A stretch of DNA of 64,000 nucleotides from Terriglobia bacterium. Lineage in GTDB: Bacteria; Acidobacteriota; Terriglobia; Bryobacterales; Bryobacteraceae. Numbering within the stretch: the stretch's first letter is position 1; each line of letters opens with the position of its first letter. The DNA is taken from NCBI GenBank assembly GCA_020073265.1, contig JAIQFN010000002.1, forward strand, positions 124,001-188,000, given 5' to 3'. Made by a program: the position numbers and the translations under genes. Below, piece by piece: positions 1 through 64,000 of this stretch. The notes beneath the pieces are model-generated. The model was given only the letters and a program-made list of their open reading frames with translations. It was not told the origin of the DNA and searched no databases.

Positions 1-200
1 GAAAAGTACACTTCCGCGATGCGGTAGGCGGAAACCTTGCCTAGCGGCGAGCCCACGACTTTCGTGAGGACCAGACGGGTCATGCCCTTGAGCTTGCTCT
101 CCGCCATCGGAACGTGCTCGTTCAGGTAAGCCTGCTCGAAGGCTGCCTCATCCTGAGGCCGCGGATAAATGACGATAATCTTGACGCCGTGCGTTCCCAT
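1..200 (-). CDS. EthD-like protein (partial, C-terminus outside window)
   Basis: The reverse strand reads MGTHGVKIIVIYPRPQDE and continues without a stop to the window edge, giving the first 66 residues of a protein. The opening beta strand (VKIIVIYPRP), the following helix (DEAAFEQAYLNEHVPMAE) and the next strand (TRLVLTKVVG) match the small ferredoxin-like EthD/dimeric alpha-beta barrel family. Members are about 100 residues and are often of unknown function or linked to oxidation of ethers or other small molecules. The ATG at 200-198 has no clear ribosome binding site. It ends upstream of the start of no visible partner, and the NADH dehydrogenase stop lies about 75 bases upstream on the same strand, so the two may share a transcript. 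Confidence 0.6.
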   Translation of the reverse strand, partial: MGTHGVKIIVIYPRPQDEAAFEQAYLNEHVPMAESKLKGMTRLVLTKVVGSPLGKVSAYRIAEVYF

Positions 201-274
201 GCCCGCCGAACAACATGTTACCAGAGTGGCTTGGCGGCGCGGTCCGGTGGGGTGGCGCGGCGGGGGGGGGCGGC

Positions 275-1915
275 TCAGTTGGGGGCGGCCGGCGGAGGAG
301 CATCGACCGGCGCTGCGGCGTGCGCGGGCGCGCGTTTTCGAGCCAGTTCGTGAAACACTTCGCCGAATGCTGGGACGCTCTTGCGCAGCGTATCAAAGTC
401 GCGCTTGGGAATCAGCAGGATCTCCATGGCGGTGCGCGCTTGAATGGTCGCGTTGCGCGTCTTGTCGGCCAGCAGCGCCATCTCGCCGAAGTAGTCGCCG
501 GCGCGCAAAGTCGCCAGAACCCTGGAGGCGCCCTGGTCTTCCTTGATAACGTCGCATTCGCCCTTTTCGATGACGTACACGCTGTCGCCCAGATCGCCCT
601 GATGAAAGATGATGTCGCCGGGCTCGAAATGCTGGTTCTTGATTCCGGACTCCTGCTCCAGGCGCGTTTGGGCCAGGTCGGGCGGAAACAGCAAATGGAT
701 GAACCAGTCCATCGAAATTCTGAATTTCGATTTGATGCCCGGGATTTTCATCAGGTAAATGGCGCGCCACAAGAGCCAGGCCACCAGGCCCGAGATTTTC
801 ATTCCGAAGATCTGCGCCACCGCGGAGCCGTGGCCGAGCGAGCCGAGCGTCCCCAGGCCTTCGAAGGTGAACAGAGCCGGCTGGCCTCCGTGAATCGCCG
901 CCGCGATATTCAGCGCGCAAGTGGTGGCCTCGCGCGTGGCGTGCTGCGCGGTGGGCGGAACCGGTTTACCGGAGGCGGTCTTGATGGAGGCGCAGTCGCC
1001 CAGTGCCCACACCTGGCCTTCATATCCCACCAGTTCGAGGCCGGTGGTCACCAGCAGGCTGTCCTTGTCTTTCTCGCACTCCAGTTTGGCGAGGACCGGG
1101 ATGGGTCCCGATGGCACCGTCGAAATGATGGTCTTGCAGGGGATCTCGAGGCCGGACTTGAGGATGGCTTTTTCGGACGTGGCCGCCACCAGCCGATCCT
1201 TGAGGATCATCTCGACGCCGCGCTTCTTGAGGATTTTTTGGGCGAACAAGGCCAGCGGTTCGGCCATTTCCTGCAGGATGCGGTCGCGCGAGTGGACCAG
1301 AACACAGCGGATCTGTTCGTCGCGCAGGCGCAGATAACTCCGCTTCACGTCGCGCACGAAGTTGTTGAGCTCGGCCAGGACCTCGACGCCCGAGAATCCG
1401 CCGCCGCCGACCACGAAGGTGAGCAGCTTGCGGCGCAGGTCGGCATCCTCTTCGACGTCGGCCTCCTCCAGCACGTGGATCAGGTGATTGCGCAGCGCGA
1501 TGGCGTCGGCGAGCGTGCGGAACGGCATGGCGTTTTCGAGCATCCCGGGCATGCCGTAGAAATTGGTGACTTCGCCCAGCGCGATGACCAGATAATCGTA
1601 GGGAATCTTCTTCTGGCGCGGCCGGAAACCGGGGCTGACCGTGACTACGCGGTTCTTGAGGTCGACGTCCTCGACTTCGCGCATCACCAGGTGCGTGCGC
1701 GGGCACAATCGCCGGATGGGAGCAACGACGTCGGTGAGGCCGATGGAACCAGAGATCACTTCCGGCAGCATGGGCTGATAGACCCAATAATTCTCGCGGT
1801 TGACCAGGCAGATGTCGGCTTCCTCGGGCCGCAGCATCTTTTCGAGGCAGCGCGCGGCGTAGACACCCGCGAAGCCTCCGCCCAGAATCACGATCTGTTT
1901 CTTTGTTGCGCTCAT
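275..1915 (-). CDS. ndh: Type II NADH dehydrogenase (NDH-2) with C-terminal cyclic-nucleotide-binding domain
   Basis: A 546-residue flavoprotein predicted to pass electrons from NADH to quinone at the inner face of the membrane without pumping protons. The start MSATKKQIVILGGGFAGVYAA holds the FAD-binding GxGxxG-type fold, and a second nucleotide-binding stretch (FVVGGGGFSGVEVLAEL) binds NADH. A hydrophobic segment near residues 375-410 (GLVAWLLWRAIYL) is the usual NDH-2 membrane anchor. Residues about 425-535 form an extra domain with HFEPGDIIFHQGDLGDSVYV and GDYFGEMALL, which is a cNMP-binding (CAP/cyclic nucleotide) signature not found in ordinary NDH-2. The ATG at 1915 is chosen because the open frame upstream runs into an intergenic hairpin repeat. 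A TATACT hexamer at 1942-1937 (minus strand) could be the -10. Confidence 0.88.
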   Translation of the reverse strand: MSATKKQIVILGGGFAGVYAARCLEKMLRPEEADICLVNRENYWVYQPMLPEVISGSIGLTDVVAPIRRLCPRTHLVMREVEDVDLKNRVVTVSPGFRPRQKKIPYDYLVIALGEVTNFYGMPGMLENAMPFRTLADAIALRNHLIHVLEEADVEEDADLRRKLLTFVVGGGGFSGVEVLAELNNFVRDVKRSYLRLRDEQIRCVLVHSRDRILQEMAEPLALFAQKILKKRGVEMILKDRLVAATSEKAILKSGLEIPCKTIISTVPSGPIPVLAKLECEKDKDSLLVTTGLELVGYEGQVWALGDCASIKTASGKPVPPTAQHATREATTCALNIAAAIHGGQPALFTFEGLGTLGSLGHGSAVAQIFGMKISGLVAWLLWRAIYLMKIPGIKSKFRISMDWFIHLLFPPDLAQTRLEQESGIKNQHFEPGDIIFHQGDLGDSVYVIEKGECDVIKEDQGASRVLATLRAGDYFGEMALLADKTRNATIQARTAMEILLIPKRDFDTLRKSVPAFGEVFHELARKRAPAHAAAPVDAPPPAAPN

Positions 1916-1942
1916 GAAATGCCGGTCTACTTGTGAAGTATA

Positions 1943-1988
1943 GCGTTCACACCAGTGTGAACGCGGCAAGCACGAGTGTGCGCGCTAC
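1943..1988 (-). repeat. Dispersed double-hairpin repeat, family A, copy 1
   Basis: Lies between two divergent genes. One half is a perfect inverted repeat at 1943-1964: arms GCGTTCACAC and GTGTGAACGC around a CA spacer. The other half (1965-1988) is a weaker inverted repeat around ACTCGTG. Read on the minus strand it aligns base for base with the copies at 10249, 18010 and 25287. It sits directly behind the TATACT -10-like box of the NADH dehydrogenase. Confidence 0.75.
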
Positions 1989-2034
1989 GGCTCGGCGGGG
2001 AGTGGTCTAGAATTGAATTGAGAAGGAGAAGCAC

Positions 2035-2355
2035 TTGAGACTCATGACACGAGTGATTGGACTTACAGCGGCCTGCTGGATGGCGGCGCTGTGCCCCACC
2101 GCAGCGTGGGCAGCGGATGCAGCCGCCGGCAAGGCGGTTTATGACGCGAAGTGCAAGACCTGCCACGGAGCCGATGGCTCGGGCAATCCGGGCATCGCCA
2201 AGGCCATGAAAGTTGAGATGAAGGCGCTCGGATCGAGCACGGCCGACGTCAAGAAGGTGATCACCGAAGGCCAGGGCAAGATGAAACCGGTCGCCAGCGT
2301 TGCCGGCGCCGATCTGGACAACGTGGTGGCGTACGTTCACAGTCTGAAGAAGTAG
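2035..2355 (+). CDS. Small periplasmic cytochrome c
   Basis: A 106-residue class I cytochrome c that shuttles electrons in the periplasm. A signal peptide (MTRVIGLTAACWMAALCPTAAWA) precedes the haem-binding CKTCH, and the C-terminal helix DLDNVVAYVHSLKK is typical; the Met axial ligand is probably one of the Met residues around KMKPVAS. The TTG at 2035 is preferred over the ATG at 2044 because the strong AGAAGGAGAA box at 2021-2030 is at normal distance only from the TTG. It is transcribed away from the NADH dehydrogenase and toward the carboxylesterase, 32 bases upstream of it. Confidence 0.85.
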   Translation: MRLMTRVIGLTAACWMAALCPTAAWAADAAAGKAVYDAKCKTCHGADGSGNPGIAKAMKVEMKALGSSTADVKKVITEGQGKMKPVASVAGADLDNVVAYVHSLKK

Positions 2356-2378
2356 ACCAAGCCTCCGTCGCTTTACGC

Positions 2379-2384
2379 TATAAC
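2379..2384 (+). promoter_or_regulatory. Candidate -10 box (TATAAC) of the carboxylesterase gene, possibly leaderless
   Basis: TATAAC lies 3 bases before GTG 2388 and 6 before GTG 2391, and no Shine-Dalgarno sequence is present. A transcript would start at or next to the second GTG. No clear -35 box is visible at 17 bases. Confidence 0.3.
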
Positions 2385-2387
2385 AGA

Positions 2388-3938
2388 GTGGTGAAGCGAA
2401 CAACCTACATAGCGTTTGCAGCCCTGCTGGCGCTACCGCTGGCGGCAGCCGTCCGTGTCAAGACGGACAAGGGCGTAGTGGAAGGGTCGGCCAGCGCCGA
2501 TTCTAAAATCCGCATCTTCAAAGGCATTCCGTTCGCCGCGCCGCCGGTGGGTCCGTTGCGCTGGAAGGCGCCTCAACCCGTTGCGAGCTGGAGCGGCGAG
2601 CGGAAGGCGCTGGAGTTCGGGCCGCGCTGCATGCAAGGCCGCATCTACAGCGACATGGTCTTCCGCGATCAGGGCCCCAGCGAGGACTGCCTGTATGTGA
2701 ACGTCTGGACTCCGGCCACGTCCGCGGGCGCAAAGCTTCCGGTGATGGTATGGATTTACGGCGGAGGTTTTGCCGCCGGATCCGCATCGGAGCCGCGTCA
2801 GGATGGCGAGCAGCTCGCGAAAAAGGGCGTGCTAGTGGTCAGCCTGAATTACCGGCTGGGCGTGTTTGGTTTCTTCTCGCATCCGGAGCTGGACAAGGAG
2901 TCCGGCCACGATTCATCGGGCAACTACGGCTTGCTCGACCAGGTGGCGGCGCTCCAGTGGGTCCACAGGAACATCGCCGCGTTCGGGGGCGATCCCAACA
3001 GCGTGACGATTTTCGGCGAGTCGGCGGGATCATTTTCCGTCAGCGCGCTCATGGCCTCGCCTTTGGCGCAAGGCTTGTTCCAGCGCGCCATCGGCGAAAG
3101 CGGCGCGTTCTTCGGCACTACGCTGGCGCTGAAGCCGCATACGGAGACCGAAAAAACTGACACCAAGTTCGCGGAGTCGCTGGGCGCGCATTCCCTAGAG
3201 GCGCTGCGGGCGAAGCCGGCCGATCAGCTTCTAGAAGCCTCCATGAAAGAAGCCAGCCTGCGCTTTGCTCCGAACATCGATGGCTACTTCCTGACCGGCG
3301 GTGCCACCTCTATCTATGCCGCTGGAAAGCAGAGTCACATCCCGCTGCTGGCCGGATGGAACGCCGATGAAGGCAACCTCCGCATGTTTTTTGGCAAGCA
3401 GGAGCCCACCGCGCACAACTTCTCGGAGCTGGTGCGCGCCAGCTTCAAGAGCAAAGCCGATGCCGTGCTGAAGCTCTATCCGGCGGCGAACGACGACCAG
3501 GCGAAACGGTCGGCCCAGGACCTGGCGAGCGATCAGTTCATCGCCTACTCCACCTGGAAATGGATCGAGCTCCAGGCGGGGTTGGCGAAAACGCCCGTGT
3601 ACCGTTACGAATTCGATCAGGCGCCGCCCGTGCCCGCCAACGCCAGCGGTCCTTCGGGAGCGTATCACTCCGCAGAGATCGAGTTCGTTTTTGAGGCGCT
3701 GCCGTCGAAGAAACTGCCGTGGAGCCCGGAAGACACGAAGCTGTCCGACCTGATGTCTTCGTATTGGAGCAATTTCGCCAAGACCGGCGATCCGAATGGC
3801 GCCGGCTTGCCGAAGTGGCCGGCCTACAGCGCCGCCGGCGGTTATCCGGTGATGCACCTCCGCTCGGTTTCCCAAGCTGCTCCCGACAAGCGCCGGGCGC
3901 GCTACGAGCTGCTCGACTCGGTGACTTCCAATCCGTAA
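2388..3938 (+). CDS. Secreted type B carboxylesterase (para-nitrobenzyl esterase family)
   Basis: A 516-residue alpha/beta hydrolase that should cleave carboxylic esters in the periplasm or outside the cell. It has a signal peptide (TTYIAFAALLALPLAAAV), the oxyanion stretch PVMVWIYGGGFAAGS, the nucleophile motif TIFGESAGS (Ser about 212) and a C-terminal catalytic His in AYHSAEIEFVF; the early Cys pair region EDCLYVNVWTP is also characteristic. Length is normal for the family (about 500-530). Either GTG 2388 or the in-frame GTG 2391 is the start; the TATAAC box just upstream favours 2391. The natural substrate cannot be read from the sequence. Neighbours are two cytochromes c with no obvious functional link. 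Confidence 0.87.
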   Translation: MVKRTTYIAFAALLALPLAAAVRVKTDKGVVEGSASADSKIRIFKGIPFAAPPVGPLRWKAPQPVASWSGERKALEFGPRCMQGRIYSDMVFRDQGPSEDCLYVNVWTPATSAGAKLPVMVWIYGGGFAAGSASEPRQDGEQLAKKGVLVVSLNYRLGVFGFFSHPELDKESGHDSSGNYGLLDQVAALQWVHRNIAAFGGDPNSVTIFGESAGSFSVSALMASPLAQGLFQRAIGESGAFFGTTLALKPHTETEKTDTKFAESLGAHSLEALRAKPADQLLEASMKEASLRFAPNIDGYFLTGGATSIYAAGKQSHIPLLAGWNADEGNLRMFFGKQEPTAHNFSELVRASFKSKADAVLKLYPAANDDQAKRSAQDLASDQFIAYSTWKWIELQAGLAKTPVYRYEFDQAPPVPANASGPSGAYHSAEIEFVFEALPSKKLPWSPEDTKLSDLMSSYWSNFAKTGDPNGAGLPKWPAYSAAGGYPVMHLRSVSQAAPDKRRARYELLDSVTSNP

Positions 3939-4141
3939 GACCGGATCCAGCATCCTGTTCACGGCCTGGATGTGTAACTACACCCAGCTCGTCTAGGGAA
4001 TTACACACAAAACGGGCTGTTTTTGAGCACCTCGCTTACAGGTGCGACAAGTTTGACCCCGTGGTTCATCAATTGCTCATCTTCCATGGAGATTCAGGAA
4101 ACCTAGGTCTATCTGTCATGACCGGACGAAGGAGCAACAGT

Positions 4142-4558
4142 ATGTCCAGAATCGTCGTTTTCCTTTGCAGCGTAGTGACTCTCGTCGGACTCACTATCTT
4201 GTTTGCGCCAAACATCGCGGCCAAAAAGAATCCGGTAAGTGCGCCGAGCGGCCGCGACATCTATATGGACCGGTGCGGCGCCTGCCACGGAGAAGATGGC
4301 AAAGGCAACGGTCCGGCAGTCGGTGCGCTCAAGGTCGCGCCCGCTGATCTGACGTCGCTTGCCAAGAGGAACGGGGGGAAATTCCCGGCCGAACACGTGA
4401 AGAAGATGGTTAGTGAGTGGGTGGACATCGGAGCCCATGGTTCCCGCGAGATGCCCATCTGGGGTGACTTATTTCTTCCGAAGAGCCCGGCTGCTCAAGA
4501 GATTGCGAACGAGCGATTCAAGCAACTGGTTGCCTACCTGGTATCGATCCAGGAATAA
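4142..4558 (+). CDS. Small cytochrome c
   Basis: A 138-residue secreted or membrane-anchored cytochrome c. The N-terminus MSRIVVFLCSVVTLVGLTILFAPNIAA is a signal sequence or uncleaved anchor, followed by GRDIYMDRCGACHGEDGKGNGP with the CGACH haem site, and EMPIWGDLF, where the Met is a likely axial ligand. The pattern CxxCHGxDGxGxG resembles the subunits that accept electrons from dehydrogenases or feed oxidases. The ATG at 4142 follows GAAGGAG at about 4123-4129; the frame is open much further upstream, but that part overlaps the esterase and has no protein-like composition. About 200 bases free of genes separate it from each neighbour. Confidence 0.83.
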   Translation: MSRIVVFLCSVVTLVGLTILFAPNIAAKKNPVSAPSGRDIYMDRCGACHGEDGKGNGPAVGALKVAPADLTSLAKRNGGKFPAEHVKKMVSEWVDIGAHGSREMPIWGDLFLPKSPAAQEIANERFKQLVAYLVSIQE

Positions 4559-4777
4559 GAGCCCGAGGCTCGCGGTCTGACGCCGGACTCGAAGTTCCTT
4601 AACCCCTGATAGGCGCCATCTCGCTACTCAGGCTGTACCCTGCCACGGCATAAGCTCGAGCACGCCAAGTTCATTGGCGCGCTGCGGTACGAATTCGATA
4701 CAATCTCGATCAGGGAGCGCGATTCGTCGGCACGCGTCCGCCACTGACCCCCGGCAGTGTCCCTGAGAGGATCACTT

Positions 4778-6880
4778 ATGTCCACGTCAGCGCAGCCTGA
4801 ATCCAGCCAGCCGGTCCCAGGCGACATCGATCAGATTTCGATCAACACCATCCGCACGCTCGCCATGGATGCCGTGCAGCAGGCCAACTCCGGGCATCCG
4901 GGCACGCCCATGGCCATGGCGCCGGTGACCTACTGCCTGTGGCAGCAATTTTTGCGATTCGATCCGGACGATCCGATCTGGCCCAATCGCGACCGGTTCG
5001 TGCTCTCGGCGGGACACGCTTCGACGCTGCTCTATGCGATGCTGCACCTGAGCCAGGTCAAGGCGGTGAATCCGGAATACGAAACGCTGGGCAAGCTGAG
5101 TGTCACGCTGGACGACATCAAGAACTTCCGGCAGCTCGGCAGCAAGTGCCCCGGCCATCCCGAATATCGCTGGACGTCCGGCATCGAGACCACCACCGGG
5201 CCGCTGGGGCAGGGCGTGGCCACCAGTGTCGGCATGGCCATCGCGTCCCGGTGGATGGCGCAGTATTTCAACCGGCCGGGCTTCGAGATGATCGGGTTCG
5301 ACGTCTATGCGCTGGCCGGAGACGGCTGCATGATGGAAGGCGTAAGCGGGGAAGCAGCCTCGATCGCCGGGCACCTGAAGCTTTCCAACCTGTGCTGGAT
5401 TTACGACAACAACCACATCAGCATTGAGGGCAACACGGCGCTGTCCTACAGCGACGACGTGGCGACGCGCTTCATCGGCTATGGCTGGAACGTGACGCGC
5501 GTGGGCGACGCCAACGATCAGGAAATGCTGGCGCGCGCGTTCCGCGTCTTCCAGGCGACGTCGGATCGGCCAACGCTGATCATCGTCGACAGCCACATCG
5601 CCTATGGGGCGCCCAACAAGCAGGACACCAGCGCGGCGCACGGCGAGCCGCTCGGGGAAGCCGAGATCAAGTTGACCAAGCGGAATTACGGCTGGCCGGA
5701 GGACGCCAAGTTTCTGGTGCCCGGCGGCGTGTACGCGCGATTCCAGGAGCTGCTTGGAAAACGCGGGCACGGCGCGCGCGAGGCGTGGATGTCGAAGTTC
5801 GCCGAATACCAGCGGCAGCATCCGCAACTGGCCGACGCCTTGTTGCAGATGCAGAGGCGCGATCTTCCTGCAGGGTGGGACGCCGATATTCCAACGTTCC
5901 CGGCCGACGCCAAGGGCATGGGTGGCCGCGATTCGTCGGGCAAAGTGGAGAATGCCATCGCCAAGCGCGTGCCGTGGCTGATCGGCGGCTCGGCGGATCT
6001 GGCGCCGTCCACCAAAACCAGGCTTACCCTCGATGGCGCCGGGGATTTCGAAGCGGCCAGCTACGGCGGGCGCAACTTCCACTTCGGCATTCGCGAGCAC
6101 GCCATGGGATCGATCCTGAACGGGATGTCGCTGTCGAAGCTGCGGGTCTTCGGGTCGGGATTCCTGATCTTCAGCGACTATATGCGCGCGCCCATCCGGC
6201 TGAGCGCGATCATGGAAATCCCGGTGGTCTACATCTTCACGCACGATTCGATCGGCGTCGGCGAGGATGGTCCCACGCATCAGCCGGTGGAGCAACTGAT
6301 TTCACTGCGCGCGATTCCCGGCCTGATCACCATGCGTCCGGGTGACGCCAACGAGGTGGCCGAAGCGTGGCGTGTCATCATGCAGTTCCGGCATGAACCG
6401 GTGTGCCTGATTCTTTCGCGCCAGAACATGCCGACGTTGGACCGGACCAAGTACGCGCCCGCATCGGGTGTCGCCAAGGGGGCCTATGTGCTGGCGGACT
6501 CCAAGGGCGGCGCACCGGACGTGATCCTGATCGGCACCGGCAGCGAAGTGTCGCTATGCGTGGATGCCTACGAAAAATTGACCGGCGAGGGAATAAAAGC
6601 GCGCGTCGTCAGCATGCCATCCTGGGAACTGTTCGAACATCAATCGGCCGAGTACCGCGAGAGCGTGCTGCCGGCCAAAGTGAAGGCGCGCGTGTCGGTG
6701 GAGCAGGCTTCGACGTTCGGATGGGATCGCTACGCCGGGCGAAGAGTGGGCATGCACACTTTCGGAGCGTCGGCGCCGTTGAAGGAATTGCAGAAGAAGT
6801 TCGGATTCACTCCCGATGCCGTGGTTGCGGCAGCCAAGGAGGAGATTGCCAAAACACGTCAGTTCGCCAAAACATCCTAA
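4778..6880 (+). CDS. tkt: Transketolase
   Basis: A 700-residue thiamine-diphosphate enzyme moving two-carbon units between sugar phosphates in the non-oxidative pentose phosphate pathway. The N-terminal ThDP domain has [13 protein letters not shown], the [13 protein letters not shown] cofactor motif ending in DNNHISIEG, and the middle pyrimidine domain has [15 protein letters not shown] and [20 protein letters not shown]; the C-terminal domain follows from about residue 560. ATG 4778 is preferred to GTG 4757 because GAGAGG at 4765-4770 sits 7 bases before it. It is first in a co-directional run of sugar-phosphate genes, with rpiB starting 4 bases after its stop, so the two are almost certainly co-transcribed. 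Confidence 0.95.
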
Positions 6881-6884
6881 GAAG

Positions 6885-7337
6885 ATGCGAATCGTAATCG
6901 GATCGGACCATGCCGGCTTTGAGCTGAAGGCGCTGATGGTGGAGTATGTGCGCGGACTGGAAAAGGAAGTGCTGGACGTCGGGACGCATAGCCCGGACTC
7001 GGTGGATTATCCGGACTACGCCGAGGCGGTCTGTGTCGCTATCCTGGAGGGGCGCGCGGATCGCGGCATCCTGATCTGCGGCAGCGGCATCGGAGCCTCG
7101 GTGGCCGCCAACAAGATTCGGGGAATCCGCGCCGGCCTTTGTCACGACACCTACTCCGCCCATCAGGGTGTGGAGCACGACGACATGAACGTACTGGTGC
7201 TGGGCGCGCGGGTGATCGGGCTGGCCATGGCCCAGGAACTCATTGGCGCATATCTCAGGGCGGCGTTCACGCATGAAGAGCGGCACGTGCGCCGGTTGAA
7301 CAAAGTGAAAGCGCTGGAAGCGAAGTTCGGAAGCTGA
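6885..7337 (+). CDS. rpiB: Ribose-5-phosphate isomerase B
   Basis: A 150-residue RpiB/LacAB-type isomerase that interconverts ribose 5-phosphate and ribulose 5-phosphate. It starts [15 protein letters not shown], contains the phosphate-binding and active-site segments [26 protein letters not shown] and [19 protein letters not shown], and ends with a short basic tail. The catalytic Cys in ILICGSGIG and the His in the DTYSAH stretch are present. ATG 6885 starts 4 bases after the tkt stop, and the sequence is normal length for the family. The tal-pgi fusion follows after 28 bases. Confidence 0.94.
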
Positions 7338-7365
7338 TTATACGGAAGGGAAACAGAGGAGCACC

Positions 7366-10242
7366 GTGACACCAACCGCGATGAAGACTACCAATCAGAT
7401 CCTGGAGCTGGGCAAGTACGGCCAATCGGCATGGCTGGACTACATCCGGCGCAACCTGATTACCAGCGGCGAATTGAAGCGCCTGATCGAGCAGGACGGC
7501 CTCGGCGGCGTGACTTCCAATCCGGCCATTTTCGAAAAGGCCATCACCGGGAGCACGGATTATTCCGACGCGCTGCTGGAGTTGCAGAAGCGCAAGGACC
7601 TGGATGCGATGGGCGTGTACGAGATCCTCGCCGTAAAGGACATTCAGGACGCCGCCGACACGCTGCGGCCGGTCTACGACCGGACCAAGAAGCGCGACGG
7701 CTACGTCAGCCTGGAAGTGTCGCCCTTCCTGGCGCGCGACACCGACGGCACCATCAAGGACGCGCGGCGGCTGTGGAAGGTGGTGAACCGGCCCAATCTC
7801 ATGGTGAAGGTGCCGGCCACCGTGGAAGGAATTCCGGCCGTCCAGCAGCTCATCGGCGAAGGAATCAACATCAACGTGACGCTGCTGTTCGCCCAGGAGA
7901 TGTACGAGAAGGTGGCTCACGCCTACATCGCGGGCCTGCAGAAGTACGCTGCCGGGGGCGGCGATCCGAGCCACGTGGCCAGCGTCGCCAGCTTTTTCAT
8001 CAGCCGCATCGACAGCATGGTGGACGCGATCGTCAAGGCGCGTTTGAAAACGACTTCCGATCCCAAGGAACAGGCCTTGCTGCGCAGCCTGCTCGGCAAG
8101 GTGGCCATCGCGAACGGCAAGCTCACCTATCAGCGCTACAAGGAGATTTTCTCGGGCGCCGGGTGGGACGCTCTCGCGAAAAAGGGCGCGCAGACGCAGC
8201 GCGTGCTGTGGGCCAGCACCAGCACCAAAGATCCCAGCTATTCGGACGTGCTGTACGTGGACGAGCTGATCGGCCGCGATACCGTGAATACGATTCCGCC
8301 CGCGACGTTCGACGCCTTCCGCGACCATGGCCGCCCGCGAGCCAGTCTCGAGGCCGACCTGGATGCCGCCCAAGACACCATGGACACGCTCGAGAAGGTC
8401 GGCATTTCGATGAAGAAGGTCACTGACGACCTGGTGACGCAGGCCGTCAAGCTGTTCGCCGAGCCGTTCGACAAGCTGCTGAACACGGTGGACGCCAAGT
8501 GCAAGTTCGTGTCGCAGACCGAAGTGGATCCCCAGACCTACAGCCTGCCCGCGCCGATCGAAACGCAGTTTCAGGAGACCATCGAGGACTGGAAAATGGC
8601 CGGCAAGGTGCGGCGCATGTGGGCGCGCGATGCGTCGTTGTGGACCGGATCGGACGAGAGCAATTGGCTGGGATGGCTCGGGATCACCGAGGACCAACTG
8701 GCCTCCAAGCAGCATTTTGAAAATGTCGCGGCCGATGTCAAAGCGTCGGGCTTTAAGCACGCGCTGCTGCTTGGCATGGGCGGCTCCAGCCTGTGTCCGG
8801 AAGTCCTCAAGATGACCTTCGGCAAGATCGACGGCTTCCCCGAGCTGTTCGTGCTGGACTCCACCGATCCGGCCCAGGTGAAAGCTTTCGAAAGCAAGGT
8901 CGATCTCGGCAACACCATCTTCATCGTGTCGAGCAAATCGGGTTCGACGCTGGAACCGAACATCTTCAAGCAGTATTTCTTCGATCGCGTGAAGAGCGTG
9001 GTGGGCGCGGACAAGGCCGGCAGCCGCTTCATCGCGGTCACCGATCCGGGATCGAAGTTCGAGCAGGTCGCGCAGGCCGACGGCTTCCGCCACATCTTCC
9101 ACGGCGTCGCCAGTATCGGCGGGCGGTACTCGGCGCTGTCGGACTTCGGCATGGTTCCGGCGGCGGTGATGGGCATCGACGCTCCGCGTTTTCTGGATCG
9201 CGCCGACGTCATGGCCATCGCCTGCTCGTCCTGCCTTCCGGCGGACAAGAATCCGGGCGCGCTGCTGGGATTGATTCTGGGCGTGGCCGCGAGGAACGGG
9301 CGCGACAAGGTGACTCTCATTACCTCGCCGGGGATCTTCGACTTCGGCGCGTGGCTCGAGCAGTTGCTGGCTGAATCCACCGGCAAGGACGGCAAGGGGC
9401 TGATCCCGGTGGATCGCGAGCGGTTGGGACCGCCTGAGGTTTACGGCAACGACCGCGTGTTCGCTTACATTCGTCTCGACAATGGCGCCGATCCGCAGCA
9501 GGACGCCGCCGTCGAGGCGCTCGCCAAGGCCGGGCATCCGGTGGTGCGCATCGCGCTGGCCGACATCTACAATCTCGGCCAAGAGATGTTCCGCTGGGAG
9601 ATTGCGACCGCGGTGGCGGGATCCGTGATCGGCATCAACGCGTTCAATCAGCCGGACGTGGAGGCGAGCAAGATCGCGACCCGGAAGCTGACTACCGAGT
9701 ACGAAAAGACCGGATCGCTGCCGGCCGAATCGCCCATCCTGTCCGAAGGCGGCATCCAGCTGTTCACGGACGAAAAGAATGCGGCCGCGCTGGCATCGGC
9801 GGCTGGAGGCGACAAATCGCTGGCTGGATTCCTGCGCGCGCACCTGGGCCGCCTGAAGGCCGGCGACTACTTCGCGCTGCTGGGTTACATCCAGATGAAT
9901 GAGCCGCACGAGCAGGCGCTGCAGAAGATGCGGACCGCGGTGCGCGACAAAAAACGCGTCGCCACTTGTCTGGGATTCGGGCCGCGCTTCCTGCACTCCA
10001 CCGGGCAAGCTTACAAGGGCGGCCCCAACTCGGGCGTGTTCCTGCAGGTCACCTGCGATGACGCGAGCGACCTGCCGGTGCCCGGCCAGAAATACACATT
10101 TGGCGTGGTCAAGGCGGCGCAGGCACGCGGCGACTTCCAGGTGCTGGCGGACCGCAACCGGCGCGCTCTGCGGGTCCATCTGCAGGATGTAGAAAAAGGT
10201 TTGGCCGCGCTCGAATCCGCGATCGCGAAGGCGCTATCGTAA
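7366..10242 (+). CDS. tal-pgi: Bifunctional transaldolase / glucose-6-phosphate isomerase fusion
   Basis: A 958-residue fusion. Residues about 5-370 are transaldolase: GGVTSNPAIFEKAI, the Schiff-base Lys at about 148 in NLMVKVPATVEG, and INVTLLFAQEMY. Residues about 390-958 are phosphoglucose isomerase with LLGMGGSSLCPEVL, IFIVSSKSGSTLEPN (SIS-type sugar phosphate site) and GINAFNQPDVEASK. The protein would therefore link the pentose phosphate pathway to glucose-6-phosphate in one chain. GTG 7366 is chosen because AGGAG at 7357-7361 is close to it; ATG 7381 is an alternative. A hairpin repeat lies directly after the stop, possibly ending one transcription unit before gnd. Confidence 0.93.
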   Translation: MTPTAMKTTNQILELGKYGQSAWLDYIRRNLITSGELKRLIEQDGLGGVTSNPAIFEKAITGSTDYSDALLELQKRKDLDAMGVYEILAVKDIQDAADTLRPVYDRTKKRDGYVSLEVSPFLARDTDGTIKDARRLWKVVNRPNLMVKVPATVEGIPAVQQLIGEGININVTLLFAQEMYEKVAHAYIAGLQKYAAGGGDPSHVASVASFFISRIDSMVDAIVKARLKTTSDPKEQALLRSLLGKVAIANGKLTYQRYKEIFSGAGWDALAKKGAQTQRVLWASTSTKDPSYSDVLYVDELIGRDTVNTIPPATFDAFRDHGRPRASLEADLDAAQDTMDTLEKVGISMKKVTDDLVTQAVKLFAEPFDKLLNTVDAKCKFVSQTEVDPQTYSLPAPIETQFQETIEDWKMAGKVRRMWARDASLWTGSDESNWLGWLGITEDQLASKQHFENVAADVKASGFKHALLLGMGGSSLCPEVLKMTFGKIDGFPELFVLDSTDPAQVKAFESKVDLGNTIFIVSSKSGSTLEPNIFKQYFFDRVKSVVGADKAGSRFIAVTDPGSKFEQVAQADGFRHIFHGVASIGGRYSALSDFGMVPAAVMGIDAPRFLDRADVMAIACSSCLPADKNPGALLGLILGVAARNGRDKVTLITSPGIFDFGAWLEQLLAESTGKDGKGLIPVDRERLGPPEVYGNDRVFAYIRLDNGADPQQDAAVEALAKAGHPVVRIALADIYNLGQEMFRWEIATAVAGSVIGINAFNQPDVEASKIATRKLTTEYEKTGSLPAESPILSEGGIQLFTDEKNAAALASAAGGDKSLAGFLRAHLGRLKAGDYFALLGYIQMNEPHEQALQKMRTAVRDKKRVATCLGFGPRFLHSTGQAYKGGPNSGVFLQVTCDDASDLPVPGQKYTFGVVKAAQARGDFQVLADRNRRALRVHLQDVEKGLAALESAIAKALS

Positions 10243-10248
10243 TTGATT

Positions 10249-10294
10249 GTGGCGCGCGCACTCGTGCGTGCCGCGTTCACACTCGTGTGAGCGC
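10249..10294 (+). repeat. Dispersed double-hairpin repeat, family A, copy 2
   Basis: Follows the tal-pgi stop by 6 bases. First hairpin: GCGCGCAC and GTGCGTGC around TC (10253-10270). Second hairpin: GCGTTCACAC and GTGTGAGCGC around TC (10273-10294), with one mismatch. It lies between tal-pgi and gnd, so it could act as a terminator or mRNA-stabilising hairpin. The open frame running through it into gnd is translated repeat, not protein. Confidence 0.75.
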
Positions 10295-10318
10295 CGGGTT
10301 TTTCTAACGGGAGGAAGC

Positions 10319-11302
10319 ATGCAACTCGGGATGATCGGTTTGGGAAGAATGGGCGGCAACATGGTGCGCCGTTTGATGCGAGCGGGGCACCAGTGCGTGG
10401 TATTCGATCTCAGCCAAGACAACGTAAAAGCGCTGACTGCCGAAGGTGCCACCGGCGCGACTTCGATGGAAGACTTCGTCAAGAAACTCACCAAGCCGCG
10501 AGCCGCCTGGGTGATGGTTCCGGCCGGCGCGGCGACGGAGACCACTGTCATGAAGCTGGCCGGCTTGATGGAGCCGGGCGACACCATCATCGATGGCGGC
10601 AACTCCTACTTCAAGGACGACGTGCGGCGGTCGAAAATTCTGAAGGACAAAGGCGTGCACTACATGGACGTGGGCACCAGCGGCGGAGTCTGGGGCATTG
10701 ACCGCGGCTACTGCATGATGCTCGGCGGATCGAAAGAATCGGCCGACCGCCTGGACCCGATCTTCAAGACGCTCGCGCCGGGCGTCGGCGACGTGGCTCC
10801 GACCAAGGGACGCGAAGGTAAGAAAGGCACGGCCGAGCAGGGCTACCTGTATTGCGGCCCCTCGGGCGCCGGGCACTTCGTCAAAATGGTGCACAACGGA
10901 ATCGAGTACGGTCTTATGCAGTCCTATGCCGAGGGCTTCGACATCATGCGCAACGCCACCTCCAAGGAGCTGCCCGAAGATCACCGCTACAGTTTCGATC
11001 TGCCCGATATCGCCGAGCTGTGGCGGCGCGGCAGCGTGGTAGGGTCGTGGCTGCTCGACCTTACGGCCATGGCGCTGACCGAGGATCCGAACCTGGCGCG
11101 CTTCACCGGTACGGTTCAGGACTCGGGTGAAGGGCGCTGGACCATCATGGCCGCGATCGAAGAGGCCGTGCCGTGCGATGTGCTGTCGGCTTCGCTGTAC
11201 ACGCGCTTCCGTTCGCGCCAGGATCATACCTTCGCCGAAAAAATGCTGTCCGGCATGCGCAACAAGTTCGGAGGGCATGTGGAGCGCGCGGCCGGCGGCT
11301 GA
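10319..11302 (+). CDS. gnd: 6-phosphogluconate dehydrogenase, decarboxylating (short GndA type)
   Basis: A 327-residue enzyme oxidising 6-phosphogluconate to ribulose 5-phosphate with release of CO2. The N-terminal Rossmann fold is [19 protein letters not shown], the substrate site is [20 protein letters not shown], and the catalytic Lys lies in [19 protein letters not shown]. It is the short form (about 300-330 residues), a group often using NAD rather than NADP; cofactor choice is inferred, not seen. The ATG at 10319 follows GGGAGGA closely. The upstream in-frame codons derive from the hairpin repeat and are excluded. zwf follows after 50 bases. Confidence 0.92.
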
Positions 11303-11352
11303 TCCAGGCGGCAACTAGACTAAACGCGACGTCCACGGAGGGGAAACAGAAA

Positions 11353-12903
11353 ATGCAGATCGCGGAAGAAATCGCGGCAACCGGAAACGGTACGGGCGCG
11401 GGACGTCCCGCCGACCCGTGCGTGATGGTGATATTCGGCGCGTCCGGCGACTTGACCAAGCGCAAGCTGATCCCGGCGCTCTACAACCTCGCCAAGGACA
11501 ATCTGCTGTCCAAGGAGTTCGCGCTGGTGGGCGTGGCGCGCAACGAGATGAACAGCGAGCAGTTCCGGGACATGATCAGCCAGGAGATCGGCGACTTTGC
11601 CACCACCAAAGTGGATCCCGATCTGTGGCACTGGTTCGCGCGCCGGATTCACTACATCTCCGGCGATTTCGACGATCCGAAAGTGTACCAGGAACTAAGC
11701 CGCGTTCTGGGCGACGTGGACAAGGAGCACGGCACGCGCGGCAACTACTTTTACTACCTGGCGACCTCGCCGAGCTTCTTCTCCGTCGTGGTCAAGCAGT
11801 TGGGAGCCGCCGGCCTGGTGTCGGAGGAGCACGGCTGGCGGCGGGTGATCATCGAGAAGCCATTCGGCCGCGACTACGAATCGGCGCGCAGTTTGAACAA
11901 AGAGATCCGCCAGGTTCTGGACGAGAGGCAGATTTACCGCATCGATCACTACCTGGGCAAAGAGACCGTGCAGAATATTTTGGTGTTCCGCTTCGCCAAC
12001 GGAATCTTCGAGCCGATCTGGAACCGGCGCTACATCGATCACATCCAGATCACGGTGTCAGAGACCGTGGGCGTGGAGCAGCGCGGCATGTACTACGACA
12101 AGGCCGGCGCGTTGCGCGACATGGTGCCGAACCACATCTTCCAACTGATCTCGCTGACAGCCATGGAGCCGCCGGTTTCCTTCGACGCCGACGTGGTTCG
12201 CGACGAGCAAGCCAAGATTCTGCGCGCGCTGCAGCCCATGACCGACGAAGAGGTGCTGGTGCGAACGGTGCGGGGCCAATATGGCGAAGGCCTGGTGAAT
12301 GGAGTCAAAGTGCCGGCCTACCGTTCCGAACCGATGGTGGCGCCCGACTCGCGCATCGAAACGTTCGTCGCGATGAAGCTGCACATCGACAACTGGCGCT
12401 GGGCCGACGTGCCGTTTTATCTGCGTACCGGCAAATCGCTGCCTAAGCGCGTTACTGAAATCGTGATCCAGTTCAAGCGCGCGCCCTTCGTGCTGTTCCG
12501 AAAGACCGCCGTTGACCGCCTCGAACCCAACCGCCTGGTGCTGCACTTGCAGCCCGACGAGGGCATTTCGCTCAGCTTTGGCGCCAAGATTCCCGGCCCG
12601 GTGGTGCAGATCGGCGGTGTCAACATGAATTTCAACTACACCGACTATTTCAACGCCACGCCGCAAACCGGTTACGAGCGCCTGCTGTACGACTGCATGT
12701 TGGGCGACGCAACGCTGTTCCAGCGATCCGACATGGTGGAAGCCGCCTGGCACGTGGTGGGGCCGATTCTGGATGTGTGGGAGGCCTTGCCGCCCCGCCG
12801 CTTCCCCAACTACGCCGCCGGCACGTGGGGACCACCCGAGGCCGATGAGCTGCTGGCCAAGGACCGGCGCCACTGGAGCAACGGGAATGATTCTGGCCGG
12901 TGA
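11353..12903 (+). CDS. zwf: Glucose-6-phosphate 1-dehydrogenase
   Basis: A 516-residue enzyme for the first oxidative step of the pentose phosphate pathway, glucose 6-phosphate to 6-phosphogluconolactone. It has the dinucleotide motif [21 protein letters not shown] and the active-site signature [21 protein letters not shown] with the catalytic His; the C-terminal domain contains [24 protein letters not shown] 11353 is used since the annotated family begins near here; a GGAGGGGAAAC purine run lies 10-16 bases upstream. Its last 17 bases overlap the start of the glucokinase gene, indicating tight translational linkage. No lactonase (pgl) gene accompanies it. Confidence 0.93.
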
Positions 12904-13891
12904 CATCGGCGGAACCAACACTCGCCTGGCGTTCTTCGAAGGCACTCCGGATCATCTGACGCCGGTAGCGCTGGAGGTTTTTCCCAACCGCGGCCGGAAG
13001 GGTCTGGAAGAAATCGCGGCCGCGTTTCTCGCGCAGCATAAGCTGAAACCGCAGGCCGCCTGCTTTGGAATCGCCGGCGCGGTTCGCGATGGGTATGTCG
13101 AGACCACGAATCTGCCCTGGACCGTAAGTGCCCGGAAGATCGCGGGTGAACTGGGCATCCAACAAGTTCAGCTCATCAACGATCTGGAGGCGAACGCACA
13201 TGGTATCGCGTTGCTGAGCGAGTCTGATTTCGTGGTGCTGAGCGCCGGCAACCCGGCTCCGGGCGGCAATCGCGCGCTGATTTCGGCGGGCACCGGGCTG
13301 GGCGAGGCAGGACTGCTGGCGGAGGCGGGCGGCAGCTACCGGCCGTTTCCATCCGAAGGCGGCCACGTGGATTTCGCGCCGCGCAATGAGCTGGAGATCG
13401 AGCTGCTGCGTTACTTGCTGGGCCGTTTCGAGCACGTGAGCTATGAGCGGGTGCTCTCGGGGCCCGGACTCTACAACGTTTATCAGTTTTTGCGGGACAC
13501 CGGCCGGGGCGAAGAGCCGGCTGCGCTCGCCGATGCGATCGCGCACGGCGATCCTTCCGCTGCAATCGCCAAGTCAGCGCTCGAAGGCGCGTGCGCCCTC
13601 GCGTCGCAGGCGCTCGACCTGTTCGTCTCCATCTACGGCGCGGAAGCCGGCAACCTGGCGCTGAAAGTGGTAGCCACGGGCGGAACCTTCGTGGGCGGCG
13701 GGATCGCACCTAAGATTATCCAGAAGCTGAAGGGCGCTACGTTCATGCAGGCGTTTCAAGACAAGGGGCGCGCCAGCGGATTGCTCAAGGACATTCCCGT
13801 GCGCGTGATCACCAATGACAAGACCGCGCTGTTTGGCGCCGGACGTGTCGCCGCGATGGCTCTGGCAAGCGGGCCGTCGCGCGCCGCCTAG
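12887..13891 (+). CDS. glk: Glucokinase (Glk family)
   Basis: A 334-residue ATP-dependent kinase that phosphorylates glucose to glucose 6-phosphate, the substrate of the gene upstream. The phosphate-binding start [19 protein letters not shown], the sugar-binding [21 protein letters not shown] and the [17 protein letters not shown] motif match the Glk (PF02685-type) family rather than ROK kinases. ATG 12887 is inside the end of zwf (17-base overlap, different frame) and is preceded by a weak GGAGCAACGG. A glucokinase next to zwf and pgi implies use of free glucose, consistent with the periplasmic oxidases and esterases nearby, although that link is inference. Confidence 0.9.
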
Positions 13892-13908
13892 CTTCGCGGT
13901 GGCGTGCT

Positions 13909-14898
13909 ATGAGCGACTTTGCTGCTGCCTTTCTGGAGACCGAGATCGACGGGCAGGTTTGCCGGTTCCCGTTGGACGGCGATCGCATCCTTCGCATCGG
14001 GCGCAGCGACAAGAACAACATCGTGCTCAGCGATGACCTGGCTTCGCGACATCATGCCATGCTGCAGCAGTCCGAGGAAGGTCCGGTCTACATAACCGAT
14101 TGCGGCAGCAGCAATGGCACGTTTGTGAATGGAACACGCATCGCCGCACCGGTGATTCTGCGTGACGGAGACAATCTCCGGATCGGCAATCGTGAATTCG
14201 GTTTTCATCAGGAAGCTGCCGTTGAATCCGCGCCACCGGCCGAGACCGCCGAGCTTCAATCCACCAACGTTCTGTTCGCTCAGGCGCTGATCACGGTGCT
14301 GGTGGTCGACATCCGCGATTTCACCGGGCTGGCGCGACGCGTGGAGGCCGCTAAGCTGTTGCGAGTGACCCGGACGCTGTTCCGCGAAGCCGGCCGGGTG
14401 CTGGCAGAGCGCAGCGCCTGGGCGCAGAAGTATATCGGCGACGCGGTCATGGCCGTGTGGCTGCACAAGAAGCGCGCTCCCGAGTTGCGGGAACTGGCCG
14501 CGATCTTCGACGGGCTGGCTGGACTGGCTCAAATCGCCGGCGGCTTGCAGGCTGAATTTCAACTCGATGCACCGATCCGGATCGGCGCCGGAATAAACAG
14601 CGGCTGGGCATCGGTGGGCAACGTTGGCAGTATCGCATCGTCGGACTACACCGCGCTCGGCGACGTGGTGAACAAGGCCTTTCGACTGGAGTCGGCCACC
14701 AAAGACATGGCCTGCGACCTGGCGCTCGGCCAGGATGCTTACGACTTCCTGGCTAGCTCGGCGGAGGTGGGAGGCTTCTTCCGGACGAGCGTGGTCAAGT
14801 TGAAAGGATACGACGAGCCGAGTGTCGCGTATGGCGTTCGCTGGTCGTCGCTTCAGGCGTTGCTCGACGCGCTGCATCGGAGTGTGGAAGCCTCATGA
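13909..14898 (+). CDS. FHA domain / class III nucleotide cyclase
   Basis: A 329-residue cytoplasmic signalling protein. Residues about 20-105 form a forkhead-associated phosphothreonine-binding domain: ILRIGRSDKNNIVLSDDLASRHHAML and CGSSNGTFVNGTRI. Residues about 125-310 form a class III adenylate/guanylate cyclase: TVLVVDIRDFTGLARR with the first metal Asp, QKYIGDAVMAVW with the second, and YTALGDVVNKAFRLE. The substrate-specifying residues cannot be called with confidence, so cAMP or cGMP is open. It lies 17 bases after glk and overlaps the MBL hydrolase by 4 bases (ATGA), so it may tie sugar metabolism to kinase signalling. Confidence 0.88.
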   Translation: MSDFAAAFLETEIDGQVCRFPLDGDRILRIGRSDKNNIVLSDDLASRHHAMLQQSEEGPVYITDCGSSNGTFVNGTRIAAPVILRDGDNLRIGNREFGFHQEAAVESAPPAETAELQSTNVLFAQALITVLVVDIRDFTGLARRVEAAKLLRVTRTLFREAGRVLAERSAWAQKYIGDAVMAVWLHKKRAPELRELAAIFDGLAGLAQIAGGLQAEFQLDAPIRIGAGINSGWASVGNVGSIASSDYTALGDVVNKAFRLESATKDMACDLALGQDAYDFLASSAEVGGFFRTSVVKLKGYDEPSVAYGVRWSSLQALLDALHRSVEAS

Positions 14899-15722
14899 GC
14901 TGGCGGCTGAAACTCAAGTTCTGGGGCGTGCGCGGCTCGATCCCCACCCCGGTCTCGCAAAACCTGGGATACGGCGGCAACACACCCTGCCTGGAAGTCC
15001 GGTTGCCCAATGACGAGCTTTTTATTTTCGACGCCGGGACGGGGATTCGGGAACTGGGGATCGCGCTCAAGAACAATCCCGCCGACGCGGAGCGCGACAT
15101 CCATCTGTTCTTGACCCATTATCACTGGGATCACATCCAAGGACTTCCGTTCTTCGGGCCGCTCTTCAACCCGAAAGTAGCCATGACGTTCTACTCCACC
15201 TGCTACGCGTGCGCGCTGCGCGAGTCGCTGGCCGGCCAGATGACGGATCCGTATTTTCCAGTGAACTTCGACGCGGTTGCGGCAAATAAGCAATTCATCA
15301 ACAAAGGTCCCATGCCGGTTACGTTGGGAGATCTCACGGTGCGTCCGTTTCCGTTGCACCATCCGCAGGGCGCGGGCGGCTATCGCATCGAATCGGGCGG
15401 GGCTTCCATCGTCTACGCCACCGATCGCGAACACGGGCACACGAAGCTGGACGCGGTTTTACGAGAATATGCTCAGGATGCCGACATTCTGATTCACGAC
15501 GCGCAGTACACGCCGGAAGAATTCCAGCGGTTCACCGGATACGGTCACAGCACCTGGGAAGAGGCCGTCAACGTAGCGCGGGAGTGCAACGTGAAACAGT
15601 TGATCCTGTTTCATCACGATCCGAATCACGACGATCAGATGATTTCGAGGATTGTTGAGCAGGCCCGCGCTCATTTTCCGAATACGGAAGCCGCCCGGGA
15701 ATCCGATGTTCTGGCGGTTTGA
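14895..15722 (+). CDS. MBL-fold metallo-hydrolase
   Basis: A 275-residue metallo-beta-lactamase-fold hydrolase. It starts with KFWGVRGSIPTPV, a typical opening of a group related to RNase Z and cyclic-phosphate phosphodiesterases, and carries the metal motif LTHYHWDHIQG, DAQYT and GHSTWEEAVNVA plus FHHDP near the C-terminus. It overlaps the cyclase stop by 4 bases (ATGA). Given that pairing and its family, hydrolysis of a cyclic nucleotide or cyclic phosphate is a reasonable hypothesis, but the substrate is unknown. A hairpin lies just after its stop, although the T-tract favours the opposite strand. Confidence 0.85.
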   Translation: MSWRLKLKFWGVRGSIPTPVSQNLGYGGNTPCLEVRLPNDELFIFDAGTGIRELGIALKNNPADAERDIHLFLTHYHWDHIQGLPFFGPLFNPKVAMTFYSTCYACALRESLAGQMTDPYFPVNFDAVAANKQFINKGPMPVTLGDLTVRPFPLHHPQGAGGYRIESGGASIVYATDREHGHTKLDAVLREYAQDADILIHDAQYTPEEFQRFTGYGHSTWEEAVNVARECNVKQLILFHHDPNHDDQMISRIVEQARAHFPNTEAARESDVLAV

Positions 15723-15734
15723 CCGAAAAGAAAA

Positions 15735-15758
15735 AGGGCTCGCGTTTCCGCGAGCCCT
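15735..15758 (-). terminator. Intrinsic terminator for the PQQ dehydrogenase (minus strand)
   Basis: A perfect 10-bp stem (AGGGCTCGCG / CGCGAGCCCT) with a TTTC loop lies between convergent genes. On the minus strand it is followed by TTTTTCTTTTC, the classic form, so it should end transcription from the PQQ dehydrogenase gene whose stop is at 15780. On the plus strand there is no T run, but the stem may still help stop readthrough. Confidence 0.8.
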
Positions 15759-15779
15759 CTCACAACACTGCGTTGAGGA

Positions 15780-17972
15780 TTATTCAGCGTCAGGCAGTGC
15801 GAACGCGAGGTACTCGCCCGAGTAGTTGCCGCCGCTGATGGCCACGACGATGTATTGTTTGCCGTTGGCCTGGTAGGTCATGGGCGATCCACTCTGCGCC
15901 GCCGGCATCCAGATTGCGCCGACCTCTTTGCCGGTCGCTTTGTCGTAGGCGCGCAGCATCGCCCCGCGCGGATGTCCGCCGGTAGTGAGCAGGCTATCGC
16001 CAAGGATCACCAGCGTCTTGGTTACCAGCAAGCCGACGCTGCCGCCTTGGCCGGTATTGCCGATGTTGATGCCCTTGAGGGCCGGGCTGTTGCGCACGTT
16101 GTCGGGCGTCTCGCCGTAAGGCACCTGCCACTGGATATCGCCTCGGTCGAGATTGATGGCTGAGACCACGGCGTAGGGCGGCTTGACGAGAGACAGGCCA
16201 TCCACCTGCAAGCCAAAGCCTCCGCCGGCGGGAGCGGCGCCACGTCCACCGCGGCCCGCAGGAGCTGCAGCGGTTGGGGCCGGAGCCGGTGCAGGGGGCG
16301 CTGCGCCGCGACCGCCACGACCACCACGGCCTCCGGTCCTTTGCGGCGCATCGGCCGCGCTTCCGAAACCGGGACCCTCGGCGACGCGGAACGGTACATC
16401 ATCCCGGCCCGAGACCAGCCGAATGTCGGTGAACCCTTGAGGCGGCGTGCGCAGCGAGATGGGTGTCACCGCGGACTGATTCGCCTGCGCGTACACGATG
16501 TGAGTCTCAGGATCGTAACCGGCACCCGGCCAGTTGGTTCCACCGCTGGCGTTGCCGAGATTCAATCCGCCGAGCCACTTGCCATTCGGATCGCCGACCA
16601 CCGGCGGAGTGAACATCCCCTCCACGCGGTAGCGCGAAATCAGATCCTTGGCCTGCGCGCGCATCTCAGGAGTAAAGTCGATCAGGTCGTCGGGGACCTT
16701 GATGAAGTTACGGGCGTAAGCCGGCGGCTTGGTCGGGAAGGGCTGCGTCTTGGCGGTCTTCTCGCCGGGCACGTCGGACTGCGGAACGGGGCGCTCTTCG
16801 ATGGGCCACACCGGCTTGCCGGTCACGCGATCGAAGACGTAGAGAAAGGCCTCTTTGCTGGGAAGCGCGACGGCTTTGATGGCCCGGCCGCCGACGGTGA
16901 TGTCGGCCAGGATGGGCGCGGACGAAAGATCATAATCCCAGATGGGATGGTGCACGATCTGGAAATGCCACTTGCGCTTGCCGGTCTTCAGGTCCACGCA
17001 GACCAGGCTCTCGCCGTACAGGTTGTCGCCGGGCCGTTCGCCACCGTAGTAGTCGGAAGTCGGCGATTCCACCGGCAGGTAGACCAGGCCGAGCTCTTCG
17101 TCCACGGTCATCTGGGTCCAGACGCCGGTGTTTCCGTTGGTCGCCCAGGAACCGTTCTCCCAGGTGTCATTGCCGACCTCGCCGGGACGTGGGATGGTGT
17201 TGAAGGTCCACAGCAGCTTGCCGGTGTGCACGTCATAGGCGCGCACCAGACCCTTGGTGTTGTTGTGGGTGACGACGGTCATGCCTTCCTTGAAAGATGA
17301 GCCGACGATGACCACGTCCTTGATGATCAACGGCGTCGAATGCAGGCCGGCCTCGCCGGTTTCCAGATCGATCTGCTGGCCGGTGCCGGTCATCATGCCG
17401 ACCTTCAGGTCGACGATGCCGTCCTTGCCGAACGAAGAGATGACCTGGCCGTTCTTGGCGTTGAGCTCCACCAGGCGATACCCGGTAGTGACGTAGACGA
17501 CGCGGTCGTCGCCTTTGCCGTCGGTCCAGTAGGCCACGCCGCGGCCCGAAAGCTGGCGGGGCGCGATGGCCGCGCGATTCCCTTCGCGCATGCTGTGGGC
17601 CCACATCAACTCGCCCGTCTTGCCGTCCAGTGCGACCACCGACCGGCGCGTGCCGCCGGTGGCGTAGAGCACGCCGTCAACGGCCAGCGGCGTGCCTTCC
17701 AACTTGAATTCCGGACGCGTGCCGAGGTTGTCGGTCTTGAAGCGCCAGGCCACTTCCAGCTTGTTGAAGTTGGAAGCGTTGACTTGATCGAGCGGCGAGT
17801 ACTTGGTGCCTTTCTCGTCGGCGGTGTAATAAGGCCAGTCGCCTTTCTTGGTGGAGGGTACATATCCGCCGCCTTGGCCCAACGCGCCTACGGTTATCCA
17901 CAAAAGCGCCGCGGCAGCCGACAGGGCGGTCAGCAACAGAGCTTTTCTTCCCTTCGTTTTCCTTTGGTGCAT
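15780..17972 (-). CDS. Periplasmic PQQ-dependent dehydrogenase, paralogue 1
   Basis: A 730-residue quinoprotein of the eight-bladed propeller family that oxidises an alcohol or sugar in the periplasm and passes electrons to a cytochrome c or quinone. After a signal peptide (KALLLTALSAAAALLWITVGALGQ) come GDWPYYTADEKGTKYSPLDQ and NFNKLEVAWRFKTD, repeated propeller blades, and the C-terminal SGSPMTYQANGKQYIVVAISGG. Unlike membrane glucose dehydrogenase it lacks five N-terminal membrane segments and has no cytochrome domain. A low-complexity insert rich in Gly, Arg, Pro and Ala occupies about residues 530-580. ATG 17972 is preferred; ATG 18005 is possible. It lacks the CxxC seen in paralogues 3 and 4. 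Confidence 0.88.
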   Translation of the reverse strand: MHQRKTKGRKALLLTALSAAAALLWITVGALGQGGGYVPSTKKGDWPYYTADEKGTKYSPLDQVNASNFNKLEVAWRFKTDNLGTRPEFKLEGTPLAVDGVLYATGGTRRSVVALDGKTGELMWAHSMREGNRAAIAPRQLSGRGVAYWTDGKGDDRVVYVTTGYRLVELNAKNGQVISSFGKDGIVDLKVGMMTGTGQQIDLETGEAGLHSTPLIIKDVVIVGSSFKEGMTVVTHNNTKGLVRAYDVHTGKLLWTFNTIPRPGEVGNDTWENGSWATNGNTGVWTQMTVDEELGLVYLPVESPTSDYYGGERPGDNLYGESLVCVDLKTGKRKWHFQIVHHPIWDYDLSSAPILADITVGGRAIKAVALPSKEAFLYVFDRVTGKPVWPIEERPVPQSDVPGEKTAKTQPFPTKPPAYARNFIKVPDDLIDFTPEMRAQAKDLISRYRVEGMFTPPVVGDPNGKWLGGLNLGNASGGTNWPGAGYDPETHIVYAQANQSAVTPISLRTPPQGFTDIRLVSGRDDVPFRVAEGPGFGSAADAPQRTGGRGGRGGRGAAPPAPAPAPTAAAPAGRGGRGAAPAGGGFGLQVDGLSLVKPPYAVVSAINLDRGDIQWQVPYGETPDNVRNSPALKGINIGNTGQGGSVGLLVTKTLVILGDSLLTTGGHPRGAMLRAYDKATGKEVGAIWMPAAQSGSPMTYQANGKQYIVVAISGGNYSGEYLAFALPDAE

Positions 17973-18009
17973 ATCGTTGTGTTTTCTCCTAAGATCTTTC
18001 TTCATCGGT

Positions 18010-18055
18010 GCGTCCCCATGAGTGGGGACGCGGCACGCACGAGTGCGTGCGCCAC
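18010..18055 (-). repeat. Dispersed double-hairpin repeat, family A, copy 3
   Basis: Lies between PQQ paralogues 1 and 2. Hairpin one: GCGTCCCCAT and GTGGGGACGC around GA (18010-18031). Hairpin two: GCACGCAC and GTGCGTGC around GA (18033-18050). Compared with copies 1 and 2 the first hairpin has changed on both arms together (TTCACAC to TCCCCA with matching changes opposite), so pairing is kept. Confidence 0.75.
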
Positions 18056-18059
18056 GTCA

Positions 18060-20195
18060 TCATTCCGTCTGGGGCAAACTGAACGCCAGGTATTCGCCCG
18101 AGAATGCGCCACCGCTGATGGCGATGACGATATACTGCTTGCCGTTTGCCATGTAGGTCATAGGCGATCCGCTCTGAGGCGCCGGCATAAAAACCGCGCC
18201 GACCTCTTTGCCTGTGGCCTTGTCGTAGGCGCGCAGCATCGCACCGCGCGGATGGCCGCCGGGCGGGTTGGTGAGCTGGCTGTCACCGAGGATCACCAGC
18301 GTCTTGGTCACCAGCAATCCAACGCTGCCCGGCTGACCGGTATTGCCGATGTTGATGCCTTTCAGCGCCGGGTTGTTCCGCACGTTATCCGGCGTCTCGC
18401 CATAAGGCACTTGCCACTGTATGTCTCCGCGATTGAGGTTGATAGCCGAGATCACGCCGTAGGGCGGCTTCATGATGGGCAGCCCCTGGACGTTGAGGCC
18501 AAATCCTCCACCGCCTCCACCAGCAGCAGCGGCCGGGGGCGGGGTGGGAGGAGCCGGGGGACGTTTCGTCGCCAGCGGAGAATCGGCGGCGGTGCCGAAC
18601 CCGGGGCCCAGCGCTTCGCGGAACGGCTGATCGCCACGGCCCGCGAAGTAGCTCAAATCGGAGAATCCTTCTGGCGGCTTGCGGACCGAAAGGCCGGAGG
18701 CCGCGGAATTCGACGCCTGTGCGTACACGATGTGCGTTTCCGGATCGTAGCCCGCGCCGGGCCAGTTGGTGCCGCCACCGGCGTTGCCAACGTTGATGGC
18801 GCCGAGCAGTCCCTTGCCATCGCCGGCCAGCGGCGGGTTGAACATTCCAGACACGCGGTAGCGCGCCAGAACGTCCTTGGCCTGGTTCCGCATTTCGGGC
18901 GTAAAGTCGATCAGGTCGTCGGGGACCTTCAGGAAGTTTCGGGCGTAGGCCGGCGGCTTGGTGGGGAAGGGCTGCGTGGGCGAGGTCTTCTCGCCGGGCA
19001 CATCGGACTGCTGCACGGGCCGCTCCTCGATCGGCCACACCGGTTTGCCGGTCACGCGATCAAAGACATACAGGAAAGCTTGCTTGCTGGGAAGCGCCAC
19101 GGCCTTGATGGCTTGACCGTTGACGTTGATGTCGGCCAGGATCGGCGCCGAGGACAGGTCGAAGTCCCAGATGGGGTGATGGACCACCTGGAAATGCCAC
19201 TTGCGCTGCCCGGTTCGCAGGTCCACGCAGACCAGGCTGTCGCCAAACAGGTTGTTACCGGGCCGGTGCCCGCCGTAGTAATCCGAGGTGGGGTCTTCCA
19301 CCGGCAAGTAAACCAGGCCGAGATCTTCATCCACGGTCATCTGCGTCCAGACGCCGGTATTGCCGTTGTTGGCCCAGGAGCCGTTCTCCCAGGTGTCGTT
19401 GCCGAACTCGCCGGGGCGCGGGATGGTGTTGAAGGTCCACAGAAGTTTTCCGCTGTGCACGTCGTAGGCGCGCACCAGGCCCTTGGTGTTGTTGTGCGTG
19501 ATCGGAGTCATGCCCTCTTTGAAAGAGGAGCCGACGATCACCACGTCTTTCACTACCAGCGGCGTCGAATGGAGTCCGGCCTCGCCGGTTTCGAGATCGA
19601 TCTGCTGGCTGGCGCCGGTGACCATGCCGACCTTGAGGTCCACCATGCCGTCCCTGCCGAAGGTCGTGATGACGGCGCCAGTGTGCGCGTTGAGTTCCAC
19701 CAGTCGATAACCGGTGGTCACGTACACGACGCGGTCGTCGCCCCGGCCGTCGGTCCAGAACGACACGCCCCGGCCCGACAACTGCCTGGGAGCGATGGCC
19801 GCGCGATTGCCTTCGCGCAGGCTGTGCGACCACATGAGCTCGCCGGTCTTCCCGTCCAGCGCCAGGACCGATCGCCGCGTGCCGGCAGTGGTGTACAGCA
19901 CTCCGTTGATCGCCACGGGCGTGCCTTCCAATTTGTATTCGGGGCGGGGACCGAAGTTGTCGGTCTTGAAGCGCCAGGCGACTTCCAGCTTGTTGAAGTT
20001 GGAGGCGTCGATTTGTGCGAGCGGCGAGTACTTGGTGCCCTTCAGATCCGCGGTGTAATACGGCCAGTCACCCTTTTGGGTGGCAGGCAATCCCGGACCC
20101 TGACCCGATGCACTTATCGCGACCCATACCAGGCCGAGAACGAAAAACAGCGCTGTCCACGGCAATACGCCGCTTCGGTTGGTGCTCCTTCGCAT
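18060..20195 (-). CDS. Periplasmic PQQ-dependent dehydrogenase, paralogue 2
   Basis: A 711-residue quinoprotein closely similar to paralogue 1 (shared stretches such as NFNKLEVAWRFKTDN and QWQVPYGETPDNVRN). It has a signal peptide (VLPWTALFFVLGLVWVAISASGQ), the propeller, and a shorter Pro/Ala/Gly-rich insert. The ATG at 20195 is set by a GAGGAGGG ribosome site 4-12 bases upstream; the in-frame TTG further up lies inside that site and is rejected. A cytochrome c gene starts 90 bases upstream and is a natural electron acceptor. Substrate is unknown. It lacks the CxxC present in paralogues 3 and 4. Confidence 0.88.
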   Translation of the reverse strand: MRRSTNRSGVLPWTALFFVLGLVWVAISASGQGPGLPATQKGDWPYYTADLKGTKYSPLAQIDASNFNKLEVAWRFKTDNFGPRPEYKLEGTPVAINGVLYTTAGTRRSVLALDGKTGELMWSHSLREGNRAAIAPRQLSGRGVSFWTDGRGDDRVVYVTTGYRLVELNAHTGAVITTFGRDGMVDLKVGMVTGASQQIDLETGEAGLHSTPLVVKDVVIVGSSFKEGMTPITHNNTKGLVRAYDVHSGKLLWTFNTIPRPGEFGNDTWENGSWANNGNTGVWTQMTVDEDLGLVYLPVEDPTSDYYGGHRPGNNLFGDSLVCVDLRTGQRKWHFQVVHHPIWDFDLSSAPILADINVNGQAIKAVALPSKQAFLYVFDRVTGKPVWPIEERPVQQSDVPGEKTSPTQPFPTKPPAYARNFLKVPDDLIDFTPEMRNQAKDVLARYRVSGMFNPPLAGDGKGLLGAINVGNAGGGTNWPGAGYDPETHIVYAQASNSAASGLSVRKPPEGFSDLSYFAGRGDQPFREALGPGFGTAADSPLATKRPPAPPTPPPAAAAGGGGGGFGLNVQGLPIMKPPYGVISAINLNRGDIQWQVPYGETPDNVRNNPALKGINIGNTGQPGSVGLLVTKTLVILGDSQLTNPPGGHPRGAMLRAYDKATGKEVGAVFMPAPQSGSPMTYMANGKQYIVIAISGGAFSGEYLAFSLPQTE

Positions 20196-20285
20196 GGCTT
20201 CCCTCCTCAATCTGACCTGCTGGCCGGCTGCTCACGAACGGTGAGCTGGCGGGGCGCGCCGCCATTTTCGCCGGGTTAATCGAAT

Positions 20286-20726
20286 TCATTTCTTGTCTGG
20301 CTTTTGCGCGTCGATCCGAATCTCCTTCAGGACTTCGGTTTGCTGCGGAAGGTCGGTCTTACCTGCTGGAAAATTGCTGACGCTGAGCATGTAAGACAGG
20401 ATCAGCGTATTGTTCTCGCGGCTCAGGCTGCCCGGCTTGTTCTGCGGCATGGTGGTGCGGATTCTTTCAAACAGCTCGCCCATCGTTAAGCCGTTCCAGT
20501 TGGAAAGGAACTCGCCACCCGCCAGCGCCGGCGCGGACTCGCCACCCATCAGAGTGTCGCCGTGGCACGAAGAACAATTCTGGTTGTAGACCGCCTGGCC
20601 TTTCTTGGCTTGATCTTGGGTGTACACGCCGTCCCATACGGAATGCGATTGAGCGCGCAGACTCGAAGACAGCGGCGCTAAAGCCGCCAAACCGATGATT
20701 GCCATGACCGTAAACCTTAAATTCAT
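20286..20726 (-). CDS. Cytochrome c, probable electron acceptor of the PQQ dehydrogenases
   Basis: A 146-residue secreted class I cytochrome c. A signal peptide (FTVMAIIGLAALAPLSSSLRAQ) precedes DQAKKGQAVYNQNCSSCHGDTLMGGESAPALAG with the CSSCH haem site; the axial Met is likely in RTTMPQNKPGSLS. The C-terminus has a charged tail (RIDAQKPDKK). ATG 20726 follows GAGGTGAC, a good ribosome site. It is flanked on both sides by PQQ dehydrogenases on the same strand, which themselves lack haem domains, so it very likely takes their electrons onward to a terminal oxidase. Confidence 0.87.
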   Translation of the reverse strand: MNLRFTVMAIIGLAALAPLSSSLRAQSHSVWDGVYTQDQAKKGQAVYNQNCSSCHGDTLMGGESAPALAGGEFLSNWNGLTMGELFERIRTTMPQNKPGSLSRENNTLILSYMLSVSNFPAGKTDLPQQTEVLKEIRIDAQKPDKK

Positions 20727-20864
20727 GTCACCTCATTCTGTAGCCGGATTAATGAATATATCAAAGATCCGTCATATCTGTCTTAGCAGGGTGAGATCAG
20801 GCAGACCCCGCCCAGCAAGAGACTTGGCGTAATTGCTCTGGTCACGGTTACGTTACGGACGGAT

Positions 20865-23018
20865 TCAGTAGGTTGACGGGAGCTTATACGCAATGTACTC
20901 ACCGGAATAATTGCCTCCGCTGACCGCCACCACGATGTATTGTTTGCCATTGACCGCGTAAGTCATCGGCGATCCGCTCTGAGCCGCCGGCATGTAAACG
21001 GCGCCCACTTCCTGGCCGGTCTTTTTGTCATAAGCGCGGAGCATGGCGCCGCGGGGGTGTTGTGGCGTAGTGGTGATGGTGGCGTCGCCGGCTACCACCA
21101 GGCTCTTGGTCACCAGCGTGCCGACGTTATAAGTGGACTGGCCGGTCTTGGGGATGTTCAGGCCTTTGAGCGCCAGATGGTTTCGAACGGCGTCGGGCGT
21201 GTCGCCGTGTGGGGTCTGCCAGACGATGTCGCCTCTGTCCAGATTGATCGCCGAGATGGTGCCGTAGGGAGGCTTGACGAGCGGCAAGCCTTGGATGGTG
21301 AGGCCGCCCAGGACGCTCAGGCCGCCTCCGCCCGCTGGGGATCCCCGGCCTCCTGCGGCAGCGGCGGGAGGCGGCGCCGGCGGACGCTGCAGCTGGGGCT
21401 GATCGGCGCCGCCTGCCTCGCCCGGACCACGCGCGATCTGAATGCGCTGGCCGTCGTTGCCTGAAATATATTTCATGTCGGAGATTTCCTTGGGCGAAGG
21501 AACCAGCCCGACCGGGTAAATGCAGGAATTGCAGGCGTACACGTAGACGGTGTGCGTCTCCGGATCGAACGAGCCGCCCGGCCAATTGGTGCCGCCCAGC
21601 GGTCCACCGAGGTTCAGCGTGCTGAGCGGGCCGCCGGCTTTGCTGAGCGCCGGGGGCGTGAAAATCGGACCCATCTTGTATCGCGAGACCAAGGTCAACG
21701 CCTGGTCGCGCAGCTCGGGCGTGAAGTCAATCAGGATGTCGGGCGTGAAGCCGTTGCGTGCATAGTTGGGCGGCTTGGTGGGGAAAGGTTGCGTGGGCGC
21801 ATACCACTCGCCGGGGACATCGCCCTTCTCTACAGGCCGCTCGTCGATCGGCCAGACCGGCTTGCCGGTGACGCGATCGAAGACGTAGAGGAAAGCCTGT
21901 TTGGAAGGCAGCGCGACGGCTTTGATGGCGCGCCCGTCGACATTGATGTCCATCAGCAGCGGAGCCGCCGACGCATCCATGTCCCAGAGCGGGTGATGCA
22001 CCATCTGGAAATACCATTTCAGCTTGCCGGTCTTGAGATCGACGCACACCAGGCTTTCGCCGAACAGATTGTTGCCGGGGCGGTGTCCGCCGTACAGATC
22101 GCCGGTGGGCGATTCCACGGGCAGATAGACCAGGCCGAGCTCTTCATCCACGGTGATCTGGTTCCAGACGCCGGTGTTGCCGGTGTACTCGGCCGAACCG
22201 TTGAGCCAGGTGTCGTAGCCCGTTTCGCCCTTCACCGGAATGGTGTGGAAGGTCCACAGGCGCTTGCCGGTGCGAACATCGAAGCCGCGCACAAAGCCTT
22301 TGTTGTTGCGCATGCTCTTGGGCGTCATGCCTTCGCGGAAAGCGGCGCCAATCAGGATGGTATCTTTGGCGACTACCGGAGCGGACTGAAGTCCGATCTC
22401 GCCGTGGACCAGGTCGGGCACCCACTCGCCTTTGTCGTTCCATGCGGAGATGACCTGATCGTCGTCGAGCTTGAGGTCGACGATGCCGCCTTTGCCGAAG
22501 GACGGGATCACGGCGCCGGTCTTGGCGTCCAGCGCCACCAGGCGATAGCCGCCCGTTACGTAGAAAATGCGTTCGTCTTTGCCGTCCGACCAATAGGCCA
22601 AGCCGCGGCCCGAGAGAGCGCGCGGCGATGCGGCCCCCCGTTCGCCTTCACGCTCGCCGTGTACCCACAGCAGCTCGCCGGTGACGGCGTCGAGCGCGAC
22701 TGCCGCGCGACGCGATCCGGCGGTGGCGTACACCACGCCGTTGACCATCAGCGGAGTGCCTTCCAGCTTGTATTCGGGGCGGTTGCCGATGCTGTCGGTC
22801 TTGAATCGCCACGCGACTTCGAGCTTGTTGAAGTTGGAGCCGTTGATCTGGTCCAGCGGCCGGTAGCGGCTGCCCGCCAGATCCGCGTTATAGCTGGACC
22901 ACTCGCTGTCCTTGGCGCGCCATTGGGCGGTCGCCGCGGGCGTGATCCAGGTCAGCGCAACGATGGTCAGGACCGGATACGCCAGACGGACCGATCCTCG
23001 AATTTCTGTGCGATGCAT
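20865..23018 (-). CDS. Periplasmic PQQ-dependent dehydrogenase, paralogue 3 (CxxC type)
   Basis: A 717-residue quinoprotein with signal peptide (LAYPVLTIVALTWITPAATAQW), propeller blades (NFNKLEVAWRFKTDSIGNRPEYKLEGTPL) and the C-terminal SGSPMTYAVNGKQYIVVAVSGG. It differs from paralogues 1 and 2 by VYACNSCIYPVG near residue 490, a Cys-x-x-Cys that could form a disulfide near the PQQ site, and by the segment EWVPDLVHGEIGLQSAP. It also has a Pro/Ala/Gly-rich insert. The ATG at 23018 follows GGGGGAGCGA. The pair of paralogues 3 and 4 are closer to each other than to 1 and 2, which suggests successive duplications. Confidence 0.88.
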   Translation of the reverse strand: MHRTEIRGSVRLAYPVLTIVALTWITPAATAQWRAKDSEWSSYNADLAGSRYRPLDQINGSNFNKLEVAWRFKTDSIGNRPEYKLEGTPLMVNGVVYATAGSRRAAVALDAVTGELLWVHGEREGERGAASPRALSGRGLAYWSDGKDERIFYVTGGYRLVALDAKTGAVIPSFGKGGIVDLKLDDDQVISAWNDKGEWVPDLVHGEIGLQSAPVVAKDTILIGAAFREGMTPKSMRNNKGFVRGFDVRTGKRLWTFHTIPVKGETGYDTWLNGSAEYTGNTGVWNQITVDEELGLVYLPVESPTGDLYGGHRPGNNLFGESLVCVDLKTGKLKWYFQMVHHPLWDMDASAAPLLMDINVDGRAIKAVALPSKQAFLYVFDRVTGKPVWPIDERPVEKGDVPGEWYAPTQPFPTKPPNYARNGFTPDILIDFTPELRDQALTLVSRYKMGPIFTPPALSKAGGPLSTLNLGGPLGGTNWPGGSFDPETHTVYVYACNSCIYPVGLVPSPKEISDMKYISGNDGQRIQIARGPGEAGGADQPQLQRPPAPPPAAAAGGRGSPAGGGGLSVLGGLTIQGLPLVKPPYGTISAINLDRGDIVWQTPHGDTPDAVRNHLALKGLNIPKTGQSTYNVGTLVTKSLVVAGDATITTTPQHPRGAMLRAYDKKTGQEVGAVYMPAAQSGSPMTYAVNGKQYIVVAVSGGNYSGEYIAYKLPSTY

Positions 23019-23102
23019 ACACTCGCTCCCCCAGGGCCATTCGGCCTGGGAGCGATGATAGCGCGAATTGTAGCCGCATGCGCGGATGGCTGCCGCGCGC
23101 GG

Positions 23103-25202
23103 TTACTCGGCGGACGGCAGCGAGTAGGCGATGAACTCGCCCGAGTAGTTGCCGCCGCTGACCGCCACGATGATGTACTGCTTGCCGTTCACCATGTATG
23201 TCATCGGCGAGCCGCTCTGGGCCGCGGGCATGTACACCGCGCCGACTTGCTGGCCGGTGGTTTTGTCGTAGGCGCGCAGCATGGCGCCGCGCGGATGTTC
23301 GGGCGTGGTGGTCACCTGGCCATCGCCGGCAATCACCAGGCTCTTGGTCACCAGCGTTCCGACGTTGTAATCCGCCTGGCCGGTCTTCGGGATGCTGAGG
23401 CCCTTGAGCGCGGGGTTGTTGCGGATCGCGTCGGGCGTGTCGCCATGCGGGGCCTGCCAGAGGATCTCGCCCTTGTCGAGATCGATGGCCGAAATGGTTC
23501 CATAGGGCGGCTTGATGAGCGGCAGACCTTTCACGCTCAGGAGGCTGTAGATGTTGGGGCCGCTCGCGGCTGGGGGCGGGAGCGCGGCGGGGGCCGGTGC
23601 AGCCGGGGCGCGCGGAGAATCGGCGCCGGTGTTTTCACCGGGGCCACGGGCGATCTGCACCTTCTGTCCGGCCATCCCCATGACGTATTTCATGTCCGAA
23701 ACATCCTTCGGAGACGGGACCACTCCGATCGGAACCAGGCAGGCGTTGCAGGCATATACGTACGCGATGTGCTTTTCCGGATCGTACGAACCGCCGGGCC
23801 AGTTGGTTCCGCCGGCCGCGGTGCCGAGCGTGAGGGTCGAATACGGTCCATCGACACTGCTCGCCGCGGGCGGCGTGAAAACGGGGCCGATCTTGAATTT
23901 CGCGACGTTGGTCAAAGCCTGGTCGTGCAGCGCGGGCGTGAAGTCGATCAACACGTCGGGTGTGACGCCGTTGCGCGCGTAGGCCGGTGGCTTGCTCGGG
24001 AACGGCTGCGTGGGCGAGTACCATTCACCGGGCACGTTGCCTTTTTCCACCGGGCGTTCCTCGATCGGCCAGACCGGCGCGCCGCTGACGCGGTCGAAAA
24101 CGTACAGGAAACCCTGCTTGGTGGGCAGCGCCACGGCCTTGATCGCTTTGCCGTTGGCGTTGATGTCCGCCAGGATCGGGGCGCCGGAAATGTCCATGTC
24201 CCAAAGTGGATGGTGCACCAACTGGTAATGCCACTTGCGCTGGCCGGTTTTCAGATCGACGCAGACCAGGCTCTCGCCATACAGGTTGTTGCCGGGCCGG
24301 TGGCCGCCGTAGTAGTCGCCGGTGGGCGATTCCACGGGCAGATAGACCAAGCCGAGCTGCTCGTCCACCGTGACCTGGCTCCACACGCCGGTGTTGCCGG
24401 TGTACTCAGCCGAGCCGTTCTCCCAGGTGTCGTAACCGAACTCGCCCTTCTTGGGGATGGTGTGGAAGATCCAGAGGCGCTTGCCGGTGCGGACATCGAA
24501 GCCGCGCACGTAGCCCTTGTTATTGCGCATGCTCTTGGGGGTCATGCCTTCCCGGAACGCCGCGCCGATGATGATGGTGTCCTTGGCGACCACGGGCGCC
24601 GACTGGAGTCCGATTTCGCCGTGCACCAGATCGGGAGCCCATTCGCCTTTGTCGTTCCATGCCGAGATGGTTTGATCGTCGTCGAGCTTCAGATCGACGC
24701 TTCCGCTCTTGCCAAAGGACGGGACCAGTTGGCCGGTCTTGGCATCCAGGCAGATGAGGCGGAAGCCGGGCGTCACATAGAGGATGCGCGCCTCCTTGCC
24801 GTCCGACCAGTAGGCCAGGCCGCGGCCCGATAGCTGGCGGGGCGATGCGGCGCCGCGCTCGCCTTCGTGTTCGCCATGTACCCACAGCAGCTCGCCCGTT
24901 GCAGCATCGAGCGCGATGGCGGCGCGTCGCGATCCGGCGGTGGCGTATACCACGCCGTTGACCATCAGCGGCGTGCCTTCCAATTTGTACTCGGGCCGAT
25001 TACCGATGCTGTCCGTCTTGAAGCGCCAGGCGACTTCGAGCTTGCTGAAGTTGGAGGCGTTGATTTGATCCAGCGGCCGGTAGCGCGTGCCCCACAGGTC
25101 GGCATTGTAACTCGGCCACTCGGTGTCTTTGGGTTTCCACTGGGCGTGAGCGGCGGGGGTCATAGAAACTATGAACAGGACGGCGAGGTAACGCTGAAAC
25201 AT
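23103..25202 (-). CDS. Periplasmic PQQ-dependent dehydrogenase, paralogue 4 (CxxC type)
   Basis: A 699-residue quinoprotein with a short signal peptide (MFQRYLAVLFIVSMTPAAHAQ). It shares EWAPDLVHGEIGLQSAPVV and the VYACNACLVPIG Cys pair with paralogue 3, and the family C-terminus SGSPMTYMVNGKQYIIVAVSGG. The ATG at 25202 is fixed by AGGAG 7 bases upstream; about 30 further in-frame codons upstream look non-coding. It is the first dehydrogenase downstream of the TonB-type receptor, separated from it by a repeat, so uptake of the substrate through that receptor is possible but unproven. Confidence 0.88.
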   Translation of the reverse strand: MFQRYLAVLFIVSMTPAAHAQWKPKDTEWPSYNADLWGTRYRPLDQINASNFSKLEVAWRFKTDSIGNRPEYKLEGTPLMVNGVVYATAGSRRAAIALDAATGELLWVHGEHEGERGAASPRQLSGRGLAYWSDGKEARILYVTPGFRLICLDAKTGQLVPSFGKSGSVDLKLDDDQTISAWNDKGEWAPDLVHGEIGLQSAPVVAKDTIIIGAAFREGMTPKSMRNNKGYVRGFDVRTGKRLWIFHTIPKKGEFGYDTWENGSAEYTGNTGVWSQVTVDEQLGLVYLPVESPTGDYYGGHRPGNNLYGESLVCVDLKTGQRKWHYQLVHHPLWDMDISGAPILADINANGKAIKAVALPTKQGFLYVFDRVSGAPVWPIEERPVEKGNVPGEWYSPTQPFPSKPPAYARNGVTPDVLIDFTPALHDQALTNVAKFKIGPVFTPPAASSVDGPYSTLTLGTAAGGTNWPGGSYDPEKHIAYVYACNACLVPIGVVPSPKDVSDMKYVMGMAGQKVQIARGPGENTGADSPRAPAAPAPAALPPPAASGPNIYSLLSVKGLPLIKPPYGTISAIDLDKGEILWQAPHGDTPDAIRNNPALKGLSIPKTGQADYNVGTLVTKSLVIAGDGQVTTTPEHPRGAMLRAYDKTTGQQVGAVYMPAAQSGSPMTYMVNGKQYIIVAVSGGNYSGEFIAYSLPSAE

Positions 25203-25286
25203 GGATAGCTCCTGAACTTCTGGGTTCTGGGCGGCGACGAACCTCAGGCGTCGTCGAGCCGTGTTCTTCAATGATATCGCGCCCGC

Positions 25287-25312
25287 GTGGCGCACGCACT
25301 CGTGCGTGCCAC
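25287..25312 (+). repeat. Dispersed hairpin repeat, family A, copy 4 (single hairpin)
   Basis: Carries only the first half of the family: GCACGCAC and GTGCGTGC around TC, extended by GTGG and CCAC at the ends. It sits 3 bases after the stop of the TonB-type receptor gene (transcribed leftward) and before the start of PQQ paralogue 4, where it could terminate or process the transcript. Confidence 0.65.
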
Positions 25313-25314
25313 AT

Positions 25315-28300
25315 CTAGAATTCGATTTTCAGGCTGAACTGGATCTGGCGCGGCGTCTCGTTCAGCGGGCTGACGGCCGGGAATCCCGATTGAGTGCCCT
25401 GCCGGCCGAAGGTCGCGATTCCGAACGTCGAGGAGAGCGGGGAAGTGAAGCGCGCGTCCGGATTGCCGAGATCGGCGTGATTCAGCACGTTGTATGCGTC
25501 GGCGCGAACCTTGATGCGGCCGCCTTCGCCCAGCCACGGCACGGCGAACGATTTGGCGACGGAGAGATCCACGCTGTAAAATCCCGGTCCGCGAAAAGCG
25601 TTGCGACCTTCGTTGCCGAGCGTGCTGGCCGCGGCTTCCTGAAAGCCGGCCGGATTGAGTAGCTGCAGGCCTCCCGGTGCCGGCGCCGGGTTCGCGAGCA
25701 ACGTTTGGTTGGGGTCGATGATGTTGGGGCGATTGTTGATGATCTGCCCGCCTCCGGGGATGGCGCTCGAAGTTCCCAACACCGTGTACGGAAAGCCGCC
25801 GCGGAAGGCGGCCAGCTCCGCGACGGTCCAGCCTTTGAGCAACGCGCCCCATTTCGAATTTGCGAAGGGCGCCGGCAGGTCCCAGTAAGAGAAGAGCACG
25901 AAATTGTGGCGCTGGTCGAAATCGGAATTGCCGCGGTCGGCCTGCGGATTGAATTGTTGGGAAAACGCCGCGCGCGGAGCCGTGGTGGCGCTGGCTTGAA
26001 TGGTGGTGAAGTTCAGATTGAAGAAATCGCCGACCAACGCGTCGCTCTGGTTGTCGATGGTGTGGCTCCAGGTGTACGACCCCTGGACCATGCCGCGCTC
26101 CATTCGATAGCGCACCACCGCGGTCAATGCGTTGTAGTCCGAGGACCCCTGAGCGGCGCGATAGGCGATGTCCGCGAGGCTCGGATTGTACCGGCCGGCC
26201 AACGTGGAAAAATCGCGATTGACGATGTCGGTGGTGATCAACCGGCGGCCATAGGTCCCCAGGCCGTTGACTTCGATGGTCAGATTCTCGGTGACGGTGT
26301 GCTGGACCCCTGCGAAGTAACTGTGCGCGTATCCATTGCGAAGGTTGGGATCCACCAGCGTGAGATCCGGAAAGTCGCTTCCCACCTTCTGCCCCTGGAG
26401 TTTCGCCAACTGGCTCGACAACGGGGCCAGATAATTCACGGGTCCCTGGGGCAGCGTAAGCAGTGGAAGCAGGACATTGTTGGTTCGCAGATTCTCCCAC
26501 AGGTTGTCGAAAGGCCGATCGTAGAAAATTCCATAAGCGCCGCGGAGCAGCGTGCGGCCGGAGCCAAACAGGTCGTAGGAAGCGCCCAGGCGTACAGCAA
26601 AGTCGGTCTTGTCGGAGCCGAAGAGCTGCTGGTCGCCGGTGCTCGAAGGCGTCCCCATCGCGGCGCCGGTAAGCTGTTGCGCCAGGTTCGATCCGGGGCC
26701 GAGTTGAACCAGCGACTCTTTTACAGCGCCGGTATTTTGCGGTCCTCCGTAGAATTCGTAGCGCAAGCCGTAGTTCGCCGTGAGCCGCGGCGAGACTTTG
26801 TAGGTGTCCTGAGCAAACAGAAAATATTGCGCATAGCCATAGCTGCGGTCATAGTTCGGCAACTGAAGAGTAGGAAGCGTCGGCCTGTTGATCGGAGCAT
26901 ATAAGAACACCGGCTGCTGCGGCCCCAGACCTTGGCCCAGCGCGAAAGAGACGATGCTGTTGAAAAGATACTGGCCATCCCGAGCCAAGGTCAGATAACC
27001 GTCTGAAGACCGCAGCAGGAGCCCCGCGCCGGCGGTCACCAGATGCCTGCCGCGCGACCAGATCAGGTTGTCCAGCAGTTCCCAACTCCTGTTCGCATTC
27101 TTGTAGGCATAAGCCGCCAGGCTGCCGGGCAGGGTTACGCCGCCTGGGAAGTAGACCGCGGAAGCCGACAGCGTGGGAATCTCGGGATGAGCGCGATCCC
27201 AGTGCAGATTGTCCTCGCTGAAGCTCAGCCGCGCTTCGTTGGTCAGGTTGGGCCGGAACAGGTGCACGTGGCTGAACCCCGCTTCGACGGTGTATTCATT
27301 CAGCCCCGAGACGAAGTCTTTGTAAGGCGACCAGATGAAGTCGGGGCGCGCGACGCGGTTGATCAACACGCGGCCCATAACGCGATCCTTCTGGCTGGGC
27401 GTGTTGTAATCCAGCCGCTCGATGGCTATCTTGCGGTTTACCGTAACCGGGGGCGAGAGCGTGATGGGGGCTACCGGGAGATTTCCGCTGGTAGCGGCCG
27501 GAGCGGGGAACTCGGTCAGCAGTTGCCGCGCGAGCGACCCGGGCGCGGTGAATTGCGGCACAAAAATCGTGGACGGCACCACGAACGTGAACGGCGCCTG
27601 CCGGCTGCCGCTGTGGAAGTAATCGAAGGTGCTCGAAAAGAACAGCCGGTCCTTTAGTATCGGGCCGCCTACAACGTAACCAGGCTCGGTCTCCTTGTCG
27701 GGCGGACGCGGCGCACCGGCGAGATTTTCCTGAAATCCGTTCGCGTTCAACACATCGTTTTTTAGATAGAGGTAGGTCGCGCCATGAAAAGCGTTGCTGC
27801 CCGAGCGTGTGATCGCGTTGGCCAGAAAGCCCGAGGTGCGGCCATACTCGGCCGAAAAATTATTGGTCGACGCGCGGTATTCCTGAATCGCTTCCGGCGG
27901 CACCACGTTCAGCCGTCCGGTGGTCAGGTAGTTGTTGTTCTCCACGCCGTCCAGCAGGAAATTCGATGCCGACGGGCGCTGGCCGTTGATCGCCAGCCCC
28001 AGGCCGCGCCCAGTGGTGGCGTCGGAGGTGACGCCCGCGCCGGTGACGAGCATGGTGTAGGCGTCGCGGCCGGCCAGCGGAAGATTGTCGATCTCGCCCG
28101 AGTCGATTACTTCCGACACAGTGGATTCCAACGCGCCGCGGCGGCCCTTCTGCGCTTCGAACGAGCCGGTCTTGCTGGGGTCCACGTCCGGGCCGAAAAA
28201 TGTCACGATGGTCTTCGAGCCGGGCAGAAAAACGCTGCGGTATTCGCCGGATTCCCAAACATCGTTGAGCGGCCGCAGCTTGAAATCCAGTTCGACCCGC

Positions 28301-28596
28301 GCGGCGACGGTCAGCTCGATCTGCTGCACCTCCTGCGACTGATATCCCGGCGCGTTCACACTAATCTGGTAGAAGCCTGGGGAGAGCAGCGGCAGATAGT
28401 AGTAACCGGACGCATCGCTCGCCGAGGCGCCCGAAAGATTGCTCGCAGAGCTGCTGAAGAGGATCGACGCCCCAGCCAGCGGCCGGCCGGTGACCGAATC
28501 GACCAACCGGCCCGAGATCAGGCCCTGCGTGGTCTGAGACAGGGCGGCTGCGCCGGTGAGGAAGAACAGCACGAGCGCCCGGAATCGGAAATTCAT
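25315..28596 (-). CDS. Oar-like TonB-dependent outer-membrane protein with carboxypeptidase-regulatory-like domain
   Basis: A 1093-residue outer-membrane protein. After a signal peptide (FRALVLFFLTGAAALSQTTQ) comes a carboxypeptidase-regulatory-like beta domain (GLISGRLVDSVTGRPLAGASI to LDFKLRPL, residues about 20-110), a plug domain (residues about 150-290, with RDAYTMLVTGAG and NGQRPSASNFLLDGVENNNY), and a long beta barrel ending in a C-terminal Phe (RQIQFSLKIEF), the outer-membrane assembly signal. This layout is greatly expanded in Acidobacteriota and is thought to import oligosaccharides or other large substrates. The ATG at 28596 is chosen because the frame upstream overlaps the divergent cyclase gene. 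The cyclase starts only about 50 bases away, so the promoters must be close together. Confidence 0.87.
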   Translation of the reverse strand: MNFRFRALVLFFLTGAAALSQTTQGLISGRLVDSVTGRPLAGASILFSSSASNLSGASASDASGYYYLPLLSPGFYQISVNAPGYQSQEVQQIELTVAARVELDFKLRPLNDVWESGEYRSVFLPGSKTIVTFFGPDVDPSKTGSFEAQKGRRGALESTVSEVIDSGEIDNLPLAGRDAYTMLVTGAGVTSDATTGRGLGLAINGQRPSASNFLLDGVENNNYLTTGRLNVVPPEAIQEYRASTNNFSAEYGRTSGFLANAITRSGSNAFHGATYLYLKNDVLNANGFQENLAGAPRPPDKETEPGYVVGGPILKDRLFFSSTFDYFHSGSRQAPFTFVVPSTIFVPQFTAPGSLARQLLTEFPAPAATSGNLPVAPITLSPPVTVNRKIAIERLDYNTPSQKDRVMGRVLINRVARPDFIWSPYKDFVSGLNEYTVEAGFSHVHLFRPNLTNEARLSFSEDNLHWDRAHPEIPTLSASAVYFPGGVTLPGSLAAYAYKNANRSWELLDNLIWSRGRHLVTAGAGLLLRSSDGYLTLARDGQYLFNSIVSFALGQGLGPQQPVFLYAPINRPTLPTLQLPNYDRSYGYAQYFLFAQDTYKVSPRLTANYGLRYEFYGGPQNTGAVKESLVQLGPGSNLAQQLTGAAMGTPSSTGDQQLFGSDKTDFAVRLGASYDLFGSGRTLLRGAYGIFYDRPFDNLWENLRTNNVLLPLLTLPQGPVNYLAPLSSQLAKLQGQKVGSDFPDLTLVDPNLRNGYAHSYFAGVQHTVTENLTIEVNGLGTYGRRLITTDIVNRDFSTLAGRYNPSLADIAYRAAQGSSDYNALTAVVRYRMERGMVQGSYTWSHTIDNQSDALVGDFFNLNFTTIQASATTAPRAAFSQQFNPQADRGNSDFDQRHNFVLFSYWDLPAPFANSKWGALLKGWTVAELAAFRGGFPYTVLGTSSAIPGGGQIINNRPNIIDPNQTLLANPAPAPGGLQLLNPAGFQEAAASTLGNEGRNAFRGPGFYSVDLSVAKSFAVPWLGEGGRIKVRADAYNVLNHADLGNPDARFTSPLSSTFGIATFGRQGTQSGFPAVSPLNETPRQIQFSLKIEF

Positions 28597-28650
28597 GGTC
28601 AAAACTCTAAAGCGCCCTGGCGGCACTGCCGTAGTAAGATGCAGGTTAAC

Positions 28651-30504
28651 ATGAAGCGGAAATGGAGGCACTGGGCGTTGTGCGCCGTTCTGGTGGCCGG
28701 CAGCACGCTGGCTGCCTGGGCGCTCGGCAACGTCCGTTTCTTCCAAATCCTCAATCTCAAGGCGTACGACGCCCATTTTGTGCTGCGTTCGTTACTGGGC
28801 GGCCAACCCACGATTTCTAACATCGTCCTTTTGGTGGCGGACCAGAAGACCCTGGATACTTTTCCTGAGCTGCGAGTGTTCTGGCACAAGCACTATGCCG
28901 ATGCCATTCGCGCCGCCGGTGAAGCCGGAGCTAAGGTGATTGGTCTAGACCTGGCCTTCGGCGTTCCGGTGGACAAGTGGGAGCCCGATTACGACCGCCT
29001 GCTGGGCGAGGCGGTCAGCACCTCGCCGGTTCCCGTGGTGTGCAGCTATGTCTCCGAGCTGAACACCAACCAGAGCTCGCAGTCGATCCCGATTAACATG
29101 CTGGCCGCGGCGCTCGGGCTGGGAGCGTTCGCGAATCTGACGTCGGACGCCGATGATTTCGTTCGACGCCAGGAGTTGATCGAGGCGCTGTCGTCCAAGC
29201 CGGGCGATCCGCCGCCGGCGCGCTCGCTGGCCCTGCGGGTGGTGGAGAAGTACACCGGCGCGGATGCCGAATTTCAGAACGGCAAGCTGACTCTTGCGGG
29301 ACACACGATCCCAATCGCACTGGACCGCACCATTGCGATCAACTATGCCGGTCCGCCCGGCACTTTTACACGGTACTCTCTGGCGGACTTTGAAGCGGCC
29401 TTCAAGGCGGGTGACAAAGCCAAGCTGCGCAACTGGGTGAACGGCAAAGTGGTCCTCATCGGAATCGATTTTGCCGATGAAGATCGCAAAGCCACGCCGT
29501 TCTATACGCTGTTCAGCGGACCGAAATGGACCACGGCGGGAGTCGAGATCCATGCCAACACCATCCGTACCATCCTGGACCGGAGGTATCTGATTCCCGC
29601 AGCGATGTGGGCGCAAATCCTCGCGTTGCTGCTGGCCACTTCGCTCACCGTCTGGGCCAGCACGGGACTAGCCGCTTCCCGCGCCGTGCTGTTCATGGTG
29701 ATCGAGGTGCTGGCGGTGATTGTAATTACTGATCGGCTGTTCGAAGGCGGCATCATCCTATCTACGTCGGAGATTCTGCTGGCGACGTCCATCTGCCTGA
29801 TCAGCTCGGTGATCTACCGCTTCAGCACCGAGGAGAAAGGCCGCAACCTGTTCCATCGCGCGATCTCCCTGTTTGTCGGCAAGCAACTGGCCAGCTCGCT
29901 CGAAGAGACCGAGGCGATTGCTCTCTCAGGGAAACGGATGGACGTCACCATCCTGTTCACCGACATCCGCGGCTTCACTGCTTTCAGCGAAGAGGTCTGT
30001 GAAAAGGAAGGGCCGGAAGAGGTGGTCCGGCTGCTCAACGAGTACATGGGCATGATGGTAGGGATCATCGCCATGTACAGCGGGCACGCCAATAAGTTCA
30101 TCGGCGACGGAATCCTGGCCATTTTCTGCGACGACGATCAGGGCGCTCTGCCAGGCGATCATGCCCTGCGCGCGGTCCGTTGTGCGACGCGAATGGTCAC
30201 GGCTCCCAGCCGCTTTCAAACCGGCGCGGGCATCCACACCGGTCCGGCCGTGGTGGGCAACGTGGGCTCAGCCGATAAAATGGAATATACGGTCTTGGGA
30301 GACACGGTGAATCTTGCCTCCAGGCTGGAAAGCCTGAATAAGGAGCACCACACCAAGTTGTTGATGACCGGTGCGACACAGAGCAAGCTGGGCAATCACG
30401 TGGAAACCGTGCGCCTGGGCGAAGTGCCCGTGCGAGGCAAATCGCAGCTCATCGATCTGTACACGGTGGCGTCGCTGGTGGCCAAGGCTGTGGTGAATGC
30501 GTAA
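28651..30504 (+). CDS. CHASE2-domain transmembrane class III nucleotide cyclase
   Basis: A 617-residue membrane receptor cyclase. An N-terminal helix (WALCAVLVAGSTLAAWAL) leads into a periplasmic CHASE2 domain (about residues 35-320, with FFQILNLKAYDAHFVLRSLLG and GAKVIGLDLAFG). Three hydrophobic helices follow (about 320-400), and then the cytoplasmic cyclase (about 425-600) with VTILFTDIRGFTAFSEE, NKFIGDGILAIFCDDD and YTVLGDTVNLASRLES. All metal-binding Asp are present, so it should be active. Start is ATG 28651 or 28639. It overlaps the caspase/TPR gene downstream by 8 bases, indicating the two are made together and probably work together. Confidence 0.87.
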   Translation: MKRKWRHWALCAVLVAGSTLAAWALGNVRFFQILNLKAYDAHFVLRSLLGGQPTISNIVLLVADQKTLDTFPELRVFWHKHYADAIRAAGEAGAKVIGLDLAFGVPVDKWEPDYDRLLGEAVSTSPVPVVCSYVSELNTNQSSQSIPINMLAAALGLGAFANLTSDADDFVRRQELIEALSSKPGDPPPARSLALRVVEKYTGADAEFQNGKLTLAGHTIPIALDRTIAINYAGPPGTFTRYSLADFEAAFKAGDKAKLRNWVNGKVVLIGIDFADEDRKATPFYTLFSGPKWTTAGVEIHANTIRTILDRRYLIPAAMWAQILALLLATSLTVWASTGLAASRAVLFMVIEVLAVIVITDRLFEGGIILSTSEILLATSICLISSVIYRFSTEEKGRNLFHRAISLFVGKQLASSLEETEAIALSGKRMDVTILFTDIRGFTAFSEEVCEKEGPEEVVRLLNEYMGMMVGIIAMYSGHANKFIGDGILAIFCDDDQGALPGDHALRAVRCATRMVTAPSRFQTGAGIHTGPAVVGNVGSADKMEYTVLGDTVNLASRLESLNKEHHTKLLMTGATQSKLGNHVETVRLGEVPVRGKSQLIDLYTVASLVAKAVVNA

Positions 30505-33310
30505 GCGATTCGTTCATCTTTCGGCGATCTCTCTGCTGCTGGTCCTGGCTGCCGGACCCGCCGCGGGCGACACCACCGAGGAACCGGTCGGCCTGATCCT
30601 CTCGGCGGCCGGCAGCAAGCTGCTGCGCGCGGGTACGGAGACCCTGCTCGCGGCGCGCGCCGGTGATCTGCTCTTCGCCGGCGACGGGCTGAAGACCGAG
30701 AGCGGCCCGGCGTCGTTCCTGTTCTGCCCGGCCAAGGCCATCGACACGCTCAGTCCATCCGGAGAAGTGCGCCTGGAAACCAAGCAGCCCAAGGTGAAGA
30801 CGGGCAAGATATCGGAGCAGCCGGCCCGCGCCTGCACCTTGCCGCAGACGTTGCGGGTCGCGGTGGCGAGCCAGCAGCACTATGGCGTCAGCATGACGCG
30901 CGGCATCAACAAGCCCGAGGTTCCGCCCACGCCACGCGACAAATTGCCCGCCGACGTCGTCACCGAGCTGGCCCCGTTCGACGCAGTGCTGGCCGGAGAT
31001 CCCAAGGATCAGGCGGCCCTGGTCAGCGAGGCCACGGTGTTCGAGAACCACAAGCTGATGGCCAACGCGCTGGAGCAATACTACAAGCTGCGAGAGCAGT
31101 GGCCGGACGCGGTCTGGATCAAGGCCAAGATTTTCGAGCTGGAGGAAGCGCTCGCCAACCAGGCCGCGGCCGCCACCGCCGCCACCGCCCCTGGAGGGAA
31201 GACTTACGCCCTGCTGGTGGGCATCTCAAAATACGCCAAGCCGGAATTGGCACTTCAATTCGCCAATGCCGATGCGAGCGTGTTCGGCCAGTTGCTCGAA
31301 AGCCCTCGCGGCGGCGGCCTGCCTCCCGACAATGTGCTGCTGTTGACCGATGAGAAGGCCACCACGGCCGCGGTTCGCAACGGCTTCCAGGATTTTTTGA
31401 AGCGGCGCGCCACCAAGAACGACACGGTGGTGATTCTGATCGCCGGCCACGGAACCGTCGAGGTGCCCGGCAGCAAGAACGCCTTCATTCTCACCTACGA
31501 TTCCGATCCGCAGGATCTGACGAGCACGGCGTTGCCCATGGCGGAGCTGCAGGCGCTATTCGAGGAGCAGCTCGCCAAGGTGGGCCGCGTGCTGCTGTTT
31601 GTGGATGTCTGCAAGGCCGGAACCATCGGCACCATTCACAACACCACGGTGGGTTCGAACGTCGCGCAATTGGGGGATGTCGAAGGAGACCTGTTCGGGC
31701 TGCTGGCCAGCCGTCCGAAAGAGGTTTCTCTGGAAGGTCCCCAGTTCGGCGGCGGGCACGGCGTTTTCAGCTATTACGTGATCAAGGGAATGGGAGGCGC
31801 CGCGGATCAGAACCAGGACGGCGCGGTGGACGCGAACGAGTTGATCAAGTACGTCACCGGCCAGGTGCAGACCGCCACCAACGACAAGCAGCATCCGCGC
31901 GAGTTCGGCACCTACGACAACACCATGCGGCTGTCGGACATTCGGAAGCCCGGAATCAACATCGCGCACTGGCAGATGATCTTCGACTCGCGTAGCGGTG
32001 AGCCCCGGTACCTGGCGTCGACCTCGTTCACTGGCGCGCTGTTTGACGATCAAACATCGGACGACGTCGATCGCTTCACCGCCGCGGTCAATGCCGGGCG
32101 CCTCCTGCCCACCGACCCCAGCAACGCCTTCGCCGCCCTCCAGGCTTTGCAGGGACAATTGATCCCGGAGCAATATCAGGAGCGCAAGAACCAGCTCCAG
32201 GTCGCGCTCGAAAACAAAGCGCAGGAAGTGTTGCTGCGGTATCTGGCGGGCGATGAGAGGCCGCAAGCCCAAGCGGCGTTCCAACAGGGCGCGCGTTACA
32301 TGGAAGCGGCGCGAGCCTTGACGCAGGAGTCGCTTTTCCTCGAAGGCCGGCAGGATTTCTTCCAGGGCCGCGCGCTGTTGTTCGACAAGAAATTTCCGGA
32401 AGCGGCTCAGTTGCTCGAGCAGTCCGTGCGCATCGATCCGGGCGCGGCGTACGCCTTCAACGCGCTGGGCATCGCATACCTGGAGCAGGCGCAGTACGAC
32501 AAGGCGATCCCGGCGTTTCGCGACGCCATCCGCCGCGCGCAGCACTGGTCCTATCCGCTGCACAACGAAGCGCTGGCCTACGTCGAAACCGGCGACTACA
32601 AGTCGGCTATCCGCGCCTATCAGGAAGCCATGCGGCTGACGCCGCAGTACAGCTACTTGCCGTACAACCTCGGCCTGGTTTATCAGCGCCTGAACCGGCG
32701 CAAGGACGCGGAGGCGGCTTATCGGAAGGCCACTGCGCTCGAGCCGAATTCGGCTGAGCCGTACAACGCTTTGGGGACGCTGAAGGCCTCGGAAGGCAAA
32801 CGCAGCGATGCCGAGCAACTCTACCGCGAGTCGCTGCAGAAGAATCCGAACCTGCTTCCGGCGCGCCACAATCTGGCGTTGCTGCTGGCGGCCGAGAAAG
32901 ATAGGCAGCAGGAGGCCATCGATCTGTGGCGCGAAAACCTGCGCCAGTTGCCCGATTATCTGCCTTCGCGCTTGAGCCTGGCCGAAACTCTGGCGGCGCG
33001 TGGCGACAATCCAGCGGCCATCGAGGAATATCGCAAGGTGCTGGCCGCCAAGCCGGATTACGTCGCGGCGCGACGGGCGCTCGCGGGCCTGCTCGCCAAG
33101 ACCGGCGATGCCGAGGCGGCGCTGGCCGAACTGCGCAGCGTGTCCCAGAAGGATTCGCAGAATCCCGACGTCTTCGAACAGATCGGCGACCTGGAGGCCG
33201 GCCGGCAGCACCCCGCCGAAGCCCGGGTCGCTTATCAATCCGCGCTCGGCCTGAAACCGGACCGCGCGGCGCGCAAGAGAATCGGCGACAAGCTGAAATC
33301 GCTGCGGTAA
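30497..33310 (+). CDS. Secreted caspase-like protease with FecR-like and TPR domains
   Basis: A 937-residue protein with a signal peptide (FVHLSAISLLLVLAAGPAAG). Residues about 30-110 resemble a FecR-type domain (LLFAGDGLKTESGPASFLF). Residues about 230-480 form a caspase/metacaspase-like fold: KTYALLVGISKYAKPELALQFANADA, catalytic His 318 in LIAGHGTVE and Cys 372 in LLFVDVCKAGTIG. An EF-hand-like DQNQDGAVDANEL near residue 435 could bind calcium. Residues about 560-930 hold about ten TPR repeats (for example AFNALGIAYLEQAQYDKAIPAFRDA). It overlaps the CHASE2 cyclase by 8 bases. Periplasmic location is inferred from the signal peptide. Confidence 0.85.
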   Translation: MRKRFVHLSAISLLLVLAAGPAAGDTTEEPVGLILSAAGSKLLRAGTETLLAARAGDLLFAGDGLKTESGPASFLFCPAKAIDTLSPSGEVRLETKQPKVKTGKISEQPARACTLPQTLRVAVASQQHYGVSMTRGINKPEVPPTPRDKLPADVVTELAPFDAVLAGDPKDQAALVSEATVFENHKLMANALEQYYKLREQWPDAVWIKAKIFELEEALANQAAAATAATAPGGKTYALLVGISKYAKPELALQFANADASVFGQLLESPRGGGLPPDNVLLLTDEKATTAAVRNGFQDFLKRRATKNDTVVILIAGHGTVEVPGSKNAFILTYDSDPQDLTSTALPMAELQALFEEQLAKVGRVLLFVDVCKAGTIGTIHNTTVGSNVAQLGDVEGDLFGLLASRPKEVSLEGPQFGGGHGVFSYYVIKGMGGAADQNQDGAVDANELIKYVTGQVQTATNDKQHPREFGTYDNTMRLSDIRKPGINIAHWQMIFDSRSGEPRYLASTSFTGALFDDQTSDDVDRFTAAVNAGRLLPTDPSNAFAALQALQGQLIPEQYQERKNQLQVALENKAQEVLLRYLAGDERPQAQAAFQQGARYMEAARALTQESLFLEGRQDFFQGRALLFDKKFPEAAQLLEQSVRIDPGAAYAFNALGIAYLEQAQYDKAIPAFRDAIRRAQHWSYPLHNEALAYVETGDYKSAIRAYQEAMRLTPQYSYLPYNLGLVYQRLNRRKDAEAAYRKATALEPNSAEPYNALGTLKASEGKRSDAEQLYRESLQKNPNLLPARHNLALLLAAEKDRQQEAIDLWRENLRQLPDYLPSRLSLAETLAARGDNPAAIEEYRKVLAAKPDYVAARRALAGLLAKTGDAEAALAELRSVSQKDSQNPDVFEQIGDLEAGRQHPAEARVAYQSALGLKPDRAARKRIGDKLKSLR

Positions 33311-33318
33311 TGAGAGAA

Positions 33319-33339
33319 CGCCCGCCGTGACAGCGGGCG
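33319..33339. terminator. GC-rich stem-loop between convergent genes
   Basis: A 7-bp stem (CGCCCGC / GCGGGCG) with a 7-base loop, extended by GAGA and TCTC outside a small bulge, starts 9 bases after the caspase gene stop. There is no T run on either side, so it is at best a weak terminator or a 3'-end stabiliser. Confidence 0.35.
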
Positions 33340-33439
33340 CTCTCCTCCACGGCCACAGTTCCCCGCTGTGCGAGGGTGCGGCCTCACCTGGTTAGATTCC
33401 CGCCAGTACATTCGGTTACTACCCTGTTTAGGGGATTTT

Positions 33440-34807
33440 CTAGCGTTTGCGCTCGAAGAACTTGGCCTTCGTCAGGCCCGCATCCACCAGCACGTCGAAA
33501 AACCCGATCATCATCTCTTCCCAGCTCTGCTCGCCGAAGCGAACCTCCGCCGCAGGGTCGGGATTCCGCGGGTTGTTCGCCGAATTGTCGAAGTAGCCGA
33601 CCCATTCGAGGCGCGTGCCCGCTCTGAGAAGGCGTGGCGTGGCCAGCCGGTAGTCGATCTGCCAGTGGAAGTCGTAATAGTTCACCTTCAGCAGCGTCTC
33701 GATGGCGCCGTTCCCGCGGTCGAGCAGATATTCGAAGGCCTTGCCGCGCAGATGCATGTGCGGCAGCAGGCCGATCAGCAGCGCGTCATTCGGTAAGGTG
33801 CCCGTCACGGAGACGCGGTAGTCCGGATCGCCGGGCGGGATCACGAACCGGTCGTTGCCCATCTGCAGAGTGAGCACCGCTTGCTTGGGCGGAGTCTTCG
33901 CAAACACGATTCCGATGCTGGTGCGGTCCGTAGTCGCGGTGCCGGTTGCGGTGTAGTGCATCTGCAGTATGAGGTCGGAGCCGGCCTCGATCTTCTTTGC
34001 GATTCCCGGACTCCAGATCTCGCTCGAATTTCCCGGCGTGTAGACCATCAGTATGTCGCTGGTCGTAAGGCTCCTCGGGTTGGGGCGATGACCGGAGCCC
34101 GGCGGCAGTGGGAACGCGACGCCGCCCGGTTCGCCTGCCAGCCACTGGGATCCCGGCTCGCGGATGTAAACCACGGCGTGATGCACCGTGGCGCGGTTGC
34201 CCGGCCGCACCTCCACTCGTTCGATCCACTTGTCTTCGGCGAATCGCGTGGCGAGGATCACGTATTGGTAGTCGACCGCGCCCGAGGCCGGAATCGGGAA
34301 CTCCGCGGGCATTTCAAAGACGGCGTCCGGTGTGCCGATGTTCCAACCGCTCGGCCAGTCGCGAGGCGGCGGGGCGTCCTTCCGGTCGCCTGCGAGCGCG
34401 CCTGAATCCGCCCAATCGGCCAGGGTTTGAATTTCGGTTTTCGAAAGCGAGCGATCGTTGGCGAAATGCCCGTACGCCGGATCCGCGAACCAGGGCGGCA
34501 TCTTGCGCGTTACCACCGCCTGCCGGATCGCCTTGGCCCATGGCCTGGTTTCCGCGTACGTGCGGAAGGACATCGGTGCGATCTCGCCGGGGCGATGACA
34601 TTCCTGGCAGCGCTTCTGGAGGATGGGCAGAACGTCCTTGTAGAAAACCGGCTTTGGCGCGGGAGCCGCCGGGGCTGGCACGCTCGCGATCAGCCAAATC
34701 GGAAAACTAGCGAGCCATCGACGCCACGAATTTATCGCGACATTGCTTGGAACAGAAATGGAAGGTCTCGCCTCCGACTGTTTCTTTGATGGAAGTCGCA
34801 GTGGCAA
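33440..34807 (-). CDS. Copper type II monooxygenase-like protein with N-terminal haem-c motif
   Basis: A protein of up to 455 residues. A hydrophobic export segment (WLASFPIWLIASVPAPAAPAP) is followed by VLPILQKRCQECHRPGEIAP, a cytochrome-c-like CxxCH module. The rest resembles the copper type II ascorbate-dependent monooxygenase (PHM/DBH-like) fold: RATVHHAVVYIRE, LILQMHYTATG and GLLPHMHLRGKAFEY supply the His residues for two copper sites. Its role is unknown; oxidation of a small molecule with electrons through the haem is an inference. The only ATG in frame (34807) overlaps the upstream gene by 101 bases; a non-standard or downstream start near the export segment is possible. Confidence 0.72.
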   Translation of the reverse strand: MPLRLPSKKQSEARPSISVPSNVAINSWRRWLASFPIWLIASVPAPAAPAPKPVFYKDVLPILQKRCQECHRPGEIAPMSFRTYAETRPWAKAIRQAVVTRKMPPWFADPAYGHFANDRSLSKTEIQTLADWADSGALAGDRKDAPPPRDWPSGWNIGTPDAVFEMPAEFPIPASGAVDYQYVILATRFAEDKWIERVEVRPGNRATVHHAVVYIREPGSQWLAGEPGGVAFPLPPGSGHRPNPRSLTTSDILMVYTPGNSSEIWSPGIAKKIEAGSDLILQMHYTATGTATTDRTSIGIVFAKTPPKQAVLTLQMGNDRFVIPPGDPDYRVSVTGTLPNDALLIGLLPHMHLRGKAFEYLLDRGNGAIETLLKVNYYDFHWQIDYRLATPRLLRAGTRLEWVGYFDNSANNPRNPDPAAEVRFGEQSWEEMMIGFFDVLVDAGLTKAKFFERKR

Positions 34808-35000
34808 TGTAGGTTCCGCAGGTGGGGTCCTTCTTCAGCTCTCCGGTCAAAGGAACCTGATTGGCTGCGGACTGCCGGCCTTGGCGATTGGCGCCCGGAT
34901 TCACCAGCTCCGAGAAGCCCCTGGCGACAACTCCCACCACGGCCCGGAAAACCGAGATCAGGATCACCGCGAGCAGAAGATAGAAGATGACGCGAAACAT
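34707..35000 (-). CDS. Small membrane-anchored YHS/PP0621-like protein
   Basis: A 97-residue protein with an N-terminal membrane helix (VIFYLLLAVILISVFRAVVGVV) and a C-terminal small metal-site-like module: LKKDPTCGTYIATATSIKETV and GETFHFCSKQCRDKFVA. The DPTCGTY and HFCSKQC pattern matches PP0621/YHS-type domains, which may bind a metal, though no function is established. It begins 53 bases downstream of atpC on the same strand, so it may ride on the ATP synthase transcript. Its 3' end overlaps the start frame of the copper monooxygenase-like gene. Confidence 0.75.
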   Translation of the reverse strand: MFRVIFYLLLAVILISVFRAVVGVVARGFSELVNPGANRQGRQSAANQVPLTGELKKDPTCGTYIATATSIKETVGGETFHFCSKQCRDKFVASMAR

Positions 35001-35053
35001 CGCCTACTCCGATTCTAACGAACGGGGCGAAGGTTGGAGGCGGCGCGGTCCGG

Positions 35054-35476
35054 CTATTCTTCTTTGGCGGCCGCTTTGCGCGCGGCGTCGATGCGCGCCT
35101 GCGCGTGTCTAGCGGCGGTCAGCGCCGAAGCGATGTCCACTCCCAAGGCGGGGTTGACCATCTCGTCCTGGGCTTGCTTGAGGTCCTTCTCGGCCTGCGT
35201 GATGTCGATCTCGTGCCCCTTCTCGGCGATATCGCTGAGCACGCGCACCACGTTGTTGTGAATCTCCAGAAATCCGCCCCGAATCGCCAGGCTGAAGAGA
35301 TGATCGTCCGGCGTGGTGTAAGTCATGGCGCCGATCCCGAGTTCCGACAGCAGCGAGGCATGCTCCGGCAGCACGCCGATGTAGCCTTCCTTGGCGGGAA
35401 TCTGCGCGCGGATGGCCTTTTCGCGCGCCAGCAGGCGCTCAGGTGTGGCGATCTCGATGTCGAACGTGTCCGCCAA
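35054..35476 (-). CDS. atpC: F1Fo ATP synthase epsilon subunit
   Basis: A 140-residue central-stalk subunit that regulates and couples F1. The beta-sandwich starts ADTFDIEIATPERLLAREKA, contains GYIGVLPEHASLLSELGIGAM, and the C-terminal helical pair holds KDLKQAQDEMVN. The start is TTG 35476 directly after the atpD stop (TAATTG), so the two are translationally coupled. It is last in the F1Fo gene run b, b', delta, alpha, gamma, beta, epsilon. Length is normal. Confidence 0.93.
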   Translation of the reverse strand: MADTFDIEIATPERLLAREKAIRAQIPAKEGYIGVLPEHASLLSELGIGAMTYTTPDDHLFSLAIRGGFLEIHNNVVRVLSDIAEKGHEIDITQAEKDLKQAQDEMVNPALGVDIASALTAARHAQARIDAARKAAAKEE

Positions 35477-37806
<2,330 letters not shown>

Positions 37807-37809
37807 CGG

Positions 37810-39348
37810 CTAGACCGTGACGACCGCTTCCTTGTGCTGGGCGACGAAGCGCTCCTTAAACTCCTTGAGCGCCGAATTGACTTTTGCTTTGAGCCCGTCG
37901 TCCAGGGCTTTCTTGTCGCGGATTTCCTGCATCATGCCGGCGTGCGCTGAATCCACGAAGCGATAAAGCTCCGATTCAAACAGCCGGCATTGTTCCAAGG
38001 GAATGTCGTCGAGCACGGCGTTGGTTCCGGCGTAAACGATCAAGACCTGCTTTTCCACGGGCAGAGGCGAGTATTGAGGCTGTTTCAGCACCTCCACCAG
38101 GCGGCCGCCGCGATTCAACTGCGCTTGCGAAACCTTGTCCAATTCCGATCCGAACAGCGCAAAGGCGGCCAGATTGCGATATTGCGCGAGTTCCAGGCGA
38201 AGCGAACCCGCCACCTGCCGCATGGCTCTGATCTGCGCGCTGCCGCCGACGCGGCTCACCGATAGGCCGACGTCGATCGCGGGACGAATGTTTGAGTTGA
38301 ACAAGTCGGCCAGCAGGAAGATCTGCCCGTCGGTGATCGAGATCACGTTGGTCGGAATATATGCCGAGATGTCGCCGGCCTGCGTTTCGATGATGGGAAG
38401 CGCGGTGAGCGAACCGCCGCCTTTGGCGTCGTTCAGCTTCGCGGCCCGCTCGAGCAAGCGGCTGTGCAGATAGAATACGTCGCCCGGGAACGCTTCCCGC
38501 CCCGGCGGCCGGCGCAGCAACAGCGAAATCTCCCGATACGCCGCGGCGTGCTTGGAAAGATCGTCGTAGATGCACAGCGCATGGCGCTTGGTATCGCGGA
38601 AATATTCTCCAATCGCGCAACCGGCATAGGGCGCGATGTATTGCATGGGGGCCGGGTCCGATGCCGTGGCCGCCACTACCACGCTGTAGTCCATGGCGCC
38701 GTAGTCTTCGAGCGTCTTGACCACCTGCGCGACGGTTGAGCGCTTCTGCCCGATCGCGACATAGATGCAAATTACGTCGCCGCCCTTCTGATTGATGATC
38801 GCGTCCAATGCCACCGCCGTCTTGCCGGTCTGGCGGTCTCCGATAATCAGCTCGCGCTGGCCGCGGCCGATCGGGATCATGGAGTCGATCGCTTTGATGC
38901 CGGTCTGCAACGGCTCCTTCACCGGCCGGCGATCCACCACGCCGGGAGCGATCGCTTCGACGGGCCGCGACTCCGAACTCGCAATGGGCCCCTTGCCGTC
39001 GATGGGCTGGCCCAGCGCGTTCACCACGCGGCCCACCATCCCTTCGCCCACCGGCACCGACATGATCTTGCCCGTGCGGCGGACTTCGTCGCCCTCCTTG
39101 ATCTCCTGGTACTCGCCCAGCAGCACCGTGCCCACCTGATCTTCTTCCAGGTTCAGCGCAATGCCCGTGACGCCGTGCGGAAACTCCACCATTTCGCCGG
39201 CCATGACGTTCTCCAGACCATAGATGCGCGCGATGCCGTCGCCCACCGAGATCACCGAGCCGGTTTCGGCCACGTTCACGGCCTTTTCGTAGTGCTCAAT
39301 CTCGCCGCGCAACAGGCGCGCGATTTCGTCAGCTTGGACTTGAGCCAT
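37810..39348 (-). CDS. atpA: F1Fo ATP synthase alpha subunit
   Basis: A 512-residue non-catalytic nucleotide-binding subunit of F1. Walker A is [20 protein letters not shown], and [28 protein letters not shown] is the conserved subunit-interface segment. ATG 39348 follows AAGGGGTGAACT, a good ribosome site. It is followed within 3 bases by atpG. Length and motifs are standard. Confidence 0.96.
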
Positions 39349-39358
39349 AGTTCACCCC

Positions 39359-39916
39359 TTATTCAGCCATCTGGCCGGTCAACTGTTTGCGCATCTGCTG
39401 GAGCTGGCCGCGCACCGATCCGTCGTACATGGTCGACCCGATTCGCGCCACTACGCCGCCCAGCAACTCCGCATCCACGGCGAAGCGCAGCCGCATCCGC
39501 TTGCCGGTCAGCCGCGACAATTCTGTTTCGAGATTCGCCCGCCGCCGATCATCCAAGGCCGCGGCCGAAGCAACCTCCGCCCGGACGAACCCCAACCGTT
39601 CGTCGATGAGCAGCTCGAAGGCTTCCCGGATCTCGCCGATGATTCCGATGCGCCGGCGATCGATGACCACGAAAACGAAGTTCTTCACGAACCCCTGCAC
39701 CTGGATTTGATCCAGCAGCCGCCCCATCACGGCGCACTTCTTGGAAGTCTGAATCGCGGGTGTCAGCAGCGCGTTCTTGAGTTCCCAGGAACCCGCGATC
39801 AGTTGCTCGACGGCCCGCAGTTGCGCGACTGCGGTCTCCGGCTTCAACGGCGAGCCGGGAGCCAGAACAATATCCGCCAGCGCGCGCGCGTACCGGTTCG
39901 CTACAGCGGAAGGCAT
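39359..39916 (-). CDS. atpH: F1Fo ATP synthase delta subunit
   Basis: A 185-residue stator subunit joining F1 to the b subunits. The N-terminus MPSAVANRYARALADIVLAPG and the C-terminal VRGQLQQMRKQLTGQMAE tail, with the hallmark GGVVARIGSTMYDGSVRGQL, match AtpH. It lies 10 bases upstream of atpA and 17 downstream of the b'-type gene. Confidence 0.92.
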   Translation of the reverse strand: MPSAVANRYARALADIVLAPGSPLKPETAVAQLRAVEQLIAGSWELKNALLTPAIQTSKKCAVMGRLLDQIQVQGFVKNFVFVVIDRRRIGIIGEIREAFELLIDERLGFVRAEVASAAALDDRRRANLETELSRLTGKRMRLRFAVDAELLGGVVARIGSTMYDGSVRGQLQQMRKQLTGQMAE

Positions 39917-39933
39917 GCGTCAGTCTCTCTCCT

Positions 39934-40530
39934 TCATCGCGCGTTCTTGCCCGGCTTCACGCCGTGATGCAGATCGTGGAGGAACCCGTCCACCAAGCCA
40001 TCCTGCGCGGCCGGCGTGATGCGGGAACGGATGCGCTGCTCCGCCAGGTCGAGCGCCAGCCCTGCTGAGTATCGCCGCAGTTCGTCCCGCGAGGAGCGCG
40101 TCAGCAAGGCGATTTCCTGGGCCGACTGATCCTGGATCCTCTTGAAATGCCGCTCGGTCTCGGTTCGGATGCGCTCGCCCTCGGCGGCCATCTCCGTGCG
40201 AGCGTCGCCGCGCAGATTTTCGATCTCACTCTGAAGGCCTGTCAGGCGCAGCTCGATGCCTGCAGCTTCGGCTTGGGCGTCCTTCATTTCGCGCGCAGCC
40301 TCGTCGAGCGCACGGCGGACTTCTTCGGAGCGGCTCTTAAAGTACGCCGGCGCCTGCTTGCCGATCAAGTAACCCAGTCCGGCCGCCAGAATCGCGAAGT
40401 TGATCCACTTCCAAACGATCCAGGGATCCCCAGCCTCCGCAGCGGGCTCCGCTGCTTTCCCGGTCTCCTGCGGAAGCGCGAACGCGGCCAGCGTCAATCC
40501 CAACACGAGTACTAGCGTCGCGCGCCGCAT
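39934..40530 (-). CDS. atpF: F1Fo ATP synthase b-type subunit (second copy, b'-like)
   Basis: A 198-residue stator protein with a possible signal sequence (ATLVLVLGLTLAAFALPQ), a membrane helix (WKWINFAILAAGLGYLIGKQAPAYF) and a long charged coiled coil (EEVRRALDEAAREMKDAQAE). Its start overlaps the stop of the other b gene (TGATG). Having two b genes is usual for b/b' type enzymes where the peripheral stalk is a heterodimer. The extra hydrophobic N-terminal segment is an unusual addition for AtpF and could be a cleaved leader. Confidence 0.85.
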   Translation of the reverse strand: MRRATLVLVLGLTLAAFALPQETGKAAEPAAEAGDPWIVWKWINFAILAAGLGYLIGKQAPAYFKSRSEEVRRALDEAAREMKDAQAEAAGIELRLTGLQSEIENLRGDARTEMAAEGERIRTETERHFKRIQDQSAQEIALLTRSSRDELRRYSAGLALDLAEQRIRSRITPAAQDGLVDGFLHDLHHGVKPGKNAR

Positions 40531-40979
40531 CAGGCCGTCTTCCTTTCGAGCAGCCGGCCGGCGATCTGGTCGGCGAGCGTATCGGCCGTGGCGGCCAGCT
40601 CGCGCTTCGCGGTAGCGGTGTCTTTCTCCAATTGCTGGCGAGCCTGGCCGACCAGCTCTCGCGCATGGCGGCGCGCCTGGTCGAGTTGCGCGGTCTGTTC
40701 AACGACCCACCGCCGCCGCTCTTCCTCCTGCTGCTGATAGATCTCGTCGCGCGCCTTCCGCAGTTCGGCTTCCACCGTCGACGCCGTCTGGCTCGCCTTG
40801 GCCAGCACCGCCTCCGCCTTCTGGCGCGTTCCTTGCGTGGCCTGCCGGCGCTCGGCCAGGACCTTCTCGAGCGGCCGGAAGAACATCCACTTCAAGTACA
40901 GGTACACTACCAGCAGCAGAAAAACCGTCGGGACGGCTTTCAGCAGGAGTGCACCCAAGTCCCGTAAAGTTGCTTCCAT
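40530..40979 (-). CDS. atpF: F1Fo ATP synthase b subunit
   Basis: A 149-residue stator subunit with one N-terminal membrane helix (LLKAVPTVFLLLVVYLYLKWMFF) followed by a charged coiled coil (RPLEKVLAERRQATQGTRQKAEAVLAK and onward). It is the first gene of the visible F1Fo run; subunits a and c (atpB, atpE) are not upstream, where a divergent gene starts 209 bases away, so they must be encoded elsewhere. The 209-base gap presumably carries the operon promoter, but I see no convincing -35/-10 pair or Shine-Dalgarno for this start. Confidence 0.88.
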   Translation of the reverse strand: MEATLRDLGALLLKAVPTVFLLLVVYLYLKWMFFRPLEKVLAERRQATQGTRQKAEAVLAKASQTASTVEAELRKARDEIYQQQEEERRRWVVEQTAQLDQARRHARELVGQARQQLEKDTATAKRELAATADTLADQIAGRLLERKTA

Positions 40980-41188
40980 GAATTTTCTAGAAGGGAAGGT
41001 TTGACTTCGAGAAGGCCGCTCGCACTATGCGCGACGCGCCTGAAACCGGTATCCCAAAGACGCTAGCGTAGCAGAGTTATCAGGCGGAATTCAAGACGCG
41101 GAACAGTATATTTTTCGAGGGTTTGACGGCCACTATACGGCACGAACCCCCTCTTAGTAGAATACTCTTTCTAGCGCAAGGAGGCACG

Positions 41189-41629
41189 ATGGCTGAAAAA
41201 ACTCAGCAGACCTATGCAAACCATGTCCGGATGCATCCGCCGTTTCACTTTTTCCTGATGCCCGCGACCCTGGTTCTTTTGATCCTGGTGATCGTCAACG
41301 TGGTTCGGCATTACGATGGGCTGGAACCCTGGATTCTGCTGTTGATTGGGTTAATGGCGCCAGTGGCCGTGCTGCTGATCCGCGTCAATCCGCTCCGTGT
41401 TCAGGACCGCCTGATTCGCATGGAGGAGCGCCAGCGCTTTGCCGCGTTGCTTTCCGAGCCGCTGAAATCGCGAGCCGGTGAGCTGACCGAGGCGCAGATC
41501 GTCGCCCTACGGTTCGCCTGCGACGCGGAAATTCCGGGGCTGGTGGAGAAGGCGCTCAGTTCGAAAATGAGTCCTAAGGACATCAAGAAGGCCATCGCCA
41601 AATGGCGCGCGGACCTGTTCCGGGTTTGA
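41189..41629 (+). CDS. DUF6526-like two-helix membrane protein
   Basis: A 146-residue protein beginning MAEKTQQTYANHVRMHPPFHFFLMP, with two hydrophobic helices (ATLVLLILVIVNVV and WILLLIGLMAPVAVLLI), then a soluble helical C-terminus (RVQDRLIRMEERQRFAALL, ALSSKMSPKDIKKAIAKWRADLFRV). It resembles the DUF6526 family of unknown function. ATG 41189 is fixed by AAGGAGG at 41179-41184. It ends 4 bases before the PLP enzyme gene, so the two probably form an operon divergent from the ATP synthase. Confidence 0.78.
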   Translation: MAEKTQQTYANHVRMHPPFHFFLMPATLVLLILVIVNVVRHYDGLEPWILLLIGLMAPVAVLLIRVNPLRVQDRLIRMEERQRFAALLSEPLKSRAGELTEAQIVALRFACDAEIPGLVEKALSSKMSPKDIKKAIAKWRADLFRV

Positions 41630-41633
41630 TGCC

Positions 41634-42794
41634 GTGGCCGATCCGCTGCTGGAGTGGCGCCAGGAATTTCCCGCGCTCGACAAGTCCGTCTATCTGATCA
41701 GCCATTCGCTCGGCGCCATGCCGCGTCGCACCCGCGACCGGCTGAACGAGTACGCCGACGTCTGGTCCACGCGCAGCATCCGCGCCTGGGAAGAGGGCTG
41801 GTGGGACATGCCCATCTCGGTTGGCAACCTGGTCGCGAAAATCATCGGCGCCGGCGAGGGCGAAGTCACCATGCACCCCAACGTGTCGGTGTGCCAGTCC
41901 GTCATCGCTTCGTGTTTCGATTTCGGCGGCCGGCGGAACAAGATCGTCTCCGAAGGCCTCAACTTCCCATCCAATCTCTACGTTCATCGCCAGCTCGAGC
42001 GGCTGGGCGCGCGCGTCGTAACCGTCCCGTCCGAGGACGGGATCACCATCCCGCAAGATAAGCTGCTCGCGGCCATCGATGCAGAGACGCTGCTGGTTTC
42101 GGTGTCGCACGTCATTTTCAAGAGCGCCTTCATTCAGGATCTGCGCGCCATCACCCAGCGCGCCCATCAAGTGGGAGCGCGAGTGGTCGCCGACGTCTAT
42201 CAATCGGCCGGCACGGTGCCTATCGACGTCCGGCAACTGGGCGTCGACTTCGCCACCGGAGGATCGGTGAAGTGGCTGTGCGGCGGTCCTGGCGCGGGTT
42301 ATCTATACGTCCGGCGCGATCTCTGGCCCACGCTCGCGCCCCGCGTCACCGGCTGGATGGCGCACCGTAAACCGTTCGACTTCGATCCCGGCCCCATCGA
42401 TTTCGCCGACGACGCATACCGCTTCCTACAGGGCACTCCCAACATTCCCGGATTGTACGCTGCCCGGTCAGGCTACGAGATCATCAACCAAGTGGGCGTG
42501 GAAAACATCCGGGCCAAGTCCATCCGGCAGACTTCCATGCTCATCGATCTGGCGGAGCAGGCCGGGTATCGGGTGAACTCGCCGCGCAATCCGGCCCAGC
42601 GCGGCGGCACCGTCACGGTGGAGGTGCCCAACGGTTACGAGATCACGCAGGAATTGCTGCGCCGGGATTTTCTGGTGGACTACCGGCCGGGCGCCGGCAT
42701 CCGCATCGCGCCGCATTTCTACACCCGGGACCAGGAACTGGAACTGGTTATCGAAGAGATTCGCTCGCTGGAGCGCGCCGCGGTAGCTCGCTAG
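41634..42794 (+). CDS. Kynureninase-like class V aminotransferase-fold PLP enzyme
   Basis: A 386-residue fold-type I PLP protein. It opens with FPALDKSVYLISHSLGAMPRRT, typical of kynureninase/class V members, with the PLP Asp in RVVADVYQSAGTVPIDV and the Schiff-base Lys in FATGGSVKWLCGGPGAGYLYV. Candidate roles include kynurenine cleavage in tryptophan breakdown, but without neighbouring kyn genes the substrate is unproven. The GTG start at 41634 lies 4 bases after the previous stop. The 3' end overlaps the convergent lytic transglycosylase gene by 47 bases. Confidence 0.82.
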   Translation: MADPLLEWRQEFPALDKSVYLISHSLGAMPRRTRDRLNEYADVWSTRSIRAWEEGWWDMPISVGNLVAKIIGAGEGEVTMHPNVSVCQSVIASCFDFGGRRNKIVSEGLNFPSNLYVHRQLERLGARVVTVPSEDGITIPQDKLLAAIDAETLLVSVSHVIFKSAFIQDLRAITQRAHQVGARVVADVYQSAGTVPIDVRQLGVDFATGGSVKWLCGGPGAGYLYVRRDLWPTLAPRVTGWMAHRKPFDFDPGPIDFADDAYRFLQGTPNIPGLYAARSGYEIINQVGVENIRAKSIRQTSMLIDLAEQAGYRVNSPRNPAQRGGTVTVEVPNGYEITQELLRRDFLVDYRPGAGIRIAPHFYTRDQELELVIEEIRSLERAAVAR

Positions 42795-44232
42795 CGCCGG
42801 CTTCGAGCTTGGCGTCCAGAGCCTCCTGGAACACCGCCGCGAAGAACTCGCGTGACGACGGTGCCGCGCCGATGTGCAACGTGTCACCGGCGTCTTGAAA
42901 GAATCCCACGTGGCCGTCCCAACCCAGATCCTCCAGCGTGAAGTTCAGACACTGGCGTTCCGCGCGGCCCAGGTTGGACTGGTCGATGGCAAAAACCTGT
43001 CCCGTGGAATGCTCTCCGGATTCCGGAGCTTCCCGGTCGGTCGCGCTCGCGACCTTCGCCATCCGCAACGGCACAAAGCGTTCACCCTTCGGCTTCAGCG
43101 CCTCAAAAAGCCGGCGGGTTTCGAACGCGATATACAGCATCGAGCCGATCGCGGACGGTGAATCCTGCAGCAGCTCTTGAGTTCCGGGCAGCGACGGCGG
43201 CGTGACGCCAAAGAACATCGGATCGTCCAGCAGCCGCGTCAACGCGCCATCCGAAGCTGCCTTGAAATCGCGCGCCGGCCGGTAGTCCACGTCCGCGGTT
43301 TTGAACCAGACCATCAGCCGATTGTCGGCGCGCCGCTGCGGGTTCTCCGGATTGCGATACTCCGCCGCCAGCTCGCGAAAAGCCGCCGGGTCCGCCTGGT
43401 ACAGCTTCAGCAGTTGCTCGGCGCGCTGGATGCGGAACCAGTAGGTCGGCGAATAGTCGCGCTGCATCTGGCGCCGGATGGCGTCGTAGAGTTGGGTATG
43501 CAGCGCCGGGTGGGCGGCGAAAAACATTTCGGCGACGGTCGGCTGCTCGCGTCCAGTCGCGGCTTGCGCCATCGGAAACAAGTCGGCAACGCAGCCCTCG
43601 CCGCAGTGGTAGGCGAAGATGGCCCAGTCCAGGCCGCCGAACTTGGTCTGAAGACGCGCCAGGTAGCGCGCGGTCGCAGGCACGGCGCGCTCGGGCGTTA
43701 AGCGGTCGTCGCGAACCGTCACCACGTACGGAATCCTGCGGCGCACCGTTCGATACATGGTCTTGCCGCTCTTGGTGCGGACCGCCCGTCGCTCTTTGGT
43801 GGTCTGGTATCGCGTCACTCGCACCACTTGCAGTCCCGCTGCGCGCGCCGTTGCTTCGGAGAACTGCATGATGCCTTTGGGGCCGGCCGGGCTGACCGCT
43901 TCCGCGTCGCCCCAACTTTCCAGGTATGCGACGGCGGAGATCAACGACGCCGGTAAGCCACTGGACTTGGCCGCGCTGCCGATGATCTTCGTGAGCCCCG
44001 GACCGGTCACCCGTTCCGCGCCGGCGGTGGCTTCCGGATGTCGCATGATGACGAAAGTCTGCGACTGTATCATGCGCTCGGTTCGCTCCTCCACCACCGC
44101 GGGCGTGATCGCGGCTCGGTCCGCACCGATTCCCGAAAGCCGGTGCTGCGGCGTGAAGTACTGCGCTCCGGCCAGCAGCGTGCTGCTCGCCACAAGCATC
44201 CCGAACCGTGTGAAGCGGCCGTGAGATCGCAC
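42748..44232 (-). CDS. Lytic transglycosylase (SLT domain)
   Basis: A 494-residue envelope protein. A hydrophobic export segment (GMLVASSTLLAGAQYF) is followed by an SLT/lysozyme-like domain around residues 95-230: LPASLISAVAYLESWGDAEAVSPAGPKGIMQFSEATARAAGL, in which the Glu in YLESWG is the expected catalytic acid. It would cleave peptidoglycan glycan strands. The C-terminal 250 residues are unassigned. GTG 44232 is chosen over TTG 44271 because a TAAAAT box ends 7 bases before it. It converges with the PLP enzyme gene and overlaps it by 47 bases. Confidence 0.8.
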   Translation of the reverse strand: MRSHGRFTRFGMLVASSTLLAGAQYFTPQHRLSGIGADRAAITPAVVEERTERMIQSQTFVIMRHPEATAGAERVTGPGLTKIIGSAAKSSGLPASLISAVAYLESWGDAEAVSPAGPKGIMQFSEATARAAGLQVVRVTRYQTTKERRAVRTKSGKTMYRTVRRRIPYVVTVRDDRLTPERAVPATARYLARLQTKFGGLDWAIFAYHCGEGCVADLFPMAQAATGREQPTVAEMFFAAHPALHTQLYDAIRRQMQRDYSPTYWFRIQRAEQLLKLYQADPAAFRELAAEYRNPENPQRRADNRLMVWFKTADVDYRPARDFKAASDGALTRLLDDPMFFGVTPPSLPGTQELLQDSPSAIGSMLYIAFETRRLFEALKPKGERFVPLRMAKVASATDREAPESGEHSTGQVFAIDQSNLGRAERQCLNFTLEDLGWDGHVGFFQDAGDTLHIGAAPSSREFFAAVFQEALDAKLEAGASELPRRAPASESLR

Positions 44233-44239
44233 TCGACCT

Positions 44240-44245
44240 ATTTTA
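44240..44245 (-). promoter_or_regulatory. Candidate -10 box (TAAAAT) of the lytic transglycosylase gene
   Basis: On the minus strand TAAAAT, then 7 bases, then GTG 44232. No convincing -35 at normal spacing. The same TAAAAT-N7-GTG layout precedes the esterase at 45840. Confidence 0.35.
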
Positions 44246-44304
44246 CCAATCCGGCCGCGCTCGAAATACAAATATGATTAAAAATGTTTCAGCTTGGGAC
44301 GCCG

Positions 44305-45033
44305 CTACAGCGCTTTGGTCCAGCCGCCATCCACCGGAATCGAAATCCCCGTGATGTAGCTGGCGCGCTCGGATGCAAGAAAGACCACGGCGCTGGCAAT
44401 CTCCTCCGGCGTCGCGATGCGCCCCAGCGGTATCTCCGATACTCGAACGTCAAGCTTCTTCAGTCTCTCCGTGGCCGTGTAGCCCGGACAAACATTGTTC
44501 ACCAGCACGTTGTAAGGCGCGTATTCGTTGGACAGGCTCTTCACCAGGCCGCGCACCGCCGACCGCGCCGAGTTGGACAGGATCAGACCGTCCACCGGCT
44601 GCAGCACCGCCATCGAAGTAAGCGTGATCAATCTTCCCCAGCGCCGTTCCTGCATGTGCGGAAGCACGGCGCGCGCGAAGTACAGCGTGCTCATGAAATT
44701 CAGATCCACCGCCGAGCGCCAGTCTTCGAGCGACGTGTTCTCGAACCGCTTGGCCGGAGGACCGCCGGCGTTGGTGACGCAAATATCGATGCGGCCGAAT
44801 CGCTCCAACACCCGCGCGACGAACCCGCGGACCTGCGGTTCCACGGTGACGTCCACCACCTCGGCGAAAGCGTCGCCGCCGATCTCCGCGGACGTGCTGC
44901 GCAATGCTTCTTCGCCGCGCGCGCAGATGGCCAGCCTGGCGCCTTCCGCCGCAAGAGCGAGCGCCACCGCCTTGCCCAGCCCCTGGCTCGCGGCCGCGAC
45001 CACGGCGACACGCCCCGTCAGTCCCAAGTCCAT
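44305..45033 (-). CDS. Short-chain dehydrogenase/reductase family protein lacking the usual catalytic Tyr/Lys
   Basis: A 242-residue Rossmann-fold protein of the SDR family. The cofactor motif is VAVVAAASQGLGKAVA, NAG occurs in CVTNAGGPPAKR, and the active-site Ser is in LITLTSMAVLQ. Where YxxxK should stand the sequence reads SNSAR, so Tyr and Lys are replaced by Ser and Arg. The C-terminal PVDGGW is standard. The function of such variants is unknown; the closest names would be 3-oxoacyl-ACP reductase-like. It starts 3 bases after the esterase stop, so the two are co-transcribed. Confidence 0.82.
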   Translation of the reverse strand: MDLGLTGRVAVVAAASQGLGKAVALALAAEGARLAICARGEEALRSTSAEIGGDAFAEVVDVTVEPQVRGFVARVLERFGRIDICVTNAGGPPAKRFENTSLEDWRSAVDLNFMSTLYFARAVLPHMQERRWGRLITLTSMAVLQPVDGLILSNSARSAVRGLVKSLSNEYAPYNVLVNNVCPGYTATERLKKLDVRVSEIPLGRIATPEEIASAVVFLASERASYITGISIPVDGGWTKAL

Positions 45034-45036
45034 GCG

Positions 45037-45840
45037 CTAAAAATCCCAGTTCAGGATGTTCTTCTGGACGGTTTCGAACTCGCGCGTGCGCGGATCGATC
45101 AGCTCGAAATGGCCCGCGCCCTGGAGCGCGATCAGTTTTGCATTCCGCGACGCCTTGGCGAATCGCTCGCTCATTTCGAACGGCACGATGTTGTCCGCGG
45201 TGCCGTGGATCAGGCGCTGCGGAACCGAGATGGGCAGCAACTGCATGGGCGACGTGGAGGCGTAGCGCTGCGCCACGCGATCCGGAGAGCCGCCCATGAA
45301 TTCGCCGACCACGCCGTCGCCGAGTTGCAGCGCATAGGCACGGCGCAGATCGGAAACGGCCGCCAGCGGAACGACGCCACGCAGATCGACCGCCAACTGT
45401 GCGGCCAGCCACAGCACCAGTTGGCCTCCGGCCGAATGCCCGGCCGCGACCACGCGCCGCAGATCCAGGTTGTACCGCGGCGCGATTCTCTTCAGGTGCT
45501 CCCCGCCGTGCAATACATCGTCCAGCGTGCCCGGCCAGCCTCCGCCCGGGTTGCCGAGTCTGCGGTACTCCAGGCTCCAGGTAGCCGCCCCCGCTTTCGC
45601 CAGCGCCGCGCACAGATGACTGGCGTGATCCAGATTGTACGCCGCGCGCCAATATCCGCCGTGAATGAAAAGCACCGTGGGGTGAGGACCTCCGCCGGCC
45701 GGCAGCCACAGGTCGCCGAACTGCAGCGGATCTTTGCCGTACGCAATGCGCGCGTTCGCCTTGGGCGGCGGGAGCCGCAGGATGTCCTGGCTCATAAGGG
45801 ACGTGCCGGCTGCGAGGCTCAGGAACGCGCGGCGAGTCAC
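45037..45840 (-). CDS. Exported alpha/beta hydrolase (BD-FAE-like esterase)
   Basis: A 267-residue hydrolase. It starts MTRRAFLSLAAGTSLMSQD, a Tat-like leader (RR), and has the oxyanion stretch VLFIHGGYWRAAYNL, the nucleophile motif AAGHSAGGQLVLW, and the catalytic His near LQGAGHFELIDP. It resembles the alpha/beta hydrolases that act on carbohydrate or kynurenine-type esters. The GTG at 45840 is favoured by a TAAAAT box 7 bases upstream; longer frames reach back into the divergent DNA repair gene. The SDR gene follows directly, so an operon is likely. Confidence 0.82.
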   Translation of the reverse strand: MTRRAFLSLAAGTSLMSQDILRLPPPKANARIAYGKDPLQFGDLWLPAGGGPHPTVLFIHGGYWRAAYNLDHASHLCAALAKAGAATWSLEYRRLGNPGGGWPGTLDDVLHGGEHLKRIAPRYNLDLRRVVAAGHSAGGQLVLWLAAQLAVDLRGVVPLAAVSDLRRAYALQLGDGVVGEFMGGSPDRVAQRYASTSPMQLLPISVPQRLIHGTADNIVPFEMSERFAKASRNAKLIALQGAGHFELIDPRTREFETVQKNILNWDF

Positions 45841-45847
45841 GGTGTCT

Positions 45848-45853
45848 ATTTTA
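45848..45853 (-). promoter_or_regulatory. Candidate -10 box (TAAAAT) of the exported esterase gene
   Basis: On the minus strand TAAAAT, then 7 bases (AGACACC), then GTG 45840. No Shine-Dalgarno is present. It sits in the gap shared with the divergent Ada-AlkA gene. Confidence 0.35.
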
Positions 45854-45916
45854 CAAGGGAATGGCGATGTCCGAAAAGCGCTAGTTTGTTTCGCCGCGTT
45901 GCGCCATACTCGAAGC

Positions 45917-47290
45917 ATGGATGCGGATGTTTGTTATCGGGCCGTGCAGGCGCGGGACGCGCGCTTCGACGGGCTGTTCTTCATCGCCGTGCGGACCACC
46001 CGGATCTTCTGCCGCCCGGTGTGTCCCGCGCGGACGCCGCTCCGTCGCAATGTGGAATTCTTCTCGAACGCGCCGGCGGCGCAGGCGGCCGGATACCGCC
46101 CCTGTCTCAGATGCCGCCCCGAAGTGTCGCCGGACCTGCCGGTGTGGGCCGGCACGTCCACCACGGTGAATCGGGCCCTGCGCTTGATCGATGAAGGCGC
46201 GCTGGATGACGGTTCGGTCGCGCGATTAGCGGAACGGCTGGGCTTGACGGATCGCCATCTGCGCCGGCTGTTTCTCGAACACGTCGGCGTGTCGCCGGTG
46301 GTGGTGGCGCAGACCCGGCGCACCTTGTTCGCCAAGAAGCTGATCACCGAGACGAATCTCGCGTTCGCCGACATCGCGTTCGCCGCCGGATTCGCCAGCT
46401 TGCGCCGCTTCAACGAAGCCATCCGCGACACCTATCAGCGCAATCCGAAAGAGTTGCGCCGGTTCGCGCCGCCCGAAGCCGATGCAGGCTCGGCGGTGGA
46501 GCTGAAGCTCAACTACCGCCCGCCCTACGATTGGGACGCGTTTCTCAACTTCATCCGGCCACGCGCCATCCCGGGCTTGGAATCCGCCGACCAGCAGATC
46601 TACCGGCGCAACGGAGTCAGGGTCCGGCACAGCCCACGCGAGAATTGCCTGGTCGCCCGCATCGAGCCCGCCGGCGTGAATCGCCTGCGCTCCCTGGTCG
46701 AGCGAATGCGGTTCTTCTTCGACCTGCGCGCCAACACTCGCGAGATCGCGGCGCACTTGGGAAAATCGCCGGTCATGAAGCCGGTGATCAAGCGCCATCC
46801 GGGCCTGCGTTTGCCCGGTTGTTGGGATGCCTTCGAGCTCGCGGTGCGGGCCATCCTGGGGCAGCAGGTCACGGTGAAAGGCGCGAGCACGCTGGCCGGA
46901 CGCCTGGTCGAACGATTTGGCCCGCCCAAGGCCGAAGTGCTGGCGGACGCCGATCTCGCGAGTATCGGCTTGCCCAAAGCCCGCGCTGAATCCATTCGCG
47001 CGTTCGCCCGAGCGGTGTCGGACGGGCGCATCCGGTTCGACGCGTCCGTGGCCGCGCCGGATATGATCGGCCGCATGCAGGAGCTGCCCGGCATCGGTGC
47101 CTGGACGGCCAACTACATCGCGATGCGCGCGCTCGGCGATCCGGACGCGTTTCCGGCCTCGGATCTCGGCTTGCTCAAGGCCGCCGGCGTATCTTCGGCG
47201 CGCCGCCTGGAAGAGATCGCACAAGCCTGGCGGCCCTGGCGGTCCTACGCGGCCCTGTATCTGTGGGAATCTTTGCGGAGAAAGGAATAG
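45917..47290 (+). CDS. alkA: Ada-type regulator fused to AlkA-type 3-methyladenine glycosylase
   Basis: A 457-residue DNA alkylation repair and response protein. Residues 1-80 are the Ada zinc domain (RIFCRPVCPARTPLRRNVEFF and CLRCRPE, four Cys). Residues about 80-180 are an AraC-type helix-turn-helix (LGLTDRHLRRLFLEHVGVSP). Residues about 190-457 are AlkA with HhH: AILGQQVTVKGASTLA and MQELPGIGAWTANYIAMRALGDPDAFPASDLGL, including the catalytic Asp. The start MDADVCYRAVQARDARFDG fits the family. The methyltransferase part of classical Ada is absent here and supplied by the next gene. Confidence 0.9.
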   Translation: MDADVCYRAVQARDARFDGLFFIAVRTTRIFCRPVCPARTPLRRNVEFFSNAPAAQAAGYRPCLRCRPEVSPDLPVWAGTSTTVNRALRLIDEGALDDGSVARLAERLGLTDRHLRRLFLEHVGVSPVVVAQTRRTLFAKKLITETNLAFADIAFAAGFASLRRFNEAIRDTYQRNPKELRRFAPPEADAGSAVELKLNYRPPYDWDAFLNFIRPRAIPGLESADQQIYRRNGVRVRHSPRENCLVARIEPAGVNRLRSLVERMRFFFDLRANTREIAAHLGKSPVMKPVIKRHPGLRLPGCWDAFELAVRAILGQQVTVKGASTLAGRLVERFGPPKAEVLADADLASIGLPKARAESIRAFARAVSDGRIRFDASVAAPDMIGRMQELPGIGAWTANYIAMRALGDPDAFPASDLGLLKAAGVSSARRLEEIAQAWRPWRSYAALYLWESLRRKE

Positions 47291-47295
47291 CAATC

Positions 47296-47844
47296 ATGTT
47301 GCTTCACTACCATGAATTCGAATCGCCCCTCGGACGCATTCTGTTTGCCTCCGACGGCCAGTCGATCTGCATGCTGGACTTCGCCGGCTGCGAACAACGC
47401 ACGGAGATGCTGCTCGCGCGGCGCTACGGCGACGTTCAATTCCGGCGCGGCTCCGATCCTCTCAACTTGAAGCCGCTGCTGCGCGATTATTTCAACGGCC
47501 GCCTGCACGCTCTCGACCACGTCCCCGTGAACACTGGCGGCACCGCGTTTCAACAGCAGGTATGGAAAGCGCTTCGCACCATCCCGGCGGGCGAAACTCG
47601 AAGCTACGGCCAACTGGCGGTCCAGGTCCGCCGTCCGAAAGCCAGCCGCGCGGTGGGACACGCGAACTCCTTGAACCCCGTCGCGATCATCGTGCCCTGC
47701 CACCGCGTCATCGGCGCCTCTTCCGCTTTGACCGGCTACGCGGGCGGCCTGGAACGGAAGCGCTGGCTGTTGCAGCATGAGGGCGCGCTCTCGGCCAACT
47801 TGGATTTGCCGGCGGATCCCGCCCGCATTCCTGCTACTGCCTGA
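47296..47844 (+). CDS. ogt: Methylated-DNA--protein-cysteine methyltransferase
   Basis: A 182-residue suicide repair protein that removes O6-methylguanine and O4-methylthymine lesions. The N-terminal domain is short; the helix-turn-helix segment is TIPAGETRSYGQLAVQV and the acceptor Cys lies in AIIVPCHRVIG. ATG 47296 follows GAAAGGAATAG. It starts 5 bases after the Ada-AlkA gene, so the pair make one repair operon. Full-length Ogt/Ada-C is about 165-180 residues, which fits. Confidence 0.92.
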   Translation: MLLHYHEFESPLGRILFASDGQSICMLDFAGCEQRTEMLLARRYGDVQFRRGSDPLNLKPLLRDYFNGRLHALDHVPVNTGGTAFQQQVWKALRTIPAGETRSYGQLAVQVRRPKASRAVGHANSLNPVAIIVPCHRVIGASSALTGYAGGLERKRWLLQHEGALSANLDLPADPARIPATA

Positions 47845-47858
47845 AAGTGCGAGCCGCG

Positions 47859-47895
47859 CGGCGCGATCCAGGGTTGCACCCCGCCCATCGCGCCG
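47859..47895. terminator. Inverted repeat between convergent genes
   Basis: Arms CGGCGCGAT (47859-47867) and ATCGCGCCG (47887-47895) with a 19-base loop lie in the gap between ogt and the di-haem oxidoreductase gene. There is no T run. It could slow both polymerases; function is uncertain. Confidence 0.3.
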
Positions 47896-47918
47896 CCGTC
47901 GAGCCGCCTCGCACCACG

Positions 47919-49298
47919 CTACAACGATCGCAGAAAGTTCAATATGTCCTGCTTCTGGTTCTTGCTCAGCCCGTTGAAGTTGTCGATCACCTTGTTGGCT
48001 TCCGACCCGCACACAAAGCTCTGCTGAGACGGTTGGAAAAGATCGTTCACCGCCTCGAAACGCTGGAAGCTCTGCGAGATCGTGCAATCGAACCGCGGGC
48101 TGGAGTGCGCCTCAATGGCCTGCAGCAAGTCGGAGGTTCGTCCATCATGCAGGAAGAACAACCGCTGGCCCAGACCCCAGAGAGGAGCGGTGCGAAATTC
48201 ATCCGGCCCCGCGCCGCCTTGCACTATGCCGTCGGCCAGGTTCGATCCCATGTGGTGCAGCGCAAAGTCGGAATACGGGCTGTACGTGACGGTCGACATT
48301 TCCGTGTAGTTCGATCTCGCGGTGGTGAGTGATGGCGTGTGGCAGAAAGCGCATCCGATGCTCGTAAACAGCCCCGAGCCGTTCGACGTCGACGGCGTGG
48401 ACGGCCCTGGAGTGGGCGGAGCCGACAAGCGCATGAAGATCGCGAATTGTTCGACGTCCTCGAAGTCCTCCGGCGTCGTGTTGAACACGCAGCCTGAAAC
48501 GGCGGCTCGCTCGTTGGGGAACTGAACGTTGGAAACGCCCTGCTCGACGTTATAGGCCTCTCCGGCAAAAATCGTAAGCGATTTGTTCTGCGCCTTCCAT
48601 CCGAATCGCGTAACCGTTCCATCGTTGCCGCTGGTGTTCAGTTCGCCGCCGATGCCCAGCGCGGCTTTCTGTGCCTGGTGGTCTGCCAGATTGGCCGCCA
48701 GCGCCGCATCCGGCGTGTTCTCCACCAGGCCCAGCCCGAAGGTCGGCGTGGGAATCCGGAAAATCACGTTGTGGCGCGCCAACTGAGACGCAAAATCCGT
48801 TTGTTGCAGCGTGCAACCGGGCGCATCGGTCCGTCCCTTGATCGTATACAGGCCGTGCACCCCTCCATCCAGCGGCGCGCTGGGATTGTTCGGATTCGTG
48901 GAGATGAATCGCGCTTCCCGCACCGGACCGCCGATAGTGATAAACGATGGAGGCGTGTTGTCGGCCCCGTACCGTTTCGCGAGCGCAACCTGCGGATTCG
49001 CCGCCGGGCTGCTTCCGCCCGAATCCGGCTGCGCGTGGCACATGCCACAACTGTTGCCGTTAAAGGTTGGCCCTAAGCCCTTCCCGGTTGTACCCGGCTC
49101 GGTGCCGCCTACGGAATCTATTTCATTGAAAGAATCCCGGGCCGAAGTGAAGGTGCTTTTTTCGGCCATGCTTAGCCCCGCCAAGGGACCACCCGCGCCG
49201 GCAGGTCCTATGCGCGGCCCCGGATCGGATTGCGCGGAGACTATGCCAGGGCCGGCCAGCACCCCCGCCAGACACACGAAGAATATATAACGCGACAT
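47919..49298 (-). CDS. Di-haem oxidoreductase (DUF1111-type)
   Basis: A 459-residue secreted protein with signal peptide (YIFFVCLAGVLAGPGIVSA). Two haem-c sites are visible: FNGNSCGMCHAQPDS (about residue 85) and FTSIGCAFCHTPSL (about residue 315). The first half (DSFNEIDSVGG and GLGPTFNGNSC) and the C-terminal APLWGLGQRLFFLHDGRTSDLLQAI match the DUF1111 di-haem oxidoreductase family, whose members have been proposed as thiol oxidoreductases or peroxidase-like enzymes. The physiological substrate is not known. ATG 49298 follows AAAGGAAAAC. It is divergent from tdh, with 244 bases between. Confidence 0.85.
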   Translation of the reverse strand: MSRYIFFVCLAGVLAGPGIVSAQSDPGPRIGPAGAGGPLAGLSMAEKSTFTSARDSFNEIDSVGGTEPGTTGKGLGPTFNGNSCGMCHAQPDSGGSSPAANPQVALAKRYGADNTPPSFITIGGPVREARFISTNPNNPSAPLDGGVHGLYTIKGRTDAPGCTLQQTDFASQLARHNVIFRIPTPTFGLGLVENTPDAALAANLADHQAQKAALGIGGELNTSGNDGTVTRFGWKAQNKSLTIFAGEAYNVEQGVSNVQFPNERAAVSGCVFNTTPEDFEDVEQFAIFMRLSAPPTPGPSTPSTSNGSGLFTSIGCAFCHTPSLTTARSNYTEMSTVTYSPYSDFALHHMGSNLADGIVQGGAGPDEFRTAPLWGLGQRLFFLHDGRTSDLLQAIEAHSSPRFDCTISQSFQRFEAVNDLFQPSQQSFVCGSEANKVIDNFNGLSKNQKQDILNFLRSL

Positions 49299-49542
49299 TG
49301 TTTTCCTTTCACGCTCCAGTACTTTTTGGCTCCCCGTACTTTGTGGGGCTTGAGAAAAACTAACATCGCTTCAAAATTCGATCAATCGAGCGTTTCCTCT
49401 ACTCGTTACCCTCATTGGCATACGTGTTGCGACCATCCGCATAGGGCGACTCCGTAAGGTTGAGGCAAATAACCCAACGGCGCGACAGCCTGACGGATAT
49501 CATGGTGCTAGCGCGTGAAGACCGCGCGGCGCCGCTACTTCA

Positions 49543-50568
49543 ATGAAGGCACTGGTAAAGAGCAAACGCGAGCCGGGACTGTGGCTCGAAGACATCCCCG
49601 ATCCCGTCATCGGCATCAACGACGTGCTCATCCGCGTAAGACGCGTAGGTATTTGTGGAACTGACCTGCACATCTACAACTGGGATAGCTGGGCGCAGCG
49701 CACCATCCCGGTTCCACTGGTGATCGGCCACGAATTCGTCGGCGAAATTGTCGCCACCGGTTCGAACGTGAACGATTTCCACCGCGGCGACATCGTCAGC
49801 GGCGAAGGTCACGTGGTGTGTGGACGCTGCCGCAACTGCCTGGCTGGCAGGCGGCATCTATGCGCCCACACCATGGGCGTGGGTGTGAACCGCCCGGGCG
49901 CGTTCGCCGACTTCATCGCCGTGCCGATGACCAATATCTGGCGTCACAAGGAAAACATCGATCTGGACGTGGCCGCGATCTTCGATCCGTTCGGCAACGC
50001 CGTCCACACCGCGCTGTCTTTCCCGGTACTCGGCGAAGACGTCTTGATCACCGGCGCCGGGCCGATCGGCATCATGAGCGCTGCGGTGGCCCGCCATGCC
50101 GGCGCGCGCCACGTCGTGATCACCGACCGCAACCCGTATCGCCTGGACCTGGCGCGTAAGCTCGGCGTCACCCTGGCCGTCGATACCTCGCAGACGCCGC
50201 TCGAACAAGTCCAGAAGCAGCTCGGCATGCAGGAGGGCTTCGACGTCGGACTCGAAATGTCCGGCAACGCTTCAGCCTTCCGCGAAATGATCGCCAACAT
50301 GTGTCACGGCGGCAAGATCGCGATGCTCGGCATCCCCACCGGCGAGATTGCCATCGACTGGACCACCGTGGTGTTCAACATGCTCACCATCAAAGGCATC
50401 TATGGCCGCGAAATGTACGAAACCTGGTACAAGATGACGGTGATGCTCGAATCCGGGCTGGACATCCGGCCCGTAATCACGCATCGCTTCGCCTATCAGG
50501 ACTTCGAGAAAGCGTTCGAGGCCATGCGCACCGGCAACACCGGCAAAGTAATCCTGGACTGGTCATAA
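49543..50568 (+). CDS. tdh: L-threonine 3-dehydrogenase
   Basis: A 341-residue zinc-dependent medium-chain dehydrogenase oxidising threonine to 2-amino-3-ketobutyrate with [24 protein letters not shown] is a characteristic opening. The catalytic zinc Cys is in [18 protein letters not shown] follows, the structural zinc site is [15 protein letters not shown], and the nucleotide fold is [21 protein letters not shown]. The usual partner kbl is not adjacent. The start lacks a clear ribosome site, but length and N-terminus match the family. A family B repeat follows the stop. Confidence 0.92.
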
Positions 50569-50599
50569 CATCTATCCCAGCCCTTGACGCAGACGTCGA

Positions 50600-50640
50600 G
50601 TGGGGCAGCCAATCTTGGCTGCAGCCGGCTTCAGCCGGCG
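50600..50640. repeat. Dispersed double-hairpin repeat, family B, copy 1
   Basis: Begins GTGGGG, then hairpin one GCAGCCAA / TTGGCTGC around TC (50605-50622) and hairpin two GCCGGCT / AGCCGGC around TC (50624-50639). It lies between convergent tdh and the WG-repeat gene and could terminate both. Copy 2 is at 55227; the second hairpin has the compensatory change noted there. Confidence 0.72.
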
Positions 50641-50656
50641 CGTTCCGCTCTATGAA

Positions 50657-51589
50657 TCAACCCGCCGGATTCCACACATACTTCCCGTTCCGGTCAATAT
50701 ACCCTTCCCGGTTTCCGATCCAAACCGGCGCAAGCCCCGCCTGAAAATTTCCGCCTTGATCGAACTGCGGGTTGATGGCGAACTTCCCGGACTTGCCGAC
50801 ATAGCCATACCGGCCAGAGATCGACACCAGCGCCAGCCCGTCGGAGAAATCGCCCGCCGCGTCAAATTGCGGAGCGATCTTCACCCGCCCGGACTTGTCG
50901 ATGTAGCCGAAGCGGTTGTCCAGTCTCGCCACCGCCAGGCCTTCGTGAAAGTCGCCGGCCGAGCTGAACTGCGGAGTGATCAGCATTTTGCCGGACACAT
51001 CGATGTAGCCGTACTTGTCGCTCAGCCGCACCACCGCCAGGCCTTCGGAAAAATTGCCGCCTTCGTCGAACTGCGGGTTGATCAGCATGCGGCCGGTTTT
51101 GTCGATATAGCCCCAGCGACCATTTACGATCACCGGCGCGCGCCCGTCGCCGAATTGGCCGGCTCCTTCGAACTGCGGATTGATGGCGTACCTTCCCGAC
51201 TTGTCGATATAGCCGAGACTCGGACCCGTGCCCACCAGCGCCAGCCCTTCCGAAAACGGATCGGCCAGGTCATACTGCGGCGTGATCGCGAGTTTTCCCG
51301 ATCGGTCGATGTAACCCCAGCGCTGATTCAGTTGCACCACCGCCAGGCCCTCGCTGAATCCGTCGGCCCGATCGAATTGCGGAGCGATTACCAGCTTCGC
51401 CGACTTGTTGATGTAGCCGTATTTTCCGTTCACCCGCACCGGAAACAAGTTTCCAGATCCTGAGAAAAGCCAGAGCGCCACGCCTACCAGCACAAGAAAC
51501 ACCGCCACTGCCGCAGCCGCCAGCATGTGCTTTTTGCCCAGCCCAGGAGTCCGCCCTGTAGTTCTTACCTCTTCGACGCCGGATGTCAT
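50657..51589 (-). CDS. WG-repeat membrane-anchored protein
   Basis: A 310-residue protein with one membrane helix (MLAAAAVAVFLVLVGVALWLF) and seven full 34-residue WG repeats plus a short eighth, each of the form WGYIDKSGKLAITPQFDxAxxFSEGLAxV (for example WGYIDKTGRMLINPQFDEGG). The repeat region is therefore outside the cytoplasm in the likely topology. WG-repeat proteins probably bind other proteins or ligands; no specific role can be assigned. ATG 51589 is set by GAGGAGGG about 10 bases upstream. It converges with tdh. Confidence 0.85.
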   Translation of the reverse strand: MTSGVEEVRTTGRTPGLGKKHMLAAAAVAVFLVLVGVALWLFSGSGNLFPVRVNGKYGYINKSAKLVIAPQFDRADGFSEGLAVVQLNQRWGYIDRSGKLAITPQYDLADPFSEGLALVGTGPSLGYIDKSGRYAINPQFEGAGQFGDGRAPVIVNGRWGYIDKTGRMLINPQFDEGGNFSEGLAVVRLSDKYGYIDVSGKMLITPQFSSAGDFHEGLAVARLDNRFGYIDKSGRVKIAPQFDAAGDFSDGLALVSISGRYGYVGKSGKFAINPQFDQGGNFQAGLAPVWIGNREGYIDRNGKYVWNPAG

Positions 51590-51680
51590 AGGTCTTCCCT
51601 CCTCGAGAATCACCGCAAGTGCCTCAAAGCAAATCCCTCGCCATTTGGCACCCGAATGGCTTCCTGGACGGGTGGAGCTT

Positions 51681-51768
51681 GCGGAGGAAACCGCGCTCTA
51701 ACGTGCGGAGGAAACCGCGCTGTAGGCGGAGGAAATCGCGCTCTAGGCGCAGGAAGCCGCGCTCTAAC
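51681..51768. repeat. Four 21-24 bp tandem repeats upstream of the glycine-zipper gene
   Basis: Units begin at 51681, 51705, 51726 and 51747 and read GCGGAGGAAACCGCGCTCTA, with small changes. Each unit holds GCGG and CCGC arms that could form a 4-bp hairpin, and an AGGA that resembles a ribosome site. The array ends 14 bases before the ATG at 51783, so it is in the leader or promoter. The function is unknown. Confidence 0.75.
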
Positions 51769-51782
51769 AGGAGGTGAGAGCC

Positions 51783-52265
51783 ATGAACTTCAAAAACGCA
51801 TTGATCGCGGGAGCTTTCGCCATTCTCGGCGTGGTTGCTGCCGTCGGCTGGACGCGCAATCGTCCTCCGGCCGCCACTCCGGCGCTCTATACGCAGCAGG
51901 CCGGCTACGATACCGCGGCAACTCCACCGGCCTCAGGCTACGGAACGTCAGGATGTGTGGCTCCCGGAGACGGAACAGCGGCCTATCCCGCGCCTCCACC
52001 CGAGCCGTACGCGCAAGTGATCCGCCGGCCGGTCGTGATTCGCCAGCCGGAGCTGGAGCCCGTGTCCGCGACGCCGCCTGTTTATCGGGAAGCGCGGCGT
52101 CGCCATCGTCGCTCCACCAAGAAGTCGGTCGCCATGGTGGCTGGGAGCGCGGGTGTCGGTGCGGCGATCGGAGCCTTGGCGGGCGGAGGAAAGGGCGCCG
52201 GTATCGGTGCGCTCGCGGGCGGCGCCGGCGGATTCATCTACGACCGCCTGACCCACAATCACTAG
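51783..52265 (+). CDS. Glycine-zipper domain protein, probably envelope-located
   Basis: A 160-residue protein. An N-terminal hydrophobic segment (ALIAGAFAILGVVAAVGW) is followed by a Pro/Ala-rich linker, a basic stretch (REARRRHRRSTKKS), and a glycine zipper (GSAGVGAAIGALAGGGKGAGIGALAGGAGGFIYD). Glycine-zipper proteins are often envelope or outer-membrane proteins, though no specific role is known. ATG 51783 follows GGAGGTGAGAGCC. GTG 51774 in the same frame lies inside the ribosome site and is less likely. A tandem repeat array immediately precedes it. Confidence 0.75.
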   Translation: MNFKNALIAGAFAILGVVAAVGWTRNRPPAATPALYTQQAGYDTAATPPASGYGTSGCVAPGDGTAAYPAPPPEPYAQVIRRPVVIRQPELEPVSATPPVYREARRRHRRSTKKSVAMVAGSAGVGAAIGALAGGGKGAGIGALAGGAGGFIYDRLTHNH

Positions 52266-52622
52266 CTCGGTTCTCAACCCGCTGAAGCCCCGTCACCGTG
52301 ACGCCGCCACTGGCACCTACAGAAGAGGCGAGTAAAATCCTCGTCACCGGCCGGGCAGCCTACGCCAGCCAGGATTTGGTGCGGCTCGTGAAGGCCGGCG
52401 AATACCAGTCGTACTACGCGCGCAACTGCGACCATCGCGCGCGCGACCTCGACGAGATGACCACTTCCTGAACGGCGCCGGTCCCGCGATGAATCCCGGA
52501 ATCCGCCAACCACCCGCCACGCCCCGTCCCGCCGGCCGGTTGTAACGAAAAAACACTTGCCCTTCGAGTCAATTCGAAGGACACTGTGATTTGATGCTTT
52601 CATTTCCGGAGGTAGCCACGAA
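52266..52622 (+). other. 357-base gap before the arginine decarboxylase gene
   Basis: Only one short reading frame (52298-52471, listed separately) and the leader of the speA gene are seen here. The stretch 52480-52560 is GC-rich and shows no strong hairpin or repeat. An AGTCAATTCGAAGG patch near 52567 is unremarkable. A GGAGG box lies at 52608-52612. Confidence 0.4.
52298..52471 (+). CDS. Possible small protein (57 residues)
   Basis: An open frame from GTG 52298 to TGA 52469-52471 in the gap before speA. It would encode a 57-residue soluble, mixed-charge peptide with TEEASKILVTGRAAYASQDL and RLVKAGEYQSYYARNCDHRA. The composition is protein-like, but there is no good ribosome site and no recognised domain. 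It may be a real small protein, a remnant, or chance. Confidence 0.25.
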   Translation: MTPPLAPTEEASKILVTGRAAYASQDLVRLVKAGEYQSYYARNCDHRARDLDEMTTS

Positions 52623-54545
52623 TTGAAACTCGGCGAAGCGGTGGCTTGGGAGCCAACCGAACGGTGGAGCCTGGCCGATGCCGGCGAATTGTATGACGTC
52701 GCCAGTTGGGGCAAGGGTTATTTCTCGGTCGGCGCGAACGGTCACCTGTGGGTCCATCCCACCAAGGAACCGGCCCGCGGCATCGACCTCCGCGAGCTGG
52801 TCGAAAAACTCGAGCTGCGCGGCATTTCCCTCCCCATTCTGATCCGTTTCGCGGAAATTCTGAAGCACCGCCTGGGAGAACTTCACCAAGCCTTCCAGAA
52901 CTCCATCGCCGAGCACGGCTACAAGGGCGGCTACTGCTGCGTGTTCCCGATCAAGGTCAACCAGCAGCGCCACGTCGTCGAAGAAGTCTTCAAGTACGGC
53001 CGCCCCTACCACTTCGGCCTGGAGGCCGGCTCCAAACCCGAATTGCTGGCGGTGCTCGCCATGGCCGACAACGAGACCCCCATCATCTGCAACGGCTTCA
53101 AGGACGACGAGTACATCGAGATGGTGATGCTCGCCAAGAAAATCGGCCGCCAGATCATTCCAGTGGTCGAGAAATACACCGAGCTGGACCTGGTGGTCAA
53201 GCATTCCCAGCGCGTCGGCGTGCGCCCGGTCATCGGGCTCCGGCTGAAGCTGGCCAGCAAAGGATCCGGCCGCTGGAAATCCTCCGGCGGCTATCGCTCC
53301 AAGTTTGGCCTCACCGTGAGCGAAGCGCTGCAGGCCCTCGATCAGATGAAAGCCGTCGGCATGGAGGACTGCATCCAGTTGCTCCACTTCCACCTCGGCA
53401 GCCAGATCACCAATATCCGGCAGATCAAAGGCGCGGTCATCGAGGCGGCGCGCATATTCGTCGAGCTGAAGCGCGCCGGCGCCGGCCTGAAGTACCTGGA
53501 CGTCGGCGGCGGCTTAGGGATCGACTACGACGGCTCGCAAACCGATTTCGAGTCCAGCGTCAATTACACGCTCCAAGAGTACTCCAACGACGTCGTCTAC
53601 CATATTCAGAACGTCTGCGACGAGGCCGAGGTCGAGCATCCCATCATCATTTCGGAAAGCGGCCGCGCCATCGCCGCTTACCACAGCGTCCTGGTGTTCA
53701 ACGTCCTGGGCGTGAGCGGATTCGGCGACGATTCCTGCGACCCCGTCCCCGAAGACGCCGAACAGCCCCTGATCGACCTGCAGGAAACCTACCGCGCGCT
53801 CAGCTCGAAAAACCTGCTGGAAAGCTTTCATGACGCGCAGCAATCGCTCGATTCAGCCCTGAACCTGTTCAGCCTCGGCTATCTGCCCCTGGCCCAGCGC
53901 AGCGAGGCCGAAAAGCTGTATTGGGCCATCTGCCGCCGCATTCACCGCATGGCCAAGGAACTCGAGTACTTTCCCGAAGAGCTGGAAGGCCTGGACGGCA
54001 TGTTGTCGGATACCTACTTCTGCAATTTTTCGCTGTTCCAGAGCATCCCGGATAGCTGGGCCGTCAAGCAGCTCTTCCCCATCATGCCCATCCACCGCTT
54101 GAACGAGATGCCCTCGCGCAGCGCGGTGCTCGGCGACATTTCCTGCGATTCCGACGGCAAGATAGACCAGTTTATCGATCGCCGCGACGTGAAACGCACC
54201 CTCCCGCTGCATCCTTTTAACGGCGAGCCGTACGTGCTGGGCGCATTTCTGGTGGGCGCCTACCAGGAAATTCTGGGCGACCTGCACAACCTGTTCGGCG
54301 ATACCAATGCCGTGCACGTCAGCCTGGGCGAAAACGGCGACGTCATTCTCGACACCGTGATTCGCGGCGACACCGTGCGCGAGGTGCTCGATTACGTTCA
54401 GTTCAGTTCCAAGACCCTGCTCGAAGAGTTCCGGCGCGACGTCGAAGCGGCGCTCCGGGAAGGCCGCATCGGATACGAAGAGTCCGGCCGCCTGCTGCGC
54501 TTCTACGAAGAGGGACTGAACGGCTACACCTACCTCGAGCAGTAG
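52623..54545 (+). CDS. speA: Biosynthetic arginine decarboxylase
   Basis: A 640-residue fold-type III PLP enzyme converting arginine to agmatine, the first step of a putrescine/spermidine route. The PLP Lys is in CVFPIKVNQQRHVVEEV, the substrate region is in VGVRPVIGLRLKLASKGSGRWKSSGGYRSKFGL, and the C-terminal catalytic domain has DSCDPVPEDAEQP. TTG 52623 follows GGAGG at 52608-52612 by 10 bases; an ATG start is not available nearby. The stop overlaps the GTG start of the RNA methylase gene by one base. Confidence 0.92.
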   Translation: MKLGEAVAWEPTERWSLADAGELYDVASWGKGYFSVGANGHLWVHPTKEPARGIDLRELVEKLELRGISLPILIRFAEILKHRLGELHQAFQNSIAEHGYKGGYCCVFPIKVNQQRHVVEEVFKYGRPYHFGLEAGSKPELLAVLAMADNETPIICNGFKDDEYIEMVMLAKKIGRQIIPVVEKYTELDLVVKHSQRVGVRPVIGLRLKLASKGSGRWKSSGGYRSKFGLTVSEALQALDQMKAVGMEDCIQLLHFHLGSQITNIRQIKGAVIEAARIFVELKRAGAGLKYLDVGGGLGIDYDGSQTDFESSVNYTLQEYSNDVVYHIQNVCDEAEVEHPIIISESGRAIAAYHSVLVFNVLGVSGFGDDSCDPVPEDAEQPLIDLQETYRALSSKNLLESFHDAQQSLDSALNLFSLGYLPLAQRSEAEKLYWAICRRIHRMAKELEYFPEELEGLDGMLSDTYFCNFSLFQSIPDSWAVKQLFPIMPIHRLNEMPSRSAVLGDISCDSDGKIDQFIDRRDVKRTLPLHPFNGEPYVLGAFLVGAYQEILGDLHNLFGDTNAVHVSLGENGDVILDTVIRGDTVREVLDYVQFSSKTLLEEFRRDVEAALREGRIGYEESGRLLRFYEEGLNGYTYLEQ

Positions 54546-55261
54546 TGGACAACTTGCGGGTGGTTCTGGTCGCCACCAGAAATCCTCTGAATATCGGCGC
54601 GGCCGCACGCGCCATGAAGAATTTCGGTTTCAAACACCTGCGGCTGGTGAATCCTTATCAGATCGCCTTTCGAGAAGCGCGTTCCGCCGTGCACGCCGGC
54701 GACATCCTGGAGAGCGCGCAGCAATACGAAACCCTGGAAGAAGCCATCGCCGACTGCAATCTCGTGGTCGGCACCACGTCGCTCGGGCATCGCGAACTGC
54801 AGCACCCCTTGCGATCGCTCGAATACGGCGGCCGCGCCATCCGCAAGCAGCTCGCCGCCACGACGCGTGTTGCGCTGCTCTTTGGCTCCGAAAAATTCGG
54901 ACTCTCGAACGACGACCTGAGCTATTGCCACTGGCTGCTGCGCATCGGCACCCAAGGCTCCATGAATCTCGGCCAGGCCGTCGCCGTCTGCCTGTACGAG
55001 CTGACGCGTAAGACCGCCACCGCGAAGCCTGAAAAACGCAAACCCGCCCGGGCAGCCGACCTCGACCGCCTCACGGCCCTGCTCACCGAGGTCCTCGAAC
55101 AATCCGGCTACCTGCATTCCAAGGGCGCCGATTCCAAAATCCGCCGCCTGATCCGCCGCTTGGACCTCCCCGCCCACGACGCCGAAGTCTGGCTAGGCAT
55201 GATCCGCCAGATCCGCTGGAAACTCAGTGGGGCAGCCAATCCTGGCTGCAGCCGCCTTTAG
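54545..55261 (+). CDS. trmJ: TrmJ-like SPOUT RNA methyltransferase
   Basis: A 238-residue SpoU/TrmJ-family 2'-O-methyltransferase acting on tRNA or rRNA. Conserved SPOUT elements are VVLVATRNPLNIGAAARAMKNFGF, VALLFGSEKFGLSNDDL and IGTQGSMNLGQAVAVCLYEL (the deep knot and SAM site). The C-terminal extension is charged. GTG 54545 overlaps the speA stop (TAGTG). The last 11 codons, GAANPGCSRL and the stop, are not conserved protein but come from a family B repeat at 55227, so the native C-terminus has been altered. Confidence 0.85.
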   Translation: MDNLRVVLVATRNPLNIGAAARAMKNFGFKHLRLVNPYQIAFREARSAVHAGDILESAQQYETLEEAIADCNLVVGTTSLGHRELQHPLRSLEYGGRAIRKQLAATTRVALLFGSEKFGLSNDDLSYCHWLLRIGTQGSMNLGQAVAVCLYELTRKTATAKPEKRKPARAADLDRLTALLTEVLEQSGYLHSKGADSKIRRLIRRLDLPAHDAEVWLGMIRQIRWKLSGAANPGCSRL

Positions 55262-55266
55262 GCGGC
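55227..55266. repeat. Dispersed double-hairpin repeat, family B, copy 2
   Basis: Begins GTGGGG, hairpin one GCAGCCA / TGGCTGC (55232-55249), hairpin two GCCGCCT / AGGCGGC around TT (55251-55266). Compared with copy 1 at 50600, hairpin two has GG to GC and the opposite CC to GC changes together, so pairing is maintained. It supplies the last codons and the TAG stop of the RNA methylase gene. Confidence 0.72.
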
Positions 55267-55524
55267 CCGGAACACCGATGACTGCACTCGCGTGTCTTTT
55301 TCTCCCGCCTCTGCTGCACTTTCCAAGACCGCCGCGCTCTCTTCGTCTCACGCGGACTGCATTCTGGAATTGAACGTCTTTTCTGCCGGTTCCAAGTTGG
55401 CTTCGTTTTTTCAAAAAATGTCTTACCTGCTCGCCACGGAAAAATATCGCCCCGCGCGCGCAAAATATCTTCGTTTGCGTTACCGCCACTTCCGTCTGGT
55501 GTATCCTGAGGATCATCCTGTCAA

Positions 55525-55752
55525 ATGACCAAAGTTCAACTGGATTACGATCTCGAGCGGCCGCTCACCGACACCGACGCCACCGGCGTCGCTAACGTCC
55601 ATAGCTGGTACGGCATGCAACGCGTCCAGCTTGCCCCCTCGCTCGACAAACTGCGAGTCGAGTACGACGCCTCCCGCCTCAGCGAACAGGACGTCGAGGC
55701 GGTACTGGTCCGCTTCGGCCTGCCCATCAAGCGCCGCTGGGCCGTACCATAG
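55525..55752 (+). CDS. Small HMA-like ferredoxin-fold protein, metal-binding Cys absent
   Basis: A 75-residue soluble protein. Its pattern LTDTDATGVANVHSWYGMQRVQLAPSLDKLRVEYDASRLSEQDVEAVLVRFGLPI fits the beta-alpha-beta-beta-alpha-beta layout of heavy-metal-associated domains (a strand, helix, strand LRVEYD, helix SEQDVEAVL), but lacks the CxxC metal site, having HSWYGM instead. It may be a degenerate metallochaperone or a regulator. It starts at ATG 55525 with weak upstream purines and precedes a secreted toxin-like gene. Function unknown. Confidence 0.55.
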   Translation: MTKVQLDYDLERPLTDTDATGVANVHSWYGMQRVQLAPSLDKLRVEYDASRLSEQDVEAVLVRFGLPIKRRWAVP

Positions 55753-55755
55753 CCG

Positions 55756-56100
55756 ATGCGCAAGCTGTTCGCGGCCCTCCTCCTCTTCGCGCTCTGGCTG
55801 TGCGCCTCAGGCCCCGGATTCCGCAGCGCCGCCCAACTCGACGAGCATTTCCAGAAGCACGGCGCCGAGTTCGGACAGATCACCAAACAGCACTACCTCG
55901 AGCTCGCGCAAGATCTCCGCGACGCGCCCGCCGGCGGCCCCATCCTCGAAGCCCGTCGCCGCAACGGCGAGTTCTCGAAATTCGACAAACGCCACGGCTA
56001 CTTCGGCGCCTACAACCCCGATCGCACCATCCGCACCTTCTTCATCCCCAACGATGGCGAGCGCTATTTCTGGAGACAGGCCCGCAGATCGCATGACTGA
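55756..56100 (+). CDS. Small secreted polymorphic-toxin-like nuclease domain
   Basis: A 114-residue protein with a signal peptide (LFAALLLFALWLCASGPGF). The rest is one small domain: LDEHFQKHGAEFGQITKQHYLEL, RRRNGEFSKFDKRHGYFGAYNPDRTIRTFFIPNDGERYFWRQ. The patterns HFxKHGxEFG, RxxNGEF, FGxYxxDxxIRTFFxP and YFxxQ are those of C-terminal domains of contact-dependent or polymorphic toxins thought to adopt a small RNase-like fold; the RNase activity here is inferred from family resemblance only. It is free-standing and secreted, and overlaps the next gene by 8 bases, the classic layout of a toxin-immunity pair. Confidence 0.6.
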   Translation: MRKLFAALLLFALWLCASGPGFRSAAQLDEHFQKHGAEFGQITKQHYLELAQDLRDAPAGGPILEARRRNGEFSKFDKRHGYFGAYNPDRTIRTFFIPNDGERYFWRQARRSHD

Positions 56101-56452
56101 CCAGCAGATCGCCGACTACCTCCGCTCCAACGGCTACCCCGAGCACCTGGTCCGCGCCGGCCGCGCCGGTCTTATCGATCACTGGCGCCGCTTCGTCGAA
56201 CAAGTCGAGCGCGGCTACAAGTTCGGCTTGGAAGATTACCGCAACGACCTGGATCTGCGCGGCATCCTCGCCATGCTCGAGATCGATGACGCCGTTCAAG
56301 ACCTCGACCGCCGCTTCGAAGCCCTGCTCACCAACCGCACCACGCGCGTCTGGGAAACCTCCGCCGGCGACCCCTTCTGGGACTTCGGATATCCCGAAAA
56401 CGCCGGACTGCAACTTCTTGAAGATATTAGAAATGAAGGACTTATCAGCTAA
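56093..56452 (+). CDS. Possible immunity protein of the secreted toxin-like gene
   Basis: A 119-residue soluble, acidic protein (MTDQQIADYLRSNGYPEHLVRAGRAGLIDHW and YKFGLEDYRNDLDLRGILAMLEIDDAVQDLDRRFEALL). It starts inside the end of the toxin-like gene (8-base overlap), a strong hint of co-translation. It has no signal peptide, as expected for an immunity protein protecting the cytoplasm. No named domain is recognised. The composition rich in Asp, Glu and Arg fits binding to a basic toxin, but the assignment is inference from position. Confidence 0.45.
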   Translation: MTDQQIADYLRSNGYPEHLVRAGRAGLIDHWRRFVEQVERGYKFGLEDYRNDLDLRGILAMLEIDDAVQDLDRRFEALLTNRTTRVWETSAGDPFWDFGYPENAGLQLLEDIRNEGLIS

Positions 56453-56456
56453 CATC

Positions 56457-56497
56457 CCTAATCTCTAGAGACATTAGGTAGATTGCTGTGCTAAACT
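56457..56497 (+). promoter_or_regulatory. Candidate operator and promoter of the cysDNH operon
   Basis: An inverted repeat with arms CCTAAT (56457-56462) and ATTAGG (56473-56478) encloses the palindrome CTCTAGAG. Beside it is a GAGACA (-35-like, 4 of 6) at 56468-56473 and TAAACT (-10-like) at 56492-56497, separated by 18 bases. A 7-base gap leads to the cysD ATG. The repeat overlaps the -35, the classic place for a repressor or activator. Confidence 0.4.
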
Positions 56498-56504
56498 GCT
56501 TCTG

Positions 56505-57407
56505 ATGTCCCAACTGGGCCACCTGCGGCTGCTCGAGGCCGAGAGCATCCACATCCTGCGCGAAGTGGCCGCCGAGTTCCAACGCCCCGTCATGCTGTAC
56601 TCGATCGGCAAGGACTCGTCGTGCTTGCTCCGTCTCGCGCAGAAGGCTTTTCACCCCGCGCCCATCCCGTTCCCGCTGTTGCACATCGACACCACCTACA
56701 AGTTCCGCGAGATGATCGAATTCCGCGACTGGTACACGCAAAAAGTCGGCGCCAAACTGATCGTCTACACCAACCAGGAAGCCATCGACGACGGCGCGAA
56801 TCCCTTCCGCCTCGGAACCCAGCGCTGCTGCGGGCTGCTCAAGACCAAAGCCTTACTCGATGGCCTGCGCGCCGGCGGATTCGACGCGGCCATCGGCGGA
56901 GCACGGCGCGACGAAGAAAAATCCCGCGCTAAGGAGCGCATCTTTTCGTTCCGCGACGACAAGGGGCAGTGGGATCCGAAGAACCAGCGCCCCGAGCTGT
57001 GGAATGTCTACAACACCCGCATCCATCCCGGCGAGAGCCTGCGCGTGTTCCCGCTGTCGAACTGGACTGAAATGGACGTCTGGCAGTACATCCACGTCGA
57101 GCAGATCCCCATCGTGCCCATGTATTTCGCCAAAGAGCGCGAGATGCTGGTGCGCGGCGATACGCTCATCCCGCTCGAGCAGCCCTTCATCCCGATGCTG
57201 CCCGGCGAAAAGCCACAGCGCGTTATGTGCCGGATGCGGTCGCTGGGATGCAGTCCGTGTACGGGCGCCATTCGCTCGGATGCCGACAGCGTGCCCAAGA
57301 TCATCGAGGAGCTGATTTCGTTCCGGCGCTCGGAGCGCGAGAACCGCGTCATCGATCACGATCAGGAAGGCTCCATGGAGATCAAGAAGCGCGAGGGCTA
57401 TTTCTGA
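56505..57407 (+). CDS. cysD: Sulfate adenylyltransferase subunit 2
   Basis: A 300-residue PP-loop ATP pyrophosphatase-type subunit that adenylates sulfate to APS. It has [20 protein letters not shown] (PP-loop), [18 protein letters not shown], and [13 protein letters not shown], and the C-terminal [27 protein letters not shown]. It works with CysN, the GTPase that follows with a one-base overlap (TGATG). The ATG at 56505 has no Shine-Dalgarno; a TAAACT box ends 7 bases before it. First gene of a sulfate assimilation operon. Confidence 0.95.
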
Positions 57408-59074
57408 TGGCCGCCCTGGCGGAACGCTCCTTCGCGATCGAAGATTTCCTGGCCCAGGAGCAGGCCAAGGACCTGCTGCGTTTCAGCACCGCCGGCAGCG
57501 TCGACGACGGCAAGTCCACCCTCATCGGCCGCCTGCTCTACGATTCGCAGAACGTCTACGAGGATCAACTCAAGGCCGTAACCAAGGCTTCCGTGAATCG
57601 TTCGGCCGGCCCCATCGATTTCTCGCTGCTCACCGACGGCCTGCGCGCCGAACGCGAGCAGGGCATCACCATCGATGTCGCCTACCGCTACTTCGCCACC
57701 GCGCGGCGCAAGTTCATCATCGCCGACACGCCCGGCCACGAACAGTACACGCGCAACATGGCGACTGGCGCTTCCACCGCCGAGCTCGCCATCATTTTGA
57801 TCGACGCCCGCAACGGGGTTCTGCCGCAGTCGCGCCGGCACGCTTACATCGCCTCGCTGCTCGGGATTCCGAACTTCGCCATCGCGGTGAACAAGATGGA
57901 CCTGGTCGCCTACGACGAGCAGGCCTTTCGCTCCATCGAAGCCGAGTTTCGCGAGTTCCTCGGCAAGCTGAACGCCCCGCATGTCTACTTCCTGCCGATC
58001 AGCGCCCTGGTGGGCGACAACGTAGTCCGCCGCAGCCCCGAGATGCCGTGGTTCGACGGCCCCAGTCTGCTGGAGTTCCTCGAATCGGTGCCGGTCTACC
58101 ATCGCACGCGATCCAGCGCCTTCCGCTTTCCCGTGCAGCGCGTGATCCGGCCGGATCTCAACTTCCGCGGCTACGCCGGTCAGATCGCTTCCGGAAGCAT
58201 CCGTCCGGGCGACGCGATCCTGGCGTTTCCTTCCGGCTTGCGCTCGCGCGTGAAAAGCATCGAAACATTCGATGGACCCTTGGACGAGGCCTTCGCGCCC
58301 ATGTCGGTCACGCTGGTGCTCGAAGACGAGCTGGATATCAGCCGTGGCGATCTGATCGCTTCCGCCAACAAGGTCGCCGAAGTGGCGCGCCAATTCGATG
58401 CCAACGTGGTGTGGATGAACGATCGCCCGCTCGATCCTTCCACCACTTATCTCCTGAAGCACACTTCGCAAACCATACCGGCCGAAGTGAAGGCGGTGCG
58501 GCATCGCGTGGATATCGGTACTCTGGGCCCCCTGCCGGCCGAGCGCCTGGAGCTGAACGAAATCGGAGTGTTGCGCATCGAAACCAGCCGGCCGATTTAC
58601 TTCGACCCCTACACTCAGAACCGCGCCACCGGCAGCTTCGTTTTGATCGACCCGCAAAGCAACGCCACCGTCGCCGCCGGAATGATTCTCGCCGCGGTGG
58701 CGCGCGAGCACGGCCGCCTGCAACGCGAGACCGTCGCATTGAAAGCGCATCGTGTGACGCCGGCTGAGCGCATCGCCCGATACCGTCATGCCGGCGCCAT
58801 CATCCCGCTCGGGCCGAGAACGGAACTGGCTTGGTCGCTGGAACGCAGGCTCTTCGATCGGGGATGCGCGGTCACGGTGGTAGACCGCGCCGCCGACGAA
58901 ACCATCGAAGCTCTCGAAAAGGCGGGTCTGCTGGTGCTGCTGGTTTCGGACGGTGCACCCGATTGGGAATTGCCGGACGACGATGCCGCCGCCGCCAAAC
59001 TCATGATCGGCAGGCTGGAGGAGTCCGGAGTTCTGCTCCCCGAAGAATCGCTGACTGGCGGCGAAGGAATCTGA
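57407..59074 (+). CDS. cysN: Sulfate adenylyltransferase subunit 1 with vestigial C-terminal APS-kinase domain
   Basis: A 555-residue protein. Residues 1-430 are the CysN GTPase that drives APS formation: LLRFSTAGSVDDGKSTLIGRLL (P-loop), IIADTPGHEQYTRNMATGAS, and NKMD. The C-terminal 125 residues keep the outline of an APS kinase (RVTPAERIARYRHAGAIIPLGP, SLERRLFDRGCAVTVVD, ALEKAGLLVLLV), but the kinase P-loop and DGDN motifs are gone, so it is probably inactive. Normal CysN is about 475 residues and CysNC about 630. CysH downstream is the APS-reductase type, which makes kinase loss harmless. ATG 57407 overlaps the cysD stop. Confidence 0.9.
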   Translation: MAALAERSFAIEDFLAQEQAKDLLRFSTAGSVDDGKSTLIGRLLYDSQNVYEDQLKAVTKASVNRSAGPIDFSLLTDGLRAEREQGITIDVAYRYFATARRKFIIADTPGHEQYTRNMATGASTAELAIILIDARNGVLPQSRRHAYIASLLGIPNFAIAVNKMDLVAYDEQAFRSIEAEFREFLGKLNAPHVYFLPISALVGDNVVRRSPEMPWFDGPSLLEFLESVPVYHRTRSSAFRFPVQRVIRPDLNFRGYAGQIASGSIRPGDAILAFPSGLRSRVKSIETFDGPLDEAFAPMSVTLVLEDELDISRGDLIASANKVAEVARQFDANVVWMNDRPLDPSTTYLLKHTSQTIPAEVKAVRHRVDIGTLGPLPAERLELNEIGVLRIETSRPIYFDPYTQNRATGSFVLIDPQSNATVAAGMILAAVAREHGRLQRETVALKAHRVTPAERIARYRHAGAIIPLGPRTELAWSLERRLFDRGCAVTVVDRAADETIEALEKAGLLVLLVSDGAPDWELPDDDAAAAKLMIGRLEESGVLLPEESLTGGEGI

Positions 59075-59075
59075 C

Positions 59076-59747
59076 ATGACTCTGGATCAAAAAATCGACG
59101 AAGCGTCCAGCGTGATTCGCGACGTGCTCGCCCGGCACTCCGAGCCTGCCTGCGTCACCTGCAGCTTTCAAACCGAGTGCATGGCCATCGTCGACCTGCT
59201 GATCGCCCAGCACCCTGACATCCCGGTGCTCTTCCTCGATACGGGCTATCACTTCGCCGAAACATACGCGTATCGCGATCAGATGGCGCGCGAGCTGCAT
59301 CTCAACCTCGTGAACCTTTTGCCGAAGCAAACCGTTCCCCAGCAGGAATCGCAGTTCGGCATTTTGTATCAAAGCGCGCCCGACCGCTGCTGCGGCATGC
59401 GCAAAGTCGAACCGCTGTTTTCAGGTCTCGATCCCTACGGCGTCTGGTTCACCGCGCTCCGCCGCGAGCAGTCTCCCACGCGCGCGAATCTGCAGCCGGT
59501 CGATCAGTTCAAGCTCCCCACCGGCAAGCAATTGCTGAAAGTGAGCCCGCTGGCCGCCTGGACCAACGCGGACGTGTGGGCTTATCTGAAGCGGCGCGGC
59601 ATTCCGGTGCTGCCGCTTTATGACCAGGGCTATACCAGCATCGGCTGCGAGCCGTGCACCACCCCGCCTCTCGATCCCGAAAATGCCCGCTCCGGCCGCT
59701 GGGCTGGGCGCAAGCTCGAGTGCGGCATCCATATCTCAAGCGAGTAG
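59076..59747 (+). CDS. cysH: APS reductase (CysH, iron-sulfur type)
   Basis: A 223-residue enzyme reducing APS (or PAPS) to sulfite. It starts DEASSVIRDVLARHSEPACVTCSFQTE, has LDTGYHFAETYAYRD, RCCGMRKVEPL (Cys pair, about residue 105) and SIGCEPCTTPP (CxxC, about residue 190). The CC plus CxxC set is that of [4Fe-4S] APS reductases, rather than the PAPS reductases that lack these Cys. The C-terminus KLECGIHI carries the catalytic Cys. It starts one base after the cysN stop region and precedes the permease gene. Confidence 0.93.
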   Translation: MTLDQKIDEASSVIRDVLARHSEPACVTCSFQTECMAIVDLLIAQHPDIPVLFLDTGYHFAETYAYRDQMARELHLNLVNLLPKQTVPQQESQFGILYQSAPDRCCGMRKVEPLFSGLDPYGVWFTALRREQSPTRANLQPVDQFKLPTGKQLLKVSPLAAWTNADVWAYLKRRGIPVLPLYDQGYTSIGCEPCTTPPLDPENARSGRWAGRKLECGIHISSE

Positions 59748-59750
59748 CGC

Positions 59751-60503
59751 ATGGAGATCGTCCTCGGATTCTTGATCGCGGTTGCCATCGGAATCACCGG
59801 TGTCGGCGCCGGCATCATCACCGCTCCGGTCCTGATCCTCTTCATGCACGTAACTCCGGCGCACGCGGTCGGAACCGCGCTGGCGTTCGGGCTCGCCGTC
59901 AAACTGCTGGTTGTCCCGATGCAGTTGTTTCGCCGCCAGGTGGATTTCCGCGTGCTCGGATACATGCTGGCCGGAGGCTTGCCGGGCGTGCTGCTCGGTT
60001 CGGCGATCCTGGCGAAACTCAACATCCCTTCGAGGCAGGGCATCCTGTACGCCGCGCTCGGCTCCACCATTGTGATCATGGCCGCGGTGAATCTTTATCG
60101 GCTTTGGCTTCGTCCCTCGGAGCCCGGAAGGCGCGACCGGTCGCGCTGGCTGCCGCTCATCACTTTTCCGATCGGCGCCGAAGTCGGGTTTTCCTCGGCC
60201 GGCGCCGGCGCCATGGGATCGCTGGCGCTCCTGGCCATCACTCCGCTCACCGCCGCGCAAGTGGTCGGAACGGATCTTTTCTTCGGCCTGTGCGTCGCGC
60301 TGGTGGGCAGCGGATTCCAACTCAGCGCGGGCAACTACGAGATGGCGATTCTCACCAAGCTGATCATCGGAGGCCTGTTCGGAGCCTTCGCCGGAACCTA
60401 CGTCGCGTCCAAAACTCCGCAGCGAGTCTTCCGCGTCGCGCTGGCGCTCTGGCTGATCACGCTCGGCATCCAGTTGTGCTGGAGCGGCGTCCGGCACTGG
60501 TAA
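59751..60503 (+). CDS. TSUP-family (TauE/SafE-like) permease
   Basis: A 250-residue membrane protein with about eight helices. The first helix LGFLIAVAIGITGVGAGIITAPVLILFM, the repeat-like second half LITFPIGAEVGFSSAGAGAMGSLALLAI, and the C-terminal MAILTKLIIGGLFGAFAGTYVASK are typical of TSUP transporters, many of which move sulfite, sulfonates or related anions. ATG 59751 follows the cysH stop by 3 bases, so it is the last gene of the cys operon and probably exports sulfite or imports a sulfur source; direction is not decidable. Confidence 0.88.
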   Translation: MEIVLGFLIAVAIGITGVGAGIITAPVLILFMHVTPAHAVGTALAFGLAVKLLVVPMQLFRRQVDFRVLGYMLAGGLPGVLLGSAILAKLNIPSRQGILYAALGSTIVIMAAVNLYRLWLRPSEPGRRDRSRWLPLITFPIGAEVGFSSAGAGAMGSLALLAITPLTAAQVVGTDLFFGLCVALVGSGFQLSAGNYEMAILTKLIIGGLFGAFAGTYVASKTPQRVFRVALALWLITLGIQLCWSGVRHW

Positions 60504-60512
60504 CAGCGTCAG

Positions 60513-60776
60513 TTACTCACGCTTTGCCCAAAATTCCGCGGAAGTCAGCACCGGAATAACTTCAAAATCGGCCAGATCGTCCCAGTGGCTTATCCAGGCA
60601 TCGAAAAGCTCCCGCCGCTCTGCCTCCATGAGCTGGAAACATCGCGCGCCGCTGGGTTCCAGCCAACTCGCCACGTAGCTAAGCCCGTCGGGCAGCATGC
60701 GCCCCTTGGTCTTGAAGCGCTCGCCGACCGGCTTCGGATCGCCGTTTCGATACCGCTCGATCACCATGAACAGCAT
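60513..60776 (-). CDS. DUF3303-like small protein
   Basis: An 87-residue protein with MLFMVIERYRNGDPKPVGERFKTKGRMLPDG, YVASWLEPSGARCFQLMEAE and ISHWDDLADFEVIPVLTSAEF. This matches the DUF3303 family of small alpha/beta-barrel-like proteins of unknown role. It lies 9 bases after the TSUP gene in opposite orientation and 1 base from the stop of the dienelactone hydrolase gene; it is downstream of it on the same strand, so they likely share a transcript. Confidence 0.75.
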   Translation of the reverse strand: MLFMVIERYRNGDPKPVGERFKTKGRMLPDGLSYVASWLEPSGARCFQLMEAERRELFDAWISHWDDLADFEVIPVLTSAEFWAKRE

Positions 60777-60777
60777 T

Positions 60778-61524
60778 CTATGCGTCGGCCTTGCGCGTGG
60801 CCGCCGCCAGATGCGTCTTCAGGTACGCCAGCGTCAGCGCCCACGACTCCGCGGCCGCCGCGGCATGATAGCTCGCGCGCGCATCGCAGAAAAACCCATG
60901 GTCGGCTTCGGAAAACTCGACGTTCACGTACGGCTTCCCCGCCGCTCGCAGCGCGCCGGTCACGGCCTGGATCTGCTCGGCACCAATGTGCTGATCGCGC
61001 CCGCCCCAGAAAAACAACATCGGCGCTTTGAGATCTTTCAAGCGATCCAGTAGCCCCGGCGTCATCGGGTTGGGTGCGATCCCGCCGCCGTAATAGGAGA
61101 TCGCGCACGCCAGCGGTACCGCCAGCGCGGCATGGCACGCCGCCCGGCCGCCCATGCAATAACCGACGGCGCCCGTCGGCAGAGATCTGGAATCGCTGCT
61201 CGCCTGCAGCCAGTCGAACGCGGCGCGGATGTCCGCCTCCAGGCCGGCGCTGGTCAGTCCCTGGTAGTGCGGCATCACCGCGGCGAAATCGGTGTAGCTG
61301 CCCTCGAAGCCGGGACCGGTGCGATGAAACAGCTCCGGCGAGATCGCCAGATATCCCTCGCGGGCGAAACGCGCGGCCACGTCGCGAATATGTGCATTGA
61401 CGCCGAAGGCTTCCTGGAGCACCAGGAGTCCGGCCGCGGGCTTCGCCGCAGGACGAGCGACAAAGGCACGCATGGAGGTGCCGTCGCCGACCGGAAGTGT
61501 CACGTACTCAGTTTGTGGATTCAC
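60778..61524 (-). CDS. Dienelactone hydrolase family protein
   Basis: A 248-residue alpha/beta hydrolase. VTLPVGDGTSMRAFVARPA opens the fold; LVLQEAFGVNAHIRDVAARFAREGYLAISPELF, the nucleophile motif GYCMGGRAACHAAL (Cys as nucleophile, as in dienelactone hydrolase), and EADHGFF (His) complete the triad. Such enzymes hydrolyse dienelactones in aromatic breakdown, and related ones act on other lactones; the substrate here is unknown. GTG 61524 is preferred to TTG 61545 because a TATGAT box lies 9 bases upstream. It precedes the DUF3303 gene on the same strand. Confidence 0.86.
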   Translation of the reverse strand: MNPQTEYVTLPVGDGTSMRAFVARPAAKPAAGLLVLQEAFGVNAHIRDVAARFAREGYLAISPELFHRTGPGFEGSYTDFAAVMPHYQGLTSAGLEADIRAAFDWLQASSDSRSLPTGAVGYCMGGRAACHAALAVPLACAISYYGGGIAPNPMTPGLLDRLKDLKAPMLFFWGGRDQHIGAEQIQAVTGALRAAGKPYVNVEFSEADHGFFCDARASYHAAAAAESWALTLAYLKTHLAAATRKADA

Positions 61525-61533
61525 AGCTTCTCG

Positions 61534-61539
61534 ATCATA
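61534..61539 (-). promoter_or_regulatory. Candidate -10 box (TATGAT) of the dienelactone hydrolase gene
   Basis: On the minus strand TATGAT, then 9 bases, then GTG 61524. The TTGACC nearby is only 8 bases away, too close to be its -35. Supporting evidence is weak apart from the shared spacing in other genes. Confidence 0.25.
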
Positions 61540-61653
61540 ACGCAAGAGGTCAAGATTTGTATCTGAAGGCCGCCTCCCTAACGTTCATCGCGTTTTCTTG
61601 GTACACGGCACAAGATTGGCGCACACTTGCCGATAAGGGCAACTGAGCTAAGA

Positions 61654-63150
61654 ATGCAACCAAGACGGCAAATTACGATCGGCCAACAGTTCACTTTCGG
61701 ATTCCTGGGCGTCATGGTCCTGCTGGTCACGCTGGGGTATTCGGCCCGCAACGGGATGACGAAGATCGGAGGCGAGCTCAACAGCGCGGTGAACGTAACG
61801 GCCAAGAAGATAGGCCTGGTGGGCGTACTAACGGCGGACTTTCAAGATATGCAGGTGTACGCTCGCCGGACGCAGTTTGCGTTTGTGGTGAATCATCTGG
61901 TCCAGACCAATGAGAAATTCGGGGCCAACGTGACTTGTTCGATGTGTCACACGCTGGAGGACCGCCAGTCGCGGGAACGCGAGCTGGGTGCGATGGCAGT
62001 GAACGTAAAGAGGACGGTGGCACAACTGCGGCCGCTGGTAACCACTGAAAGCGAAAAGAAATGTTTGGCCACAGTAGAGGCCGGCATCGACCAGTATGCG
62101 CCGCTCTTCAGCGAATATTTGAAGCTTGCCGAAAGTAACCAGTTTGACGACGCCCATGGTGTACTGCGCGATCAGATGGCGCCCATCGTGGACGGGATTG
62201 ACAAGGTGATGGCCCAGTTGCGGGGGGAGGCGCAGAGGTCGCTCACACAGTCGGATGATCGCGCTCGCGCTACCATAGCGCGCACCCAACGGGCCACCTT
62301 TATCGTTCTGGGGATGAGTTTAGTTGTGGGGTTTGTCGTGCTGCTGATCGTGAGCCGGACGGTGCGGCGCCTGCGGAACGTGGCCGCCCAATTGAGACAA
62401 GCCGCCCAGGAGGTAGCCAGCGCCGCCGCTCAAGTTTCCGAGGCGGGTCAGACCGTGGCTCAGAGCGTCTCCGAACATGCCGCTGCGCTGGAGGAGACCT
62501 CGGCGTCAACCGAGGAAATCAAGGGTGGCGCGCGGACCAACACACAGGCGGCCGGCGAAACGGTGGGCCTTTCCTCCGATCTCAACAAACGAATGATCGA
62601 AGCCAATGCAGCCTTGGAACAAATGATGTCCGCCATGCAGGACATGGGCGCAAGCAGCCAGAAAATCTCGAGCGTTATCCGCCTCATCGACGAGATTGCT
62701 TTCCAGACCAACCTGCTGGCATTGAACGCCGCCGTCGAGGCTGCCCGCGCCGGCGAGGCCGGAATGGGGTTTGCCGTGGTGGCCGAAGAAGTGAGACAAC
62801 TGGCACGCCGGAGCGCGCAGGCGGCCCGCGACACCACCCCGCTGATTGAGGAATCGGTCGCCAAATCCGCCCATAGTATGGATACGGCCGGCGGAGTAGT
62901 CCAGGCTGTACACTCTATCACCGGTAGCGCCGCGCGGGTCGGTGCGCTGGCCGAGGCAGTTCGAGTCAGCAGCCTCGATCAATCGCAGCACCTGGACCAG
63001 ATGGCGCAAGCCATCTCCCAGGCTCAGTCAACCATACAGTCGACCGCGGCCGCAGCCGAACAAACCGCCGCCGCCGGCGAGCAATTGCAGTCGCAGTCCG
63101 AGCAGTTGCAAGGGATCGCGGACCGGCTCATTTCGGTTTCGGGCACCTGA
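61654..63150 (+). CDS. Methyl-accepting chemotaxis protein with periplasmic haem-c motif
   Basis: A 498-residue chemoreceptor. The first membrane helix ([17 protein letters not shown]) is followed by a periplasmic sensor domain of about 180 residues containing [15 protein letters not shown] (CxxCH at residues 95-99). A second helix (residues about 214-235) leads to a cytoplasmic HAMP-like and signalling region with the hairpin tip [43 protein letters not shown]. The CxxCH is in the exported part, the place where haem can be attached. ATG 61654 has no clear ribosome site; a TTG at 61627 is possible. Chemotaxis toward oxygen or redox signals is a natural inference. Confidence 0.85.
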
Positions 63151-63191
63151 GGCGTTTCGCGGAACGGAATTCTCTGCCAGACTGTTTGAGC

Positions 63192-63947
63192 ATGGAGAAT
63201 GGCGCGCCGGCGACGATCAAAGAAAAGATACTCGAGATTCAAGACCAGGGGTATTGCGTACTCAGAGCCCATTTGGCGCGACCCGTGATCGATGCTTGCC
63301 GAGACGCGTTCTGGCCGGTGCTCCTCGCTTATCTCAAAATGCACACCCACGAGCCGAACCGCGGCCCGCATCGCCATTTCCTGCCGATGCCGTTCGAGCC
63401 GCCGTGCTTTGTTCAAGACTTCTTCTTTGACACCGAGGTGCTGAGTATCGTGCGTGGCGTGATGGACGACCGGATAGTCGCCGACCAATGGGGCTGTGAT
63501 GTGCCGCTCCGGGGCTCGGATTACCAGGGAGCTCATGTTGATTATCAGCGTCCATTGTTTGCCGAGGCTCCTGACCTCTCTCTGCCAGCCTACATGCTGG
63601 TCGTCAGCTTTGGCTTAGTCCGGGTAACGCGGGACCATGGCCCACTCGAAATTGCACCCGGCACCCACCGGATGCCGAGGAAAGCAGCGCTTCGAGCGCT
63701 GGAAGCCGGTGAAATTGAAATGCGCCCAGTGCTGTTGGAGACCGGCGACGTACTGATTCGCCATCCTTGGGCCCTACACCGAGGTACACCCAACACCACC
63801 GACACACCCCGTGCCGTGGCCAGCGTTCGCTACGTACGCCGCTGGTATGCCGACGACAGTCGGGAGGTCAATTCAATTCCCAGGGCCGTGTGGGAGTCGC
63901 TGACATCCGAGCAACAGAGCGCAATGCGCTTTCCAGTCGGAGACTGA
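63192..63947 (+). CDS. PhyH-family Fe(II)/2-oxoglutarate dioxygenase-like protein
   Basis: A 251-residue jelly-roll protein. The iron triad is visible: H115 and D117 in YQGAHVDYQRP and H191 or H196 in RHPWALHRGTPN; a following Arg (TPRAVASVRYV) could bind 2-oxoglutarate. The opening EKILEIQDQGYCVLRAHLARPVIDACRDAF is typical. Such enzymes hydroxylate lipids, amino acids or natural products; no substrate can be assigned. ATG 63192 is preferred to TTG 63186. It follows the chemoreceptor by 41 bases, and the window ends 53 bases after its stop with no further gene visible. Confidence 0.84.
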   Translation: MENGAPATIKEKILEIQDQGYCVLRAHLARPVIDACRDAFWPVLLAYLKMHTHEPNRGPHRHFLPMPFEPPCFVQDFFFDTEVLSIVRGVMDDRIVADQWGCDVPLRGSDYQGAHVDYQRPLFAEAPDLSLPAYMLVVSFGLVRVTRDHGPLEIAPGTHRMPRKAALRALEAGEIEMRPVLLETGDVLIRHPWALHRGTPNTTDTPRAVASVRYVRRWYADDSREVNSIPRAVWESLTSEQQSAMRFPVGD

Positions 63948-64000
63948 CAATTCGCCCTTGTCGCCCAGCGCTAACCAATCGGTCGGAGGCCCATTCGGAA

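Follow-up and report, generated by a model that had tools for sequence, protein, structure and literature searches.

This locus raises the question why a soil bacterium should keep a dead kinase domain at the C-terminus of an enzyme of sulfate activation. The window, the whole stretch of 64,000 nucleotides that was analysed (G000:C10:124001-188000), lies within a 6.41 Mb draft genome and was found to contain a cluster of four genes, all on the + strand. The cluster starts with cysD (56505..57407), encoding the catalytic subunit of CysDN ATP sulfurylase (TIGR02039, 449 bits; NF009214, 464 bits), followed by cysN (57407..59074; 555 aa, stop 59072-59074), cysH (59076..59747; 223 aa) and a gene of the TauE/SafE transporter family (59751..60503; PF01925). 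The neighbouring genes were found either to overlap by one base or to be separated by a few bases, the stop of cysD and the start of cysN sharing one base. The order cysD-cysN-cysH-tauE was also found in the four congeners searched and in members of several further genera, and in the gene-order comparison tauE was often the fourth gene of such a cluster.

The window protein is CysN, the large subunit of CysDN ATP sulfurylase, and its core was found to be ordinary. Residues 24-427 matched the whole of TIGR02034 (587.7 bits, cut-off 336.1) and form an intact GTPase/EF1A-like core that contained the motifs GSVDDGKST, DTPGH and NKMD. PDB 1zun_B was matched with E 2.3e-147, and cysD is located directly upstream. 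The core is followed by a linker (58706..58750, residues 434-448), by the APS-kinase-derived pseudo-domain with a minimal beta-alpha Rossmann core (58751..59056, residues 449-550) and by a C-terminal GEGI motif (59060..59071, residues 552-555), all on the + strand.

The catalytic motifs of the kinase were found to be altered or deleted in this domain. When the window CysN was aligned with the intact CysNC L220, the P-loop GLSGAGKST was found opposite four gaps followed by GPRTE (58811..58825, + strand, residues 469-473), so that the Lys and four positions are missing, and the catalytic pattern GxxxxGK[ST] was absent. The LDGDN of L220 corresponded to VDRAA (58880..58894, + strand, residues 492-496) with loss of the catalytic-base Asp of LDGD, and the elements ENIRR, RDPKGLY and FTGI, including the lid (KGLY...FTG), were aligned to gap columns alone. 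The kinase-derived domain comprised ~110 residues compared with ~190 in CysNC. Pfam APS_kinase gave no match with either the whole CysN or its C-terminal 117 aa at E values up to 1, and the bifunctional CysNC model NF004035 scored 677.8 bits, under its cut-off of 715, with a match that stopped at position 495 of the 632 of the model. In the CysC of M. tuberculosis (PMC4373884), the P-loop serves to bind ATP, Asp478 touches a water bound to Mg, the base is proposed to be Asp480, and the lid contains Lys562. With the P-loop, LDGDN, ENIRR, KGLY and FTG of the kinase each changed or missing, the APS kinase activity of the window CysN is, as judged from its sequence, almost certainly lost.

The earlier note on this DNA had described a C-terminus in which DGDN was lost and GLSGxGKST was replaced by GPRTELAWS. 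This description was right in substance, the aligned residues being four gaps and GPRTE, and no intact kinase motif was recovered on realignment to intact CysNC. The larger loss, that of the lid and the ENIRR segment, was absent from that note. An assembly error or a frameshift was ruled out as the cause of the motif loss, since the congeners and the family share the degenerate state; the ORFs were picked as open frames and are uninformative on premature stops. The same dead domain was found in all four congeneric genomes searched and recurs through the family, so that it is more than a chance occurrence.

The origin of the CysN tail from an APS kinase was confirmed by profile homology and by the predicted fold. 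A profile of 29 tails (A3) was matched by hhalign to a profile of 15 intact APS kinases (A4) with a probability of 97.3% (E 2.6e-11, 72 columns), and the AlphaFold2 model of the window tail, built with 45 relatives, was predicted to contain three strands and five helices (pLDDT 93.4, pTM 0.84). The Foldseek search against the PDB returned APS kinases at all of the ranks 1-14, with a best E of 1.8e-3 and none at or below 0.001. By VIA-align, the tail model was matched to 4fxp (Z 11.1, rmsd 2.2, 98 aligned), to the kinase-like domain of yeast ATP sulfurylase (1jec 379-511; Z 10.1), to M. tuberculosis CysC (Z 9.1) and to Penicillium ATP sulfurylase (1i2d; Z 8.6), other proteins reaching a Z of 7.7 at most. 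The claim that the scaffold of APS kinase is kept in the C-terminus was thereby borne out. The full-length model shows the domain suspended from the linker of residues 434-448, for which the pLDDT is below 50; for the C-terminal GEGI it is about 43.

The dead domain was found to be under purifying selection at present. The tail dN/dS of the ten pairs formed by five genomes of the genus was 0.07-0.27 (mean 0.20), single values being rough because the tail dS was at least 1.3 in nine of the ten pairs, and the bootstrap upper limits were below 0.5 in all ten. The close pair G001-G002 had a tail dS of 0.23 and a dN/dS of 0.07 (0.01-0.21). The CysN core of the same five genomes had a dN/dS of 0.02-0.14; the tail averages about twice the core value, and the constraint on the tail is therefore weaker than that on the core. 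The parts of the tail conserved in the family were the first helix (ER..R..H), a helix with LER.LF and a strand with AGL. Relaxation, by which the loss had been explained in the earlier note, does not describe the present state of the domain, because it is under purifying selection now.

Among 49 CysN of the family and class, 40 were found to contain a P-loop-less tail of at least 60 residues, six were tail-less and three contained a live kinase; the 40 include G053 (an unrelated tail), G010 (a masked stretch) and G043 (cut at a contig end). The tail of G034 (L090), which stands outside the 43 complete family CysN, was also without a P-loop, and the fragments of G022 were left out of the family counts. 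The length of the tail after the core varied from 54 to 160 aa among the non-live tails of the family. Some family members (G028, G050 and G053) have lost the domain, which is therefore not indispensable.

The kinase loss is old and recurrent among the proteins compared and is not local to the window lineage; it is shared by the proteins of all levels compared, being common to the family, to other families of the class and to CysN of other phyla. In the tree of 154 CysN cores (midpoint-rooted, with many low inner supports), the acidobacterial proteins and two of Myxococcales clustered together as 66 proteins (support 0.97), and only three of these carry a live fused kinase. P-loop-less CysN were also found in several separate groups of this tree, and the loss of the kinase is therefore recurrent. 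A tally of these 154 CysN among the matches listed, made by regular expressions, gave 74 with the P-loop lost, 44 with a motif lost, 24 with no tail and 12 intact, where L145, L172 and L201 keep LDGD and were counted as motif-lost as their KGLY differs. When 396 genomes from the phylum were searched with the tail profile, 37 gave a match. Within these, the P-loop-less form was found in a second family of the same class (f11), and elsewhere longer CysNC were found to contain DGEN, EGEN, HGTN or DGNN, with DGDT in at least one CysNC (L145).

A wider sample consisted of the 80 CysN nearest to the window CysN among the matches listed and is biased to the relatives of the window. Within these 80, no P-loop was found in Methylococcaceae, Crenothrix, Myxococcales, Nitrincola and Acinetobacter. 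The CysNC of Pseudomonas kept the P-loop and contained DGQN in place of DGDN, the CysN of Bacteroidales contained GSGKN with DGST or DGFT, and those of Planctomycetes contained DGEN, DGEV, DGQS or YGQN, with LDGD kept in Pirellula. From the 80 listed loci, 48 entered the alignment A6 and 45 entered A7; the tail-less, the near-duplicate, the short or cut (L179, L211) and L209 were left out of both, and L166, L214 and L221 were additionally left out of A7. The P-loop Lys was found in 31 of the 46 aligned tails among those listed, the Mg Asp in 35, the base Asp in 15 and all three in 13.

The CysH encoded next to cysN was found to contain the Fe-S APS-reductase signature of CC, CxxC and ECGIH, present as RCCGMRK, GCEPCT and ECGIH. 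The Cys-Cys is located at residues 105-106 (59388..59393, + strand) and the CxxC at residues 191-194 (59646..59657, + strand); the presence of both had been pointed out in the earlier note. The best model was NF002537 'phosphoadenylyl-sulfate reductase' (231.2 bits, cut-off 154), followed by TIGR02055 APS_reductase (189 of 235.3 bits, under the cut-off), TIGR00434 cysH (178.3 of 165.1, above the cut-off) and TIGR02057 PAPS_reductase (147.6 of 254.2, under the cut-off). In the pattern-found CysH near CysN of the relatives, CC was conserved in all (19 of the family and 6 of the class) and GCxxCT in 24 of 25. A more distant type of CysH contained CC in all 20 fetched loci, with an intact CysC in the same stretch in 15 of the 20.

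The adoption of an APS reductase had been put forward as the event after which the kinase was lost. As a demonstrated cause it is unproven, because APS-type CysH does not separate degenerate from live fused kinases: among the listed genomes it was found in 17 of the 20 readable ones with a degenerate kinase vs 8 of the 9 readable ones with a live fused kinase. In the degenerate set, 28 genomes were searched; the 17 CysH with CC include that of L283, a fragment short of CxxC, and the remaining three, of a Myxococcales MAG (L282), Nitrincola (L284) and Acinetobacter sp. NIPH 2100 (L285), were found to be without CC and CxxC. The unreadable cases were L286 (a fragment ending before the motif), L287 (no ORF) and six genomes with CysD-level matches only. 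The live set comprised ten genomes, of which eight had a CysH with CC and CxxC, one gave a CysD-level match only, and one, a Competibacteraceae (L256), had a CysH that lacks both motifs. The type of CysH by itself does not explain the kinase loss.

PAPS is probably still made in the window genome by a separate enzyme, as an intact CysC was found there (GLPCAGKTT, FDGDQ, KGLY; PF01583, 191 bits). Its gene and a sulfotransferase gene (PF13469, 67.6 bits) overlap at the end of the latter, and the PAPS therefore probably serves sulfation. No APS kinase was detected, with up to 33 candidates scored per genome, in eight dead-domain genomes of the family that are 91-99% complete (G003, G011, G015, G016, G032, G045, G055 and G058), or in two genomes of another family of the class (G093 and G100), which keep the dead domain. 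The CysH of the eight family genomes contained the same CC and CxxC. Given the dead domain and the lack of an APS-kinase match in these eight, assimilation there should not need PAPS. The statement that PAPS is not needed, made in the earlier note for the window, is thus supported by the eight genomes and weakened by the window genome itself, in which PAPS is probably made.

The C-terminal end of the protein was found to be conserved in its own right. Out of 45 family CysN that were read, 43 were complete, and these ended in GEGI (24), in xxGI (8) or otherwise (11), so that GEGI or xxGI ends were present in 32 of the 43. The 11 other ends include those of the three live-kinase proteins, one masked stretch and three proteins without the dead domain (G026, G028 and G053). 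In G050 nearly the whole domain is gone, yet the C-terminus was found to be FEEGEGI. The family f11, placed by the tree near L154 (an Acidobacteriaceae locus), was found to have the dead domain but no GEGI. GEGI is probably a trait of the family that is kept at the protein level.

The conservation of this end could also lie in the RNA, in which case GGNGARGGNATH would be the ribosome-binding site of cysH and the tail would be kept open for translational coupling. The window contains GAAGGA seven bases ahead of the ATG of cysH, in 12 of the 24 GEGI genes a candidate start, taken as any ATG, GTG or TTG with 80 open codons behind it, was found no more than 15 bases past the coding end, and the codon of the second Gly was GGG in 12 of the 24, against a background of 372/1635. 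However, the other 12 GEGI genes, including those of G017, G025, G027a, G057 and G060, were found to have no near candidate start, by which a pure ribosome-binding site is excluded as the sole explanation though it may contribute, and constraint at the amino-acid level extends along the whole tail. An RNA-level explanation of the C-terminal conservation is considered highly improbable.

The reading preferred here, with a probability of about one half, is that the tail is a pseudoenzyme domain serving as a structural or docking module of CysDN. CysDN would make APS with hydrolysis of GTP, and CysH would reduce the APS directly. The dead domain on its flexible linker would act as a protein-protein module, either holding the CysDN assembly or docking a partner; the conserved GEGI peptide at its C-terminus would be a probable contact, and in the window genome the PAPS for sulfation would come from the separate CysC beside the sulfotransferase. 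A scaffold or docking role is the most likely one because the domain is folded, tethered and conserved, yet has no nucleotide pocket. The suggestion of the earlier note that the domain may be structural or regulatory stays the best guess, with a structural role favoured over a regulatory one because the nucleotide pocket is gone.

A neutral remnant, in which the kinase died after takeover by an APS reductase and the rest is slowly decaying, would be consistent with the APS-type CysH, the faster evolution of the tail relative to the core, its variable length and the loss of the domain in G028, G050 and G053. It is nevertheless unlikely, given a tail dN/dS near 0.2 with its low upper limits, the retention of a P-loop-less tail in 40 of the 49 CysN, the high-confidence predicted fold, the conserved GEGI and an APS-type CysH that is found no more often together with degenerate fused kinases than together with live ones. 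The observation of the earlier note was confirmed and its interpretation was partly supported: it was upheld for the dead kinase and the APS-type CysH, whereas relaxation and the proposed cause were not sustained. APS kinases dimerise, and the pseudo-domain might pair with a stand-alone live CysC and bring PAPS synthesis to CysDN. The intact CysC in 15 of the 20 loci with the second type of CysH and the CysC beside the sulfotransferase of the window genome are in line with such pairing; it is very doubtful, as the dead domain persists in the eight family genomes, and in G093 and G100, in all of which no APS kinase was detected; these genomes support the APS route and argue against a mere dock for CysC. 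In a further reading the dead domain would be an allosteric sensor that, like that of Penicillium ATP sulfurylase, binds a sulfonucleotide and regulates sulfate activation by feedback. Such a sensor would have a parallel in the fungal ATP sulfurylases described in PMC3779200 and PMC13213808 and is suggested by the fold match to 1i2d. The P-loop, DGD, the ENIRR segment and the lid have all been lost, however, and a sensor of PAPS is disfavoured because the nucleotide pocket is absent; the domain is also kept in the eight family genomes in which no APS kinase was detected and PAPS is hence probably lacking. A sensor is accordingly rated as quite unlikely.

The window CysN was found to be alike to CysNC and NodQ in architecture, domain order and the ordinary CysN core, and to differ from them in the shorter kinase domain without P-loop, base Asp, ENIRR and lid. 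It resembles stand-alone CysC in fold and sequence homology, whereas its domain is predicted not to be catalytic. The Pseudomonas CysNC (such as L168 and L174) share with it the replaced base Asp and a genome with a CC/CxxC CysH, but keep the P-loop, which the window CysN does not. In the fungal and yeast ATP sulfurylases (1i2d, 1jec), as in the window, a dead APS-kinase domain is located C-terminally on an ATP sulfurylase, and the yeast domain is similarly reduced, but the window domain is placed on the GTPase subunit of CysDN, which is unrelated to the Sat-type enzyme. In PMC3779200 and PMC13213808, the fungal kinase-like domain is described as a PAPS-binding regulator and the yeast one as having no defined function, and kinase-like domains are linked to the formation of hexamers. 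The filamentous-fungal domain binds PAPS (PMC3779200), whereas the pocket of the window domain is gone by sequence, and in its likely scaffold or docking role the dead domain would be nearer to that of yeast than to that of Penicillium. NodQ has been told from CysN by a Pfam APS-kinase match (PMC1780047), by which window-like proteins would be classed as plain CysN. In fungi, fused APS kinases that are dead have already been described; of one on CysN no description was found in the literature searched, which covered few subscription papers.

A broader reading is offered tentatively, namely that CysN-fused kinases died repeatedly in several phyla and became a conserved non-catalytic module of CysDN, an independent bacterial counterpart of the fungal domain, that one acidobacterial family gained the GEGI contact, that a live CysC took its place by renewed fusion in a few lineages with a need of PAPS for sulfation, and that many annotated CysNC, including those of Pseudomonas, are not kinases. 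If this is true, a textbook bifunctional enzyme would be monofunctional in many bacteria, and PAPS synthesis inferred from a CysNC annotation would be wrong there. It would also be a second independent case of a fused kinase turned into a non-catalytic domain, on an unrelated ATP sulfurylase, and the role of such domains would become testable by comparing the two cases.

The fused kinase was found to be intact in three relatives (G005, G019b and G040). A tree of 86 kinase domains, in which two loci represent each of the three, placed them with four stand-alone CysC of the same family in a group of 10 leaves (support 0.99), which nests inside a larger group of stand-alone CysC, apart from the other CysNC; the labels of this tree were set by patterns, and some long CysNC, such as L034, L035, L036, L109, L110 and L115, were labelled CysC. 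In the simplest reading, a live CysC seems to have been fused anew onto CysN in place of the dead domain in the three relatives. The search for CysH in G005 and G040 returned only CysD-level matches, and a re-fused live kinase in relatives without a detected CysH would offer a natural experiment on the split of APS between reduction and sulfation. In G005 the live-kinase cysN was found to be divergent from a sulfotransferase ORF (PF13469, 32.3 bits, cut-off 27), and G019 was found to contain both forms, the dead one beside cysH and the live one without cysH.

The CysN of Acinetobacter (loci L203, L204, L208 and L221), taken from the best 80 CysN relatives listed, which are biased towards kin of the window's CysN, was found to contain about 537 residues with a strongly reduced APS-kinase remnant lacking the P-loop. 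By its position in the midpoint-rooted tree of 154 CysN cores, in which many inner supports are low, this kinase loss is separate from the acidobacterial one. The CysH of a Myxococcales MAG (L282), Nitrincola (L284) and Acinetobacter sp. NIPH 2100 (L285) was found to lack the CC and CxxC cysteines of iron-sulfur APS reductases, and the fused APS kinase of each of these genomes contained no P-loop. The Pseudomonas CysNC (L168, L174, L175, L178 and others among the matches listed) retained the P-loop but contained DGQN in place of DGDN, and the lid was found to read QGLY (L168, L174). Judged from these motifs, APS kinase activity may be absent despite the family name 'bifunctional'.

Among the relatives of the window's genome, a Sat-type ATP sulfurylase was found to co-occur with the dead-domain CysDN in G007, G031, G056 and G060. 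In the CysN of G053 (L102), the place of the kinase remnant is taken by some 75 C-terminal residues that look unrelated, and cysH and tauE were still found to adjoin cysN.

In the window's own genome, an APS-kinase-like protein (L002:1477-2013, C80; PF01583, 125 bits) was found to contain ESD at the place of DGD and probably acts on a different substrate. Within the window, the methyl-accepting chemotaxis protein (61627-63150, + strand; 4HB_MCP_1 and MCPsignal domains) contained in its N-terminal part a CSMCH (CxxCH) motif, which by sequence hints at haem c binding by this protein.
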